DNA of 64,000 bases from a bacterium (GTDB lineage Bacteria > Patescibacteriota > Saccharimonadia > Saccharimonadales > UBA4665), in NCBI GenBank assembly GCA_021811625.1, contig JAJZNU010000005.1, positions 62,001 through 126,000 of the forward strand. The letters run 5' to 3'. The translations under genes and the position numbers were made by a program. Every line of letters begins with the position of its first letter. The first letter of the stretch is position 1. The notes under the pieces are model-generated. The model was not told the DNA's origin, did not search any database, and saw nothing but the letters and a program-made list of their open reading frames with translations. Positions 1 through 64,000 of this stretch are shown here, piece after piece.

Positions 1-1256
1 TCGCTAGCAATACTTCCGCCGGCCTCGTTAATAACCTCGCCAACAACCTTGGTAAGAACAGCCCGGTTTTGTCGGGAACTCTGGCCTTTCGTGAAACGAG
101 TCGCGGCATCGGAAAAGACGCCCAACTGCATACAGCTGCGACGAATGTTATACATATCGAAGGTGGCACATTCTAAGATAATGTTTTTGGTAGTATCATC
201 AACTTCGGTGTCGCTGCCACCCATAATACCAGCCAAACCAAGAGGTTTCTTGTCTCCGGAAATTACGATATTGTCGCCATTTAGCTCGACCATTTTGCCA
301 TTTAATAGTCGGAGTTTTTCGCCCTCTTCAGCCCGACGGACAATCAGGTTTGGGCTGCCGTCATTCAATGCTTTTATCTTATCGTAGTCATAGGCATGTA
401 GCGGTTGCCCGCTCAAAAGCATGTAGTAATTTGTCAAGTCGACGACGTTATTGATCGGCTTGAGACCCAGCTTGATTATAGCGGTCTGTAGCTGAAAGGA
501 ACTTGGCCCCACCCTGATACCGGCGACGGTTACCGCAGTGAAACGGGGAACCAGTTCGGAAAGATCGTTCCGCACCTTGAATTCCAGCCGCTCTTGCCCG
601 ACATCGACAGAATCGGGGTGCTCTTTATACCATTTCGGCGAAGAAAATTTATGCCCGCAGATGCCGGCAATCTCGCGGGCTATACCCAGCTGGCCGAAAC
701 AATCCGGGCGATGCGTGAACATTTTATTCTCAATTTCAATGATAGTGTCATCAAGACCATACGCGCCGGCAAAATCTTGTCCAGGCTCAGCGCCGGCGGG
801 CAATTCTATGATACCTTCGTGATTATCTCCTAAATCCATTTCTCGACTACTCGCCAACATGCCGTTGCTCTTGATGCCGCGAATGTCTCTGACCGCGAGT
901 TTGAAGGGATCTTTGGAATAACTTTCAGGTACTATTTTCCCGGGAGGTATCCAGACAACGTCAAGTCCCTCCCTGACGTTTGGGGCTCCACAGACGACCT
1001 GAACTAGTCCATCGGCGTTTCGCTCGACTTCTCCGACACTCCGGTGATCATCTATTAAGCAGACATGAAGATGGTCGGAGTTATTGTGAGGTTCGCTCTT
1101 TACTACCCTCGCCGTAACAATACCTGAATATTTTTCCTGGTAATCGCTAGTTTCTTCAACGGCACCGAGACGGCTGCCGATCAAATCAACCAGCTCCGGG
1201 ATTGGAGGTAGATCAAAGTCCAGGTACTGGCTGACTTCTTTGAGGCTGACTTTCAT
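1..1256 (-). CDS. pheT: Phenylalanyl-tRNA synthetase beta subunit (partial, runs off window start)
   Basis: Minus-strand reading from ATG at 1256: MKVSLKEVSQYLDFDLPPIPELVDLIGSRLGAVEE..., tRNA-binding domain then B3/B5 region (NNVVDLTNYYMLLSGQPLHAYD); directly downstream of pheS. Confidence 0.95.
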   Translation of the reverse strand, partial: MKVSLKEVSQYLDFDLPPIPELVDLIGSRLGAVEETSDYQEKYSGIVTARVVKSEPHNNSDHLHVCLIDDHRSVGEVERNADGLVQVVCGAPNVREGLDVVWIPPGKIVPESYSKDPFKLAVRDIRGIKSNGMLASSREMDLGDNHEGIIELPAGAEPGQDFAGAYGLDDTIIEIENKMFTHRPDCFGQLGIAREIAGICGHKFSSPKWYKEHPDSVDVGQERLEFKVRNDLSELVPRFTAVTVAGIRVGPSSFQLQTAIIKLGLKPINNVVDLTNYYMLLSGQPLHAYDYDKIKALNDGSPNLIVRRAEEGEKLRLLNGKMVELNGDNIVISGDKKPLGLAGIMGGSDTEVDDTTKNIILECATFDMYNIRRSCMQLGVFSDAATRFTKGQSSRQNRAVLTKVVGEVINEAGGSIAS

Positions 1257-1290
1257 AAGCTTGCCTCAAAATTAACGTTTAGTGTCTTAA

Positions 1291-2331
1291 TCATGAGAAT
1301 TGCCTCAAGAACGCCAGGTTGGCACTTTCAAAGTTGCGGATGTCTTCGATGTCGTATTTCATCATGACCAATCGATCAACTCCCATTCCCCAGGCAAAGC
1401 CGCTGTACTTTAAGGGGTCAATACCGGCTTCCCTCAGCACGTTGGGGTGTATCATGCCACAGCCCAGTAATTCAATCCATCCCGAATGTCCACAAATACT
1501 GCAGCCCTCTTTGTTGCAAAAAGGACAGCTTAGAGCAAACTCAAAGCTTGGTTCGGTAAAAGGAAAGTAGAACGGTTGAGTCTTAACGTCCAGCTCCTTG
1601 TCGTAGTACTCCTGCAAGAACGTTTTGAGAGTGGCGATTAGGTTACCGGCATGGACGCCTTTTCCGACATAAAGACCCTCGATCTGATAAAACGTATGTT
1701 CGTGTCTCGCGTCCAAATCCTCGTTCCTGAATACTCTTCCCGGTATGACATAAGCGATGGTCTCGTCGTGGTCTAGATTATCTTTGCCCATTTTAAGGAT
1801 TCTGTTTTGCATGCTGGAAGTATGAGCGGGGGCTATAAGGCCTTCGTCGGTTGAGAACGTATCATAATCATCACGAGCCGGATGGCCTTCGGGAAAATTC
1901 AGACTGGTAAACATATGGTAGTCGTCGTCAATCTCGCGGCTCTCTATAGCGTTAAAACCCATGCGATAAAAAATATCTAAGACGTGCTCCATCTCGGTCG
2001 TTAGGGGATGTTTACTCCCCGTGTCGCTGGTAAGTAATTGAGGATGTTGATTTAGCGGGGTATTGATATCGAAGGGCGCCGTTACATCAATTGATTCGAG
2101 TGTTGGCAGTTCGGAGCCAGCCGCTTCTTCTACCAAGGCCTGCAGCTCTTTTTTCAGCCCGTTAAGTTCTCGTCCGTATTCCGCCCGTTCATCGGCAGGC
2201 AGTGTCTTAATGCCATCGAACAGAGCCTTGAGTTCGACGGCCTTGAATATTTCCTCTTTGTTTTGCAGGTTTGGGAGACGCCCCCGTAATTGCTCGGCGA
2301 CCTGTTTTATCTGAGGATTAGCATATTCCAT
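1291..2331 (-). CDS. pheS: Phenylalanyl-tRNA synthetase alpha subunit
   Basis: Class II synthetase motifs: HPLTTEMEHVLDIFYRMGF, RVFRNEDLDARHEHTFYQIEGL, GMGVDRLVMMKYDIEDIR. Confidence 0.97.
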   Translation of the reverse strand: MEYANPQIKQVAEQLRGRLPNLQNKEEIFKAVELKALFDGIKTLPADERAEYGRELNGLKKELQALVEEAAGSELPTLESIDVTAPFDINTPLNQHPQLLTSDTGSKHPLTTEMEHVLDIFYRMGFNAIESREIDDDYHMFTSLNFPEGHPARDDYDTFSTDEGLIAPAHTSSMQNRILKMGKDNLDHDETIAYVIPGRVFRNEDLDARHEHTFYQIEGLYVGKGVHAGNLIATLKTFLQEYYDKELDVKTQPFYFPFTEPSFEFALSCPFCNKEGCSICGHSGWIELLGCGMIHPNVLREAGIDPLKYSGFAWGMGVDRLVMMKYDIEDIRNFESANLAFLRQFS

Positions 2332-2461
2332 TACTGCTAAAAGTATACCGATTTTGCCAGAGAAAAGTAAGAGTACCCCATGAAGCGTTAACTATTTACG
2401 CGGCGACGTCGGGAGTTCATAATATACGGGTTAATGCGCTCTAGAGGCGAGAGGAGGCGGG

Positions 2462-2959
2462 ATGGCGAGTTATAGCTTTGATGTCATCAGTGATTACGAT
2501 AAAGCGGAGATGAATAACGTCTTCGATCAGGTGAAGCGCGAAATTGCCACCCGTTACGATTTCAAAGGCACCGCCGCGCAAATCGAGTGGCTGGATGCCA
2601 GTAAATCGGGTTTTAAAATTACCGGCGACGGCGAATGGCAAATCGAAAGTATCATCGAAATTACCCGCAAGAAGCTGGCGAGCCGCAATCAAAGCCAAAA
2701 AATCCTCGATGTATCGATCCCCCCGCAGAGTGCCAATCTAAAGGATACTAAAAACGTTCCCTTTAAGAGCGGTTTAAACCAGGAGAAAGCCAAAAAAATA
2801 ACTTCCCAGCTCCACAGTAAGTTTCCTAAAATCAAGTCGACTATCCAAGGTGAAACAGTGCGGATATCTAGCAACAGCAAAGATGAGCTGCAAACCGTCA
2901 TCACCTTTCTTCGCACCTTGGATCTGGATTTCCCGCTCAATTTTACGAACTACCGCTAG
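2462..2959 (+). CDS. YajQ-family nucleotide-binding protein
   Basis: MASYSFDVISDYDKAEMNNVFDQVKREIATRYDFKG...; C-terminal QVTFLRTLDLDFPLNFTNYR-type ending. Confidence 0.93.
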   Translation: MASYSFDVISDYDKAEMNNVFDQVKREIATRYDFKGTAAQIEWLDASKSGFKITGDGEWQIESIIEITRKKLASRNQSQKILDVSIPPQSANLKDTKNVPFKSGLNQEKAKKITSQLHSKFPKIKSTIQGETVRISSNSKDELQTVITFLRTLDLDFPLNFTNYR

Positions 2960-3009
2960 ACTTTAATCGCGACCGTTAGGCGAATTTTAGGCTATACTTT
3001 AGTTAAGCT

Positions 3010-4398
3010 ATGGATAAAGAAAACAAAACGTCCCAAAGCGATATAGTTGAATCCTCAGAGACTGACGTCACCCCCAAGCTGGAAGATTTAGCCCGCTTAG
3101 TTCTGGACCATAATGACCAAGGCAGCTTTACCATTCCCGCCGAAGGACTATACCCTCATCAGTGGTTGTGGGATAGCTGCTTTATCGCTATCGGTCTTAG
3201 ACACCACGACATCGAGAGAGCCAAGCTGGAAGTATTAAGCTTGCTCCGCGGCCAGTGGGCTAATGGCATGTTGCCCCACGTTATACTGAACCCCAACACC
3301 CGAGACGACCACGGGCATAAACTGCGCGACATCAATCTATGGCAAAGTTGGCGTAGTCCTAATGCTCCTGATGATGTTTCAACTTCGGGGATCACTCAGC
3401 CGCCAATGGTCGCCGAAGCGGTCGTCAGAATCGGCGATAAATTGAAATGGCCAGAGCGACGGGCATGGTACAAAATGGTTTATCCGGCGTTGGTGCAATA
3501 TCACGAGTGGCTATACGCCGAACGCGATCCGCACCACGAAGGATTGGTTCTTCAAATCCATCCCTGGGAAACAGGGCTGGATGACTCTACGCCGTGGATG
3601 TACGAGCTACATTCACACTTGCTACCCCTTTGGATCAGATTCTTGAAAAAAAGCGGCCTGCAACAAATTTTCGGCTGGTTCAGAAGCGATACCAAATACG
3701 TCCCAGCCGAAGAACGAGCCAGCAATATCGAAGAGTTAGCATGTTATAGCGTGGAACGTCGTTTCCGTCGCAAGAATTATGATTTCGATAAGATTATCGA
3801 CCACTCCTTGTTTGCAATCGAAGATTTAGTCTTTAACAGCATCCTGATCAGGGCCAACCAACAACTCAAGCATATCGCTAAAAGTATCCGCGAGGAATTA
3901 CCGGAAAGTCTGCGGGAATCAATGGCCAAGACAGAAAAAACACTGGAAGAACTGTGGGATCCTTATGCCAACGAGTACTTCTCCAGAGACTTTGTTACAC
4001 ACCGTTTACTCAAAGAATCATCGGTGGCGGCATTACTGCCCTTATACGCCGGCTCTATATCCAAAGAGCGTGCCGAAGTCCTCGTGCGGTTGCTGGAAAA
4101 CGAACACCGTTTTGGGCCGGCCTATCCCATTCCCAGCGCCCCTCTCGACTCTCCCTGGTTCAGCCCGATCCGCTACTGGCAAGGACCATCGTGGGTCAAC
4201 CTTAACTGGCTAATTATTGACGGCCTGAAGCGGTACGGCTACGATGACCACGCCGAGGCCCTAAAGGAGAGTACTCTGGAAATGGTTGGAAAATCCGGCG
4301 GATTCTACGAGTATTTTAATCCCCTGACCGGAGAGGGTCTCGGTGCCAATAACTTCTCGTGGACAGCTGCTCTAGTTGTTGATTTATTACGTAAATGA
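3010..4398 (+). CDS. Glycoside hydrolase with (alpha/alpha)6 fold, mannosylglycerate hydrolase/GH63-like
   Basis: YPHQWLWDSCFIAIGLRHHD, GQWANGMLPHVILNP, RYWQGPSWVNLNWLIIDGLKRYG, GGFYEYFNPLTGEGLGANNFSWTAAL. Confidence 0.8.
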   Translation: MDKENKTSQSDIVESSETDVTPKLEDLARLVLDHNDQGSFTIPAEGLYPHQWLWDSCFIAIGLRHHDIERAKLEVLSLLRGQWANGMLPHVILNPNTRDDHGHKLRDINLWQSWRSPNAPDDVSTSGITQPPMVAEAVVRIGDKLKWPERRAWYKMVYPALVQYHEWLYAERDPHHEGLVLQIHPWETGLDDSTPWMYELHSHLLPLWIRFLKKSGLQQIFGWFRSDTKYVPAEERASNIEELACYSVERRFRRKNYDFDKIIDHSLFAIEDLVFNSILIRANQQLKHIAKSIREELPESLRESMAKTEKTLEELWDPYANEYFSRDFVTHRLLKESSVAALLPLYAGSISKERAEVLVRLLENEHRFGPAYPIPSAPLDSPWFSPIRYWQGPSWVNLNWLIIDGLKRYGYDDHAEALKESTLEMVGKSGGFYEYFNPLTGEGLGANNFSWTAALVVDLLRK

Positions 4399-4447
4399 TC
4401 GTATAATTTCCTTATAATAGACTGACTATTAAAGGAGTTAAAGACCC

Positions 4448-5278
4448 ATGCCAGTGGAAATTATTGGTGTTCCGTATCCCAGCGAATTTCTCGACCACGA
4501 GGTGCGGGCTCTTTTGGGTCAAAGCCAAACAAACGTTACTCACGACCCCTATTTAGGCGAACAACGTGCGGTAGCGGCATATCATTTAGCTATGTTGCCA
4601 GAAATCCGCGAGAAGGATCCAACGGCAGCCGGCGAAGCGCTGTCCAAAGCAGAGCTTCAGGCCACCATCGGCGATAGAATTGTGCGCGCCGAACAATATT
4701 ATGCCGGATCAGTTGAACTGTTGTCCGGATCCGATCGCCGTTTCAAGCGCGAAATAAGAGCCACTCATCTAAACCACATGCGCTCTTTAGGAATCCGGTT
4801 AGGCAGGCTAATAATAGCCAATGAATCTGAAAATTTTGTTTTCGATAATGACCTATATCCCCGAATTTGGATCGCTTTTGAGAAAGGACTGTACCAAATA
4901 GATCGAGACGATCCCTATGGTGTGATGATCTACCACCATATGGCTAACATTGAGGCGATGGTCGGCAATGCTCACTCGGCCGCCCACCTAGCTTCTCAGG
5001 GGCTATGGCGCTTGATGAAACCCCAAGCGGAGCTCGTCGGCAATAAGCGACAAAGCGAGGCTACACTAGCTTCTACTTATGAACCGGCCGCTAGTGATAG
5101 CCTGTTTTTTGCCAAGCAATTTCTTGCCCTCAGCAGTGCCGGATTACTAGGTGAAATGGCCCGATTACCACAGGCTCGAGCCTTCGTTAGGCAACAGGCC
5201 CTAAACAGACTGCTGAACAACTCTAATCCTCTTCGAGCGTTGGCTTCTCGATTACTTCCGGCTCGATCGCAGGGTTAG
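4448..5278 (+). CDS. Hypothetical protein
   Basis: 276-aa ORF with AAAGGAG ribosome-binding site before ATG; no recognised family. Confidence 0.7.
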   Translation: MPVEIIGVPYPSEFLDHEVRALLGQSQTNVTHDPYLGEQRAVAAYHLAMLPEIREKDPTAAGEALSKAELQATIGDRIVRAEQYYAGSVELLSGSDRRFKREIRATHLNHMRSLGIRLGRLIIANESENFVFDNDLYPRIWIAFEKGLYQIDRDDPYGVMIYHHMANIEAMVGNAHSAAHLASQGLWRLMKPQAELVGNKRQSEATLASTYEPAASDSLFFAKQFLALSSAGLLGEMARLPQARAFVRQQALNRLLNNSNPLRALASRLLPARSQG

Positions 5279-6287
5279 TGTCAGCTATTTTGACGACGTC
5301 TCTATCTATCTTTCCCAATTCCTTGTAGGTAGCGTTAAAGTGCCCGACAGTTGTGCCTAAAGATGCTCCCAGCTTCTGCATGTAGCTGTTGTGGGACAAG
5401 AGGTGCTTGCTCAGCTGTTCGATGTTCTTCCGTATTTTTTCGGTATCGTTTTGGATCTGCAATGCCCTTAACCCTTGAACTATGATCTGTAGCATGGCTG
5501 CGAGAGTGCTGGGACCAACAATCGTCACCTTCTTAACCGCGGCGGCATAATGCATGAGTGTTTGGGCGCCGCCGTTATCGGCCCCGACCCTCCCGGCTAG
5601 TAAATCGTAGTATATTGTTTCGGAGGGAATGAACATTAACGCCTGATCGAGAGTCCCCTTGCTGGGGCTGACGTATTTGGAGGTTTCGTCGATACGTTTT
5701 TTGAGGTCGCCAAGGAACGCCTTCTCCAGCTCAAGCCTGTCGTTGGCCGGGCTGGATATCATCCGGTTATAATTTTCGAGCGAGAATTTACTATCAATCG
5801 GCAGTACTTTGCCGTCTAGCTTGACGACAGCGTCGACTACCAGCCCGCTACCCAGCTTATACTGCAGTTGGAAAGTTCCTGGCGGCAGCATATCTTTGAG
5901 AATCTGCTCTAAATAATATTCCCCCAGTACGCCGCGTTGTTTGGGATTGGTTAAGACATTCTGCAACATCTTGAGCTCGGCCGCAACGTCACCAACACTT
6001 TTATTGGTACGGTCCAGCTCGGTTAGCTTTTCGGTGACTTCCCTAATTATCTTGGCGCTGGCCTGAAACTGCGCCGTAGCTTGGCGATTAGAGACCCCCA
6101 GCTGTTCGCTAAGCTGCTTCTGGAGACCATCTCTCAGACTCTCCATACTTTGGCTAAGCTGGGAGATATCCGCTTTGATTAACAGAGCCGAGTCGTTGGT
6201 CTGAGGTTTTCTTCCGGCAATAAGCCAAATAACGACGGCGCTCAGGACAGCGACCACCACACCAAGAACAATTACTACTACGATCAT
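5223..6287 (-). CDS. rmuC: RmuC-family DNA recombination protein
   Basis: N-terminal TM, coiled coil, then GVLGEYYLEQILKDMLPPGTFQLQYKL...PIDSKFSLENYNRM...VGPSTLAAMLQIIVQGLRALQIQ. Confidence 0.93.
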   Translation of the reverse strand: MIVVVIVLGVVVAVLSAVVIWLIAGRKPQTNDSALLIKADISQLSQSMESLRDGLQKQLSEQLGVSNRQATAQFQASAKIIREVTEKLTELDRTNKSVGDVAAELKMLQNVLTNPKQRGVLGEYYLEQILKDMLPPGTFQLQYKLGSGLVVDAVVKLDGKVLPIDSKFSLENYNRMISSPANDRLELEKAFLGDLKKRIDETSKYVSPSKGTLDQALMFIPSETIYYDLLAGRVGADNGGAQTLMHYAAAVKKVTIVGPSTLAAMLQIIVQGLRALQIQNDTEKIRKNIEQLSKHLLSHNSYMQKLGASLGTTVGHFNATYKELGKIDRDVVKIADTNPAIEPEVIEKPTLEED

Positions 6288-6307
6288 CTCAACCTCATTT
6301 TATCACC

Positions 6308-7000
6308 CTAACTTTCGATAGTGACGGTGGTGCCGATTGGAGCCCAATTAAATAGCCACTGAGCCGTACCCAGGGGAGTTTCTATACAACCATGTGAGGC
6401 GTTATTGGAATACGGGCTGATATTGCCAAAGGCGTTAGCCGGTCGCCAGGTGGCATCATGAACACCGTAAACTCCGTACTGGTTTTGCAAAAACGGCATC
6501 CAGTAGTGCACGAAGTCATTCCAGCTACCGGTGCTATCTGATCCTTTGAGGTAAAGGTTGGTCTCTTTAGCATAGATGTGATAAGTTCCGGGCGGCGACA
6601 GATCGGCCGGATAATTCTCCATACCGGTTACCACCGCAGAGTTGTACGACAATACGGCATAGCTACAGGCCCAGAGATGGCGCTGGCTAATACTCACCAA
6701 AATAAGATTGGCGAGAGTATTACCGTTGCAGACTGTGCTCGTCGGGACCGGTTTGGGGGCGGTATTGGTGGCAGCCTGCCCTGACTGACTTAATGGAGGA
6801 GTAGTTTCCTTGACAGTATGTGAAGAGAATGGCGAAAATAGCACTAGCCATCCCGCGGCGACCAGAATCAGTAAATACAGGGGCCAGAGATGGTGGCGCC
6901 GGCGTTGGGGGGCGGACGAAGTTTGTCGTCCAGCACTACGTGGCGCCGGCGACCTATCTGACCGATATACCGGCGGATACGTTGACTTTGATTTAGGCAT
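6308..7000 (-). CDS. L,D-transpeptidase (YkuD-like) with N-terminal TM anchor
   Basis: Catalytic motif HDATW...SHGCIETPLGTAQWLFNWAPIGTTV; N-terminal TM. Confidence 0.88.
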   Translation of the reverse strand: MPKSKSTYPPVYRSDRSPAPRSAGRQTSSAPQRRRHHLWPLYLLILVAAGWLVLFSPFSSHTVKETTPPLSQSGQAATNTAPKPVPTSTVCNGNTLANLILVSISQRHLWACSYAVLSYNSAVVTGMENYPADLSPPGTYHIYAKETNLYLKGSDSTGSWNDFVHYWMPFLQNQYGVYGVHDATWRPANAFGNISPYSNNASHGCIETPLGTAQWLFNWAPIGTTVTIES

Positions 7001-7083
7001 AGAGGTGTCCTTGGCTAATCATGTTCGTCACATTATACCATTACCGGATAGCTATATCTGCTAGAAAATTGGTTAATCTTGTC

Positions 7084-7647
7084 TCAAACCCTAGACGTTC
7101 GACCGGTCTTCAATAGCCTCGCGAACCAAAGAAGTTCGGAGTAAACGTCGCCTAAACTTTTGTCATAGCGCTCGGTGAACTGTGCTTTCATTTGTCCACT
7201 ATCTTCAAAAATATCCTGAACCCGGGGAAAATAGACATCAAAACCGAGCACCACTAAACGCATTTCTCTGACCACCGGTACAATCGACTCAATCGCCCTG
7301 GTGCCGCCCCACCCGCCATCGCTAACACCGGCAAAGGCTACCGGTTTGTGGAAATAATTCTGCCACTCGCTGTCGAGCATTCGTTTTAACGACCCGGGGA
7401 AACTGTGGTTGTATTCCGGGACGACTATAAAAAATCCGTCGGCTTTCTCGGTTATGGCGCTATAGCGGGGGTCTTTCCCCTCGGGGTCGTTACCGTCCCC
7501 CGGAAAATTAAAATCTTTCGGGTCAACGAAGATTACTTCGCAATCAGGGAGCTTTTTCCCGAATTCTTCAATATAACGCGCGGGGGTTAGTGACAGTCGC
7601 TTCTCTCTTGTGGTGCCAGCCAAAACAGCAATAGTGATTTTGTCCAT
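7084..7647 (-). CDS. NAD(P)H-dependent FMN reductase family
   Basis: KITIAVLAGTTREKRLS...ADGFFIVVPEYNHSFPGSLKRMLD...KPVAFAGVSDGGWGGTRAIE. Confidence 0.9.
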   Translation of the reverse strand: MDKITIAVLAGTTREKRLSLTPARYIEEFGKKLPDCEVIFVDPKDFNFPGDGNDPEGKDPRYSAITEKADGFFIVVPEYNHSFPGSLKRMLDSEWQNYFHKPVAFAGVSDGGWGGTRAIESIVPVVREMRLVVLGFDVYFPRVQDIFEDSGQMKAQFTERYDKSLGDVYSELLWFARLLKTGRTSRV

Positions 7648-7682
7648 GTACTAGATTGTAAACTAAGCCTAATTATTCAGAC

Positions 7683-7713
7683 AAACAAAAAGGAGCCTTT
7701 TGAGGGGCTCCTT
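7683..7713 (-). terminator. Intrinsic terminator
   Basis: AAGGAGCC/GGCTCCTT stem followed on the minus strand by TTTGTTTGT. Confidence 0.8.
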
Positions 7714-7770
7714 CCTGCCGCGTTCTCAACCATTGCTGGTTTCCTTCGCTAATCACCTCACGATGACTGA
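7683..7770 (-). ncRNA. Candidate stand-alone small RNA (two GNRA hairpins plus intrinsic terminator)
   Basis: Minus strand: AGTCATC-GTGA-GGTGATT hairpin, AACCA-GCAA-TGGTT hairpin, then AAGGAGCC-CCTCAAAA-GGCTCCTT-TTTGTTT; promoter-like sequence immediately upstream. Confidence 0.5.
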
Positions 7771-7775
7771 TTCTT

Positions 7776-7803
7776 ACTATACGCTGCCGACCGTGCCTGT
7801 CAA
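7776..7803 (-). promoter_or_regulatory. Sigma70-like promoter for candidate sRNA
   Basis: Minus strand TTGACA-N16-TATAGT. Confidence 0.55.
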
Positions 7804-7898
7804 CACTCAACCACCGAAAACGTCAGTGAATAGTTATACACAGCTTAGAAATATCTGTGGATAACTGTTTATGGCGCGAGGTTTAAATCTTTTTTGTA

Positions 7899-8192
7899 TT
7901 ATTTACGACTTCGCCTGGTAGCCTGCTTCGGCCAGAGGTCGGCCATGACAAAAGCGGCGATTAACGCCCCGACGGCAAAGAATATCGATCCACGAACCGG
8001 ATGTAGATGGTTATGCGATAAATGCAGCCAAATTGCACCCAATACCAGAGCCAACCAGCCCCAGACAACATTGGCTTGCGGCGATGAGCTCCCAAAAGGT
8101 GTCGGATGGGCCTTACCTCTTATGCCGCCAATAAAATACGGGAGACCGTATACCATAAATAACCCGGCCAGGAAACACCAGACAATAACCAT
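7899..8192 (-). CDS. Small integral membrane protein, hypothetical
   Basis: 97 aa with several hydrophobic segments. Confidence 0.65.
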   Translation of the reverse strand: MVIVWCFLAGLFMVYGLPYFIGGIRGKAHPTPFGSSSPQANVVWGWLALVLGAIWLHLSHNHLHPVRGSIFFAVGALIAAFVMADLWPKQATRRSRK

Positions 8193-8231
8193 GTCACCTC
8201 CTTATGCTTACATGATCAATTGTACAACTTT

Positions 8232-10070
8232 TTATATTTTTTGGCGTTTTCGTTTCAGGGGGTCCAGTTCGCGCTTCCTCAACCTCAGGTGCGTAGGTGT
8301 AACCTCTAAGAGTTCGTCATTTTCTATAAAGTCCAGACATTGTTCCAGACTGAATACTACCGGCGGCGTCAACTGAACCGTTCCGTCAGAGGATTTACTG
8401 CGCATATTGGTCAGGTGTTTGGCTTTGCAGACGTTTATTTCCAGATCTTCGCTGCGGTTATTGAGCCCGATAATCTGTCCGGCATATACTTTTTCCGACG
8501 GTCCGACAAAAAGTGTCCCCCGGGACTCCGCAGTTTCCAGGGAATACGGCATAGTCACTCCGGTTTCGTAAGCAATGAGGGCCCCGTTACGAAGTTGCTT
8601 AAGAGATGGAGCGGTCGGTTCATAACCCACTACCAGAGTATTTAGCACGACCGTACCCTTAGTGGTGGTCATAAGCGTGCTTTTCAACCCCAAGACATTC
8701 CTGGTCGGCATTTCATACACTAGCTTTATGACGCCTTTGGATGCCGAGGCAAACTGTTCCTTAAGCTTGGCGCGTCTCTGTCCGAGTTCCATCTGCACGG
8801 CTCCGGCATATTCCCCGGGGATCTCTATAATTACTTCCTCGATTGGTTCATGTTCTACGCCCCCCTCTATCTTGGTAACAACACGGGGGCGGCCGACTTC
8901 AAATTCATAACCTTCGCGTCGCATAGTTTCAATAAGGACTCCAAGGTGCAATTCCCCCCGCCCCGAGACCGTGAAGCCTATACCGTCGTCTCTTACCCGC
9001 AAACCGACATTAACCTCCAGCTCTCTGAACAAACGTTCACCGATTTGGCGGCTAGTGGTAAAAGCACCTTCTAACCCCTTAAAAGGACTGGTATTGGGAC
9101 CGAGATAAATTTCTAGGGTGGGGGCTTCAACTTCAATCGTCGGTAGAGCGTCTGGCTTATCCGGATCGGCAATTGTTTCGCCTATTTTGGCCTCATCAAT
9201 GCCGGTCAGCTGCACGATATCGCCGGCGACAGCAACCGATTCTTCGATTCGATTTAGCCCTTGGCTGGCGTAAACGCTGCCGATCTTGCTCCTAGTGTAT
9301 GAACCGTCTTTCTTAATAAGGACGACGTTGTCCTCGGGATGGATTCGCCCTCTGGTGATCCTGCCTATGGCATACTTGCCTTTAAAGTTATCCCAGGCCA
9401 GCGCCGTAACCAGCATCTGAAAGGGGGCGTCCAGTTCTACTGATGGAGCGGGGACGACCGATATGATCGCCTCGAATATAGCGTCTAGGCCGGCAGCCGA
9501 ATTAAGCGGATCGGACGGCAAATCTTTCCAGGCCTTTCCCTCGCGACCAATCGCATAATAGACGGGGTAATGTAGTTGGTCTTCGTGGACGGCAAGTTCC
9601 AAGAAAAGATCCGCCAACTCGTCTTCAACCTCGGCAATCCTGGCGCCGGTCTTATCTATCTTATTAATGACCACGATAGGGCTAAGGTTGTTCTCGAGGG
9701 CTTTTTCGAGGACGAATTTAGTCTGAGGCATCGGTCCCTCGACGGCATCGACTATCAAAAGACAGCCGTCAGCCATATTTAGCGTCCGTTCCACTTCGCC
9801 GCTAAAATCGGCGTGGCCCGGTGTGTCGATAATATTGATCCGGTAATCCCCGTGCTGGACCGCGGTTACCTTAGCCGTAATAGTAATACCTCGCTCCCTT
9901 TCCTGATCCAGGCTGTCCATAATTAAAGTTTGACTCATCTCGGCCTGGTTATCACGAAACGTTTTGGATTGTTTTAATAGCCCGTCTATAAGTGTCGTTT
10001 TGCCATGGTCAACGTGAGCAATAACGGCAATGTTGCGGATCTTGGATGGGTCTTGCGGTATATTTTGCAT
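8232..10070 (-). CDS. typA: GTPase TypA/BipA
   Basis: [53 protein letters not shown]; likely start [10 protein letters not shown] at 10070 rather than 10109. Confidence 0.97.
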
Positions 10071-10269
10071 AATTTTTCCCTGGACGAGCCGAATAAAGCC
10101 CGCCATCAATTAATCTTAAAATATTTCCTCACTTATATTATGCCATAACCATAATTTATATACAAGTATTAGAACCTTCCGATGAATCACTCCCCAGGAT
10201 TTTTTGTAATCTTTCCTACTGCAGTTAAAGGGTAAAAGCGCTAAGTTGATAACAATAAAAGGAGGCCGA

Positions 10270-11046
10270 ATGCATAAACACGCACTTATATTGGTGGTAT
10301 CGGTACTCTTGATGGGGTTGGGTGCTTTCCATATCATTGCCAACCGGATAGGTTCTGAGAGCACCTCCGTCCCTCTTAAGACGACAGCTAGCGGCACAGA
10401 TGCTGCCGCACATCTATCCTCTGCCCCCAACCCCCCGACAAGAAACATTAACATAACGATCTATTATGACGAATACGGCTTTGACCCGAATATTTTAACC
10501 TTGCCTATTGGCACTAACGTTACTGTTGATAACATTTCCACTCGACAGCTTGAATTTAACTCCGTTCCTGAGCAAGCTCAGCAAAACTCCGCTCTAAATT
10601 TAGGGTTAATAGCCAGTGGCGCCACCAAACGGTTTCAGATAGCAAAAAGTGGCATTTGGCAGTTTGAGGGCAACAACGATCCGGAAACTCGTGGAGTTAT
10701 TTCCACTGGCAGCAAATTGTCCGTTAAACCTCAGATGCTCCCCGACGCCAGAATATCCTCAAACAAACTGGACATTGTTTACGACGATTACGGTTTTATG
10801 CCTAACGAGATATCCGTGCCGGTTGGGACGATAATAACGCTTACCAATGCCAGCACTAAGACGCAGCCTGGACCGACGCTATTCAAGCAGGGAGCCGGGA
10901 TGGGAGGAATAAATCCTGAACTGAATATCGGTGTACTGGAAAAACGACAGAGTAAGTCGTTCGTCGTAACAAACGCCGGATCGTGGTTGCTGCAAAATGC
11001 CTACCAACCTCACCAAAAAGCCTTTGTCCGAATCAACGTATATTAG
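10270..11046 (+). CDS. Exported protein with two tandem cupredoxin-like domains
   Basis: AGGAGG SD before ATG 10270; duplicated units YYDEYGFDPNILTLPIGTNVTVDN and VYDDYGFMPNEISVPVGTIITLTN. Confidence 0.7.
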   Translation: MHKHALILVVSVLLMGLGAFHIIANRIGSESTSVPLKTTASGTDAAAHLSSAPNPPTRNINITIYYDEYGFDPNILTLPIGTNVTVDNISTRQLEFNSVPEQAQQNSALNLGLIASGATKRFQIAKSGIWQFEGNNDPETRGVISTGSKLSVKPQMLPDARISSNKLDIVYDDYGFMPNEISVPVGTIITLTNASTKTQPGPTLFKQGAGMGGINPELNIGVLEKRQSKSFVVTNAGSWLLQNAYQPHQKAFVRINVY

Positions 11047-11981
11047 CTATTTTTAAAGATGTCGTTTATGGGGGTGGCGGATTTATCGTTGGCGGTTAAA
11101 GCCGGCAGCCTCCAGTTGTTCTCGATAGTTCGAAGAAGTGAATAGTGGTTATAGTAGGTGTTGGTTCGAAAGCCATTTTTGACAGTGGGTCCAATGAAGA
11201 TGGCGGCTATGTGGTTATCGACAGAATTGCCTTCATCCCAGGTGATAACTATCAGCCAGTTACTGCCTCGAAGCCCGTTTGAACTAATAATCTTAGGAAC
11301 TTCTCTTGCCAACCACGCATCACCAGTCGATACCGGACAGTCGTGCATATCGTTGCAGAGATTTGGAGTAATAAAAGCAAAGTTAGGGGTGGTTGAGGGT
11401 CGGGATAAATCACTGGATAACTGGCTATATTGAACGACATGATCAGAACATCTAGTCGGATTGTTGATAATATCACCGTAGTATATAAACGGATTGTGTT
11501 TGGTGGCATAGAGTCCGCTGTTTAAGACGTAGCAGCTTGAGGGCATGCTTTCGGCGTACTCCTTCCAGCTCAATCCGGCTTTTTCCAGCTCGTCGGCCAA
11601 ATTGGTAACGTTCACCACACATCCGGCGCCGGGAGGATTGCAGTCAGTAGTAATACCGTCGGTTGAGCCACTCGTTAAAGCTAGATAATTGGGGAGGCTC
11701 GGATGAGTGACACCCCAATAATTAGTGGCCAGAGCGTATTTGTTTATCAGGGAATTAAGATATGGAGCCGCACTGTTTGAGAGGATATTCCCGATGGGAT
11801 TATTCTCTTCCATTATCACGAATATATGGCTCAAAGCGGGGGTATTAGTATGTGCCGGCACCGACAGCGGTTTTTTGGCAACTGAATAAGTCGGCGCAGC
11901 GGCAGGCCTGGTAAAAAAGAATGCTAAAAGAAGAGCTATTACCGCCCCAACTACACTAAATCCAATAATATATCGCTTCAT
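11043..11981 (-). CDS. Phosphoesterase (phospholipase C/acid phosphatase-like), membrane anchored
   Basis: HIFVIMEENNPIGNIL...THPSLPNYLALTSGSTDGI...WLIVITWDEGNSVDNHIAAIFIGPTVK. Confidence 0.85.
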   Translation of the reverse strand: MKRYIIGFSVVGAVIALLLAFFFTRPAAAPTYSVAKKPLSVPAHTNTPALSHIFVIMEENNPIGNILSNSAAPYLNSLINKYALATNYWGVTHPSLPNYLALTSGSTDGITTDCNPPGAGCVVNVTNLADELEKAGLSWKEYAESMPSSCYVLNSGLYATKHNPFIYYGDIINNPTRCSDHVVQYSQLSSDLSRPSTTPNFAFITPNLCNDMHDCPVSTGDAWLAREVPKIISSNGLRGSNWLIVITWDEGNSVDNHIAAIFIGPTVKNGFRTNTYYNHYSLLRTIENNWRLPALTANDKSATPINDIFKNS

Positions 11982-12055
11982 AAAAGTGAGTTTACAACAT
12001 ACCGGGAAGTCTAGTTGTCAAAAATCTTCCATTAGTGCTTTATTTACAATTTGCT

Positions 12056-13285
12056 ATGAGCGTACCTGCTAATCACTCCTCGACGCGCTATAGTATAGGT
12101 GTGAGCAGTGAACCACTCGCCGAAAGGCAAAGACCCACCAGTTTAGAAGAAATCGTCGGGCAAAAACACCTTGTCGGCGCCGGGAAGATAATATCCGAGA
12201 TGGTCAAGCGCGGAACTCTCGCCAGCCTTATTCTGTGGGGGCCTCCTGGCAGCGGCAAAACGACCCTGGCTAGGATTATCGCTCATGAAACCGGTGCTGA
12301 GTTTATCGAGTTGAGTGCCGTTTCGGCCGCCAAAGCCGACGTCGTCAAAGTCGTTGAACTTGCAAAACAGAATAAAAGACTCGGCCAAGATACCATTTTA
12401 TTCGTCGATGAGATTCATCGGTTTAATAAAGCTCAGCAAGATGCTTTTCTCCCTTATGTCGAAAACGGTACCATCACCCTTATTGGGGCCACCACCGAGA
12501 ACCCCAGTTTTGAAGTTATTAATCCCCTCCTCTCCAGAAGCCGCGTTGTAGTCCTCGAGCCCCTGTCCAGAAGTGAGATAGTCCAGATCGTATCCCGAGC
12601 GGCTAAAAGCGAGGGATATAACGCCAAGCGACTGCCTAAGGCCAGCGTAGAACTTTTGGCAGAACTCTCCGGAGGCGACGCGAGGGTGGCTCTCGGTAAT
12701 CTTGAACTGGCCGCCAGCTTGACAAGCGGGGTTATTACTGCCGAGATAATCAAAGAGGCCGCCCAGAAGCGTCTGCCGGGATATGACAAAAAAGGCGAAA
12801 ATCACTTTAATCTCATCAGCGCTTTTATAAAATCGATGCGTGGCAGCGACGCCAATGCGGCATTGTATTATCTTGCCAGAATGCTAGAGGGCGGCGAGGA
12901 TCCTAAATTTATTGCCCGTCGGATGATCATTTTCGCTAGTGAAGACGTCGGCTTAGCGGCGTCGGCGGCACTTAATTTAGCCATTGCCACTTTCGAGGCC
13001 GTCGAAAGAATCGGATTGCCGGAGTGCCGCTATAATCTCTTTCATTGTGCTACGGTACTAGCTAAAACCGCCAAATCGCGAGCCATCGCCGATGCTATGG
13101 CTGCTGCCCAAGAAGCGGCCAGAACCTATCCTGATCTGCCGGTACCGCTCCCCTTAAGGAACGCTCCGACTAAATTAATGAAAGATCTGGGATACGGCAA
13201 GCTTGATGCGCAGTTAGCCAGCAAGACATCGTTTATGCCACCCGAGCTGGAAAAGGTTAATTTTTTTAGACTAGAGAAAAGGTAG
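12056..13285 (+). CDS. rarA: Replication-associated recombination protein A (AAA+ ATPase)
   Basis: PLAERQRPTSLEEIVGQKHLVG, LWGPPGSGKTTLARIIA, FVDEIHRFNKAQQDAFLPYVE, GATTENPSFEV. Confidence 0.96.
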   Translation: MSVPANHSSTRYSIGVSSEPLAERQRPTSLEEIVGQKHLVGAGKIISEMVKRGTLASLILWGPPGSGKTTLARIIAHETGAEFIELSAVSAAKADVVKVVELAKQNKRLGQDTILFVDEIHRFNKAQQDAFLPYVENGTITLIGATTENPSFEVINPLLSRSRVVVLEPLSRSEIVQIVSRAAKSEGYNAKRLPKASVELLAELSGGDARVALGNLELAASLTSGVITAEIIKEAAQKRLPGYDKKGENHFNLISAFIKSMRGSDANAALYYLARMLEGGEDPKFIARRMIIFASEDVGLAASAALNLAIATFEAVERIGLPECRYNLFHCATVLAKTAKSRAIADAMAAAQEAARTYPDLPVPLPLRNAPTKLMKDLGYGKLDAQLASKTSFMPPELEKVNFFRLEKR

Positions 13286-13292
13286 GTTATTT

Positions 13293-14531
13293 TTACTCGT
13301 GGCGCAGCGCATCGATCGGGTTGATCCTCGCTGCTCTGCTCGATGGGTACAGGGCCACCACCCAACCGATCAGCGCCACAAAAGCAATTGTTATAAATAA
13401 CAGTAGGGGTGTTATCAAGAAAGCATGTATAGAGCTCTGGACCCCATGCAGTCCCGCGTAATGGGTTAGGACTATATCTATCACCGTTCCCAACAACCAG
13501 GCCGCGAACAAACCTCCCAGCCCTCCGATCGCCGCCAAAAGGAGTGATTCAAAAATCATGAGACGGCGGACATCGGCCTTTCTGGCCCCCATAGTTATTA
13601 ATAGTCCGATTTCGCTAGTTCGCTCGAGCAGGGATATGGTCAGTGTATTAAACATACCCAGCGAGGCAATTATCAAACCGATACCGCCGAAACCGATGAC
13701 AACGAAAGTAAATATAGTAAAGATGTTATTAATTTCACTGAGAGTATCCAGCGGCGAGGCGGTGGTTAGCCCCAACCCGGCGATCTGCGACCTAAGAGTG
13801 GGGACATTGAGCCGATTGTCGGCGACCACTTTTACCTGACCATAGTTGTCGTCGCCCATCGCTCGAAGCGGAGCGCTGCTCATGTACACGGCAATACCCG
13901 ACCCTATATCGGCAGCGCCAGAAATGGTCAGTGTATCTTTAAATGGCTTAACACTTGTCCCGTCAGCCGACGATATCGTAGCCGATAAAACGAGCTGTTT
14001 ACCGATGGCATTTTTGGCCGATGACTCTCCTATCAGGCTCAATAAAGAAGTACTAATAACTGCCGATTTATCGCTGATCTTGGAGTTTCCCTCGGTGAAT
14101 TTTAATGCACTGAGGTTAACATAGGTTGTGTTAGTGGCGTATACCACGACGTCGGTCAACGAGCCATCCGCAGAAACTTTGCCCGGCAGAATGAAGGCCG
14201 GCGCCACTTGAGTGACGTGAGCGAAGCTGCTCATCTTGTTGATTCGGGCATCGTCAAGCGGAACAATCGCTGAGTTGGGCGTGGTCACATCTATAGCTTT
14301 GACCGACCGCGACCCGATAACTTGCTGGTCGACAACATTCCTGAGACCTAGCGCCAGAGACACCAAAAAGACAATCGCCCCTATCCCGATGACTATTCCA
14401 GTGATGGTCAAAAATGAACGTAATTTTTTGGCAAACAGATTTTTTAGGGCTATATAGGCCAGGATTCTAGGAAGTATGGCCGACCTTAAATGTTGCTTAT
14501 GATGAAACAGTGGTAATTTATTACGCATCAC
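13293..14531 (-). CDS. ABC transporter permease (MacB/FtsX type)
   Basis: N-terminal ALKNLFAKKLRSFLTITGIVIGIGAIVFLVSLALGLR; C-terminal SLLERTSEIGLLITMGARKADVRRLMIFES and PSSRAARINPIDALRHE. Confidence 0.93.
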   Translation of the reverse strand: MMRNKLPLFHHKQHLRSAILPRILAYIALKNLFAKKLRSFLTITGIVIGIGAIVFLVSLALGLRNVVDQQVIGSRSVKAIDVTTPNSAIVPLDDARINKMSSFAHVTQVAPAFILPGKVSADGSLTDVVVYATNTTYVNLSALKFTEGNSKISDKSAVISTSLLSLIGESSAKNAIGKQLVLSATISSADGTSVKPFKDTLTISGAADIGSGIAVYMSSAPLRAMGDDNYGQVKVVADNRLNVPTLRSQIAGLGLTTASPLDTLSEINNIFTIFTFVVIGFGGIGLIIASLGMFNTLTISLLERTSEIGLLITMGARKADVRRLMIFESLLLAAIGGLGGLFAAWLLGTVIDIVLTHYAGLHGVQSSIHAFLITPLLLFITIAFVALIGWVVALYPSSRAARINPIDALRHE

Positions 14532-14534
14532 CAG

Positions 14535-15302
14535 CTAACCTCTCCCGCCCTGCATTTGAGTTAGACTCTCTATTTGCGATTTGAGTGAGTTTAGAATTTC
14601 CTCGGGCATCTTCTCCCCCTTTGTCGCTTCTGCTAAATACCCATCATGAACGTATAGCTGCTTGTCTGACAGGGGCAAATATTCTATGTTGTGCGTCACT
14701 AGGACTACCGTGCGTTTTAGATCCTTTTGTATCGACAGTAGTAGATTAATAATCATGTCGCCGCTTTTGGAATCGAGGTTACCGGTTGGCTCGTCGGCTA
14801 GAATTAGCTCCTTGCCGGCGGCCAGGGCGCGAGCCATAGATACTCTTTGCTGCTGACCCCCGGATAGAACGGTCGGCAGCCGTTCGGCAAAGTCTTTCAT
14901 ACCGACTCTATCAAGGCTTTCGGTTGCTATCAACCGGGCAGATTTTCTATCTTTCCCGCCAAGGTATAAAGGAATTGCCACATTCTCAAGGACATTTAGA
15001 CTTTTAATCCAATAGTTCTGCTGGTGAACGATACCCATCGTTTGAGCGCGGAAGTGCGACCGTCTGTCGGCGTCCATGCTATAAAGATCATGACCGTCAA
15101 TGATCAGATTACCCTTACTCGGTGGCTCCAACCCAGAAATTACATTCATTAATGTCGTTTTACCGCTGCCGGAGGGACCGAATATTATAGTCAGGCTTCC
15201 TCTGGGAATATGGAAATTAATGTCGTGAAGAACGTCCACAACACCCCCTTTAGTGGCAAACTTTTTGTCCACCCCTCGACACGTAATAAGTGACTCAGCC
15301 AT
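14535..15302 (-). CDS. ABC transporter ATP-binding protein (MacB/LolD type)
   Basis: GPSGSGKTTLMNVISGLEPPSKG, LSGGQQQRVSMARALAAGKELILADEPTGNLDSKSG. Confidence 0.95.
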   Translation of the reverse strand: MAESLITCRGVDKKFATKGGVVDVLHDINFHIPRGSLTIIFGPSGSGKTTLMNVISGLEPPSKGNLIIDGHDLYSMDADRRSHFRAQTMGIVHQQNYWIKSLNVLENVAIPLYLGGKDRKSARLIATESLDRVGMKDFAERLPTVLSGGQQQRVSMARALAAGKELILADEPTGNLDSKSGDMIINLLLSIQKDLKRTVVLVTHNIEYLPLSDKQLYVHDGYLAEATKGEKMPEEILNSLKSQIESLTQMQGGRG

Positions 15303-15368
15303 TCCTGTAACTCCCGGTCAGTCCGCTTACGCTTATATTGAAGTCAGTGTAGATTATCATAGGTTTTT

Positions 15369-18300
15369 CTACAATCCAAACACGGCCTGCAGGGCATTAA
15401 AGACAATAGACAGTGCACTGTCGGTGGCCTGACCGACAATGGTGGTTTGGTTGGCTGAGACGCCTACATTACCGGCTTCGTCCACGGATAGGGCTTGCAG
15501 ATGGAAGACTTCGGAAGTAGGCAGATTGGATATGACGACTACGTGGTTGGTGACCAAGGTGGTGTCTTCGGCTGTTTTGGAAGAATAGCCACCGCTACTG
15601 CCCTGTCCGTAAGCCACCTGAGAGGTGCCTGGTTTGTCGGTTTTCCAAGAGACAATAATCTGTCCGCTGGCTGAAGCGCCGGTACCGCGAATGCTAGGCT
15701 GAACAACTACCGAGGAGACTATTGGCGGACGAGTATCGAGACCGGTGTGGAAGACTTGAAGGTCGGACGTCGCAATATTACCCAGACTATCCTGTGAGGT
15801 AGCCGTTATCTGGTAGGGGGTATTGTAGTTCAGGTTCTCGATGGTCATTAGATGGCTGGTAGTCATGGCCGGGTCGATGGCAGAGAGACCGGAGGAGAGT
15901 GGTTGTCCTTGGAGAGAGTAGGTTATCTGAGAGGTGGTGGGCACATTAGTGGTCCAACTAATCTGCTCGGTGCCGGTTAGGGCTCCGGGGACGGGTTGAA
16001 ACGATACGTTGGTGATGGCGGGAGCTGGGGGGGTGGAGAAGGAGAATATAGTTTGATCATATTCATTTCCTTGAGCATCGAATGGATTAACTTTAAAAGT
16101 GTAGGTTGTACCAGACATCAGGCCGCTGATTGGCACGGTGTATGTGGATAAGCTTGGAGAGGTATTAAGTAGCTGTGTATTTGCAAAGCTACCGTTAGGA
16201 CCATAATACAATTTAGCTTGACTAGCATTGTTGGTCGTGAAGGTTATGGAGGCATCGTGTAAATTTATTCCGGTGACCACAACGTTACTGACGGTTGGAG
16301 CCGGTAAGGTAGTAAATTCGTATTCTAATGAAGTACCGGTATTGCCGTCTTCGTCAGTCCATAGTGCACGGTAGTAGTAGGTGGTGCCGGCATTTAAATT
16401 ATTTAAGGTTAGATCATGCGACACTACTTGGTCGGTATTGGCAGCCGCTGTTGGTAAATAATGATTTGAGGACAGGCCATACTCTACACTACTGTTGCTA
16501 GTTCTATCCGTAGTCCAAGTTATATTGGCACTACGAGTACTCACTGACGTGACTGGCCCCGCCAGAAGATTCGCCGGTTGTGTAAACTTCCCGGTCGGGT
16601 ACATGCTTACCGGGTCAGTAAAGGCTCCGCAGTTGTTGGCACTGTCGCAGGCTTCTATCTTGTAGTAGTAAGTTTCTTGGTTTAGTCCCGTATCGACATA
16701 ACTGGCGCCGGCCGTTGAGGCAATGGAGGAGTAGTTAATCCCGTCGGTCGATCGGTAAACCCGGTACGTAGCAATACCGGCACCTACTGTCGAAGGCTGC
16801 TCCCAGGATAGGGCCAGCTTCCATAAGCTGCTAGCTTTTACGGATATGTCGGCAATATTAACGTTTAGCGGCACCCCGGGGGCTGGGGTATTGGCGGTGA
16901 AGGTGGTGCTGGCGGCCGTAGCGTAGTTAATATTGCCGGCTTCATCCTTGGCGACTACGTACATGGTATTGTCGCCTGGCTCGGTAGCATAGGCGCCGGC
17001 GCTGAGGGATGTTTGACCGGCAGCAGTAAAGGTACAGTTCGTTGAAGTCGGCAGGACATTGACGCTGTAACAGTAAGTAATATTGGCGGCACTACCCTGG
17101 AAGCTGGCCGGAGCCAACCAGGAGAACCCGAAAGAATTGGTGGTATTGACGGCAGGCGTGGCGGTTAAGTTCTGCGGGCTGGACGGCGAGGTGGTATTAA
17201 TCTTAATGACTGCCGTGGTGTAGGCGGTAGAAACATTACCGGCGTTGTCCCAGGTTCTAAAGTAGACTATGTTATCTCCCTCGTTTAAGTTGGCGTAGTC
17301 GGGAATAGGAACCGTGGTGTAGGAACCGTTGTTGGGGAGTAAGTCAGTGGCGTCCTGAGTACCGGTGTGGTTGGCGCCATACCAGATACCGGTAGAGCCA
17401 ATCCGGTACTGTAGACCGGCTACTCCCGAATCAGCATCGCTCGCAGCATCTGAACCGGTCGTGGGCCAAGTTAAGTCAACGCTCTTGCTCGATACAAACT
17501 CGGACGGCGCACTGACAAAAGCCGGATTGGTGGGGGGAGTATTGTCATAGAGGAACTCGAACTGGGCCGGAGAGCCAGTGTAGACATTGTCGGCATTATC
17601 TATTGCCACGATGTTTAGATAGTAAGGGCTGGTGGAAGTAGTCAGGGGCGTACCGATCATTCCGGAGGTGGATAGATCAATGGATGTCGTACTAACGGCA
17701 AACTGGCAGGCGCCATTGGTATTAACAGGACTGGTACCCAGGTAACCCTTGGTGGTAATTGGGTTACCGGTCGGGTCCTGGCCTAAGTAGAGGCAATAGC
17801 CTAGAATGCCCGATCCACCGGTATTATCTGCACCGGCAGTCCAGGTAGCATAAGGATCGGTGTTAATCCACTGGCCGCTAGTTATGGAAGGGCCGCCGTT
17901 ACTTTTGTACATGAGAATGTTAGAGGCGTTGACGGGAGGGGGTGTAGTGTCAGAGGGAGAGTAGTCAATGGCAATAGATGTCAGTGTTGGCGTTGCCGCA
18001 CCGTTTGAGGTGAAAGATACCTCGTACTGCACGTACTGGCTTTTGTTTGGGGCGCAGGTAGAGGTGATGGCACCCCCCGAAGCAATGGCAGAACAGGAAG
18101 TAAATGCCGGGGCATCGGAAAGATCGGGTTGGTTGCCGGATCGTACCAGAACGCTGACTCCCGTGCCGGAGGGAACGGTAGCGGCATAGGTCAGGGTGGC
18201 CCAGTTTTCGGGGAGAGTGGAGTTATATATATTGGAGACCAGGGTACCGGAGGTGGGATAGTAACCCTGCGCACTCCCAAAAGTTGAAAATGTATTATTC

Positions 18301-19715
18301 TCGTTATGGTATTCAGCCGCTACCCAAGCGGCAGAAAATACTGTCGTCGAGGCACGGGCTTCATCAACCGAACCCTGAAAATAGTTACTACTAACGGTAC
18401 CAGGCCATCCGGATAAATTATCTCCGCCGATGCGCCAGTATCCGGTATAGGACTGAGCGGTAGTTACGCCAGAATTCGAAGCCACTAGTTGGCCATCGAC
18501 GTACAATTGCATGCCGGCTGACGACAATGAGGCGCTAACGAAGTGCCATTGCCCATCATTGTAAGAGTTCGGGCTGTTTATAGTTTGTACGGAACCAGGG
18601 TAAACTCCGAAATATATTTGACCGACGTTATTCATATATATATGCCTGTCGTAATTGCTACTGGTGCCGGTCTGGCTGCCTCCGAAACCTATTAATTTGC
18701 CGCCGGAAGTCGACGTCGTCTTAAACCATATGGAAAGCTGAAAAGTATTGCCGCCAGTTAAAAGATTGGTCGAAGTAATATACTGGGAAGAACCGTTAAG
18801 AAGAAACGCCGAGTTCGCTTGACCTAGTCGGTCCGGGGTTTGGGTCGGAGTACCTACCAACAATCCGGTGTTGCTAGCAGAGCTGCTGTCCTTTGAGGTG
18901 CTCGGACCCGACTGGTTCAAATGCCAGACTCCCTGATAGCTACTTCCCCAAACTGCCGTAGCATCCTGGCCGTCGGCCGCGGAGGGGTTATCGTAATACA
19001 TATACAGACCCTCGTTAGTAGTGTTGGCATCAATCGTTGGCATGTTAACCCAGATACTAGCCGTCTGGTTAGTGCTGTTCCAGGTATCTATCTCGTACGG
19101 TAATGCCGTGACGCCATCTAACTCCGTAAAACGGATATCCTGGCCCTGGCTTTGGGCATCAGAAAAATTAAAGTTGTTTGAGTTCAGCTGTACCAACACC
19201 GGAAAATTATTTAATGTTCCCGGCGCCACACCGATAGCCGCCTGCGTATTATTGAATGTGATCATCTTCCTATACCCCCAAGCCGGGTTGTACCAGTTAG
19301 CTGTTTGGGAGAGGGTTACTTGGTTTGCCGTTGAAGTGGTGAGATTCGTGGCTGATGAGTACTGGTTGGTTGTTGAGGTACCAACTCCACCACTCCAGTC
19401 CGTTTGGGCCCAGGTGGATAGTGCTAGAGCACCATGGATTTGGCTAAAGACTAAGATACCGACTGCGGTGATACTGGAGAGAGAGACGGCTATATGAACA
19501 TGTTTGTGATACTGCCATTCCCACCAACGGGCATAGAGACGAAATCTTACTAGGAATTTGTAGTGGAGGCGCTGAGTGGTTTTGGAGTGAATATACTCAA
19601 GAACAGGCTTAACCAACCTATATACCGGCAACAGGATTACACTCATAGATAGTCTTAGCAGACGCTTAAGTCTACGAACTGCCTTACGCGGTACCCCTGC
19701 ACCATAATCGGTCAT
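15369..19715 (-). CDS. Giant surface protein: N-terminal TM, DUF2341-like, LamG/concanavalin-like and multiple fibronectin type III-like domains
   Basis: 1448 aa; YRKMITFNNTQAAIGV...FPVLVQLNSNNFNFSDAQSQGQDIRFTELDGVTALPYEIDTWN (DUF2341-like); LamG-like segment; repeated PVTSVSTRSANITWTTDRTSNSSVEYGLSS-type Fn3 units. Confidence 0.85.
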   Translation of the reverse strand: MTDYGAGVPRKAVRRLKRLLRLSMSVILLPVYRLVKPVLEYIHSKTTQRLHYKFLVRFRLYARWWEWQYHKHVHIAVSLSSITAVGILVFSQIHGALALSTWAQTDWSGGVGTSTTNQYSSATNLTTSTANQVTLSQTANWYNPAWGYRKMITFNNTQAAIGVAPGTLNNFPVLVQLNSNNFNFSDAQSQGQDIRFTELDGVTALPYEIDTWNSTNQTASIWVNMPTIDANTTNEGLYMYYDNPSAADGQDATAVWGSSYQGVWHLNQSGPSTSKDSSSASNTGLLVGTPTQTPDRLGQANSAFLLNGSSQYITSTNLLTGGNTFQLSIWFKTTSTSGGKLIGFGGSQTGTSSNYDRHIYMNNVGQIYFGVYPGSVQTINSPNSYNDGQWHFVSASLSSAGMQLYVDGQLVASNSGVTTAQSYTGYWRIGGDNLSGWPGTVSSNYFQGSVDEARASTTVFSAAWVAAEYHNENNTFSTFGSAQGYYPTSGTLVSNIYNSTLPENWATLTYAATVPSGTGVSVLVRSGNQPDLSDAPAFTSCSAIASGGAITSTCAPNKSQYVQYEVSFTSNGAATPTLTSIAIDYSPSDTTPPPVNASNILMYKSNGGPSITSGQWINTDPYATWTAGADNTGGSGILGYCLYLGQDPTGNPITTKGYLGTSPVNTNGACQFAVSTTSIDLSTSGMIGTPLTTSTSPYYLNIVAIDNADNVYTGSPAQFEFLYDNTPPTNPAFVSAPSEFVSSKSVDLTWPTTGSDAASDADSGVAGLQYRIGSTGIWYGANHTGTQDATDLLPNNGSYTTVPIPDYANLNEGDNIVYFRTWDNAGNVSTAYTTAVIKINTTSPSSPQNLTATPAVNTTNSFGFSWLAPASFQGSAANITYCYSVNVLPTSTNCTFTAAGQTSLSAGAYATEPGDNTMYVVAKDEAGNINYATAASTTFTANTPAPGVPLNVNIADISVKASSLWKLALSWEQPSTVGAGIATYRVYRSTDGINYSSIASTAGASYVDTGLNQETYYYKIEACDSANNCGAFTDPVSMYPTGKFTQPANLLAGPVTSVSTRSANITWTTDRTSNSSVEYGLSSNHYLPTAAANTDQVVSHDLTLNNLNAGTTYYYRALWTDEDGNTGTSLEYEFTTLPAPTVSNVVVTGINLHDASITFTTNNASQAKLYYGPNGSFANTQLLNTSPSLSTYTVPISGLMSGTTYTFKVNPFDAQGNEYDQTIFSFSTPPAPAITNVSFQPVPGALTGTEQISWTTNVPTTSQITYSLQGQPLSSGLSAIDPAMTTSHLMTIENLNYNTPYQITATSQDSLGNIATSDLQVFHTGLDTRPPIVSSVVVQPSIRGTGASASGQIIVSWKTDKPGTSQVAYGQGSSGGYSSKTAEDTTLVTNHVVVISNLPTSEVFHLQALSVDEAGNVGVSANQTTIVGQATDSALSIVFNALQAVFGL

Positions 19716-19905
19716 CTGTCACCCTCTATATGTTTCGGTTATGTTTTAATATACACTACTTTTCAACAACATGCATAACGAAAATCGCTAAACCTTTGGT
19801 TATTTTTGTCATCTAGATAATTATCGGGTGACGAGTGTATTTTGCCTAAGAAATCTCCGCCCGCCTATGGCTATATTTAATAACCTGCGAATGAGGTCAG
19901 ATCCA

Positions 19906-21036
19906 CTAAGCCTCAGTTATTATTTTTTCCCAAGGATAATCGGGATTTCCAAAATGACCATAGGCACTGGTTGGAGAGTATATGGGTCGTTGCAAATCTA
20001 GTTTATCTATAATGCCTTTGACGGAAGTGTCGATTATTTTGTCCTTGAAGTCATAAAGGGCCTGTTCACTAGCTGTGGCGGTGCCGAAAGTTTCGATAGT
20101 CTGCATCAAGGGTCTTGCCTGGCCGATGACATACGCCAAGCCCACTTCGCACTTAGTAGCCAAACCGGCCGCTACAATGTTCTTAGCTATATACCGAGCC
20201 GCATATGCTCCGCTGCGGTCAACCTTGGACGGATCTTTGCCGCTAAACGCACCTCCGCCGACTCTGGCATATCCGCCGTAAGTATCGACAACTATCTTCC
20301 GGCCGGTCAAACCGGCGTCGCTATCCGGTCCCGGTATATGCCATACGCCGGTACCATTCACGACGATATTATTCGCAGCCGGCAAGTCAAAACCAAAACT
20401 GCTAAGCACCGGCTTAAATATGCGCCTTATTACATCTTCCCTGACCTCGTCGGCCGATACTTCTTCAGCGTGAGCGACAGCCGCCACCAGTTTTTCGACC
20501 CCTACCGGCTGGCCGTCTCGATACCTAACAGTGACTTGAGCTTTTCCGTCAGGCCGCAACCATGAAATCGACGACGTTGATCTCATTTCATCGATTCGTT
20601 TGGTGAGGGCATGCGCCAAAGCAATCGGTAACGGCATAAATTGATCAGTCTCACAGTTTGCATAACCAAACATCATTCCCTGATCGCCTGCTCCCCCATC
20701 ATCTACACCTACGGCAATATCCGGTGATTGCTGATGAATATTGTTAGACAATACTGAGTCCTGATAACTAAAGCCCCAGGCCGGGACGGTATATCCAAGG
20801 TGTTTAATTTTGTCTCTTACGATTCGCTCATAATCCAAGGTGGCGGTCGTTTTTATTTCCCCGAACAAGCAAATCCTGTTGGCACCAACAACCGTTTCGA
20901 TTCCAGTACGAGAATGACTGTCACTCTCCACTGCCGCATCTAGAAGTGCATCGCTGATGGCATCACAGATTTTATCCGGGTGACCCGAGCAAACCGACTC
21001 GCTCGTGAATAAATCACCGCTAGTTGTATTTGACAT
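19906..21036 (-). CDS. metK: S-adenosylmethionine synthetase
   Basis: FTSESVCSGHPDKICDAISDALLDA, GAGDQGMMFGYA, GGGAFSGKDPSKVDRSGAYAARYIAKN; start MSNTTSG at 21036. Confidence 0.97.
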   Translation of the reverse strand: MSNTTSGDLFTSESVCSGHPDKICDAISDALLDAAVESDSHSRTGIETVVGANRICLFGEIKTTATLDYERIVRDKIKHLGYTVPAWGFSYQDSVLSNNIHQQSPDIAVGVDDGGAGDQGMMFGYANCETDQFMPLPIALAHALTKRIDEMRSTSSISWLRPDGKAQVTVRYRDGQPVGVEKLVAAVAHAEEVSADEVREDVIRRIFKPVLSSFGFDLPAANNIVVNGTGVWHIPGPDSDAGLTGRKIVVDTYGGYARVGGGAFSGKDPSKVDRSGAYAARYIAKNIVAAGLATKCEVGLAYVIGQARPLMQTIETFGTATASEQALYDFKDKIIDTSVKGIIDKLDLQRPIYSPTSAYGHFGNPDYPWEKIITEA

Positions 21037-21073
21037 AAAAAATCCTTTCTCCGCGTCCAGGCAGGAAAGGACA
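21037..21073 (-). promoter_or_regulatory. Riboswitch expression platform (SD-sequestering hairpin or terminator)
   Basis: Minus strand TCCTTTCC...GGAGAAAGGATTTTTTATG: CCTTTC/GAAAGG stem with T6 tract directly before the metK start. Confidence 0.6.
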
Positions 21074-21081
21074 TTTATGAA

Positions 21082-21184
21082 AATATCTTCCCCGCTATCC
21101 GGGTCTAGATGGGGCACCTATACCACTACTGGCAGGTTGCCGACAGGTCATCGAGCTAGATCTCTCACTGTACTCTTTATATTT
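21082..21184 (-). promoter_or_regulatory. SAM-I-like (S-box) riboswitch upstream of metK
   Basis: Minus strand TATAAAGAGTACAGTGAGAGATCTAGCTCGATGACCTGTCGGCAACCTGCCAGTAGTGGTATAGGTGCCCCATCTAGACCCGGATAGCGGGGAAGATA matches the remembered S-box core pattern (AAGAG...CTGGCCCGATGA..CGGCAACC...AGGTGC..AATCC...GGAAGATA). Confidence 0.82.
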
Positions 21185-21264
21185 GGTTTAAGTTGTTAAT
21201 GACAGCCATTATAGCATGGCTATGGTTATATGGAGGGGCATTTTGTATAATTATTAGGAGTCAA

Positions 21265-21339
21265 TGGGATGTGGCCAAGCGGTAAGGCGCCTCGCTCTGG
21301 ACGAGGAGAACGTAGGTTCGAATCCTACCATCCCAGCCA
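21265..21339 (+). tRNA. tRNA-Gln (anticodon CTG)
   Basis: Acceptor TGGGATG/CATCCCA, D-stem GCC/GGC, anticodon stem CCTCG/CGAGG with loop CTCTGGA, T-arm GTAGG-TTCGAAT-CCTAC, encoded GCCA; TATAAT box upstream. Confidence 0.97.
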
Positions 21340-21347
21340 GATGCAGC

Positions 21348-21416
21348 ATAACAGGGGTAGACCCATATTCTTTAACATTATTACTTGTATCTGTAAAATT
21401 AATTGACCCCCGTTAT
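21348..21416. repeat. Inverted repeat just inside the island (ATAACAGGGGT / ACCCCCGTTAT)
   Basis: 21348-21358 and 21406-21416 complementary with one mismatch. Confidence 0.6.
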
Positions 21417-21487
21417 TAGGTTCGAATCCCATTTGCCCTAATACAAGAGTACATATTTGAGCTTAAGTCCAGTTACCATTAAGGCTG

Positions 21488-22045
21488 GTGGATTTTTTTG
21501 CTACTATTAACTTTATGGGCACACTATCAATTATCCTCGGAATACTAGGTCTTATTGGAACTATTGTAAGTCTTGTGTTTGCAATAGTTGTGTATGTAAG
21601 CCCTATGTTTCGATTTAAACTCTATTTACGCAATAAAAATGCTTGGGTAAATATCCATCTACGTGCTGGTGGTGATGATGGATACTTACAGCATTCACGT
21701 CATCCAGAATTCACAATAACGGAATCAGAAGATAGCCGAAAATGGGATAGAGACGAGCCCTGGATGAAAAAGACTATTAGACCAGACAAAAATTCTGGCT
21801 CTAGAAAAGTATACTTAAATGTAAGCGGTGTTGTTGTTTGGAGTGGTGACTTCATGTTTCTTGATGGTTATAGAATATATGTTCCTGTTCCGAAAGTAGA
21901 TTATGCAGAAACAGAAAATGAAGAGGACAATACCTATTACTATGACGAGGTGCAGATTCTAGTTGCAAATGTCATTGGAAAATTTCATATATACAATAAC
22001 CTGAATGAATTTTGCTCAAAAACAGGTATTTGCATGAGTCACTAA
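21488..22045 (+). CDS. Hypothetical membrane-anchored protein
   Basis: N-terminal TM (MGTLSIILGILGLIGTIVSLVFAIVVYV), likely start internal; 4 nt from next gene. Confidence 0.65.
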   Translation: MDFFATINFMGTLSIILGILGLIGTIVSLVFAIVVYVSPMFRFKLYLRNKNAWVNIHLRAGGDDGYLQHSRHPEFTITESEDSRKWDRDEPWMKKTIRPDKNSGSRKVYLNVSGVVVWSGDFMFLDGYRIYVPVPKVDYAETENEEDNTYYYDEVQILVANVIGKFHIYNNLNEFCSKTGICMSH

Positions 22046-22049
22046 GCAT

Positions 22050-23273
22050 ATGAACGATCAACTTACCCACTACGAAGATTTATTCGGCAAAGCCATACCA
22101 ATTGACTATGACACACAGGCTGAAAGGTGGATTGGTTTTTTAGATAAAGCTATTAAAACAAAAAATCCAGAGATAAACGGTTACGGCATATCCATGGGCA
22201 ATCCTACGGATGAATTTGGATATTGGCATTGGCAATTACGATTTAACAAGCAGGTCGGAATCACTGCTGTTCCAGCTGATATTCCTAGGTTGCTAATACT
22301 TCCAACTGCAACCACACCTAAATCAATATATGTTGTTTTAGGTGATACCAAGCCAGTTTCGAACGAAGATAAGGAAATGTGGTTAAAGGTTATCAAGAAG
22401 GCTAACCAACAGCTAAAAAGACAGCAACCTAAAACATTTCAGTGGGAAGCAGCAATTGGTCAGCAAAATGAGCCTGGCGGAAATCAATATATGTCATTAA
22501 GGTCCAGTACTAAAGTTGGACATATAACAGTCCGCCCTGGTCGTAATTCATTTAGTTTTGCTGGTTCAACACCTATGCCAACCTTTAATAGTGGTTCATT
22601 CAGTACTACTTACCCCATTATTGTAAGCGGAACTGTGGCGGGTCATGACTGGCTAGAAGCTTCTAAGCAAGCCAGTAGAGACTTAAATAAATTTGCAGAG
22701 TTATTATCCATAGCCTGGAAGTCAACTTGGAAAGTGATCCATTCTCCACAGCCAGTTGGGGCATCGCCTCTTAAAATACCCGCTCGTAGTCTCGGTGTGC
22801 CAATGCGAGCCCTTAGGTTGCCCAGAACAAGAAAGTCAATCCCCAAGTGGCTTATAAAGGCATTCCAAAAAGTTGATAAAGACGTAGCATTATCGAATGC
22901 GTTAAAAACTCACCACGAAGGTTTATTAATGCAAAGTGACCATCCGTCTTTCGCCAATCTAGCATTCGTGTCTGCTATAGAGACTATAGGCAGGAAGTTA
23001 GCAGGGTCTAAGGTTTGCGACAAGGAAAGATTTAGAATTGGGCTACGGACAGTGTACAGTGCTAAAAAGGTAAAGCTGCTAGAAACATCATATTCTCCAA
23101 GAAGTAGCACTACGCATGAAGCGGTTCTTCACGGCAATGAAAGCATGGTTGGTCATGTAGGTTTGCCTTCAATTTTTAATCCTGACCCAGCGGATATTTT
23201 TGGAATAAGTGAAGTACGTAAGATTAAAACAGTTAGTTGTAAGGTGCTGGAAAAACAACTGAGATCATTGTAA
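22050..23273 (+). CDS. Hypothetical protein with C-terminal HEPN-like region
   Basis: C-terminus ...SFANLAFVSAIETIGRKLAG...LETSYSPRSSTTHEAVLHG with an R-x4-H (RSSTTH) motif; translationally close to the membrane partner. Confidence 0.55.
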   Translation: MNDQLTHYEDLFGKAIPIDYDTQAERWIGFLDKAIKTKNPEINGYGISMGNPTDEFGYWHWQLRFNKQVGITAVPADIPRLLILPTATTPKSIYVVLGDTKPVSNEDKEMWLKVIKKANQQLKRQQPKTFQWEAAIGQQNEPGGNQYMSLRSSTKVGHITVRPGRNSFSFAGSTPMPTFNSGSFSTTYPIIVSGTVAGHDWLEASKQASRDLNKFAELLSIAWKSTWKVIHSPQPVGASPLKIPARSLGVPMRALRLPRTRKSIPKWLIKAFQKVDKDVALSNALKTHHEGLLMQSDHPSFANLAFVSAIETIGRKLAGSKVCDKERFRIGLRTVYSAKKVKLLETSYSPRSSTTHEAVLHGNESMVGHVGLPSIFNPDPADIFGISEVRKIKTVSCKVLEKQLRSL

Positions 23274-23306
23274 ATGACTAACTCAAGGAACTGTTCGGTA
23301 AACTGT

Positions 23307-23546
23307 TTATCTCTTCTTACCAAATAAGCCTAAAAAGCTAGGGAATTTACCCTTAGATGTATTACGGATAATACGCATTTGGGGTGAATACCATCCCGCC
23401 CTATACTTCATGCGCTGCTTTATTCTACTAGGTCTAGTCCAACCCTGAAATTGACTAATGCCTAGGGAACGCTTGATTCGCCGCTTTTCTGTTGTTATGC
23501 CAAACATCCTGTTAATAGAGGGTTTACGATAGCGAATCAACTTCAT
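23307..23546 (-). CDS. Small basic protein downstream of serine recombinase
   Basis: 79 aa, very basic (MKLIRYRKPSINRMFGITTEKRRIKRSLGI...); 18 bp downstream of recombinase gene. Confidence 0.55.
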   Translation of the reverse strand: MKLIRYRKPSINRMFGITTEKRRIKRSLGISQFQGWTRPSRIKQRMKYRAGWYSPQMRIIRNTSKGKFPSFLGLFGKKR

Positions 23547-23564
23547 GATTTCATGATACTCGGT

Positions 23565-24875
23565 TTAAACCGTAAACCTTCTAAAAATTTGTCTATCTTT
23601 AACAAATAATGGTACGTTTAAACCTCGCATAAAGTCATCTTGCTCACTAAGACCGCCCTGTTTTAACACGTAGCTAGCATAATTTCTAAAGTAGTCACGT
23701 TCAGTTAGCTTTAGGCCATGGTCTTTGATCAATTGGCTAGTTATTCGTTTATGCTCCTCTATGCGCTTGTAGAGCCTTTCTGTTACTTCTAAGTCATCGA
23801 ATTGCCCCTCATCAACTAGTTGAAGTATCTGCTCGGTGATCATTTTAGCTGTAATAGATCGCTCTGGGCAGTCAGGGTCTTTAGTAGATTTCGTGCAGTG
23901 ATAATAAACATGTCTATTTTTGCTGCCGTCATTACGCCGCCTGAAATGCTCCTCTACTGTTAGTCTTGATCCGCATGCGCCACAGTAAAGTAAATGTTTA
24001 AATGGAAACTGCTTTGATCCCCAGGCTGGTTTTTCTGGAACTAAGTATTCCATTCTTTGCCGGACTATATTAAAAAGCTCTTTAGTTATGATGGGCTGGT
24101 GTTTACCCTGATAGAGTGGCCCGCCGACCGGATACTCAAAGTACCCATAGTAAAAAGGATTGGTCAGTATTCTGTAGATCTGACTGAGTGATAGTTGCGC
24201 CCCGGCCTTAGTAGTAAAACCACTAGTATCTAGCCAGTCTTTAATAGTTCGACCGCTCTGATGCAATAGGCCTGATCGCTCAAACATCTCTTTAACTATT
24301 GGTGCACGATCAGCATCTAATACAATGTCTTTTACGCCACTGAATGAGCGGTTAATATAGCCTATTGGTGCAGAGCCAGGTCGCCATCCCATCTCACATT
24401 TGGCACGTATACCACGTTTTACGTTAATACCTCTATTATCATTCTCTAATTTGGCCTGAGAACATAAGATCATAAGCAGGAACTTTTCGTTTGGTGTATT
24501 ACTGAAGCTTTGTCCGAAAGTTCGGATGCGTTGGAGCTTATTTAAGTCCATTAGATCGACAAGTGAGCCTAAATCTCCAGCGTTGCGGGACAAACGATCG
24601 GGTGCCCAAGTGAGTACCCCCTCAAATTTTCCATTTCGTAAATCATGCAGTAGCTCATTGAAGATTGGCCGATGACCCGACTCTTTCGCTGAATAGCTCT
24701 CTTGCTTAACCTCCACGACATTTAAGCCCTCACGGTCAGCCATAGCTTGCATTTCTTTTATTTGGGAATCAATGGACATTGCTTGGCGTTCGTCTGATTC
24801 GCTGCTTTTGCGAGCATACAAACAGTATTTTATTTGAGTCAGTACGTCTTCCTTCACAAGCACAAGGTATCGCAA
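23565..24875 (-). CDS. Large serine recombinase / site-specific integrase
   Basis: YCLYARKSSESDERQAMSIDSQIKEMQ, YSAKESGHRPIFNELL, GVLTWAPDRLSRNAGDLGSLVDLMD, recombinase domain and zinc ribbon (LLYCGACGSRLTVEEH...YYHCTKS). Confidence 0.93.
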   Translation of the reverse strand: MRYLVLVKEDVLTQIKYCLYARKSSESDERQAMSIDSQIKEMQAMADREGLNVVEVKQESYSAKESGHRPIFNELLHDLRNGKFEGVLTWAPDRLSRNAGDLGSLVDLMDLNKLQRIRTFGQSFSNTPNEKFLLMILCSQAKLENDNRGINVKRGIRAKCEMGWRPGSAPIGYINRSFSGVKDIVLDADRAPIVKEMFERSGLLHQSGRTIKDWLDTSGFTTKAGAQLSLSQIYRILTNPFYYGYFEYPVGGPLYQGKHQPIITKELFNIVRQRMEYLVPEKPAWGSKQFPFKHLLYCGACGSRLTVEEHFRRRNDGSKNRHVYYHCTKSTKDPDCPERSITAKMITEQILQLVDEGQFDDLEVTERLYKRIEEHKRITSQLIKDHGLKLTERDYFRNYASYVLKQGGLSEQDDFMRGLNVPLFVKDRQIFRRFTV

Positions 24876-24961
24876 ATCTTTATTAAGTCCAGGAAATTAT
24901 GTTATTACTTAGTGAACTGTAATTTAAGGTGTAAAATGGGGACAAATGACTGGAACAAACT

Positions 24962-27900
24962 ATGAGTTTAATTGATAACAAAGCCAAAACACTTCAAGAT
25001 GCATTAAAAAATGCGCTACCTAGCTCAGAGCGTATTGACATACTTACAGCTTACTTTTATTTTTCAGGTTTCTCAGCTCTGGCGGATGAACTGAAAGACA
25101 AAAAAATCCGAATTCTTGTCGGTAAATCAATAGACCCAAACGCAGTGGATGATTTAAGCTCTGCAATGAAGATTGATCCCGATATTGATTTGGCAACTTT
25201 CCAAAACCGAAACTACCTAAATTTATCAAGATCTCAAAAAAAAGCTGAATACGTTGAAAGCTTCGTTCAGTTATTTAATAAGTCATCACTTTCAGAGAAC
25301 TTTGACAGTACAGAGAATCAGCGCATGCATAAGATTTTCGAAGAAAAGTTGAAAGACGGCTCTTTAGAGATACGAATGACAAATGAGCACAATCATGCCA
25401 AGGCATACATTCTTACTAATAAGCCGGAATTCTCGCAAGGGGGTGACTTTATAGGCAATGTGTTTATGGGGTCCAATAACTTTACCTACAACGGCTTAAT
25501 TGGTCAGGGCGAGCTTGCCATAACATTCCGAGACAATGAAAAGTATGAAGAGTTAGAGAATCATTTTAATAGCCTCTGGAATGACTCAAATACCATTGAT
25601 ATTCAAACCCAAGAAAGTAACGACGACTTTTTACAAGTGATACAGAAAAAGCTATGGATACACTCAACTCCTGATCCATACAAAGTATACATTCGGATAT
25701 TGCACGAACTTTATGCAAAAGTTGAGGACGAAGATATAAAATCCCCTGACTCCATCACTAGAGGGATGTTTAAGAACCTCAAGTATCAATTAGATGCTAT
25801 ACGTGACGGAATCGACTGCATTAATAAGAATAATGGCGTAATAGTCGCGGATGTTGTGGGACTCGGGAAGTCCATAATTGCTTCGGCTATCGCATACAAC
25901 TTAGGCATGCCCACAGTTATTGTTGCGCCTCCACACTTGAAAACGCAATGGGAAGAGTATGTGAGCCGCTTTAGAATACCAGGAGCAGTCGTAGAGAGTA
26001 GCGGCAAGATTAAACACCTACACGAACGTTATTCAAAATACGGACAGCCTATCCTATATATTCTTGATGAGGCTCATCGTTATCGAAACGAACTGACTGA
26101 TGACTATCAGCTACTGCACCAATTAACTCGTTCGCATGTAGACAATAAGGTTCTGCTACTCACAGCAACTCCATATAACAACCGACCACAAGATTTATTT
26201 GCAATGGTTAAGCTATTCCAAACACCGAGCCGATCAACAATAAATTCGGTAGACAACCTTGGAATCAGATTCCATGATCTCATAAGTGAATACCGAAAAC
26301 TTGAAAAGGTTGGTAAAAAGAACATGACTGCTGAGGTAGAGGAGAAACTTAAAAAGTTAAGTCAGGAACTTCGCCTTCTTATTGAGCCTGTTGTTATAAG
26401 GCGGTCACGAATTGATCTAAAAGAAATAAAAGAATATGCAGATGATTTAAAAACTCAAGGCATAGAATTCCCAGAAATTAATGGGCCTAATTTGATTCAG
26501 TACGACCTTGGCAATATGCGTGAGCTTTATATAACTACTTTAATGAAAATCACAGATACAGAAAAAGGCTTTGATGGAGCTCGTTATCAGTCTGCTCAGT
26601 ACATAGAGGATGTTAGTAAATTCCGTATCGATTATGGTGCGTTCTTTGATGACACAGACCTAAGAGTAGCTCAGTCTAACTTGGCACAATTCATGAAACG
26701 CTTATTGGTTATGCGTTTTGAAAGTTCTAAATATGCATTTCGCTCGACTCTCAGCAAAATGATCAAATCCCACGATTCCATTATCAATTGGTGGGACGAG
26801 GGATATGTACCAATTCAAAAGAAAGGAGATCTTGTTGACCCGGATGAACTAGAAGATTTTGATGACATTGATGAGATCATGGGCAAGATTAATGACGGGG
26901 AAGAGGTGGATATCGAGAAAGCTAAAAGAAATGCTCTTTTAATCCCAAAGGCATTATTTGAAGAAGATTTCATTATTAAAGTTAAGAAAGACAGAGATTT
27001 ATTACTCAGCATAGAACAAGAATGGTTCGCTGATAATGAAACTGGCGATGATCCGAAACAACTGCGAGTTGAAGAAGAGATTCGAAAACTTCAAGCAGAA
27101 AATCCTCAACGAAAAATTGTGATATTTTCTGGTTACGCAGATACGGCAGAGTGGGTATACAAAAATCTCAAAGAGCATGGATTTAATAAAACTTTCCTAT
27201 ATACGGGCGGTTCGACTGTAGCCGATAAATCAATTGTTTCAAGAAACTTTGATGCATCTTGGCCAGAACAAGATGACGATTACGACATTATTGTTGCTAC
27301 CGACGCACTTAGTGAAGGCTTTAACTTGCATCGTGCCGGAGTGGTTATTAACTACGATATTCCATACAATCCAACACGAGTAGTGCAGCGTATTGGGCGT
27401 ATCAACCGTATTAACCAGAAGATGTTCGATGATATTTATATATTCAACTTCTTCCCAACCGACGTTGGCGAAGACGTAGCGAATATCAAGGGTATTAGTA
27501 CGCTAAAAATGTTACTAATTAATAATATTGTAGGTAGTGACACGAGAACACTTACGCCAGATGAAGACTTGCAAAGCTACTTTAAGAAAAGTTATGACGC
27601 AGCAAAAAGCGATGAAAATGAACGATCGTGGGATAACGAATATCGAAATGCGTACAACTCTATTAAACACAACCATGAGCTATTAAAAGAAGTATTGGAA
27701 ATCCCAGAACGAACACGCATTGTACGCCAAAATCAGCACGAAGCAGTCTCAATATCGTTCGCAAAACGAGGTAACGGTACTCTATTTGCTCTTGCTAATG
27801 ACAACGATTCTGAAGCACAAATATTAGCACCTGAGCTTGTGTTGGTATTCTTCAAAGCTGAACTAGGTGAAAAATCTAAGGAAGGTGATCCTGATCTAGA

Positions 27901-28252
27901 TCTGAAATTTGAGATTCTTCGTAAAAGGATTACAGCACCACATCCTGCACCAAAAGTTGAAGGCCGACGTGCAGACGCTATCAAGATCATTGAGTATCTT
28001 AAAGAATCTTATACGCAAGAGCGTGACTATCTTTATGATCTTTTTGATGCCATTAAAGACTATGACGATCTTTCAGACGGAGAATTAAAATACATTGCCC
28101 AGCTTCGTCTATCAGATGATTATCTCAAAAATGCAGTAGAAGAATTAAAACAAAGGTTTCCTGTCCACTACATTAATGTAATTAAAGAAAAAGCTGAAGC
28201 AATAGATAGAGTATCTGAAATCATTATGTTCACTGAGGCTCTGCGTAAATGA
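24962..28252 (+). CDS. PLD-like nuclease fused to SNF2/DEAD-type helicase (putative defence)
   Basis: HAKAYILTNKPEFSQGGDFIGNVFMGSNNFTYNGL (PLD half-site), ADVVGLGKSIIASAIA, ILDEAHRYRNE, LLTATPYNNRPQDL, QRIGRINRINQ. Confidence 0.9.
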   Translation: MSLIDNKAKTLQDALKNALPSSERIDILTAYFYFSGFSALADELKDKKIRILVGKSIDPNAVDDLSSAMKIDPDIDLATFQNRNYLNLSRSQKKAEYVESFVQLFNKSSLSENFDSTENQRMHKIFEEKLKDGSLEIRMTNEHNHAKAYILTNKPEFSQGGDFIGNVFMGSNNFTYNGLIGQGELAITFRDNEKYEELENHFNSLWNDSNTIDIQTQESNDDFLQVIQKKLWIHSTPDPYKVYIRILHELYAKVEDEDIKSPDSITRGMFKNLKYQLDAIRDGIDCINKNNGVIVADVVGLGKSIIASAIAYNLGMPTVIVAPPHLKTQWEEYVSRFRIPGAVVESSGKIKHLHERYSKYGQPILYILDEAHRYRNELTDDYQLLHQLTRSHVDNKVLLLTATPYNNRPQDLFAMVKLFQTPSRSTINSVDNLGIRFHDLISEYRKLEKVGKKNMTAEVEEKLKKLSQELRLLIEPVVIRRSRIDLKEIKEYADDLKTQGIEFPEINGPNLIQYDLGNMRELYITTLMKITDTEKGFDGARYQSAQYIEDVSKFRIDYGAFFDDTDLRVAQSNLAQFMKRLLVMRFESSKYAFRSTLSKMIKSHDSIINWWDEGYVPIQKKGDLVDPDELEDFDDIDEIMGKINDGEEVDIEKAKRNALLIPKALFEEDFIIKVKKDRDLLLSIEQEWFADNETGDDPKQLRVEEEIRKLQAENPQRKIVIFSGYADTAEWVYKNLKEHGFNKTFLYTGGSTVADKSIVSRNFDASWPEQDDDYDIIVATDALSEGFNLHRAGVVINYDIPYNPTRVVQRIGRINRINQKMFDDIYIFNFFPTDVGEDVANIKGISTLKMLLINNIVGSDTRTLTPDEDLQSYFKKSYDAAKSDENERSWDNEYRNAYNSIKHNHELLKEVLEIPERTRIVRQNQHEAVSISFAKRGNGTLFALANDNDSEAQILAPELVLVFFKAELGEKSKEGDPDLDLKFEILRKRITAPHPAPKVEGRRADAIKIIEYLKESYTQERDYLYDLFDAIKDYDDLSDGELKYIAQLRLSDDYLKNAVEELKQRFPVHYINVIKEKAEAIDRVSEIIMFTEALRK

Positions 28253-31200
28253 TTCTAGATCAGCCTTATAACAAAGATACCTTTGAGGGGTTCCTGAAAG
28301 TCTTTATTCCAGATTTTGTTAAAGATAGTCGACCAGTTAGAACCCACGAAAATTCTATACTTACAGAGGTAACGCAACTAGGCACATCTAAAGAAGCTAA
28401 TGTAACCATTCTGGAAGCAGTTTGCGAAGAAACAGACAGCAAGAAACGTATCGCGATTACTCAAGCAGCATTTAAAGTTCTAAGAGACCATAGCATTCGG
28501 AATGCTTTAATAGCTTTCCATGACGGAGCCGATCAGTGGCGATTATCACTACTAACGTCTACACTAGAATTAAAAGATGGCAAGATAATAAAAAAGGATA
28601 GTAACCCTCGTCGTTATTCATACCTTTTGGGCGTAGGAGCAAAAACTAGGACTCCCTACAAATATCTAATTGAAAAAGGATCAGTCAGTGATATCAAATC
28701 ACTGCAGAGTCTATTCTCTGTAGAAGTAGTCAACAAACAATTTTATGAGTCTATCGCGACTTTATTTACCAAGCTCGTAGGTGGAGAACGTGGCTCTACC
28801 ATGTACCCAGGCTTGCTAAGAATCAACGGCGAAGTCAACCAAAGTGTTGAACATCAAGAGTTCGCCGTACGGCTTATTGGACGGATTATTTTTAGTTGGT
28901 TTTTAAAAGAAAAGAAAAGTTCTGCTGGAGTGCCTATTATACCGAACGAACTATTGTCTCTTGATGCCGTAGCTCGTAACTCAGACTACTACCATAATGT
29001 ACTTGAACCACTTTTCTTTGATCTACTTAACAAGCGTGTTGAGCATCGGCATGAGTCCTTAAGAGAAGCTCCATTCTCAACTGTACCATACTTAAATGGC
29101 GGATTATTTAGCTCACAACCTGGCGACTTTTATAATCAAAAAGCATTAACTAATCCTGAAACACTAGAGCTTACAATCATACCCGATGATTGGTTTACGG
29201 AACTCTTTACATTACTAGAACAATATAACTTCACCGTAGATGAAAACACTAGCTATGATGTCGATTTGTCTATCGATCCAGAAATGCTCGGGCGAATATT
29301 TGAGAATCTACTCGCTGAAATCAACCCGGAAACAGGTGAGTCTGCACGTAAAAGTACAGGTAGTTTCTACACCCCTCGCGAAATCGTAGATTATATGGTT
29401 GACAGCTCATTACTAGAGTTTCTAAAGAATAAAACAGGAGCAGATGAGCAAAAGCTAAGAGCACTAATTAGCTGGGGTCAAGATGATGATGAACTTCATC
29501 CTCTGACAGATGCTGAAAAGGAAAAGGTAGTAGGTGCACTATCGAATCTTACTATTCTCGACCCAGCTTGTGGGTCTGGAGCTTTCCCAATCGGAATTCT
29601 TCAAAAGGTCGTCTATGTTCTACAGCAAGTAGATGAAAATGCTGAACTGTGGCTCCAAAATCAACTCAAAACTGTTAGTTCACCAGAGATTAGACGTGAT
29701 ATTGAAGAAAGGCATAGGAACGAGAACTATGACTATCTGCGTAAGCTCGGTGTCATTCGTGAATCCATCTTTGGTGTAGATATCCAGACCATCGCAACTG
29801 AAATATCCAAGCTCCGCTGCTTTCTGACTCTCGTAATCGAAGAAGATGTCGATGACAATGTGCGTAATCGTGGTATCCGCCCTCTTCCAAACCTCGACTT
29901 TAAGTTCGTAACAGCCAACTCACTTATAGGTCTACCAGCGAGTGATGAGGCCAGAGGACTGAACCTTTTTGAAGATGTTTCGCATATCGATCGCCTCAAA
30001 GACATTCGCAATCGGTACTTTGGGGCCGACGCCGATGAACGTGCCCGGCTGCAAGTAGAGTTCAAAGACTTACAACTAACTATGTTCAAGAGTCGTCTTG
30101 CTTCTATGGGCGCTACTTCAGATCTATATAACATACTATCCGATTGGAATCCATTTAGTCACGATAAGACAGAATGGTTTGATGCTGAATGGATGTTTGG
30201 TATTGAAGGTTTCGATATTGTGATAGCCAACCCTCCATACGTAGGCGAAAAAGGCCACAAAACTATGTTTGATCTGTTGAAGCAAACAGCCCTTGGAAAA
30301 AAATTCTATAAGGGTAAGATGGATTTGTTTTACTTCTTTTTTCACCTAGGTCTTAATAAACTTACCGACAAAGGTATATTATCTTTTATTTCCACCAACT
30401 ACTACCCTACAGCAGATGGTGCTCTAAAGTTGCGCAAAGACTTTTATGAACGCACGAACGTTATTGAGTTAATCAACTTTAATGAGTACAAGATTTTCGA
30501 ATCTGCACTTGGCCAGCACAATCTTATAACCTTACTACAAAAAACTGTTACACCAAACGAAAAACTAAAGACCAAGCAGACTTTCGTAAAGAAACGAGGC
30601 GGCCCGAACGCAAGCGAGCTAAGTAGTTTTTTACAGCGCGCCGGTGAAGATGCATTGTTTACCGATGTTGATAGGAATCGTCTATTTGACGGCGATAGCT
30701 TCTATATTCGCTTTACTAATGGTGGATCAGCGATAGACTCTATTTTAGATAAAGTCGCCAATAACGGCAAAAAGCTCAGCGATCTATGTCTCGTTAATCA
30801 GGGTATTGTATCTGGTGCCGATAAATTTAGTAATGCACATCATCGCAAGTTTCCAACAATCAATGCAACTAAAAGCGATGGAATATTCGTGGTAAATAAA
30901 GGTGAATTAGGAAATAATGAATTTCTAAAACCATGGTACAAAAATAGTGATATCAATAGGTATGTTTCGTCAAAAGATACGGATGAAGTAGTGGTGTATG
31001 CTCGCAAACAAGATGCTGATATTTTTCCTGCAAACCTTTTAGCTCACTTGAATAACTTTAGAGAAGTCATCGATGCATCATCGGCGAACTCTCCCTATCT
31101 ACATAGGCCGAGAGGAGACATCTTTGATTGTCCTAAGATTGTCGCCCCTCAACGAAGTAAAGTTAACACATTTGCCTACAACGATATACCTTGGTACGGA

Positions 31201-31551
31201 TCAGCTGATATCTATTTCATTACGAACAAAGAGGGTAAGAACTTAAACTTAAAATCAATCCTTAGCATATTAAATTCAAAGTTGATGTATGTCTGGCTGT
31301 ATAATCGTGGCAAACGTAAAGGCGAAACACTCGAACTATACGGTACACCGCTTTCTCAAATCCCAATCGTGTTGCCGACTGACGAAGACGAAAATATGCT
31401 GACTGAGCTTGTAGACGATATCATTGCTCGCCGCACCAGTAATCCAAATGCTGACATCTCTGCCCAAGAAGCAGAAATCAACAGGATAGTGTACAAACTT
31501 TACGGCCTTACAGAAGATGAAATAAAAATTATCGAGAACACTTCCAAGTAG
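28249..31551 (+). CDS. Eco57I-like N6-adenine DNA methyltransferase / restriction subunit
   Basis: STGSFYTPREIVDYMVDSSL, ILDPACGSGAFPIGILQ, FDIVIANPPYVGEKGH; ATGA start/stop overlap with upstream helicase; C-terminal target-recognition-like region. Confidence 0.9.
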   Translation: MILDQPYNKDTFEGFLKVFIPDFVKDSRPVRTHENSILTEVTQLGTSKEANVTILEAVCEETDSKKRIAITQAAFKVLRDHSIRNALIAFHDGADQWRLSLLTSTLELKDGKIIKKDSNPRRYSYLLGVGAKTRTPYKYLIEKGSVSDIKSLQSLFSVEVVNKQFYESIATLFTKLVGGERGSTMYPGLLRINGEVNQSVEHQEFAVRLIGRIIFSWFLKEKKSSAGVPIIPNELLSLDAVARNSDYYHNVLEPLFFDLLNKRVEHRHESLREAPFSTVPYLNGGLFSSQPGDFYNQKALTNPETLELTIIPDDWFTELFTLLEQYNFTVDENTSYDVDLSIDPEMLGRIFENLLAEINPETGESARKSTGSFYTPREIVDYMVDSSLLEFLKNKTGADEQKLRALISWGQDDDELHPLTDAEKEKVVGALSNLTILDPACGSGAFPIGILQKVVYVLQQVDENAELWLQNQLKTVSSPEIRRDIEERHRNENYDYLRKLGVIRESIFGVDIQTIATEISKLRCFLTLVIEEDVDDNVRNRGIRPLPNLDFKFVTANSLIGLPASDEARGLNLFEDVSHIDRLKDIRNRYFGADADERARLQVEFKDLQLTMFKSRLASMGATSDLYNILSDWNPFSHDKTEWFDAEWMFGIEGFDIVIANPPYVGEKGHKTMFDLLKQTALGKKFYKGKMDLFYFFFHLGLNKLTDKGILSFISTNYYPTADGALKLRKDFYERTNVIELINFNEYKIFESALGQHNLITLLQKTVTPNEKLKTKQTFVKKRGGPNASELSSFLQRAGEDALFTDVDRNRLFDGDSFYIRFTNGGSAIDSILDKVANNGKKLSDLCLVNQGIVSGADKFSNAHHRKFPTINATKSDGIFVVNKGELGNNEFLKPWYKNSDINRYVSSKDTDEVVVYARKQDADIFPANLLAHLNNFREVIDASSANSPYLHRPRGDIFDCPKIVAPQRSKVNTFAYNDIPWYGSADIYFITNKEGKNLNLKSILSILNSKLMYVWLYNRGKRKGETLELYGTPLSQIPIVLPTDEDENMLTELVDDIIARRTSNPNADISAQEAEINRIVYKLYGLTEDEIKIIENTSK

Positions 31552-31608
31552 TGTCCTGTGGGTTCATATGGACGAGAAGCAGTTTGATATATAGGTAAGT
31601 TTCGTCGT

Positions 31609-33069
31609 TCAAGAGATATCAAAATCAAAATATTCGTACTCCGCTTTGGTGTGTATGTAGTTTAGAGTTAAGGTTAGCGCGTCAACCAAATCGTCATGCT
31701 TCTCAACCCCAAAATGCAGCAGCTGATTAATTATCGATTTGGTAGATCCATCTTTAGGAAAGAACACTCGTCCTTGCTCGAATAACATACTCGCTGTTGA
31801 TAGACGTGAACGTTTGTCACCACGAACACCTAAACCCTCAACGTCCAGACCTTGGCTACTTAGTACTTCGACAGCCGCTTGTTGGTACGATATATTCTCG
31901 ATGAGTATCTGGGGGTGCCAATCATTAACAAACAGTCGACTATAGCTTTTTATAAGCTCACATGTCGTAAGGAATGTAATGCGACGATTAGTGAAGTGGG
32001 GATCAATATAATAACGTCGATCTCTTTTTGACTCGCCATAAGCATGCACGACTACGATAGCAGTGTAATCCGCCGAGGTGCTTTCGGAGATAGCCAAATC
32101 CACACCTATATAAGTGTTTATGTACTCATTGGTTTCATCTTTTTCAGGTAAACCATCCTGATCATAGTAGTTTATCCATTTGGGATCGATAACTTGCCCC
32201 TCATCAGGCACTATATTTAGCAAATATTCTCTCTGCCATGCCCTTTCGTTACCTAATTGCTTTTCTTTCTCCAATAGAGACATGCTATCTGGATATTTAC
32301 CAGGCCAAAGACAGTAACCATTCTCGTCTATAAGCGGGAATCTCTTAAATACGCCCGACATAGATTCTTTTTTGATACTCGCATAAAGACGCATAAGCAA
32401 AGAGTCTTCATGGAGTAAGTTACCAATCGTTATAATTTTTGTATCTTCGTCACCTAGTGGCAAAATATCGCCGGTAAACCATTCGTAAGTCTTATTTCGA
32501 CCGTCCTGAGTTTTGACAGAATTCATATCTTCGACATCGTCGGCAATGATTAAATCTGGCCTGTATGCGCCATGCCTGACGCCACGTATTGCTTGTTCAG
32601 TTGAAGCGGCAACAATTCTAGCGTTGAACTTAGGCAGAATTAGAGCCGTAGCGCCCCACTCATCAGCTTCTTCTTCCATGGGCCCGTAATCTTTGCGCAA
32701 GAGTTCGTTATTTTCAAACTCTCGTTTAATGTTTAATAAGTGATTACGGGCTTGGCTCTGGGTCTGACTTAGAATCACGACAAACCTTTTCTTTTGTATG
32801 CCTAGGATTGCCCACATCGGATATGACTGGGTTATAATTGTCGACTTACCAGAGCCGCGAAAGGCCACTATAACGGCGTGCCTAATGGATTCGTCTTCCG
32901 TGATTGAATACAGCTCACGATGAAAAGCAGCCGTTGGATGTTTCACATACTCACTCATGTAAAGATGAAAGAAATAATAATGGCTCCGCTCGGCCAGATG
33001 CATCCTGACCGAGCGTTGATTTTTTAGCAGTTCAAAGTCTAAGTTTTTATCTTCCATAGCGCTAGCCAT
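31609..33069 (-). CDS. Phage terminase large subunit
   Basis: VIVAFRGSGKSTIITQSYPMW (Walker A), DLIIADDVEDMNSV (Walker B), nuclease-like IGVDLAISESTSADYTAIVVV. Confidence 0.9.
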   Translation of the reverse strand: MASAMEDKNLDFELLKNQRSVRMHLAERSHYYFFHLYMSEYVKHPTAAFHRELYSITEDESIRHAVIVAFRGSGKSTIITQSYPMWAILGIQKKRFVVILSQTQSQARNHLLNIKREFENNELLRKDYGPMEEEADEWGATALILPKFNARIVAASTEQAIRGVRHGAYRPDLIIADDVEDMNSVKTQDGRNKTYEWFTGDILPLGDEDTKIITIGNLLHEDSLLMRLYASIKKESMSGVFKRFPLIDENGYCLWPGKYPDSMSLLEKEKQLGNERAWQREYLLNIVPDEGQVIDPKWINYYDQDGLPEKDETNEYINTYIGVDLAISESTSADYTAIVVVHAYGESKRDRRYYIDPHFTNRRITFLTTCELIKSYSRLFVNDWHPQILIENISYQQAAVEVLSSQGLDVEGLGVRGDKRSRLSTASMLFEQGRVFFPKDGSTKSIINQLLHFGVEKHDDLVDALTLTLNYIHTKAEYEYFDFDIS

Positions 33070-33469
33070 CTCCCGGTGATTGAAGTAGTCCAGCCAACCT
33101 TAAAGCATTAGCAACTTGCTGTGCTTGGTCGTCAGTTAATATTTGGCTTTCTTGCTTGATCCGAGCGTTTAACTCAATTCTAGTGGTGTAGGCACCATGA
33201 TGGTGCTTAAGCCAGAAAATAATCGCCGTCATATTACGCTCTTTGATGGCCGATATTAATTGCATTTCTGCCATATCGTTAATGAAGCCAGCGCTGAGAT
33301 GGATGGCTTCGTCACAATTTTCAGCAAATAGTGTATCGGATTTACGCCACCGATAGTACGTTGCACGACCTACCCCAGCTTTTTTACAAGCAATCTCAGC
33401 AATCGGATACTTTTTAAGCTGCTCTAGTATCCGTTTCTTGCCACGGTCTTGTTTGGCTACAACGCTCAT
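33062..33469 (-). CDS. Terminase small subunit-like helix-turn-helix protein
   Basis: EIACKKAGVGRATYYRWRKSDTLFAENCDEA; overlaps TerL start. Confidence 0.75.
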   Translation of the reverse strand: MSVVAKQDRGKKRILEQLKKYPIAEIACKKAGVGRATYYRWRKSDTLFAENCDEAIHLSAGFINDMAEMQLISAIKERNMTAIIFWLKHHHGAYTTRIELNARIKQESQILTDDQAQQVANALRLAGLLQSPGDG

Positions 33470-34794
33470 GACAACTTTTCCCGCTTAAGCCCAGTAAGTT
33501 TTTCCCAGCGGTTCATTATCACCTCTGCGTAAATAGGTGACTTTTCCATTAGGTAGCAACGTCGCTTTAGCTTTGTAGCTGCTATAAGCGTAGATCCACT
33601 ACCCCCGAAGGGTTCTACTACCAGATCATTCCGCTTAGTCAGCACTTTTATATAGGGAATCAATATCTCTACAGGTTTAACGCCGAAGATAATGGCTTGA
33701 CCCGAACTTTTTTCATCTGCTGCATTTGCCTCTATAAAATCGGTGGGTTGGTATCTTTTGCCATGTTTATAGCCTTCCCAGTGTGGTTTACCGGCTATAG
33801 CATAGAGAGCAGTTTCGTATTCTTCTTGAAGACCTTCCTGCTCAGGCTCGTTATTGAATTCAACGTTTCCACCCGCGCCAACGACTGCAATGTCATGCTT
33901 AGAGAAGAATTTGTATCGAGCAGCAAAGCCCTGATTGCGGTTCGGTACATGCCAGCAGATCATATTTTGAACCTTCCAATGCTGCTCCATGCACTCCCAT
34001 ACCTCTCTAATGTTGCGCCAGTTTTCGTAGACTATGATAGAGAAGTCCGGCTTAGCAGCCTTGGCGACGTTATCCATCCATAGTTTTGTGAAATCTTCCG
34101 GCAGTTCGTCAGTCTCAAGGTACTTACGGTTACGTTTAGTTCCGAAGCCTTCTGTTGGCTTGCCGTGCCGTATGCCACCTTTTAGGTATGACAATCTGTA
34201 GGGTGGGTCTGTCATTACCATATCTATCTTTTCGTCACCCATTAGCTTGCCCATGTCGGCTTCTACCGTTGAGTCACCGCACATAAGACGACTATCGCCC
34301 AGTTGGTAGATATCGCCCTTCTGAACTTCAATCGTGTTGATTTTGAGCTTAGCTAGCTCCTTATCGAGATCAAATACTTCTGGGTGATCGGTATCTATAT
34401 CGAAGATTGTGTCCAGTTCTTCGCTAGAGAAGCCCACATCGGTCAATATGTTTTCGTCATACTCCGCCAATATACCCCAGTCCCAATCACCAACGTTTTT
34501 ATTTAGCCTAAGATTCAGCTCCTTTTCTCTTTCAATATCGGGAATATGAATATAGACAATAGGCACTTCCGCCATACCCATATCCTTAGCCACCTTCAAT
34601 CTAAAATGGCCACCTATGACAACGTTACGCCGTTCTGGAGAGCCGTTGACGACCAAAGGGTCGACGACCCCGAACCGCTCCAGGCTCTTAGTTAACTGTT
34701 CGATCGCTGTTTTATCCCAGCGCCGGGGATTATACGGAGCAGCGTTCAGCTCCGATATCTTTATGTTTTGTATAGTTAGTTCTTGCTTAGCCAT
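33466..34794 (-). CDS. ParB-like domain fused to DNA methyltransferase (phage type)
   Basis: ParB-like N-terminus (ELNAAPYNPRRWDKTAIEQLTKSLERFGVVDPLVVN...VIGGHFRLKVAKDMG) and methylase motifs VMTDPPYRLSY, VVEPFGGSGSTLIAATKLKRRCYLMEKSPIYAEVIMNRWE. Confidence 0.93.
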   Translation of the reverse strand: MAKQELTIQNIKISELNAAPYNPRRWDKTAIEQLTKSLERFGVVDPLVVNGSPERRNVVIGGHFRLKVAKDMGMAEVPIVYIHIPDIEREKELNLRLNKNVGDWDWGILAEYDENILTDVGFSSEELDTIFDIDTDHPEVFDLDKELAKLKINTIEVQKGDIYQLGDSRLMCGDSTVEADMGKLMGDEKIDMVMTDPPYRLSYLKGGIRHGKPTEGFGTKRNRKYLETDELPEDFTKLWMDNVAKAAKPDFSIIVYENWRNIREVWECMEQHWKVQNMICWHVPNRNQGFAARYKFFSKHDIAVVGAGGNVEFNNEPEQEGLQEEYETALYAIAGKPHWEGYKHGKRYQPTDFIEANAADEKSSGQAIIFGVKPVEILIPYIKVLTKRNDLVVEPFGGSGSTLIAATKLKRRCYLMEKSPIYAEVIMNRWEKLTGLKREKLS

Positions 34795-34820
34795 GGTGTT
34801 ACTCCTTTCCTTGGCATTAA

Positions 34821-34914
34821 GCTAATAAAAAATGCCCACCCCACAGCCATATCGGGAAGTCTGATCCATGCCATAAAGACACGGGCTTCCCCATATTGCA
34901 GTAGAGTGGGCATT
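34821..34914 (-). ncRNA. Long imperfect hairpin RNA with U-tract in the leader of the ParB-methylase gene
   Basis: Minus strand AATGCCCAC...GCAATATGGGGAAG...CTTCCCGATATGGC...GTGGGCATTTTTTATTA. Confidence 0.5.
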
Positions 34915-34917
34915 GCC

Positions 34918-34932
34918 GAGGCCATCGGCCTC
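34918..34932. repeat. GAGGCC-ATC-GGCCTC hairpin
   Basis: Perfect 6-bp inverted repeat next to the long hairpin. Confidence 0.6.
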
Positions 34933-35017
34933 TGTGATTAGCAATTCTCGCAAGATTGCTTATCTTGTATAGGTATTAACCTGTATGCGCAATTCCGCAC
35001 TTTTGTACGTAATTATT

Positions 35018-35368
35018 TTAACTTAAGGTGCTAGACGCTTGTCTTTCGACAGCTCTTAATTTCTCGAGCCCATCTGGGGCGATATATACATTAATGCCGG
35101 TTTTCGGAATATGCACGCGGAGACGTTTGCCCTGGCTTGCAGCATATTGCTGAGCCTTCTTTATCTCATCTTCTAGTAACAAACTGATGTCGAGCGTGTG
35201 CGATTCCTCGTGGACATCCTGCTTACGGATGCGCCGAAACGTTCTCTGTGGTTTACCCGTCAGAAACGACCTCTTGATTACTCTGTCAGCTGGCTTAGGA
35301 TTAGTTGGCAGCTGAGCATGTAGCCGGATGTCGGTAATGACATAGTCAAGATATCCGTCGGCTTTCAT
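35018..35368 (-). CDS. Hypothetical protein (phage packaging-module neighbour)
   Basis: 116 aa, co-directional, 2 nt from HNH gene. Confidence 0.6.
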   Translation of the reverse strand: MKADGYLDYVITDIRLHAQLPTNPKPADRVIKRSFLTGKPQRTFRRIRKQDVHEESHTLDISLLLEDEIKKAQQYAASQGKRLRVHIPKTGINVYIAPDGLEKLRAVERQASSTLS

Positions 35369-35370
35369 GT

Positions 35371-35703
35371 TTAACTCCGTCCCGGTACTACGCAGTAGTT
35401 CTGGCTGAGGCTGTCACCCTTATAACGGTTATTTGACCACTGAAGAGCCTGTAAGTTTCCTAAGGTGTCATTACCGCCGTTGGCTACTGGGTTAATATGG
35501 TCGATTTCCCAGCCAGTTGACTGAGTAGTTAAACCATAGTGGCTCCAATAGATCGGTGCTCCGCATGCATCCATCCTCCAAAGATTTGGTGCATATCCGG
35601 CAATTGTTCTCGCCTTCATCCAGACTGCCTGAATCGTCTGTGGAGTGAAGTTACGACCGGTACTGTCGCTGCTTCTAGTTCTGGTGTAGGTAGGTTGGTT
35701 CAT
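35371..35703 (-). CDS. HNH endonuclease
   Basis: GWEIDHINPVANGGNDTLGNLQALQWSNNRYKGD. Confidence 0.88.
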   Translation of the reverse strand: MNQPTYTRTRSSDSTGRNFTPQTIQAVWMKARTIAGYAPNLWRMDACGAPIYWSHYGLTTQSTGWEIDHINPVANGGNDTLGNLQALQWSNNRYKGDSLSQNYCVVPGRS

Positions 35704-35844
35704 CTTATACCCCTGTTATTTTGTAATTTTATTTCGGTCGACCCTCACTTTTTATAGTGCCGATACTTGAATTTTAGCACCATATGTAGCGTTTTGAAAA
35801 TAAATTAACATAGTATTATTTACAGCGTGCTTAAAACTTAACTG

Positions 35845-35853
35845 TGCTATACT
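35845..35853 (+). promoter_or_regulatory. Extended -10 (TGCTATACT) 6 nt before the repressor ATG
   Basis: TGTGCTATACTAGGCATATG; implies leaderless or near-leaderless mRNA. Confidence 0.5.
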
Positions 35854-35859
35854 AGGCAT

Positions 35860-36486
35860 ATGCATAAAATTCAACGTGAGATTTTAAATTTAGCCCAGCA
35901 CCAGAACATATCAACCCTAAGCCTAAGCGAGATCGCCGCCAAAGTAGGAGCAAAAAGTCCCCAGATAGTGAAGTACCATGAACGACAGTTGGAGAAGCTT
36001 GGCTTTAACCTGTTCAACCAAGCTACAGCCAACGCCAATCCTGATCAGTTCGAGCTTATATCCATACCTATAGTAGGATCAGCAAATTGTGGTCCGGCTG
36101 ATATTTTTGCTGATGAGCGCGTTGAGGGTCACCTTAGAATTTCTTCACGTCTACTACAGACGAGCAGGCACAATGATCTCTATGCCCTTAGGGCTCAGGG
36201 TACATCAATGAACCGTGCTAGCGTACATGGGAATCCAATTAATGACGGAGACTTCGTAATTATTGATAGCACATCGACCCAACCCGAGCCAGGCGACTAC
36301 GTAGTGGCTGTAGTCGGGGGCTTGGCGAATATAAAACGCTACTATTCTGATCCCCTAAATGATCAAGTGGCTTTTATATCTGAGTCAACTGATGACTTCA
36401 GTCCCATTTTCCTTCATGAAGCCGATCAGTACGATGCCGTTGTGGCCGGTAAAGTAATTCAGGTGGTGTCAAAGCCAGCGGCTTAA
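35860..36486 (+). CDS. LexA/CI-like S24 family repressor
   Basis: N-terminal HTH (LSLSEIAAKVGAKSPQIVKYHERQLEKLG); S24 core IPIVGSANCGPADIFADERVEGHLRIS...LYALRAQGTSMNRA...GDFVIIDS...GDYVVAVVGGLANIKRYY. Confidence 0.9.
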   Translation: MHKIQREILNLAQHQNISTLSLSEIAAKVGAKSPQIVKYHERQLEKLGFNLFNQATANANPDQFELISIPIVGSANCGPADIFADERVEGHLRISSRLLQTSRHNDLYALRAQGTSMNRASVHGNPINDGDFVIIDSTSTQPEPGDYVVAVVGGLANIKRYYSDPLNDQVAFISESTDDFSPIFLHEADQYDAVVAGKVIQVVSKPAA

Positions 36487-36506
36487 TAATAAATTTTGGA
36501 GGGGAA

Positions 36507-37439
36507 ATGCAGCCAACTCAAACAGTTCAGATCAGTCAGATGCAAAACAGTATTATTGCTGATGCTTACAAAAAATTTAGCACTAATGGTTGGCCTGTAT
36601 CTGTAAATGACGATGAATTAATCAAAATCGCTGCCGAGACATCAACTGCACCTGATGAAATTGACAGTCAGGTTAGACAGCTCATTGATAGTGGATTACT
36701 CAACTGGGGCGACACGTATCGTTATCACGCTACCTGGCGAACCATTGATGCCTACGAAAGAAACTTCCTAGATGATAGTGTGTTTACCAACAATAGAGTA
36801 AGACGACTATTACTTCAGGAAATATTTAAAGCTCGTACAAGCGAGTCTGGCTACCTTGATAGTGATGACGTCTATAGTAACGAAGAGTTTAAGTCGTTTA
36901 CTCAAAATCTTATTTACTCTAATGCAGAATTTCTTAAAAATTTTGGCTTTATTGAGGCCGGGTTTCAAAGTGGCATGGGGTTTAGGGCCCGCATTAAAGC
37001 TAAAGGTCAAAACGTATTGGCTAATCCTGTAACTCTTGCGGAGACTTTCCCCATATCAGTTGATGATAGAGTAACGCTCCAGACAGTTAGTAAAGTTGTG
37101 GTCGGTTGGACACCCAGACAAAACCGCAGGAGTGAGGAAGCTTATAAGGCTGAGTTGGCGGAGTACCTGCGGAGCCATGGATACCCCAGAACACGCGAAG
37201 AAGAGGGTGTGTCGAACCCCGATATACTGGTTGATGAAAAAGTACCAGTGGAAATTAAGCTTAACCCAGACAGATCGGAGTTGAACAGGCTTAGCGGACA
37301 ATTACTCGACATGAAAAGCGAGTTTGGCGGTGTCATTGCCTGTATTATCCAAACCAAAGGGTCGCTGGATCTGGTTGAACGCTTTCAGGTAAGGTTCCGT
37401 GATGATCAACAAGTAGTAATTATAGTTAAATCAGCATAA
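36507..37439 (+). CDS. Protein with C-terminal PD-(D/E)XK nuclease-like motif
   Basis: EAYKAELAEYLRSHGYPRTREEEGVSNPDILVDEKVPVEIKLNPDRSE: PD...EIK arrangement. Confidence 0.6.
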   Translation: MQPTQTVQISQMQNSIIADAYKKFSTNGWPVSVNDDELIKIAAETSTAPDEIDSQVRQLIDSGLLNWGDTYRYHATWRTIDAYERNFLDDSVFTNNRVRRLLLQEIFKARTSESGYLDSDDVYSNEEFKSFTQNLIYSNAEFLKNFGFIEAGFQSGMGFRARIKAKGQNVLANPVTLAETFPISVDDRVTLQTVSKVVVGWTPRQNRRSEEAYKAELAEYLRSHGYPRTREEEGVSNPDILVDEKVPVEIKLNPDRSELNRLSGQLLDMKSEFGGVIACIIQTKGSLDLVERFQVRFRDDQQVVIIVKSA

Positions 37440-37459
37440 GGCTGATCAGGAGGAATGCT

Positions 37460-38152
37460 ATGCAAAGCTGGTGGCAATTAGGAGAAGGTTTTGGTCAGGC
37501 CGGTTCGTCGCTGGCTTTATACCAAATTGAATGTGCCTTTTGTGGTGAACGTGATAATTGGGCAATTGAACACCGCGCCGAGAAACGAAAACCAAACTCT
37601 CGTAAAGTTTTGTACTTCGATACATACAAATGTGGAAATTGTGCAGGCTATGTAATGGTATTTTGGTCGGCCAGCGAAAGCTCAGGAGGCCCAATGGGAG
37701 GAGGTTTACACGCCTACCGCGTACTGCCTTGGCCTCTTGATATTGACGACGGCGAGGAATACTGGCCTGCTACTGTAAAACGTTTCTGGAAGCAAGCTCA
37801 CACAGCTTTAAGTAGAGAGGATTTCGATGCAGCTACTGTCATGTCGCGGTCAGCACTACAGGCTGTAACACGAAGCCAGAGCGCCGAAGGTAACGATCTT
37901 TATGGAGAAATTGAAGATCTGGAGTCCAAAGGCATAATCCCAAAGATAATAAAAGATTGGGCTCACGAGGTACGCCTGTTAGCGCGTCCTTCAGCCCATC
38001 CTGAAACTGATGAAGCTGATGTTGACCCAAATGATGCACGGGATATCGTTCAATTCCTTGATTACCTCTTGGAGTATGTCTACGGGCTACCCCATAGGAT
38101 AGAGGAGTATAGATCAAGACGCGCGCCTGAGCAATCGAGTGACGAGGAGTAA
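37460..38152 (+). CDS. DUF4145-like protein with zinc-ribbon N-terminus
   Basis: CAFCGERDNW...YKCGNCAGYVMVFW...ATVMSRSALQAVTRSQSAEGNDLYGEIEDLESKGIIPKIIKDWAHEVRLLARPSAHPE. Confidence 0.7.
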   Translation: MQSWWQLGEGFGQAGSSLALYQIECAFCGERDNWAIEHRAEKRKPNSRKVLYFDTYKCGNCAGYVMVFWSASESSGGPMGGGLHAYRVLPWPLDIDDGEEYWPATVKRFWKQAHTALSREDFDAATVMSRSALQAVTRSQSAEGNDLYGEIEDLESKGIIPKIIKDWAHEVRLLARPSAHPETDEADVDPNDARDIVQFLDYLLEYVYGLPHRIEEYRSRRAPEQSSDEE

Positions 38153-38286
38153 CCAACTGCTAAACTAGATTAGGTGAGTTACACCTATATACAAGATCCC
38201 CAACACTACGAAGACCGTTATGACGAGTCTACTGTTGAAAAATATGCCGTAGAGGTGAAAGCCTAGTCAATCAAACCTTCGTTAAG

Positions 38287-39630
38287 ATGGAGAAGAAACT
38301 ACCGGCCAACGAGTTAAAGCAACATAAATCAGGTTGGTATCTCCAGTACAGCATTTTCTACTTCTCTATGGTTGAGATGCCTGCTGCAATGCGTGTCGCG
38401 GAGCGTGACGAAACGATCGCCAAATGGATGAAGCAGGATCAAGAAAAAGATCAACGGCTGGCTGAAGCTCATATTGCTGGCGGAACCTATTGCCGGAGTT
38501 GTGGTAAAGACATGCGGGTTATCGATAAACACTACATGCGTCGATACGGACGCAGCGAGGACGATATTCTACTGATGTTTGAATGCACTGCCTGTAATAA
38601 ACGCAAGGCCTTCTGGCAAGATGGTAACGAATGGGAGGGTGCACAAATAAAGTGCGATAAGTGTGGTGGAATTATGAAGTCCGTACATAAAACCAAGGGC
38701 AAAGTTGTTACTACTACCATGACCTGTACGAAGTGTGGCCACATTGAGACTGATGTCATGGACTTTTCTAAAGATCTAGTTAAAGAGGAAGAACCTGTTG
38801 ATCCATTTTACGCATTGGATCGTAAGCGTTTCATTTTTGACAGTGACATGCTATTTAAGTTCCAGCAGAAAGCTCAACACTTGGAACGTATGCAAAAACT
38901 GGAAGCCGGGGCTTTAGAGCGAAGTGAACATGCCGATGTTTACGATGCTATCAAGGACATTAAGAAGTTAAAGATCGCTCAACTCAGTGAGCTACTGACC
39001 CCTATTCTAGCTAAGAAGAAATATAGCGAATTCAAGCTAGGTGAACCGCAGCTCGGCCGCGAGGTAACACTAGATTTCAGCTGTCTTGATGCTGAAGCCG
39101 ACCGTGAAGAATATAAAAGCGAGAAAAGCTTGAAAAAGCTAATAGAAAAGACTCTAGTTGATACGAACTGGCGGCTAATGAGTGATGGCGTAAGTTATAG
39201 GCTTGGTTATTTAAGTGGTCGGCTGAAAGCCTATGAAAGTGAGGAGGATCTCAAAAAGTTAGTTGAGCAACGCATCAAAAACGGCACATTAATACCACCA
39301 AGGCCAGAACCAGTACAGCCTACCGTACAACCAGAGCATAAGTATGAAGGTATGAGGATGCGAGAGGCTGCCCTTGTTTACATGGATAAGATGATGCTTG
39401 GCTCTAAGCCAGCTGAAATAACCCTTAAGGGCGGTAGGAAGAAGCGAACAGGTGTATCTTACATCAGTGCCGAGATGAATCCGTTGCTTCGAGTTTTCAT
39501 ACCAATGCGAGACAATGGTGATTCAGTGCCTGAATTTATAAGGAACTACGACTTTAAGATGGGCCCTGGCGATGATGAAATTCCCAAAGTCGGTAAGGAC
39601 AGTTTAGGACGAGAGATAAGGTTACTTTAA
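38287..39630 (+). CDS. Hypothetical protein with multiple zinc ribbons
   Basis: YCRSCGKDM...FECTACNKRKAF...IKCDKCGGIM...MTCTKCGHIE. Confidence 0.65.
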   Translation: MEKKLPANELKQHKSGWYLQYSIFYFSMVEMPAAMRVAERDETIAKWMKQDQEKDQRLAEAHIAGGTYCRSCGKDMRVIDKHYMRRYGRSEDDILLMFECTACNKRKAFWQDGNEWEGAQIKCDKCGGIMKSVHKTKGKVVTTTMTCTKCGHIETDVMDFSKDLVKEEEPVDPFYALDRKRFIFDSDMLFKFQQKAQHLERMQKLEAGALERSEHADVYDAIKDIKKLKIAQLSELLTPILAKKKYSEFKLGEPQLGREVTLDFSCLDAEADREEYKSEKSLKKLIEKTLVDTNWRLMSDGVSYRLGYLSGRLKAYESEEDLKKLVEQRIKNGTLIPPRPEPVQPTVQPEHKYEGMRMREAALVYMDKMMLGSKPAEITLKGGRKKRTGVSYISAEMNPLLRVFIPMRDNGDSVPEFIRNYDFKMGPGDDEIPKVGKDSLGREIRLL

Positions 39631-39749
39631 ATCAGAGCAAGTGCGGCTTTTGTTCGGTCTATAGCTATCTATAGTATTATTCCTGTCTTTAATCAAGATC
39701 GCTTTTGCTTTTTAAAGGGATAGTCTCAATTGTCTCATTTACATCTGTT

Positions 39750-39810
39750 ACAGGGTACTAGACCCACATGCTCAGCCAGCATGAATTCGGACGTAAGTCA
39801 AAGAAGTATC
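39750..39810 (+). repeat. Cassette-boundary repeat A
   Basis: TACAGGGTACTAGACCCACATGCTCAGCCAGCATGAATTCGGACGTAAGTCAAAGAAGTATC; shares AGTCAAAGAAGTATC (15/15) with repeat E and a ~50-bp alignable stretch with repeat F; CATGCT/AGCATG dyad. Confidence 0.7.
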
Positions 39811-39814
39811 TTAG

Positions 39815-40390
39815 TTAGTTTTGTTTAGAAAACCACTCGGCAAATTCGTGCCAGGCATCTCGACGCGATAGATATCTTTCAACTACTGCTTTTTCGCCTT
39901 GCTCGAATACCTCAGCTATAGTTTTGGCATTATCATGGTCAAGGACGGTTACTGTCATATTTGGAGAGCGTTCGTTTTTGCCTCGCGCTTCATTAATTAT
40001 TTTGCCTGGAATATCGTTTTTAAATACCTGCATCGTACTTCCGTCGTAATAAGCTAAGTACTGATGCAATATAATTGCCCTGTCTTGCACACCATTCATT
40101 AAACGTAGAAAATCTTCAGACTTAAACCACTTATTAATGGATTTCATGTATGGGCCTGGGAAGCCGTTTAGCGCAGGTATATCCCAAGAATCATCGCTAA
40201 CAATAATTGGCTTAGATAATCCGTCGTAGGCGCTTTGAACTTTATCTTTGACAATAGCAACAGGATCTTCGCCCTGCATTTCGTCAATTTCAATAGCTGC
40301 TTGCTCAACCCTAATTCCAAATTTGGAGCAGACTGTTTGAGCAATAAGCATTTTTTCTTTGTTGCCCGTTGCGAAATATACAGTATTCAT
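39815..40390 (-). CDS. Non-canonical purine NTP pyrophosphatase (Ham1/RdgB-like)
   Basis: VYFATGNKEKMLIAQTVCSKFGI...QSAYDGLSKPIIVSDDSWDIPALNGFPGPYMK. Confidence 0.88.
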   Translation of the reverse strand: MNTVYFATGNKEKMLIAQTVCSKFGIRVEQAAIEIDEMQGEDPVAIVKDKVQSAYDGLSKPIIVSDDSWDIPALNGFPGPYMKSINKWFKSEDFLRLMNGVQDRAIILHQYLAYYDGSTMQVFKNDIPGKIINEARGKNERSPNMTVTVLDHDNAKTIAEVFEQGEKAVVERYLSRRDAWHEFAEWFSKQN

Positions 40391-40440
40391 TTCATAAATT
40401 ATATCGGAAGGAAGTCGGATTACTTAGAACAAAGTACGAA

Positions 40441-40470
40441 AAGGTTCTACACCGTACTGCTCAGCCAAGA
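40441..40470 (+). repeat. Cassette-boundary repeat B (interrupted by MITE 1)
   Basis: AAGGTTCTACACCGTACTGCTCAGCCAAGA preceding the MITE. Confidence 0.5.
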
Positions 40471-40591
40471 CACTACCGTTGACTTAAGCTTTTTCGCCAA
40501 AACAATAAGCTGTCGAGGTAAAAAATTAAGGTGTTTGAAGTCGCCTAAAATAATTGAAATCGTTCTAGATTTTCTTAAGTCAACGGCAGTG
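40471..40591 (+). mobile_element. 121-bp MITE, copy 1
   Basis: TIRs CACTACCGTTGACTTAAG...CTTAAGTCAACGGCAGTG; no coding capacity; read-through match to copy 2. Confidence 0.85.
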
Positions 40592-40769
40592 CCCAGCCAC
40601 AGGGGACGCTAACAGAGGTTAGATATGCATAATTGAAGTATTACGTTTCCGTACTTATCTGTAGGTAAGTTCGAAAATTTAATAGTTATTAAATCTTATT
40701 AACTATCTATGTATAATTTAATAATTATGTGCTATACTACAGTCATACAACTAAGATGAAAGGTATGAC

Positions 40770-40985
40770 ATGAGCGTTATTAGTTTCTCCGTAGACGAAA
40801 GAACAAAAAATGAGCTAGAACGGCTATCTAAAGAAGAGAACCGCACTAAAAGTGATATTTTTCGTGATATGTACAAAACCTACACGTTCAACCGGACCCT
40901 TACTAAAATACAAAATATTGGTAAAGAGAAGTTTTTGGCTCTAGGTATTGAGTCAATTGACGACGCGGAAGCATTTTTGGGCTAA
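40770..40985 (+). CDS. Ribbon-helix-helix antitoxin
   Basis: MSVISFSVDERTKNELERLSKEENRTKSDIFRDMYKTY; directly upstream of PIN gene. Confidence 0.85.
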   Translation: MSVISFSVDERTKNELERLSKEENRTKSDIFRDMYKTYTFNRTLTKIQNIGKEKFLALGIESIDDAEAFLG

Positions 40986-40992
40986 CTAAACC

Positions 40993-41427
40993 ATGCAGCC
41001 CTTGAAAGTAGTATTTGATACCAATATATTTGTCATGGCCGCAGGTATGCCTGGAGGTTATATAGACTACTGGCTTGATTTTGCTAAACCACCCCACAAC
41101 AAGTTCCTGCTATATAGTTCACCTATAATATTAGAAGAAGTTCAAGAAAAACTAGAAGAAAGACTAAAGTTTACGCGACCACTTGCCGTTGAATATATCG
41201 AAGCTATTAAAAGCATTGCGACAGTCGTTAACCCTAGGGTCACTCTAGATGAGGTGCCGACTGATCCTGACGACAATCGCATTTTAGAATGCGCGATTGA
41301 GACTAACGCTGATCTCATTATTACGGCAGATAGAGACTTAATAAGTTTAAAATCATTTCAAGGTGTTCAAATTTTTCATCCCAGTAACCTTAAATACATT
41401 TTCAAATACTTAGAGAACGATATTTAA
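40993..41427 (+). CDS. PIN-domain toxin
   Basis: KVVFDTNIFVMAAGMPGG...DPDDNRILECAIETNADLIITADRDLISLKSFQGVQIFHPSNL. Confidence 0.92.
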   Translation: MQPLKVVFDTNIFVMAAGMPGGYIDYWLDFAKPPHNKFLLYSSPIILEEVQEKLEERLKFTRPLAVEYIEAIKSIATVVNPRVTLDEVPTDPDDNRILECAIETNADLIITADRDLISLKSFQGVQIFHPSNLKYIFKYLENDI

Positions 41428-41460
41428 TCACTAAAATATCTAAGTCATGACTATATTGAT

Positions 41461-41498
41461 AACAAGGTTCGGAAATCGCCCCTTATACCCAGCCAATC
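41461..41498 (+). repeat. Cassette-boundary repeat C (interrupted by MITE 2)
   Basis: AACAAGGTTCGGAAATCGCCCCTTATACCCAGCCAATC; tRNA-3'-end-like. Confidence 0.65.
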
Positions 41499-41619
41499 CA
41501 CTGCCGTTGACTTAAGAAAATCTAGAACGATTTCAATTATTTTAGGCGACTTCAAACACCTTAATTTTTTACCTCGACAGCTTATTGTTTTGGCGAAAAA
41601 GCTTAAGTCAACGGTAGTG
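41499..41619 (-). mobile_element. 121-bp MITE, copy 2 (inverted relative to copy 1)
   Basis: Reverse complement matches copy 1 over all 121 bp by eye. Confidence 0.85.
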
Positions 41620-41766
41620 CTCTGCCAATTTGGTAACATTCGACCACAATAACTCCTTAGGTTCGAGAATACGAATAGGACCTCCAAGCTCTAGTCTTTG
41701 CATTTCTAAAATCGCATATTACTCTTGCTTTAATAAGGTAGCCTCCGAGTCTATTATCATTACAGT

Positions 41767-42990
41767 ATGCGAGAATATGTTGCCACAAAAGTGGGCGAAA
41801 GCATTGCCGCTCAAACCGGATTGGACGTATTAGCTAATAGCCTTCATAAAAGCGACTATGGTCGTCCGTTGTTCCTATTGGCTCACCTCACTCAAGACAT
41901 TTACGGTTGGCGAGACGACAATGAAGGCATGGAAGCTGAAGTTAGGACAGTTAGAGAGAAGCTTAAAACTACAGACGAAGTTTTGATGTTCGATAGGGCG
42001 ATGTCTATAGATCCAGAAACTGATGGTTGGCGGCAGCTTGGAGATCTTGAAGAGTACACCCTTTTCCCCGTTCGCTCAATAAAACCCTTTGCAAAGTCCA
42101 GTGATGAAGACCGATTTATATTAAGCGGAGCAGCAGGGTTAAGTCTCATAAACTATAGGCAACACTGCCCCTTACTTTCAAGAAGTAGATATCAAGAGTT
42201 CGGTTTTCGGTCATTTAACGAAGCCTGTGCCTTTGTTGGTGGATATGTCGTCGGACGACTCATTGATTTAGAGACAAGTCGCCTGAGAGAAAAAGAACCG
42301 GCCTTTAAATACACAGAGGAAGGCTTCATCTATTCAGTTGGCGTTGGCGGTTCATTTCATGGTGATTTCCGTATGTCAGAAACTAGGTTGCCACAATCAG
42401 ATATCGTTTCGCCCATAAACACAATGACCGAATTTAGCCCTCAGCAAAATCTGGATCTTGCAGGCTATCACTCCATAGAACCAGAAATAGTAGCTACGCT
42501 AATTGAAGCTGAATACATAAGGGCCGGAAAGGTTGCAGCAATTCAGTTAGTGAACGAATTTGCCACAGTCCTAACGGAAGGTGCCGATAGTTCAGGTGAT
42601 ATTAATCTCAAAATTGGTGCATTCGCAGACTACGGTGACAAAAACGTTAGATACTCTCTAGCTCCTCTTCGACTTTTACTTACTCACGACGAATATGATC
42701 CATTGAGATGCAAGAATATTTTACATAGCAGCCCCTATTTGCCGCAATCCTCAACCATGTTTGAAATTGTATCGACAGAAACAGGTGTGAAATTTCAAAA
42801 CAGAGACGAGCAGCAAGATTTTGACGTTCGTGGCATAAGTGTAGATCGAGAACATTACGTAGATATGTTTAGGGCATTAATTGGACAGACGTCTGGCGGC
42901 TTAGGCCGGACTTCACCAGCACAGTTAATTGAACTCGTATATCGAGCAAAATCTATGCTAGAAGACAAGGTTATGGATGATGACTATTAA
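41767..42990 (+). CDS. Hypothetical protein (cassette gene)
   Basis: 407-aa ORF with consistent codon use; no recognised family. Confidence 0.65.
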   Translation: MREYVATKVGESIAAQTGLDVLANSLHKSDYGRPLFLLAHLTQDIYGWRDDNEGMEAEVRTVREKLKTTDEVLMFDRAMSIDPETDGWRQLGDLEEYTLFPVRSIKPFAKSSDEDRFILSGAAGLSLINYRQHCPLLSRSRYQEFGFRSFNEACAFVGGYVVGRLIDLETSRLREKEPAFKYTEEGFIYSVGVGGSFHGDFRMSETRLPQSDIVSPINTMTEFSPQQNLDLAGYHSIEPEIVATLIEAEYIRAGKVAAIQLVNEFATVLTEGADSSGDINLKIGAFADYGDKNVRYSLAPLRLLLTHDEYDPLRCKNILHSSPYLPQSSTMFEIVSTETGVKFQNRDEQQDFDVRGISVDREHYVDMFRALIGQTSGGLGRTSPAQLIELVYRAKSMLEDKVMDDDY

Positions 42991-43064
42991 TGCAACGCTG
43001 ACGGTGAAGTTATTCAAGCCAACAGAGCCTTCACTCTCGCCATTGACGTTGGGTCAATAGTAAA

Positions 43065-43109
43065 AGTCAAAGTTCGAAAATCGGACTATAGCCCTAGCCA
43101 CTGCATAAG
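43065..43109 (+). repeat. Cassette-boundary repeat D
   Basis: AGTCAAAGTTCGAAAATCGGACTATAGCCCTAGCCACTGCATAAG; 19/20 match with repeat E over AGTCAA(A/G)GTTCGAAAATCGG. Confidence 0.75.
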
Positions 43110-43116
43110 CTTCAGC

Positions 43117-43140
43117 AAAGACTTATCCGAAGTCTTTTTC
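43117..43140. terminator. Hairpin terminator AAAGACTT-ATCCG-AAGTCTTTTTC
   Basis: Perfect 8-bp stem followed by T-tract on + strand. Confidence 0.65.
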
Positions 43141-43166
43141 GCTAGAATGACAGCCAGCCTATGACT

Positions 43167-43556
43167 CTATGCTTTTTGTAAAGCTGCGGTTAATGATTGA
43201 ATAAATGCTTGACTTGTATATGTTGCTCCACTGATAACATTAACATTAGCGTTTTGGGATTTAATGGCCTCTTTTTGCAAGTATGGCATTACTTGCTGAG
43301 CAATCAATATCGAGGTTTGGTCTAGGTTTGGATATTGTAGAAATTTGACACTTACAATTTTACCGCTTTGGATGTCGGCCTGGACCTGGACATTACCATA
43401 ATAGGCATTGGCAACCGAGCCATCATAGACACCATTTTTATAGGAACTGCGTGAGGAACTGGAGCTATGAGGAGTATTCGATTTAGCTCTATGTAGAACC
43501 AAAATGCCGACGACAAGTACGACAACAATTCCAACTACAACAACGACTTTTTTCAT
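43167..43556 (-). CDS. FMN-binding domain protein, membrane anchored
   Basis: N-terminal TM; YKNGVYDGSVANAYYGNVQVQADIQSGKIVSVKFLQYP...VNVISGATYTSQAFIQSLTAAL (SGATYTS flavinylation-like motif). Confidence 0.88.
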   Translation of the reverse strand: MKKVVVVVGIVVVLVVGILVLHRAKSNTPHSSSSSRSSYKNGVYDGSVANAYYGNVQVQADIQSGKIVSVKFLQYPNLDQTSILIAQQVMPYLQKEAIKSQNANVNVISGATYTSQAFIQSLTAALQKA

Positions 43557-43909
43557 GCTTTTATTGTCTACCTAACGCGGTCATTAATAAATAGTATAGG
43601 TTCATACTGTTGATTTCCTGATTTTTTGAAAATAAACTTGACGAAGTATTGGTCTAATATTCGGGTTTTGTGGGTCTGACATTAGCCAGCTGGTTTTGAG
43701 TATGCCATAACCCTAGTTCTGACTTCGCCAACCAAGGATAGCCAACTTGGAAAGATAGAACCACAGAAACGACTTTGTTTCGAAAATCCAACCATATCTC
43801 ATCCAAGCTAAAATCTCGAACTTGCAGCTTTTGAAGCAAGAGATAAATAATAATGTTATATAGCTAATGTAGCCTTAATCCTCGTCGGCGATTCTGGATC
43901 GACAGCAAG

Positions 43910-43977
43910 AGTCAAGGTTCGAAAATCGGGCCCTATTCCCAACCAGCACGAATTAGTGCCTTAGTCAAAGAAGTATC
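43910..43977 (+). repeat. Cassette-boundary repeat E (best-preserved copy)
   Basis: AGTCAAGGTTCGAAAATCGGGCCCTATTCCCAACCAGCACGAATTAGTGCCTTAGTCAAAGAAGTATC. Confidence 0.75.
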
Positions 43978-43990
43978 AACGCTATTATAC

Positions 43991-44398
43991 TTGGGGTCAG
44001 CTTTGATCCGTGCCATACTACTAATTGTGAGCAGCAAGCTATTTAATCAACCGATAATTTATCAAAGAGTCGAAGCGGGATTTATTTTTATAGCTAGCCT
44101 TTACCTATACCTTCACCTGCATTTTCATTTGTTATGGTTTATTGTCTTTTTGTTAAGTGTGGATATATTTATGATAGGCTACCTATTCAGTAAAGTTTTT
44201 GGAGCACAGCTATACAATTTTGGTCATACATACATAATTCCAGCAACACTTGTCGTAATTGGCGTATCTAGCAGTACTAGACCGCTAGTTGCGGCAGGGA
44301 TTATTTGGATAGCCCATATCGCTATGGACAGATCACTCGGCTATGGATTAAAGTTCAAAACCGGCTTTAAAGATACACATTTAGGCACTATCAAGTAA
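43991..44398 (+). CDS. DUF4260-like small membrane protein
   Basis: Multi-TM; terminal AMDRSLGYGLKFKTGFKDTHLGTIK. Confidence 0.75.
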   Translation: MGSALIRAILLIVSSKLFNQPIIYQRVEAGFIFIASLYLYLHLHFHLLWFIVFLLSVDIFMIGYLFSKVFGAQLYNFGHTYIIPATLVVIGVSSSTRPLVAAGIIWIAHIAMDRSLGYGLKFKTGFKDTHLGTIK

Positions 44399-44446
44399 CC
44401 CTCAAGGTGCCCGTAAATATATAGTTATAGTACGAGGATTGCAAAG

Positions 44447-44499
44447 AGTCTAGATCGGCAGATTCAGCTAGCTTGAATTCGAACGTTAGTAAAAAATAT
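44447..44499 (+). repeat. Cassette-boundary repeat F
   Basis: AGAGTCTAGATCGGCAGATTCAGCTAGCTTGAATTCGAACGTTAGTAAAAAAT; aligns with repeat A; ATTCAGCTAGCTTGAAT dyad. Confidence 0.6.
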
Positions 44500-44507
44500 A
44501 ATTACAA

Positions 44508-44729
44508 CTATTTTTCTGTTTTTGAAAAGGTCAGTCCATAAATTTTCTTGCTAAGCAGAACAAATTTTATAGTTGCCGATAGCCAACCCACAAAGTAGCC
44601 CAAAAATATTAAAGCGAGATCTTTTAGGTCTAGCGAGCTTTTAAGATGCCACCTTACCAGAAATATGATTCCCCAAACGATAAAGATTCCAATACTATAT
44701 ATTGTCCACGATCTGTATGATTTATTCAT
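44508..44729 (-). CDS. Small two-TM membrane protein (cassette gene)
   Basis: 73 aa, hydrophobic segments IYSIGIFIVWGIIFLV and ALIFLGYFVGWLSATIKFVLL. Confidence 0.6.
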   Translation of the reverse strand: MNKSYRSWTIYSIGIFIVWGIIFLVRWHLKSSLDLKDLALIFLGYFVGWLSATIKFVLLSKKIYGLTFSKTEK

Positions 44730-44860
44730 AAGTTAATTGTATCCCATACTTACTTAGTAAAGGCCGAAAAGTTTCGTGCCCAGCGTACCCATAAGTTACG
44801 ACCTGGAGAGGTAGTCCAGAATGGTACGAGGAGTGCAGAGTAGCGTAGACAATGTATGAA

Positions 44861-44925
44861 GAGATTCTAGTCTAGCGTGCTCAACCAAACATAAATCTCG
44901 AATCGTAGCTTTAAGAAAGTTTGTC
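44861..44925 (+). repeat. Cassette-boundary repeat G (degenerate)
   Basis: GATTCTAGTCTAGCGTGCTCAACCAAACATAAATCTCGAATCGTAGC...; alignable with A and F; GTACGAGGAnTGCAnAG shared upstream of F and G. Confidence 0.45.
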
Positions 44926-45008
44926 AGGGAATATAACTTATAGAGGTGAACAATATTAAAGTCTTATTGGCTGAGTAACCATTATTCCGGGCCAATTAAT
45001 ATCTAAAG

Positions 45009-45305
45009 TTATACCAGCTTTAATTCAATTAAAAAAACCAGCAATAATATTGACATAAGACCAGCCAAGAAGATATATTCGGCGATTGTTTCATAGATTT
45101 TATCTCGGCTGCCATTGTTAGATCTAATTGAAAGAAATGAAAAGATGACACTTACGGAGAATAGAATTACGATTATCGATGCAAATTGATCGATTTTAGT
45201 TTTGTGTATGAGATTTAACGTCCGCATCGTTGTGACTGCAATAAAAGAAAAACCTAATAAACTTGCTGATGCATTAAGTATATGTTCGTTCTTGTGCTTA
45301 GCCAT
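45009..45305 (-). CDS. Small multi-TM membrane protein (cassette gene)
   Basis: 98 aa, three hydrophobic segments. Confidence 0.6.
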   Translation of the reverse strand: MAKHKNEHILNASASLLGFSFIAVTTMRTLNLIHKTKIDQFASIIVILFSVSVIFSFLSIRSNNGSRDKIYETIAEYIFLAGLMSILLLVFLIELKLV

Positions 45306-45439
45306 AGACTATCTGTTAATTTAATCGTCCGCCCTGGTTTTGAGCTGGAGTATCAAGATATTCAAGATATAGCTAGGCTTATTATTTTGTTGGGTAGCGA
45401 GTGTTCAATAAGGAGCACGACACTACCAATGATGTTCCA

Positions 45440-45530
45440 CCGGCATGCCCAGCCGGACTAGTAAAATACAATCATGGTACTTCTTAGTTTCAAAAATCCT
45501 ACCATAGCCCCAACCGACTCACATAACAGG
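45440..45530 (+). repeat. Cassette-boundary repeat H / candidate attR
   Basis: GGCATGCCCAGCCGGACTAG... then TTTCAAAAATCCTACCATAGCCCCAACCGACTCACATAACAGG resembling tRNA-Gln 3' end plus downstream sequence. Confidence 0.55.
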
Positions 45531-46050
45531 TATGAATATGTTCCAAATTTTGGGACACTTTCTTAATCTCAACCAGGAGTTATTGGTTTTGGTTACTGAC
45601 AAATATTAGTGGATTTGGTACATGGGAGGTCGGTTATCCTGGAACGATAATTAAATAACTGGCAATGGCTAAATTTAAAGGCTTATGTGCTAGATCCCGG
45701 AGTAGCATCTAACTTTTTCGGACACATTCATAGATTGCCCGTACCGATAATAAGCATGGAGTCGCTCAAGTAGACTGGCGTCGTCGATGGTCTTGGGCAA
45801 CCGGACGCGAACACTACACGAATTCATACCAACAACCGAGTAAGGGAGCGCTGTCAATTGTCTTCATGTGACTATTGGGCCCTATTACCCGTGCTAATAC
45901 AGGAAAATCGCCGGCACTACGCTACTACAACACAACTAATTTTCTGTGTGGGTGTATGGACGGGTCGGAATGGTCAGAGTTTCGCTTTTTGGGCGAGCGC
46001 TCTGAACCGTTCCGGCCCCGTCCGATCCCTATGGTATTGGACCTTTCTTG

Positions 46051-47193
46051 TTACGCTACGGGTGTTTCCCGATGCGGACGAATGATGCCCCAGTTGCCGC
46101 CTTCCAGCGCCATCTTGAAATACCAGATGATGCCAAGCGGCGTCAGGATCATGCTCGACACGAACGTGTAGAACGGCATTATGAGTAGCCACTTGTTTTT
46201 CGCACGCCAGTGCACATAGACCGCCAAGGCGACGTACAGCACTAGAGCGGTGATGAGCGAGTAACCGGGTTCGGTCAGAGCCCACCAGCGGAAGAACAGT
46301 CCAACGATGGCCACCAGCCCGCCGTATATCCAGAAAAACGGGTGGCGTACAATCAGCCAGCCGTTCACAATGAACAGACGGAACTCGCCGCCAGCCCACG
46401 CCAGACGTTGACGGAACCAAGGCAAAAGGCCGCTAGGAACATCGGTAACCACCTCGAACGGAATGTGTCCGATGCGATAGCCGCGATCCTTGGCAATAAC
46501 GCCAATCTCCACATCGTTGCCCTGGAAGAACAAAGAGTGGTGATCCATGACGTCACGCATGACCTCGGTCTTGGCCACCTGACAGGCGCCGGAAACCATC
46601 CAGGGCGCAAGAAAGCGCATCTGCATAGCCAACCGGTATTCGAGCCGCTGTAACTTAGTAAGCAGCGAGTCGTCAGGGTTGTTCAGCACCAGTCGGATGG
46701 ACGCGATGTCCAGATTCTGGATAACCAGCTCGCCCACGAGAGACGAAATGGGTTGGCAAGTGATGGTGTCGGCGTCCAGCGGCACGACATATGGCTCTGT
46801 GACTGTGCTCAACGCGTTCCGAATTAGCCGGTCTCGGATGGTTCCGCCAGTGGTCCGCCGTCGATTCATCTGAGAACGACTATGCGTACCGCTTTGTGGC
46901 CGGTCAACGAATATACGAAAGCCGTGGTTCTTGGCGATATCACCTAGTTCAGCGTAGAACTCAGCCGTCTCATTGCCGGTGGTACAGAGCGTCACGCGCT
47001 GGCCGTACTGACTTAGGTAGGTGACGTTCTGGAGGTATGCGGTACGGCCCCAGATGGGAACCAGGATGCGGAAGGACTCGATGGCTTGCGCCCCGAATTC
47101 GTAACTGCGGCCGCGGGCACGTATGCCAGCGAAGCCATCAATGAGCACTGCCAGAAGCGGCAGCAGCAGAATGGCGATCCAGAAGAACGACAT
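46051..47193 (-). CDS. Family 2 glycosyltransferase (hyaluronan synthase-like), membrane
   Basis: VVPLDADTITCQPISSLVGELV, FFQGNDVEIGVIAKDRGYRIGHIPFEVVTDVPSGLLPWFRQRLAWAGGEFRLF. Confidence 0.88.
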   Translation of the reverse strand: MSFFWIAILLLPLLAVLIDGFAGIRARGRSYEFGAQAIESFRILVPIWGRTAYLQNVTYLSQYGQRVTLCTTGNETAEFYAELGDIAKNHGFRIFVDRPQSGTHSRSQMNRRRTTGGTIRDRLIRNALSTVTEPYVVPLDADTITCQPISSLVGELVIQNLDIASIRLVLNNPDDSLLTKLQRLEYRLAMQMRFLAPWMVSGACQVAKTEVMRDVMDHHSLFFQGNDVEIGVIAKDRGYRIGHIPFEVVTDVPSGLLPWFRQRLAWAGGEFRLFIVNGWLIVRHPFFWIYGGLVAIVGLFFRWWALTEPGYSLITALVLYVALAVYVHWRAKNKWLLIMPFYTFVSSMILTPLGIIWYFKMALEGGNWGIIRPHRETPVA

Positions 47194-47194
47194 G

Positions 47195-48268
47195 TCAAAC
47201 CTCCATTGCCATAGATGTGGTCGGGTGGACGATGAGGCCGAAAAGCAATGAGCGGATTTTAGACGCGGATGCCCCCTTGGCAGCCATACATACGTTCAGA
47301 ATGTCGTTTAGCGAGATTGGTTCCGCTACCGCGACCATAGAGATTGCCGGATGGCGAGTGGGGGTGCGCGTTTCACCGACATCAAACAGCGTCTCGTCTA
47401 GCTTTTCGCCCGGGCGCATGCCAGTGACGATAATCTCCGGATGAGCACCGATAGTCTCGGCATGGCGCTGAATGATGTCCTTGATACGGTAACTGTCGCC
47501 CATGTTCAGGACGAACGTGTTCCCGTCGTTAGCCATCACCGCTGCTTCGATCACCAGGCCGACGGCCTGCGGGATTGTCATGAAGAAGCGGGTCATGGCC
47601 TCGTCGGTCAAGGTGACTGGTTTGTCATTGGCGACCTGCCAGGTCAATGTTTCGATGAACGAGCCACGGCTGGCAAAGACATTGCCGAACCGCACAGATG
47701 CGGTCAGCATTCCTTGGCCGGCGTACGACTGGATGATGATCTCGGCCAGGCGCTTGCTCACGCCGAGCACACTGGTTGGGTTTGACGCCTTGTCGGTGGA
47801 AATGTTAACCAACCGCTGTACACCGCTGTTGACACAGGCCTCGGCCACGTTGTACGTACCTAGAACGTTGGTGACCACGGCCATGTTGGGGCTGCGCTCC
47901 AGAAGTGGCAAATGCTTGCACGCGGCTGCGTGAAACACGATCTCCGGCCGGTGCTCGTCGACAATTTCTTCAAGCGTATGCAGATCCCGGATATCGGCCA
48001 ATACCATGGTCTTGTCGACTAGCAGCGCGGTACCGGTGAGCTCACGCTCCAGCATATACAGTGCATACTCGTTGTTGTCGACGCAGATGACACTGGCGGC
48101 TTTTAGGAGATGCAGTTGGCGAACGATATCGCTGCCGATACTGCCGCCTGCGCCGGTAACCAGCGCCGTCCGGTTTTCGATGAGTCTCTTTGCCTCTTCT
48201 CCGTAGACGGGGGTAGTGGCACGCTTCAGCAGGGCCTCGGCAGAAACTGGGCTAGTGATGTTCCACAT
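47195..48268 (-). CDS. CapD/FlaA1-type NDP-sugar dehydratase/epimerase
   Basis: ALVTGAGGSIGSDIVRQLHLLKA, HAAACKHLPLLERSPNMAVVTNVLGTYNVAEAC, STDKASNPTSVLGVSKRLAE. Confidence 0.95.
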   Translation of the reverse strand: MWNITSPVSAEALLKRATTPVYGEEAKRLIENRTALVTGAGGSIGSDIVRQLHLLKAASVICVDNNEYALYMLERELTGTALLVDKTMVLADIRDLHTLEEIVDEHRPEIVFHAAACKHLPLLERSPNMAVVTNVLGTYNVAEACVNSGVQRLVNISTDKASNPTSVLGVSKRLAEIIIQSYAGQGMLTASVRFGNVFASRGSFIETLTWQVANDKPVTLTDEAMTRFFMTIPQAVGLVIEAAVMANDGNTFVLNMGDSYRIKDIIQRHAETIGAHPEIIVTGMRPGEKLDETLFDVGETRTPTRHPAISMVAVAEPISLNDILNVCMAAKGASASKIRSLLFGLIVHPTTSMAMEV

Positions 48269-48538
48269 TATGTGGGCTCCATTTTCTTTCGTCGAAAATT
48301 GAATTTAGTGGACCGATTGAGCTAACAGAAAGGGTTGCCAAATACTTAAGGGACCTCCTAAACTAACGGGCGAATGCCCATGTGTAGGTTGTGTATATAT
48401 TAACAGTATTTCGTATATTTAGCAAGAAGGTCTAAGATTTTTGGTGTCTGCATCGTCCCATGCACCCACTTCGTTTGAGTGCGCGGGACGCTGCTCACCG
48501 TTTGCCGTGCGACTCTGAGCATAGCTTGCGGCGGATAA

Positions 48539-48876
48539 TCAGCCAATTTGACAACATCTCCCCACCGTAACTTCTACGATTGGCAAATCCGGCGACACGG
48601 CTAAGCATAGAAATTCAAGGTCTTCGAGGTTCACGCATAATCTCTTATTTTCATCTAGTCCGGCATTCGCAGTCATATCCTTTTCGCTTAGACTGAAATC
48701 AAACACATCAAGGTTCCCAACTATACGCTCTTTATGAGTAGATGCTATGACAACCACCCCTCGCCGCATGTTCCAACGTATCACGACCTCGCCTACCGAC
48801 TGGTTATGTGCTTGCGCAATTTTCGTTAAGGCTTCGTTTGTAAATAAATCCTGGCGACCTTCAGCAAATGACTGTC
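48539..48876 (-). pseudogene. Truncated aldo/keto reductase C-terminal remnant
   Basis: Frame open from a TGA near 48880: QSFAEGRQDLFTNEALTKIAQAHNQSVGEVVIRWNMRRGVVVIASTHKERIVGNLDVFDFSLSEKDM; no N-terminal half. Confidence 0.75.
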
Positions 48877-48973
48877 AGGCTCCCATTAAACTGAACACAC
48901 ACCCAAAGTAAACAAGCTAGCCAAAGCGGTGCATATTAAGTAACATTGTGGTTAACATTGCCACAAGGAGACT

Positions 48974-49213
48974 ATGTATATGACTAAACCCGTAGACCCA
49001 CAACTAAAGCAAGAGATAATGGCTGCCGTTAAGTCTGGCATGAGCCAAGCCGAGGCCAGCAAACTGTACGGTGTCAGCACCGCCAGCATTCGGACATGGT
49101 GCCGCCAAGACATTGTTGGCGGCGAGATGAACTACATTGTCCAGATTAACCAGCTCAAGCGTGAGCTGATAGCCTTTTTTCATCATGGTTGGCATTTGCA
49201 ATCTATAGCTTAA
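48974..49213 (+). pseudogene. Transposase-type HTH fragment (IS3 OrfA-like)
   Basis: KQEIMAAVKSGMSQAEASKLYGVSTASIRTWCRQ then abrupt end. Confidence 0.5.
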
Positions 49214-49508
49214 TCGTTACAAGTTTTTTATCTCTTGGTATGCCGCTTCGTTTTTTTACGCCCGACTGTTTCCTCATTTCGGACTCGTAGTCGTCGATGC
49301 AATATTGCAGAGAGTCACCGGGAGAGTTCGCGGGCCTATCAATAAAACGCGCTCTGTCAGCAGCGGCTGGTGAAACTGCATGCTTCCAAGAATATAAAGC
49401 TTGAGACTGAATAGAAGCGCCGTCTGGATTATAAACAACAGCCCCTGGATTGCTTGTCCTCTATTAAGTCCTAAGATAGCCCTCGACCTGTCGCAAAAAA
49501 ACTTAACG

Positions 49509-49778
49509 CTAATCGAGAGAGCCGCCTAACTCGAAAAAGGCTCCTACAACCTTGTCAAAAACACCCTCCCAATACTCAAACCCGATATCGGGAGAGTCTA
49601 GGCTTCGACAAAACTCCTCCCCTTTGCCGCCGGGATCTTCATAGCTTTCATAAATGGTGATAAATCGTCGCATAGCACCAACGTCACGATAACCACCTTG
49701 ATGGATGACACGGATTAAGCCTCGCATTTCGTCAACTGGCTCAAAAAGCTGGTCTACTGCCTCTTTCATAATGTGCAA
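49509..49778 (-). CDS. Hypothetical protein
   Basis: 89-aa ORF, acidic, no family recognised. Confidence 0.5.
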   Translation of the reverse strand: MHIMKEAVDQLFEPVDEMRGLIRVIHQGGYRDVGAMRRFITIYESYEDPGGKGEEFCRSLDSPDIGFEYWEGVFDKVVGAFFELGGSLD

Positions 49779-49910
49779 CGATTACTTTACCATATTTGCG
49801 TTCGTTATGCTAGCGTATTCTAGAGGGTGTTCTAGAGGGCTGTTAGTGCAATACAAACTTAACTCTCGTCATTAACACATGCTCAGTAATTTGGAGTTTT
49901 AATTTTACTG

Positions 49911-50949
49911 TCAGTTGCTAGGAACAGTGATTTCAAAAACTGTCCCAACATTTATTTTGGATGTTACGTTTATTGCTCCCCCGTGGAGATCCAAAACTTT
50001 CTTCGCCCAATACAAACCAAGACCTGTGCCTTTTACTGAGGTCGAGAGCGGATTGTCAATCCTTATAAATTTCTTAAATAATTTCGTTAGGTCGGCTTCG
50101 CTTATACCCACCCCTTCATCGGCGACGGTCACGACAGTATTGGTCTTATCCTGATGGATGTCAACGATCACGTGCGTCCCTTCCCGGGAATACTTGCCGG
50201 CATTATCTAGTACATTGTCAAAAACCATAAGTAATAATTTAGGATCGATTATTGCCATCATGGGAGACAACGGCTTTTGGAAGATAATAGCTTGCTTCCG
50301 GGCATTAAATAGACTGGCTTGGCTTTCTATGGCTTTTTCAATCTGTGTAGTCATGTCGCAATATGTTTTATCCAAATACACTTTACCGGCGTCAACTTTG
50401 GCGACTCGTAGCAGATCTTCGATAATTTCTAGTTGCCGTTCATTGCTTCTATAAGCTACTCCGAGCATATCGAGCTGGTCTTTCGTCAACTGACCGGCGT
50501 ATCCCATCTGCAGCATGCCCAAATACTGCTGGACGACGGTGGTTGGGGTTCTCAGCTGGTGAGAGGCTAAGGAGATAAACTCCTCTTTGGCGTCGTTCAG
50601 TCTTTGTAGTTTATCCCTCTGGAGAGTAATGTTCTTGGTCATTTCTTCGGAATCAAGTTTTAATCTCCACTCGTCCGTAACGTCTTCAAGAGCCAGCAGA
50701 ATGAGCTGCTTACGATCGACTTGTCTCGCGTTTAGCAGGATGATTTTTGGCCCAAGCTTCGGGAAATTATGCCTGACGACATAGTTAGACAAAACTCTAT
50801 GTGCGGGGAGAATGTTTTCGAGTAATTCTCTTAGCTCAGGAGAGTCCCATTGACTGTTACCTAAATCATAAATCCGTTTGCGCTCGGTATCCTTCTTGAC
50901 TACTTTAAATTTGCGGTAAAAAGCTAAATTAGCGGTTACCACGTTTACC
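49911..50949 (-). pseudogene. Sensor histidine kinase, 3' part (PAS remnant + HisKA + HATPase), interrupted by IS30
   Basis: EFISLASHQLRTPTTVVQQYLGML (H-box), VFDNVLDNAGKYSREG (N), VADEGVGISEADLTKLFKKF, GTGLGLYWAKKVLDLHGG. Confidence 0.9.
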
Positions 50950-50951
50950 CG

Positions 50952-52112
50952 AATGCGTAAATGAAGCCGAACACCTGATTAACAAAATGCGTTTATGAAG
51001 CCGAACAGTATATTCAGCGTATAATTGACAGTAATACTAATGTGTGGAGTTTAAAGTAATGAAAAAAACTATGAGCATCTCACGGAGCACGATCGCGACG
51101 AAATACAAGAGCTAAAAGACAGAGGCTATGGCGTAAGAGCTATTGCCCGTATGACCAAAAGAGGTATCGGTACTATTAGCGAAGAGTTAAGCCGTAATCT
51201 GGTAGCAGGCCAGTACGACTCTAAGAAAGCTCAGGCTAAGGCATTAGCCCGCCGCAAGGCTTCTAAGTACCAGGGCATGAAGATTGTGGCCCATCCCGAG
51301 CTCCAATGCTTTGTTGATGAGAAGCTTTTGCAGCGGCAGTCACCGGAGGCTATAGCCGGCAGGCTGAAAGCCGGGCTAGAGCCGGGACTACCCTATGCCT
51401 CCAGAAGCGCTATTGAGACATATGTTAGATCCGTTAATGGCCGTAGGATTGAATACCAGCTCAAGGTTTTAAAAGTTAAGGATAAACGTAGAAACAGCAA
51501 AAGAAAACGTCCTGGCTTACCGCCTCATGGTGACACCAAGACTTACATTGATGATCGGCCGGGCGTTATTACCAACCGGGAAAGAGTCGGCGATTTAGAA
51601 GTTGACTTCATTGTGTCGGGCAAAACTGGTGAGGGCTATATGCTAACAGCCGCTGACCGTAAGCTTAGAGTCGGTTTCATGCGTAAGGTGCTGCCGGTTA
51701 GTGTCGGTAATGCCCTTAGAGCTTTAAAGGATATTAAGAGAGTTTTTCCGGAGATGAAGTCCATAAGCACCGACAACGATTTACTATTCCTCTACCATAA
51801 GGCCTTAGAAAAAGCTCTGGGCATACCGTTCTACTTCTGCCATCCTTACTCCTCCTACGAGAAGGGTTCGGTGGAGAACTACAACGGTGAGGTCAGGACC
51901 TACATAAGGAAAGGCTCTGATCTTTCGCTGTACAACAGTGCCTATATACAAATGGTGGAGGACAAATTAAACAACCGCTATATGAAATGCTTAGGCTACA
52001 AAACACCAAAGGAAGCGTTGGAGGAGTACCGCAAATCTCAGAGTTAGCGTAAAGGTGTTCGGCTTCATAGCCAAATCCGTTAGCGGTTAGTGTTCGGCTT
52101 GAGGGCTACGAG
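50952..52112 (+). mobile_element. IS30-family insertion sequence
   Basis: Ends AATGCGTAAATGAAGCCGAACAC / CTCGTAGCCCTCAAGCCGAACAC (shared AAGCCGAACAC), possible 2-bp CG target duplication; IS30-type transposase inside; splits a histidine kinase gene. Confidence 0.85.
51059..52047 (+). CDS. IS30-family transposase (N-terminus requires -1 shift at A7)
   Basis: HDRDEIQELKDRGYGVRAIARMTKRGIGTISEELSRN...RPGVITNRERVGDLEVDFIVSGKTG...STDNDLLF...HPYSSYEKGSVENYNGEVRTYIRKGSDL; ATG-initiated part is in another frame. Confidence 0.9.
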
Positions 52113-52264
52113 CGGGTTAAATCATTGTCCAATATTATAAAAGGTTCGCGAACTGTTTCGGTTATTTCCCGGTAATAAAGCAGCTGTTTTTTCAGCGCAT
52201 GGATACGGGTATCCTGATTAACTATTTTCTTATTAGCATTTTGTAAATGTTTATCGTCACTCAT
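52113..52264 (-). pseudogene. Sensor histidine kinase, 5' part (start of PAS domain)
   Basis: Minus-strand translation MSDDKHLQNANKKIVNQDTRIHALKKQLLYYREITETVREPFIILDNDLTR, continuing in frame after IS30 into VNVVTANLAFYRKFKV. Confidence 0.8.
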
Positions 52265-52739
52265 CTTGTATATCCTTGCTGGAATTTAAGGTATCGGACA
52301 ATCGATATAACTTGCGTTTAACAAACCGCCGTACCCCAAGTGTGTTCTTAAAAAACTAGGAAATATGTAAGATATTCGTCTTTTCTGGCACAAAATACCT
52401 AAAAACTTCAAAACATGACTTATTACTAATTAAAAAATGAAAACTATTCAAAAAACCTCCACGTTTTTGCCGCTAGCCCTTAAGACTCGGTAATCAGCTC
52501 ATACCGATACGGCATACCCTCATTCTGTTACCATTGAAAGAATCTAGTCATTGTTTAAAAAATGCTTCAGACCCAACCCAAAAGTAAATAATATGATAGT
52601 TGCACCAAACTACCGTGGTCTAATTTAGAGCTTAACAGCTGGCGTAAACAACACTACTAACAGTACTAGCAGATCACACAAAAGCAGGGTTAACCGGTAA
52701 TAACCGTTCACTGGCGAGTCGCTATCCACCGGTCTAAAC

Positions 52740-52769
52740 GACCATTAAGGCCGGCCTTAAAACCTGGTC
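52740..52769. repeat. Perfect 16-bp palindrome TTAAGGCCGGCCTTAA within a GACCA/TGGTC inverted repeat
   Basis: Palindrome at 52745-52760. Confidence 0.6.
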
Positions 52770-52836
52770 CGTCCTGCTAGAAATAATATCTGACCCCTGA
52801 CCGCCTCACGTCTTCGCCGGATAGTTGCTTAGTCGG

Positions 52837-52944
52837 CTAAAATATTATGCCGAGCATGATACCGAAGACAAAACCTATAACCAGTATCGCCACCAGACGA
52901 ACCGTGGGCAGATGGAGGATGATGGTGGCTAATATATCATGCAT
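52837..52944 (-). CDS. Tiny single-TM peptide (35 aa)
   Basis: MHDILATIILHLPTVRLVAILVIGFVFGIMLGIIF*; below the ORF-track size limit. Confidence 0.4.
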   Translation of the reverse strand: MHDILATIILHLPTVRLVAILVIGFVFGIMLGIIF

Positions 52945-53005
52945 TGTGCGGTGTAATTCTTTCCGTACCGGTTTAGGTTGGTAGTCTTTAGTGTATTTGG
53001 TGACT

Positions 53006-53131
53006 TCATGCCGATGCTATCAAAAAGCCTAAAACTATTGCCACTATAAAGTATATAACCAAATGGGTCAGCGTTATCTTTATGGTCGAACCGGCAGCAA
53101 CTACTTTGGTTAAAAATGTTGGATCTAGCAT
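53006..53131 (-). CDS. Tiny single-TM peptide (41 aa)
   Basis: MLDPTFLTKVVAAGSTIKITLTHLVIYFIVAIVLGFLIASA*; below the ORF-track size limit. Confidence 0.4.
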   Translation of the reverse strand: MLDPTFLTKVVAAGSTIKITLTHLVIYFIVAIVLGFLIASA

Positions 53132-53173
53132 GTTGGGTTTCCGCAAAATATTTTAATGGTTGGTCGGTAGTGA

Positions 53174-53740
53174 TTAGAAAACATATGGCACTATGGATTT
53201 GACTCGCTTCTTATATACTTTGTATTCCTTGGAAAAGTGCTTCACCAGTAACTCCTCTTCTAATCGACATTTGGCGTTAAATCCCAAGAAGAAGGCTAAT
53301 AGTAGCACGAAGGCAAATACCTGGCCAATATTAATCGCCGTCCCCACTAACATAATGATCATGCCGGTATAGATGGGGTGACGGACAATGGAGTAGGGAC
53401 CGTGCTTGATGAGCTTGTGGCCTTTCTTGATGGTTATGTGAGGGCTCCAGTTTCTGCCCAGAATAGCCCTAGCCCAAACCGCAAACCCAAAACCCGCCAA
53501 CACGATTATGTCTGTTAATTCACCCAGTTGGACAGAAGTTTGCCATAAAGTGTATTGCAAAAATGTTTTGGTGTATAGCATCACAATGAACACGGCAGCC
53601 ACCACGAAACTTAGAAGTAAAATATATTTAAAGCTAACATGCCTTTCGATATTTTGTTTAACGTCAGAACCCTTGATTAGCCAATAGACTATCAACGCCA
53701 CCCAGCAGACCAGTATAAATATTCCTGTCCAGTTATTCAT
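53174..53740 (-). CDS. Isoprenylcysteine carboxyl methyltransferase / PEMT-like membrane methyltransferase
   Basis: GRNWSPHITIKKGHKLIKHGPYSIVRHPIYTGMIIMLVGTAI...EEELLVKHFSKEYKVYKKRVKSIVPYVF. Confidence 0.88.
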   Translation of the reverse strand: MNNWTGIFILVCWVALIVYWLIKGSDVKQNIERHVSFKYILLLSFVVAAVFIVMLYTKTFLQYTLWQTSVQLGELTDIIVLAGFGFAVWARAILGRNWSPHITIKKGHKLIKHGPYSIVRHPIYTGMIIMLVGTAINIGQVFAFVLLLAFFLGFNAKCRLEEELLVKHFSKEYKVYKKRVKSIVPYVF

Positions 53741-53950
53741 TATTTCACTAACCGGTTACGCTCTTCTATTAAGCACAACCATCATTGTACATCGATTAAT
53801 TCACTCGACCAAGCGACCAATTATTGCACACTGCCATACTGACGCACATCTACGCGTCAGGGTGAGGCCGGGTGCGTCATAGTAACATTGAAAGTAAATC
53901 ATTATGTATCCAATTTGAGTATAGTAGATTAACCCTCTATACTCTTAAGC

Positions 53951-55324
53951 ATGACGGTGAGATTACCAATTCCGGGGTCTGATGACGGTACGTGGGGTAC
54001 GATACTCAATAGCTTTTTAGACGTTTCACATAATGATGACGGCACCCCCAAAGTCTCGGCTCTGCAGGCCGCTGGCGTAGTGACATCGATCAATAGCGTT
54101 ACACCACAGAACGGAAACATCGACGTCAGTCCGTCGGCGATTGGGGCGTACAACAAGCCGTCCACTGGAATACCGGTCAGTGATTTAGAAAGCTCCGTGC
54201 AATCAAGTCTTCAAGTAGCTTCGGCTCTGGCTCCTCCGCCCGGCGTTGCCGTTGGATCGATACCGGTGGTTACCGGAACGAATCCGCTAACGACAACCTG
54301 GCTGCCTACCGTCGATCTTTCAACGTTGGGGTATGCGACGATTTCTGAAATGGACGCCGCGATCGCCTCAGCCGGAACCACCTCCCTGCCCACTACCTCG
54401 CTAATTGGAAGATGGGCGTCTTCGGATCTGAGTGGACTGGCTAATGGTGCCGCCATCACCACGTGGGCGGCTAATGCTTCTGCGCCGACCGGGACGGGAG
54501 CGCTAACCTCGCTTTATAGTTGGCTACAGCCCATTTACAATGATTCGACTCATAGTGTCTCCGGTTTACCGGCTGCTGTTTTTAACGCTTCCTCGATGAA
54601 TGCTGTACTGTCTGCCGACTGGTCAAGCAGCACCGTCTACATGGTTATGCGTTCGTTGCGGGCTAGCACGGATTACAATAATTATGTTCTATATACTGAC
54701 ACGAACGGGGTAGTTCAGCCTCAAATATCTCCAGCCGTCAGCGACGAGTTCATATATCAGGCAACCAGCGATCCAACTGTCAATGTTGGCGATACGACGA
54801 CTGCGGCGGTAACTTTATCTCAAGCCCTGTCGACTGCCGCCGCTATCACCTCTCTTCCGGTAACGACTCTGTCATCGGCTATCGTCGAGGGCAATGTGAC
54901 GGTTATCTCCGGCGCCAACACCCAGACCTTTACCTGTAACCAACCGGTATCGTCAGGGGCGACATCAATACCAATCTCTTCCGCCACTCCTAACTTTGCT
55001 TATCCCACCAGTTCAACGGTTACGGCCCAGGTCGAGGGTAGCGTCCGTTTGAGCCTGGGGACGACTCATCTGGTAACGATGGTTGTCTCGGAGTCTTCAA
55101 ACGGAGGCTTATCTATAGACGGTGGAACGCTGTTCTCTGGGGCGACTATACCTCCTTCAACTACCTTAGGCACACAATTTAATCTTGCTTCATATAACGG
55201 GGGCTATGGTAAACAGCCTCACATGGAGCTGATCGATCTGCTGGTCTATGACACCATACACTCTCAGATTACCATTGACGAGGTTCATAACTATCTGCGG
55301 TCGTTATATTCGTTGAGTGTATAA
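53951..55324 (+). CDS. Hypothetical structural/surface protein, possible LamG-like region
   Basis: N-terminal RLPIPGSDDGTWGTILNSFLDVSHNDDGTPK; Ala/Ser/Thr-rich; C-terminal LVYDTIHSQITIDEVHNYLRSLYSL. Confidence 0.65.
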   Translation: MTVRLPIPGSDDGTWGTILNSFLDVSHNDDGTPKVSALQAAGVVTSINSVTPQNGNIDVSPSAIGAYNKPSTGIPVSDLESSVQSSLQVASALAPPPGVAVGSIPVVTGTNPLTTTWLPTVDLSTLGYATISEMDAAIASAGTTSLPTTSLIGRWASSDLSGLANGAAITTWAANASAPTGTGALTSLYSWLQPIYNDSTHSVSGLPAAVFNASSMNAVLSADWSSSTVYMVMRSLRASTDYNNYVLYTDTNGVVQPQISPAVSDEFIYQATSDPTVNVGDTTTAAVTLSQALSTAAAITSLPVTTLSSAIVEGNVTVISGANTQTFTCNQPVSSGATSIPISSATPNFAYPTSSTVTAQVEGSVRLSLGTTHLVTMVVSESSNGGLSIDGGTLFSGATIPPSTTLGTQFNLASYNGGYGKQPHMELIDLLVYDTIHSQITIDEVHNYLRSLYSLSV

Positions 55325-56619
55325 TGGCTGACCAAACATACATAGTCACTGCCACTCTCCCTGGTAACAGAAAATACGTCGTGACGTCTGGCGGTTCTGT
55401 GGTGACATATACGACCAACGGTCAGGCACCGGGCTATTCGTCGCAGACGTATGCTAATCATACTAACCCTTTTACTCATGCTTGGGCCATGCCTTTGCCC
55501 AGCAACACCTTGATACCGTCAACCTCAAACCAAATGGTTTCAAACATTGTCAACGGTATCACCGCGAGCGGCTATCAACTGGGCATCAACACGCAGCCGC
55601 TTTTTGTCGTACCCGCCGGACAACCGGATGTCACGATCACCGGCAACATTGGTAATACCGGTGGGTCAGCTCCGATACCGGCAGCCGCTCAAAGCGTCGC
55701 TACCGGCGGCGATCAGCCGTTTATCTTGTTCCAGCCTAGTAGTGACTCGTTATGGGAGTTTTGGGGACTAGATTATAGCAGTGGCGCATGGTCGACCCAA
55801 AACGCCGGCTACATGAGCGGTCTATCCAATTCCAAGGGTGTTTTTGATAACGGTAACGGCGTTTCTGCTTCGGGAATTTCTTATGGCGGTATCATGGTGA
55901 CACAAAATGACATTGCCTCGGGCGCCATAAACCACACCGTTGGTATATATCTATCCAGCTCGGAATCGACCCAGTTTTGGCCGCCGGCCACTAATCATGA
56001 CGGTGGCGCAACCAATGTCATTGGGCAAGTTGCTGAAGGTATGTGGTTTCGCTTCCCTCCCTCGATGTCAATGCCGAGCGGTTTAAATCCATTATCTCAA
56101 ATGCTTTTTACGGCAATTCAGAATTACGGCTGCGTAATCCATGACCGGGCTTATGGATCATATATTCCGTTTGAGTCTCATGGATCATGGGCTCTTAACG
56201 GGATGACCGGAACAGACCCATTTACCCAAATAGAGAATGGCCAACCGGATTACTCAGTGATAGGATCGTTGCCCCTGGCTAGCTTGGTCCAGATTATCCC
56301 TCCAATTTTAGGCAATCCTCCACAAGCCGCTCCAACCGCCCCGGTCCTATCAGTAACTTCGGGGAGTAATTCTTTAAATCTTAGCTGGCAGGCCATTACT
56401 TCGCCGACGGTGGCACTGTTCTATCTGGTGCAATATAGGGTTAGCGGTACAACCAATTGGACACCCACCTACCCGTATCCGACGACTAACGCCGCTATAA
56501 TAACCGGGCTTAATAGTTCCGCCTCCTACGATGTCCAGGTGCTGGTAGCAAATGCCGATAGTGTCGCCTCCAGCGGAACTTTAGTGGCTTCTAATATAGC
56601 GACGGCCTCCACCACCTAG
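55324..56619 (+). CDS. Hypothetical protein with C-terminal fibronectin type III domain
   Basis: C-terminal APVLSVTSGSNSLNLSWQAITSPTVALFYLVQYRVSGTTNWTPTYPYPTTNAAIITGLNSSASYDVQVLVAN; starts at the stop of the previous gene. Confidence 0.7.
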   Translation: MADQTYIVTATLPGNRKYVVTSGGSVVTYTTNGQAPGYSSQTYANHTNPFTHAWAMPLPSNTLIPSTSNQMVSNIVNGITASGYQLGINTQPLFVVPAGQPDVTITGNIGNTGGSAPIPAAAQSVATGGDQPFILFQPSSDSLWEFWGLDYSSGAWSTQNAGYMSGLSNSKGVFDNGNGVSASGISYGGIMVTQNDIASGAINHTVGIYLSSSESTQFWPPATNHDGGATNVIGQVAEGMWFRFPPSMSMPSGLNPLSQMLFTAIQNYGCVIHDRAYGSYIPFESHGSWALNGMTGTDPFTQIENGQPDYSVIGSLPLASLVQIIPPILGNPPQAAPTAPVLSVTSGSNSLNLSWQAITSPTVALFYLVQYRVSGTTNWTPTYPYPTTNAAIITGLNSSASYDVQVLVANADSVASSGTLVASNIATASTT

Positions 56620-56739
56620 TGACCTGCTATTAATGAGTACCGAGAGGTGGTCGGCCACTCTAGAGCGAGTATGTCGGCTTCCGATTGACTGTCTAGTAGT
56701 TTTATACGGCATTTCGCACTTTTGTATTAGTATATAGCT

Positions 56740-57060
56740 ATGAATAATGGCAAAAATAGAATATCCGGAGGCGTTGTACACCAATTACCGAAAGATTTAG
56801 AGAAAGCTCTGGCTGCCGACAATAAGGCTCTAAAACTTTGGGAGGATATTACACCGCTGGCGCGCAATGAATGGATTTGTTGGACCGAATCAGTCAAACA
56901 GCCCAAGACCCGAGAGAACCACGTCAAGCGAGTAGTTTCAGAACTCAAAGATGGAGTGCGGCGCCCGTGCTGTTGGATAGGGTGCATTCATCGTACAGAT
57001 AAGGCTATAAGCCCTTCCGTTTTAGGGATTCTAAACAAACGCGCCAAAAAAACAGCCTGA
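56740..57060 (+). CDS. YdeI/OmpD-associated-like small protein
   Basis: LPKDLEKALAADNKALKLWEDITPLARNEWICWTESVKQPKTRENHVKRVVSELKDGVRRPCCW. Confidence 0.75.
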   Translation: MNNGKNRISGGVVHQLPKDLEKALAADNKALKLWEDITPLARNEWICWTESVKQPKTRENHVKRVVSELKDGVRRPCCWIGCIHRTDKAISPSVLGILNKRAKKTA

Positions 57061-57150
57061 CGAGTTAACTAATTAGATTCATAGGCAATGTTATAGGTAA
57101 TAGAATAGCCCCTTGACACCGATCGAGCCGAGGAGATAATCTAGCTTGAC

Positions 57151-59422
<2,272 letters not shown>

Positions 59423-59480
59423 ACCGGGACACTGAAAAATGTCCGGTTACTTACGTAGCGAAAAACCGGTAAAACAGTCT

Positions 59481-61844
59481 CTAGCGGCCCAGTGATTCTT
59501 CGGTTTTCTTGGTAGCGATGGTCGTTGAGATAACGGTATCGGGAGCCAGAGATATCGAGTCGATGCCAGCTTCTACTAAGAAACGGGCAAACTGGGGATA
59601 ATCCGAGGGCGCCTGACCGCATAGACCGATGTGGGTATGGGTTTTCTTGGCGACCTTTATGACCCTAGTGATCAATTCTTTGACCGCCTCGTTGTTCTCG
59701 TTGTAGACGTGGGCGACGGTATGATTGTCGCGGTCGACACCAAGCGTCAATTGCGTCAGATCATTACTGCCTATCGAGAAGCCGTCAAATAGTTCGGCAA
59801 ACTGTTCGGCTAGAATGACGTTCGATGGGATCTCAATCATGACATATACTTCGAAACCGTTTTCTCCTTGGACTAGTCCGGCGTCCTTCATGATCGCCAG
59901 AACCTTCTTGGCCTCCTCAATGTCTCGACAGAATGGAATCATCGACTTAACATTAGTTAGCCCCATTTCGTTTCTAACTTTTTTAATGGCGTGGCATTCC
60001 AGTTCGAAAGCCTCACGGTAAGCATCGGAATAATAACGCGATGCCCCTCGCCAGCCAATCATCGGATTGTCTTCAACGGGCTCGAACTGCTTCCCGCCTA
60101 TCAGGTTGGCATACTCATTAGTCTTAAAGTCGCTGAACCTGATAATGACATCGTTGGGATAGAACGCCGCACCAATGATTCCGACTCCTTCGGCCAACTT
60201 ATCGACGAAATACTGTTCTTTGTTCTTGTAGCCCTTGGTCATTTGAAGAATAGTCTCACGAGCCTCTGGATCAGTCAGTTTATCGAAATGCAGAAGGGCC
60301 AACGGGTGAATCTTGATGTGCGAATCGATAATGAATTCCTCTCGAGCCAGTCCGACACCGTCGTTTGGTATCATCGAGTATTCAAAAGCCAAGTCCGGCG
60401 AGCCGACGTTCATCATTATCTTGGTTTTAGGCCGGGGCAGATTTTTAATATCGGTGCGATTGACCTCGTATTTGAGCACGCCCTCGTAAACATAGCCGTC
60501 ATCACCTTCGGCACAGCTGACCGTGACTTGTTCGTCATCCTTGAGTTTGGCAGTAGCGTTGCCGGTGCCGACAACACAGGGGATGCCGAGTTCGCGCGAA
60601 ACTATCGCGGCATGACAGGTTCTTCCTCCCTTGTCGGTAACTATTGCACTCGATTGTTTCATGATCGGTACCCAGTCTGGGTCGGTCATTTCGGTCACCA
60701 GGACATCACCGTCTTTAAAGTCGCTGATATTTCTAATGTCGAGGATTTTCTTGACGCGGCCGGTACCAATTTTATTGCCGACGCTCGTTCCTTTGGCAAT
60801 GGGAGTAGCACTGTTTAGGAGCTTATAGGCTTCGACAACGTTGGGATTTTTTCTGGAAGCGACTGTTTCAGCACGAGCCTGGACTATATAAAGCTTATTG
60901 TCATCGGCATCAAGGGCCCACTCCATATCCATCGGCTTATCGTAGTGCTTTTCGATCTCCATCCCCCAGGCGGCGAGGGTTTTAACTTGCTCGTCGGTGA
61001 TAGCGTATTTTTCCTGATCCTCTTTGCTGACAGCGATATTTTTAGTCCGGTTGCCGAATGCCGGAATCATCTTCATCTTTTTGGCCCCGACGCGTTTTTT
61101 AAGAATAGCCATGGTCGGCTTGAAGACCACGAACTCATCGGGACTGACTCTACCCTGGACGATATTTTCTCCTAAACCGTATATCGATGTGACTATAACC
61201 GCATTTCTAAAACCTGACTCGGTGTCTATTGTGAACATGATGCCGGCCGCTTTGGCTCTGACCGCCACCATTTGCTGAACTCCTACCGAGAGGGCAACCT
61301 TCATATGATCAAAATGGTTCTCGATTCTATAGACAATGGCTCGGTCGGTAAACAACGAAGCGATACATTTTTTGGCCGCCAGCAAAACCGCTTTTTCTCC
61401 TTTGATGTTTAAATAGGTCTCTTGCTGACCGGCGAAGGAGGCGTTCGGCAAATCTTCAGCGGTAGCCGAGGAGCGTATAGCTACCACTAGTTTATCCTTG
61501 CCGCAAATCCGGCTAAGTTCACGGTAACCCTGGCGTATCTCTTCCTCGAAATCTTTCGGCAGTTTGGCTTTGACGATCATGGCCCGGATCTTGGCTGCGC
61601 GGACGCTTAGATCTTTAATCTCCGATATTTTGACGCCGCCGAGCAATTCCTTTATGGCTTGGTTTATGCCGGCACTTTCCATAAAGTAATAGTAAGCCTT
61701 TGATGTTGTGGCGAAGCCATTGGGTAGATTGATGCCCTTTGGTGCCAAATATCTGTACATTTCGCCCAGGGAGGCATTCTTTCCACCAACCTCGGGAATG
61801 TCAGATATTGATACGTCCTTGAAGAACCTGATGTAGTTGTACAT
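59481..61844 (-). CDS. ppsA: Phosphoenolpyruvate synthase
   Basis: VGGKNASLGEMYRYL, VAIRSSATAEDLPNASFAGQQETYLN, DKGGRTCHAAIVSRELGIPCVVG, FSIGSNDLTQLTLGVDRD, GLCGQAPSDYP. Confidence 0.97.
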   Translation of the reverse strand: MYNYIRFFKDVSISDIPEVGGKNASLGEMYRYLAPKGINLPNGFATTSKAYYYFMESAGINQAIKELLGGVKISEIKDLSVRAAKIRAMIVKAKLPKDFEEEIRQGYRELSRICGKDKLVVAIRSSATAEDLPNASFAGQQETYLNIKGEKAVLLAAKKCIASLFTDRAIVYRIENHFDHMKVALSVGVQQMVAVRAKAAGIMFTIDTESGFRNAVIVTSIYGLGENIVQGRVSPDEFVVFKPTMAILKKRVGAKKMKMIPAFGNRTKNIAVSKEDQEKYAITDEQVKTLAAWGMEIEKHYDKPMDMEWALDADDNKLYIVQARAETVASRKNPNVVEAYKLLNSATPIAKGTSVGNKIGTGRVKKILDIRNISDFKDGDVLVTEMTDPDWVPIMKQSSAIVTDKGGRTCHAAIVSRELGIPCVVGTGNATAKLKDDEQVTVSCAEGDDGYVYEGVLKYEVNRTDIKNLPRPKTKIMMNVGSPDLAFEYSMIPNDGVGLAREEFIIDSHIKIHPLALLHFDKLTDPEARETILQMTKGYKNKEQYFVDKLAEGVGIIGAAFYPNDVIIRFSDFKTNEYANLIGGKQFEPVEDNPMIGWRGASRYYSDAYREAFELECHAIKKVRNEMGLTNVKSMIPFCRDIEEAKKVLAIMKDAGLVQGENGFEVYVMIEIPSNVILAEQFAELFDGFSIGSNDLTQLTLGVDRDNHTVAHVYNENNEAVKELITRVIKVAKKTHTHIGLCGQAPSDYPQFARFLVEAGIDSISLAPDTVISTTIATKKTEESLGR

Positions 61845-61966
61845 GTTTTTTGGCCTTTATATTTTAGTTTGACTATTTACTGCTTTATTATACTCTCCTC
61901 CAAACATTAGCGCTATACCCTGCCGCTACCGTCCGTCCGATCAGAGTGATATACTGTTTGCAAGGT

Positions 61967-62581
61967 ATGGATGAAAAAATAAAGAAGCTTAAAGAATGGC
62001 TCGGGGCCGGGTCAATAAATCTCTTCGGGCGACCTTTTTCCGGCAAAGATACCCAGGCCGATATACTGGCTAAACTACTGGACGGTCAGGTCATCGGGGG
62101 CGGGGAAATTTTGAGAAGTCACGAAGACGCCATTCCCGAGAATGTCCGACTCACTTACAACAATGGGGGACTGGCGCCGACAGATTTTTATTTACAATTA
62201 GTTCCTCCCTATTTAGCTCAGCCACAGTTCTCTAATCACCCGCTACTGCTCAGCTCAATAGGTCGCAAACACGGAGAGGAAAACGCTATTGTATCAGCGG
62301 CCGAGAAAGCCGGGCATCCGATAGTCGCCGTCATCAACCTGATTATCGAGGAAGATGAGGTCTGGAAGAGATTCCGGGTCGCCCAGGAAGATCACGACCG
62401 CGGCAACCGGACCGACGATTCCTCCGAGGCCCTCAGGATCAGGTTGGAAAAATTTCGTTCAGAGACAATTCCGGTTATTGAGTACTACAAGCAGCGGGGA
62501 ATAGAATTAGACATCGACGGGTCGCTTCCCCGTGGCGTTGTAACCGAAAAGATTATTGATACTCTACTGTCACGGATCTAA
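61967..62581 (+). CDS. Adenylate kinase-like nucleoside monophosphate kinase
   Basis: INLFGRPFSGKDTQADILAKLL (P-loop), LID-like HDRGNRTDDSSEALRIRLEKFRSETIPVIEYYKQRG; likely start at 61967. Confidence 0.88.
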   Translation: MDEKIKKLKEWLGAGSINLFGRPFSGKDTQADILAKLLDGQVIGGGEILRSHEDAIPENVRLTYNNGGLAPTDFYLQLVPPYLAQPQFSNHPLLLSSIGRKHGEENAIVSAAEKAGHPIVAVINLIIEEDEVWKRFRVAQEDHDRGNRTDDSSEALRIRLEKFRSETIPVIEYYKQRGIELDIDGSLPRGVVTEKIIDTLLSRI

Positions 62582-64000
62582 GCGTCTTCCGAAGCACCGG
62601 GTATATGGGTAACAGTGAAGGTTCTGGCGAGACCTTCCGGCGTTAAGTCGTAAACCTTGATATCGCCAAATGGCATTTCCACCCCGGCTATGTCCTGATC
62701 GCTGATTGATTCGAGATACTTGGTCAGGGCCCGGATGCTATTACCGTGAGCTACGATAAGGACATTCTTTCCGGATTTAAGCAGCGGCCAGATATTGTCT
62801 TTATAGAATGGCACGGCCCGTTCATAAACGTCTTTGAGTGATTCACCGTCTTTAATTGGCACATCCCAACCGCGGCGAATATTATTGAAGGCTTCTTCGC
62901 CAATTTGTTGTTTCACTTCCCATTTGTTCTTCCCGGTGTATTCGCCATAATCTCGTTCGTTAAGCGCGCCGCTAACCTCGGTGTCAACGTCAAACTGCTG
63001 AGAAGCGTCTAAAACCCCTTCCAGAGTTTCCCTGGTCCTTAGCTGCTGTGAGCAAAAAGCTTTATCTATTTTAATACCGAGCTGCTTAACGGCCCGGCCG
63101 AGCTCCGCAGCTTGTTTAAACCCTTTCTCGCTCAGGTGTACGTCAGTAATGCCGGTCCATTTGCCGCTGGCATTCCATTCACTCTGGGCGTGTCGGATAA
63201 CCAGCAATTTACCTACAGTAGGTTTAGGCGCTTCAACCTTGTTGGGGATCTTGTCATACCAGAAATCGATAATGTTTTGGGCCGTGGTTTTGTTTATTCT
63301 CTCCAGAGCTTCAACGGTATTGAAAGCGTTATGCGGGCTGATGATGACATTGGGCATGTGTTCTAGCATGGAGACCTCCACGCTATGATTCAGTACCTGA
63401 TCGGGCACCGTCTCGCTTCTTAGTAAGACAGTTTCCTCATGGTAATTAAGTAAAGCTTCTCCTTCTACTACGTCAATCGCCGCACCGCCTAAGTGTCCGC
63501 TATCGAGTAGCTCGGTTAGGGCTTTAGTATCAACCAATTCTCCCCGGGCGGTGTTTATTAAGATGGCGCCCCGCTTCATTTTTTTAAGATTATCGCGGTT
63601 CATTATGTGATGGGTTGCCGGCATGTAAGGAACGTGGACGGACAAAATATCACAGCGCTGCAGCAGCTCATCCAGCCCGACATATTTAAAGCCGTATTCG
63701 CCCATCAGCTCGTCTTTGGGGAAGGCGTCGTAGGCCAGGGTCTGCATGGAAAAGCCGCGGGCAATGTTGAGTGCTTTCAAGCCGATGTGCCCGGTACCTA
63801 GAGCTCCGAACGTTTTTCCCTCAAGATCGTGGCCCATTAACTCTTCACTGGTAAACTCTTCGCGGTCGGCTCTGAAAACGGCCGGTAGCTTGCGGGTAAG
63901 GGCCAGTAACAGGGTGAAGGCATATTCGGCTACGGTCGCTTCTCCGTAAGTCGGGACATTGGCGACAACAATTCCCTTTTCGGCGGCGGCAGTCAGGTCA
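62578..64000 (-). CDS. Fusion: D-isomer 2-hydroxyacid dehydrogenase + 2,3-BPG-dependent phosphoglycerate mutase (partial at window end)
   Basis: Dehydrogenase: GKTFGALGTGHIGLKALNIARGF, NTARGELVDTKAL, ISPHNAFNT; mutase: LLVIRHAQSEWNASGKWTGITDVHLSEKG, ALNERDYGEYTGKNK, IVAHGNSIRAL; single open frame continuing to 64000. Confidence 0.92.
   Translation of the reverse strand, partial: DLTAAAEKGIVVANVPTYGEATVAEYAFTLLLALTRKLPAVFRADREEFTSEELMGHDLEGKTFGALGTGHIGLKALNIARGFSMQTLAYDAFPKDELMGEYGFKYVGLDELLQRCDILSVHVPYMPATHHIMNRDNLKKMKRGAILINTARGELVDTKALTELLDSGHLGGAAIDVVEGEALLNYHEETVLLRSETVPDQVLNHSVEVSMLEHMPNVIISPHNAFNTVEALERINKTTAQNIIDFWYDKIPNKVEAPKPTVGKLLVIRHAQSEWNASGKWTGITDVHLSEKGFKQAAELGRAVKQLGIKIDKAFCSQQLRTRETLEGVLDASQQFDVDTEVSGALNERDYGEYTGKNKWEVKQQIGEEAFNNIRRGWDVPIKDGESLKDVYERAVPFYKDNIWPLLKSGKNVLIVAHGNSIRALTKYLESISDQDIAGVEMPFGDIKVYDLTPEGLARTFTVTHIPGASEDA

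What the first reader, a model, noticed from the sequence alone, without database searches (positions are those of the whole stretch)
24962..31551. Two-gene PLD-SNF2 helicase / Eco57I-like methyltransferase system, putative anti-phage defence
A 1096-aa protein with an N-terminal PLD-like nuclease (HxK and GSNNFT) and SNF2-type motor overlaps by ATGA with a 1100-aa N6-adenine methyltransferase carrying DPACGSGAF and NPPY. This resembles a split Type ISP/BREX/DISARM-like restriction unit, but the other BREX or DISARM genes are absent nearby.
Basis: partly seen in the sequence, partly recalled or inferred. Interest (0 to 1): 0.7.

Follow-up and report, generated by a model that had tools for sequence, protein, structure and literature searches.

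The report
Two-gene ATP-driven DNA restriction system
A tiny parasitic bacterium carries, on phage-like mobile DNA, a compact two-gene system in which one protein probably marks the cell's own DNA and recognises a target sequence while its partner, a motor joined to a DNA-cutting domain, destroys unmarked DNA; the same gene pair occurs in many bacterial phyla but seems to have no name or tested function.

Summary
Window 24962-28252 encodes a 1096-aa PLD-SNF2 protein. It overlaps by ATGA an 1100-aa gamma-type N6-adenine methyltransferase with a TaqI-like specificity domain (28249-31551). The host is a Saccharibacteria genome.

The pair is a conserved unit. Among 71 evaluable loci from many phyla, found with the helicase alone, 69 have the methyltransferase downstream on the same strand; 34 overlap and 19 lie within 20 bp. 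Key catalytic residues are invariant (43/43 helicases, 45/45 methyltransferases). These helicases form one clade (support 0.96), apart from sampled PLD-SNF2 proteins of Type III-like and other operons.

The methyltransferase core is conserved, but identity collapses at about residues 700-1050, as in an exchangeable target-recognition domain; several relatives carry spare inverted copies of that domain beside a DNA invertase. The N-terminal nuclease-like region lacks a conserved ExK.

Best reading: an ATP-dependent restriction-modification system. The methyltransferase supplies recognition and protection; the PLD-SNF2 partner translocates and cuts, like a split Type ISP enzyme with a SauUSI-like PLD nuclease. 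It is not DISARM, BREX or the DUF499 (Hma/BR) system: partner genes were not found. It sits on phage-like mobile DNA. New variant of a known kind; no activity shown.

The parts
24962..28252 (+). PLD-SNF2 restriction/translocase subunit, 1096 aa
   Evidence: AlphaFold2 model mean pLDDT 83.5; nearest solved chains by Foldseek are RapA and other SNF2 motors
25022..25579 (+). PLD (HKD) nuclease domain, aa 21-206; HxK at 25394-25402, GSNN at 25469-25480
   Evidence: PLDc_2 1.1e-11; H145, K147, S171, N173 invariant in 43/43 homologues
25778..27421 (+). SNF2/SF2 motor, aa 273-820; Walker A 25850-25873, DEAH 26066-26077
   Evidence: SNF2-rel_dom and Helicase_C; Walker A, DEAH and motif VI residues 43/43
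27470..28249 (+). C-terminal region, aa 837-1096, unassigned; inferred coupler or interface with the methyltransferase
   Evidence: alpha/beta then helical in the model; no Pfam domain, and no abrupt identity drop like that of a TRD in close pairs; function inferred
28249..28252 (+). ATGA start/stop overlap of the two genes
   Evidence: 34 of 71 homologous loci also overlap
28249..31551 (+). N6-adenine methyltransferase plus specificity subunit, 1100 aa
   Evidence: Eco57I 5.6e-28, TaqI_C 7.3e-10; model mean pLDDT 81.1; best structural matches CamA, M.BseCI, BrxX, MmeI
28249..28638 (+). N-terminal domain, aa 1-130, with alpha-beta-beta-beta-alpha-beta order, probably a degenerate PD-(D/E)XK nuclease
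   Evidence: model secondary structure; E56 in 40/45 but position 58 is K in only 12/45; inference
29224..30345 (+). Methyltransferase core, aa 326-699; DPACGSG 29560-29580, NPPY 30229-30240
   Evidence: motif residues 45/45 except P439 44/45
30346..31398 (+). Target-recognition domain, approximately aa 700-1050
   Evidence: TaqI_C; identity to the nearest relative falls from 64-94% (aa 101-650) to 12-30% (aa 651-1050); family-wide mean pairwise identity 0.06-0.2 over aa 751-1000
23565..24875 (-). Large serine recombinase, divergent, 86 bp upstream; linked mobility gene, not part of the enzyme
   Evidence: Resolvase, Recombinase and Zn_ribbon domains; same divergent arrangement in genome G051; homologues in L055 and L113, which also carry the pair
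31609..34794 (-). Phage-like neighbours: TerL (31609-33069), HTH/TerS-like (33062-33469), ParB-like methyltransferase (33466-34794); genomic context only
   Evidence: phrog_38 4.6e-91 and phrog_498 4.4e-79; homologues beside the pair in L113, and except TerL in L055

Best explanation
It is a two-subunit, ATP-dependent restriction-modification system. The methyltransferase subunit recognises an asymmetric sequence through its C-terminal TaqI-like domain and methylates adenine to mark resident DNA. On an unmethylated site it recruits or activates the PLD-SNF2 subunit, which uses ATP to move along the DNA; the PLD domain, probably as a dimer forming one active site as in BfiI and SauUSI, then cuts. 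Shown by sequence: both catalytic apparatuses are intact, the two genes are linked across phyla, and the only hypervariable, recognition-type domain is in the methyltransferase. Inferred: physical complex, N6-adenine product, translocation, and cleavage blocked by methylation.
For: Pairing is near-invariant although loci were selected on the helicase alone: 69/71 evaluable, 53 of them overlapping or within 20 bp. Catalytic residues of both proteins are invariant. The paired helicases form one clade with support 0.961. Helicase identity stays fairly even between close pairs, while the methyltransferase has a conserved core and a sharply divergent aa 700-1050 block, the pattern of specificity exchange. 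Several relatives carry extra TRD fragments and a small serine recombinase just downstream, with inverted repeats joining them; Lactococcus plasmid pJM1F has a similar layout with a different helicase annotation. The ExK lysine of the N-terminal nuclease-like domain is not conserved, whereas a solitary Type IIG-like enzyme from a related genome keeps a PD...ELK-type motif. MTase fold: CamA, M.BseCI, BrxX, MmeI. Motor fold: RapA and SNF2.
Against: No biochemical, methylome or phage data. No model of the complex could be made. The C-terminal 260 aa of the helicase are unassigned and could hold DNA-reading function. Neither L061 nor L062 shows a methyltransferase before its contig end; other genes intervene. 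The recognition motif is unknown.
Confidence: 0.66

Rival explanations
1. Two independently acting enzymes: an orphan or Type IIG-like methyltransferase next to a modification-dependent (Type IV, SauUSI-like) PLD-helicase that cuts foreign modified DNA.
For: SauUSI is a PLD-SF2 protein that cuts modified DNA (PMC7913695). The PLD-SNF2 C-terminus (aa 837-1096) is unassigned.
Against: Near-universal adjacency and frequent gene overlap; no Pfam reader domain in the helicase; the variable recognition domain is in the methyltransferase.
Confidence: 0.12
2. BREX-like exclusion: the pair methylates and blocks phage replication by a motor, without PLD cleavage being the effector.
For: The methyltransferase fold aligns end to end with BrxX/PglX, though at modest TM-score (0.44-0.49 normalised to the query); helicases accompany N6 methyltransferases in BREX type 3 (PMC12839542).
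Against: PLD catalytic residues invariant in 43/43, which argues for a working nuclease; PglZ and DUF499 not found.
Confidence: 0.08
3. The biochemistry is as proposed, but the main beneficiary is a mobile element (prophage-like or integrative) that uses it for self-maintenance or to exclude rival phages, rather than the bacterial host.
For: Adjacent serine recombinase, TerL and ParB-like methyltransferase; similar linkage in Moranbacteria-type loci L055 and L113; pair next to a portal-like gene in IMG/VR contigs L112 and L114, above the Pfam cut-off only in L114; GC about 0.39 against about 0.48-0.50 in much of the flanking sequence; decayed copy in G051.
Against: No portal match in this genome with the one query tried (no positive control); most homologues were found on contigs of bacterial assemblies; the reading does not conflict with host defence.
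Confidence: 0.1
4. An inactive relic.
For: A close relative in genome G051 has lost most of both genes through a deletion of about 4.7 kb.
Against: Both ORFs here are full length with intact motifs and the region is 99.9% identical in a second, viral-collection contig.
Confidence: 0.04

Closest known systems
Type ISP restriction-modification enzymes (LlaGI, LlaBIII)
   Same: Nuclease, SF2 translocase, gamma-methyltransferase and C-terminal TRD in that order; presumably asymmetric target and ATP-driven cleavage
   Different: Two polypeptides instead of one; PLD nuclease instead of Mrr-like PD-(D/E)XK; SNF2/RapA-like motor by fold search. Type ISP description from PMC3874165
SauUSI (Type IV, PLD-SF2-SRA)
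   Same: N-terminal PLD nuclease fused to an SF2 ATPase and a following coupler region
   Different: SauUSI carries its own SRA reader and cuts modified DNA (PMC7913695); here no reader was found in the helicase and recognition appears to be supplied by a methyltransferase
CglI / NgoAVII
   Same: PLD nuclease and SF2 ATPase cooperating, with a methyltransferase gene nearby
   Different: There the PLD plus B3 recognition protein and the ATPase are separate and the methyltransferase is 5mC-specific (PMC4267653); here PLD and motor are fused and the methyltransferase is N6-type with the TRD
Type-2 BREX-related (DUF499-centred, Hma-like) systems
   Same: HKD nuclease fused N-terminally to a SNF2 helicase, with an N6 methyltransferase
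   Different: Those are defined by a DUF499 ATPase and nearly always DUF3780 (PMC12839542); no DUF499 was found here and no recurrent third gene in homologues
PLD-SNF2 genes in Type III-like operons (E. coli and Enterococcus plasmids, phage phi1605)
   Same: Homologous PLD-SNF2 protein, about 25-28% identical
   Different: Associated with DUF4391, a site-specific (Type III-like) methyltransferase and a DEAD/DEAH (Res-like) protein; they lie outside the clade described here

Membership tests
DISARM | DrmD helicase at curated score | tested here: not met
   156 bits against cut-off 610
DISARM | DUF1998/MZB-containing genes (drmA/drmB) | tested here: not met
   MZB PF09369 not found in own genome, 8 control genomes positive; genome 74% complete
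BREX | PglX methyltransferase at curated score | tested here: not met
   BREX-1 model 63 bits against cut-off 500
BREX | PglZ phosphatase | tested here: not met
   PF08665 not found, 2 control genomes positive
Type-2 BREX-related / Hma | HKD-SNF2 helicase plus N6 methyltransferase | tested here: met
   definition from PMC12839542
Type-2 BREX-related / Hma | DUF499 ATPase | tested here: not met
   not found in own genome, one control positive; no recurrent third gene in homologues
Type-2 BREX-related / Hma | DUF3780 protein | tested here: inconclusive
   no match, but no control genome rang either
Type ISP | gamma-methyltransferase with C-terminal TRD | tested here: met
Type ISP | Single polypeptide with Mrr-like PD-(D/E)XK nuclease | tested here: not met
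   two ORFs; nuclease is PLD
Type ISP | Translocation-collision cleavage | not testable with these tools
   needs biochemistry
Type IIG | N-terminal PD-(D/E)XK nuclease active site in the methyltransferase | tested here: not met
   position 58 is K in 12/45 only; assignment of this domain as nuclease-like rests on predicted secondary structure
SauUSI Type IV | SRA or other modified-base reader in the helicase protein | tested here: not met
   no such Pfam domain; aa 837-1096 unassigned
CglI/NgoAVII | PLD plus B3 R-protein and separate Z1 helicase | tested here: not met
   PLD fused to the SNF2 motor; no B3 or Z1 domain

The most novel reading that the evidence does not exclude
A distinct, widely distributed class of ATP-dependent restriction-modification in which a PLD-SNF2 restriction subunit depends entirely on a partner methyltransferase for target recognition, with specificity changed by swapping or inverting the methyltransferase's TRD, and which in Patescibacteria travels on phages or prophage-like elements.
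Probability: 0.4. Interest if true: 0.62.

Novelty: new variant of a known kind. Interest (0 to 1): 0.5.

Why it matters
If confirmed, it adds an architecture to ATP-dependent restriction: motor and nuclease on one chain, recognition and protection on the other, with a PLD-type nuclease. It would give a compact testable system for how a motor is licensed by a separate recognition subunit. It occurs in genome-reduced Saccharibacteria, within the Candidate Phyla Radiation, whose genomes rarely encode CRISPR-Cas (PMC6509639), and in some relatives specificity looks switchable by inversion.

Tried and rejected
DISARM and BREX membership: scores far below cut-offs and partner genes not found. DUF499/Hma (BR type 2): DUF499 not found; the DUF3780 search was uninformative because no control rang. 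Phase variation in this window: no inverted repeats around 29500-33000 and no spare TRD, so that feature belongs to relatives only. Intact prophage around the pair: one portal query gave nothing in the genome, without a positive control, so undecided. Empty-site comparison with the same-genus genome G037: only the metK gene aligned at DNA level and no tRNA-Gln was found on the piece fetched, so the insertion ends were not mapped. Promoter and terminator scans did not exceed shuffles. Literature searches found no paper describing this two-gene unit, but only open-licence papers are held and REBASE was not available.
Full report
What is there. The first protein has an N-terminal PLD domain, a SNF2-type motor and an unassigned C-terminal region; the second has an Eco57I-type methyltransferase core and a TaqI-like specificity domain. 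The best PADLOC model for the first is a profile described only as 'HKD+Snf2' (161 bits) and for the second a Type IIG profile (251 bits). The genome is a 639-kb, 13-contig, 74%-complete assembly. It is placed in Saccharibacteria because a genome of the same order (G157) has a contig of 232,248 bp carrying the pair, the same length and content as a record titled Candidatus Saccharibacteria.

The pair is a unit. Using a helicase alignment, 80 loci were recovered from genome assemblies whose titles name Bacillota, Bacteroidota, Patescibacteria, Planctomycetota, Cloacimonadota, Spirochaetes and others. Of 71 loci with at least 400 bases after the helicase, 69 have the methyltransferase downstream on the same strand; 34 overlap, 19 lie 0-20 bp away and 16 are further. 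In the other two, L061 and L062, other genes follow and the contig ends within 1 kb. No other neighbour family recurred in more than 8 loci, and the most frequent were TRD fragments and recombinases. Titles of metagenome bins can be wrong through mis-binning, so the phylum count is approximate.

Both enzymes look active. PLD H145, K147, S171, N173 and the Walker A, DEAH and motif VI residues checked are identical in 43/43 sequences; NPPY is identical in 45/45 and DPACGSG too, except that one sequence has I for P439. In a tree with PLD-SNF2 proteins from Type III-like operons, Thermus, Allomeiothermus, Thermococcus and Pseudarthrobacter, the paired sequences form one clade with support 0.961 and no other member. 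The tree used one method and a small outgroup sample.

Where recognition sits. Against the nearest full-length Saccharibacteria relative (G357), identity of the methyltransferase is 64-94% in 50-residue windows over aa 101-650 but 12-30% over aa 651-1050, rising to 44% at the end; the helicase stays at 36-78% throughout. Across 45 sequences, mean pairwise identity falls to 0.06-0.2 over aa 751-1000. This is the signature of an exchangeable target-recognition domain. Eight homologous loci carry spare TRD-like fragments downstream and seven a small serine recombinase; in L036 and L038 inverted repeats connect the fragment with the end of the methyltransferase. Lactococcus plasmid pJM1F has a similar arrangement around a related methyltransferase. 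The window itself has none of this.

Which domain cuts. The methyltransferase N-terminus has the strand and helix order of a PD-(D/E)XK fold but position 58, where the ExK lysine would be, is K in only 12/45. A solitary Type IIG-like enzyme from genome G141 has a PD...ELK motif. I infer that this nuclease is degenerate here and the PLD domain has taken over; homology of the domain to nucleases was not separately tested.

Structure. The PLD-SNF2 model (pLDDT 83.5) matches RapA and other SNF2 motors, with low whole-chain TM-scores, so only the fold of the motor is supported. The methyltransferase model (pLDDT 81.1) matches CamA (TM 0.74-0.82 normalised to the target), M.BseCI, BrxX and MmeI. No complex was modelled.

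Mechanism. By analogy to Type ISP, where nuclease, motor, methyltransferase and TRD lie on one chain (PMC3874165), and to SauUSI, where a PLD dimer is driven by an SF2 ATPase (PMC7913695), the likely cycle is recognition by the TRD, methylation if the DNA is to be kept, and otherwise motor activation and PLD cleavage. The fused PLD-motor and separate recognition subunit distinguish it from Type ISP, SauUSI and CglI/NgoAVII (PMC4267653). The closest published architecture found is the Type-2 BREX-related system, which adds DUF499 and DUF3780 (PMC12839542); DUF499 was not found here.

Context. The pair lies in a low-GC stretch (about 0.39 against about 0.48-0.50 in much of the flanks) after a tRNA-Gln gene. 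A large serine recombinase is divergent upstream, and TerL, an HTH/TerS-like gene and a ParB-like methyltransferase follow. Loci L055 (Moranbacteria) and L113 (IMG/VR) combine the pair with homologues of the recombinase and of most of these genes. In IMG/VR contigs L112 and L114 the pair is divergent from a portal-like gene, above the Pfam cut-off in L114 only. A genome of another genus (G051) keeps the recombinase gene and a remnant of both genes joined by a large deletion. One IMG/VR contig is 99.9% identical to the window over 15.3 kb. So the pair appears mobile; whether it serves host or element is open.

Verdict. The interpretation as a split Type ISP-like unit is supported; BREX/DISARM membership is rejected. 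I rate it a new variant of a known kind, because its parts and logic are those of ATP-dependent restriction-modification, with the caveat that REBASE and subscription literature were not searchable.

Noticed in passing
window 40471-40591 and 41499-41619: Perfect 121-nt inverted repeats flank a small ORF (40770-40985, RHH-like by eye) and a PIN-domain gene (40993-41427), a toxin-antitoxin-like pair in a possible small mobile cassette.
   Followed up: no
window 31609-33069 against L004: TerL reads as 486 aa in the window but 367 aa in the near-identical IMG/VR contig, so the two differ by a frame-changing or stop difference.
   Followed up: no
L019 4546-9665: In G357 the PLD-SNF2 protein has an extra N-terminal region of about 220 aa (NERD-like by eye) and a Fic-domain gene directly upstream.
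   Followed up: partly
L036, L038, L044, L092, L110, L116: Spare TRD-like fragments, in several cases beside a small serine recombinase and inverted repeats, suggesting phase-variable specificity in relatives.
   Followed up: partly
window 21419-21441: A tRNA-3'-end-like string (GGTTCGAATCCCATTTGCCCT) follows the tRNA-Gln gene and could be an attachment-site remnant.
   Followed up: no
L014, L015, L018: Homologous PLD-SNF2 genes sit in operons with DUF4391 (or a similarly placed small gene), a Type III-like methyltransferase and a Res-like helicase, including on an Erysipelothrix phage that also carries mef(A)/msr(D)-annotated genes.
   Followed up: no
window 21488-23273: Two unknown genes between tRNA-Gln and the recombinase; the first weakly matches PADLOC PDC-S50 (48.5 bits).
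   Followed up: no
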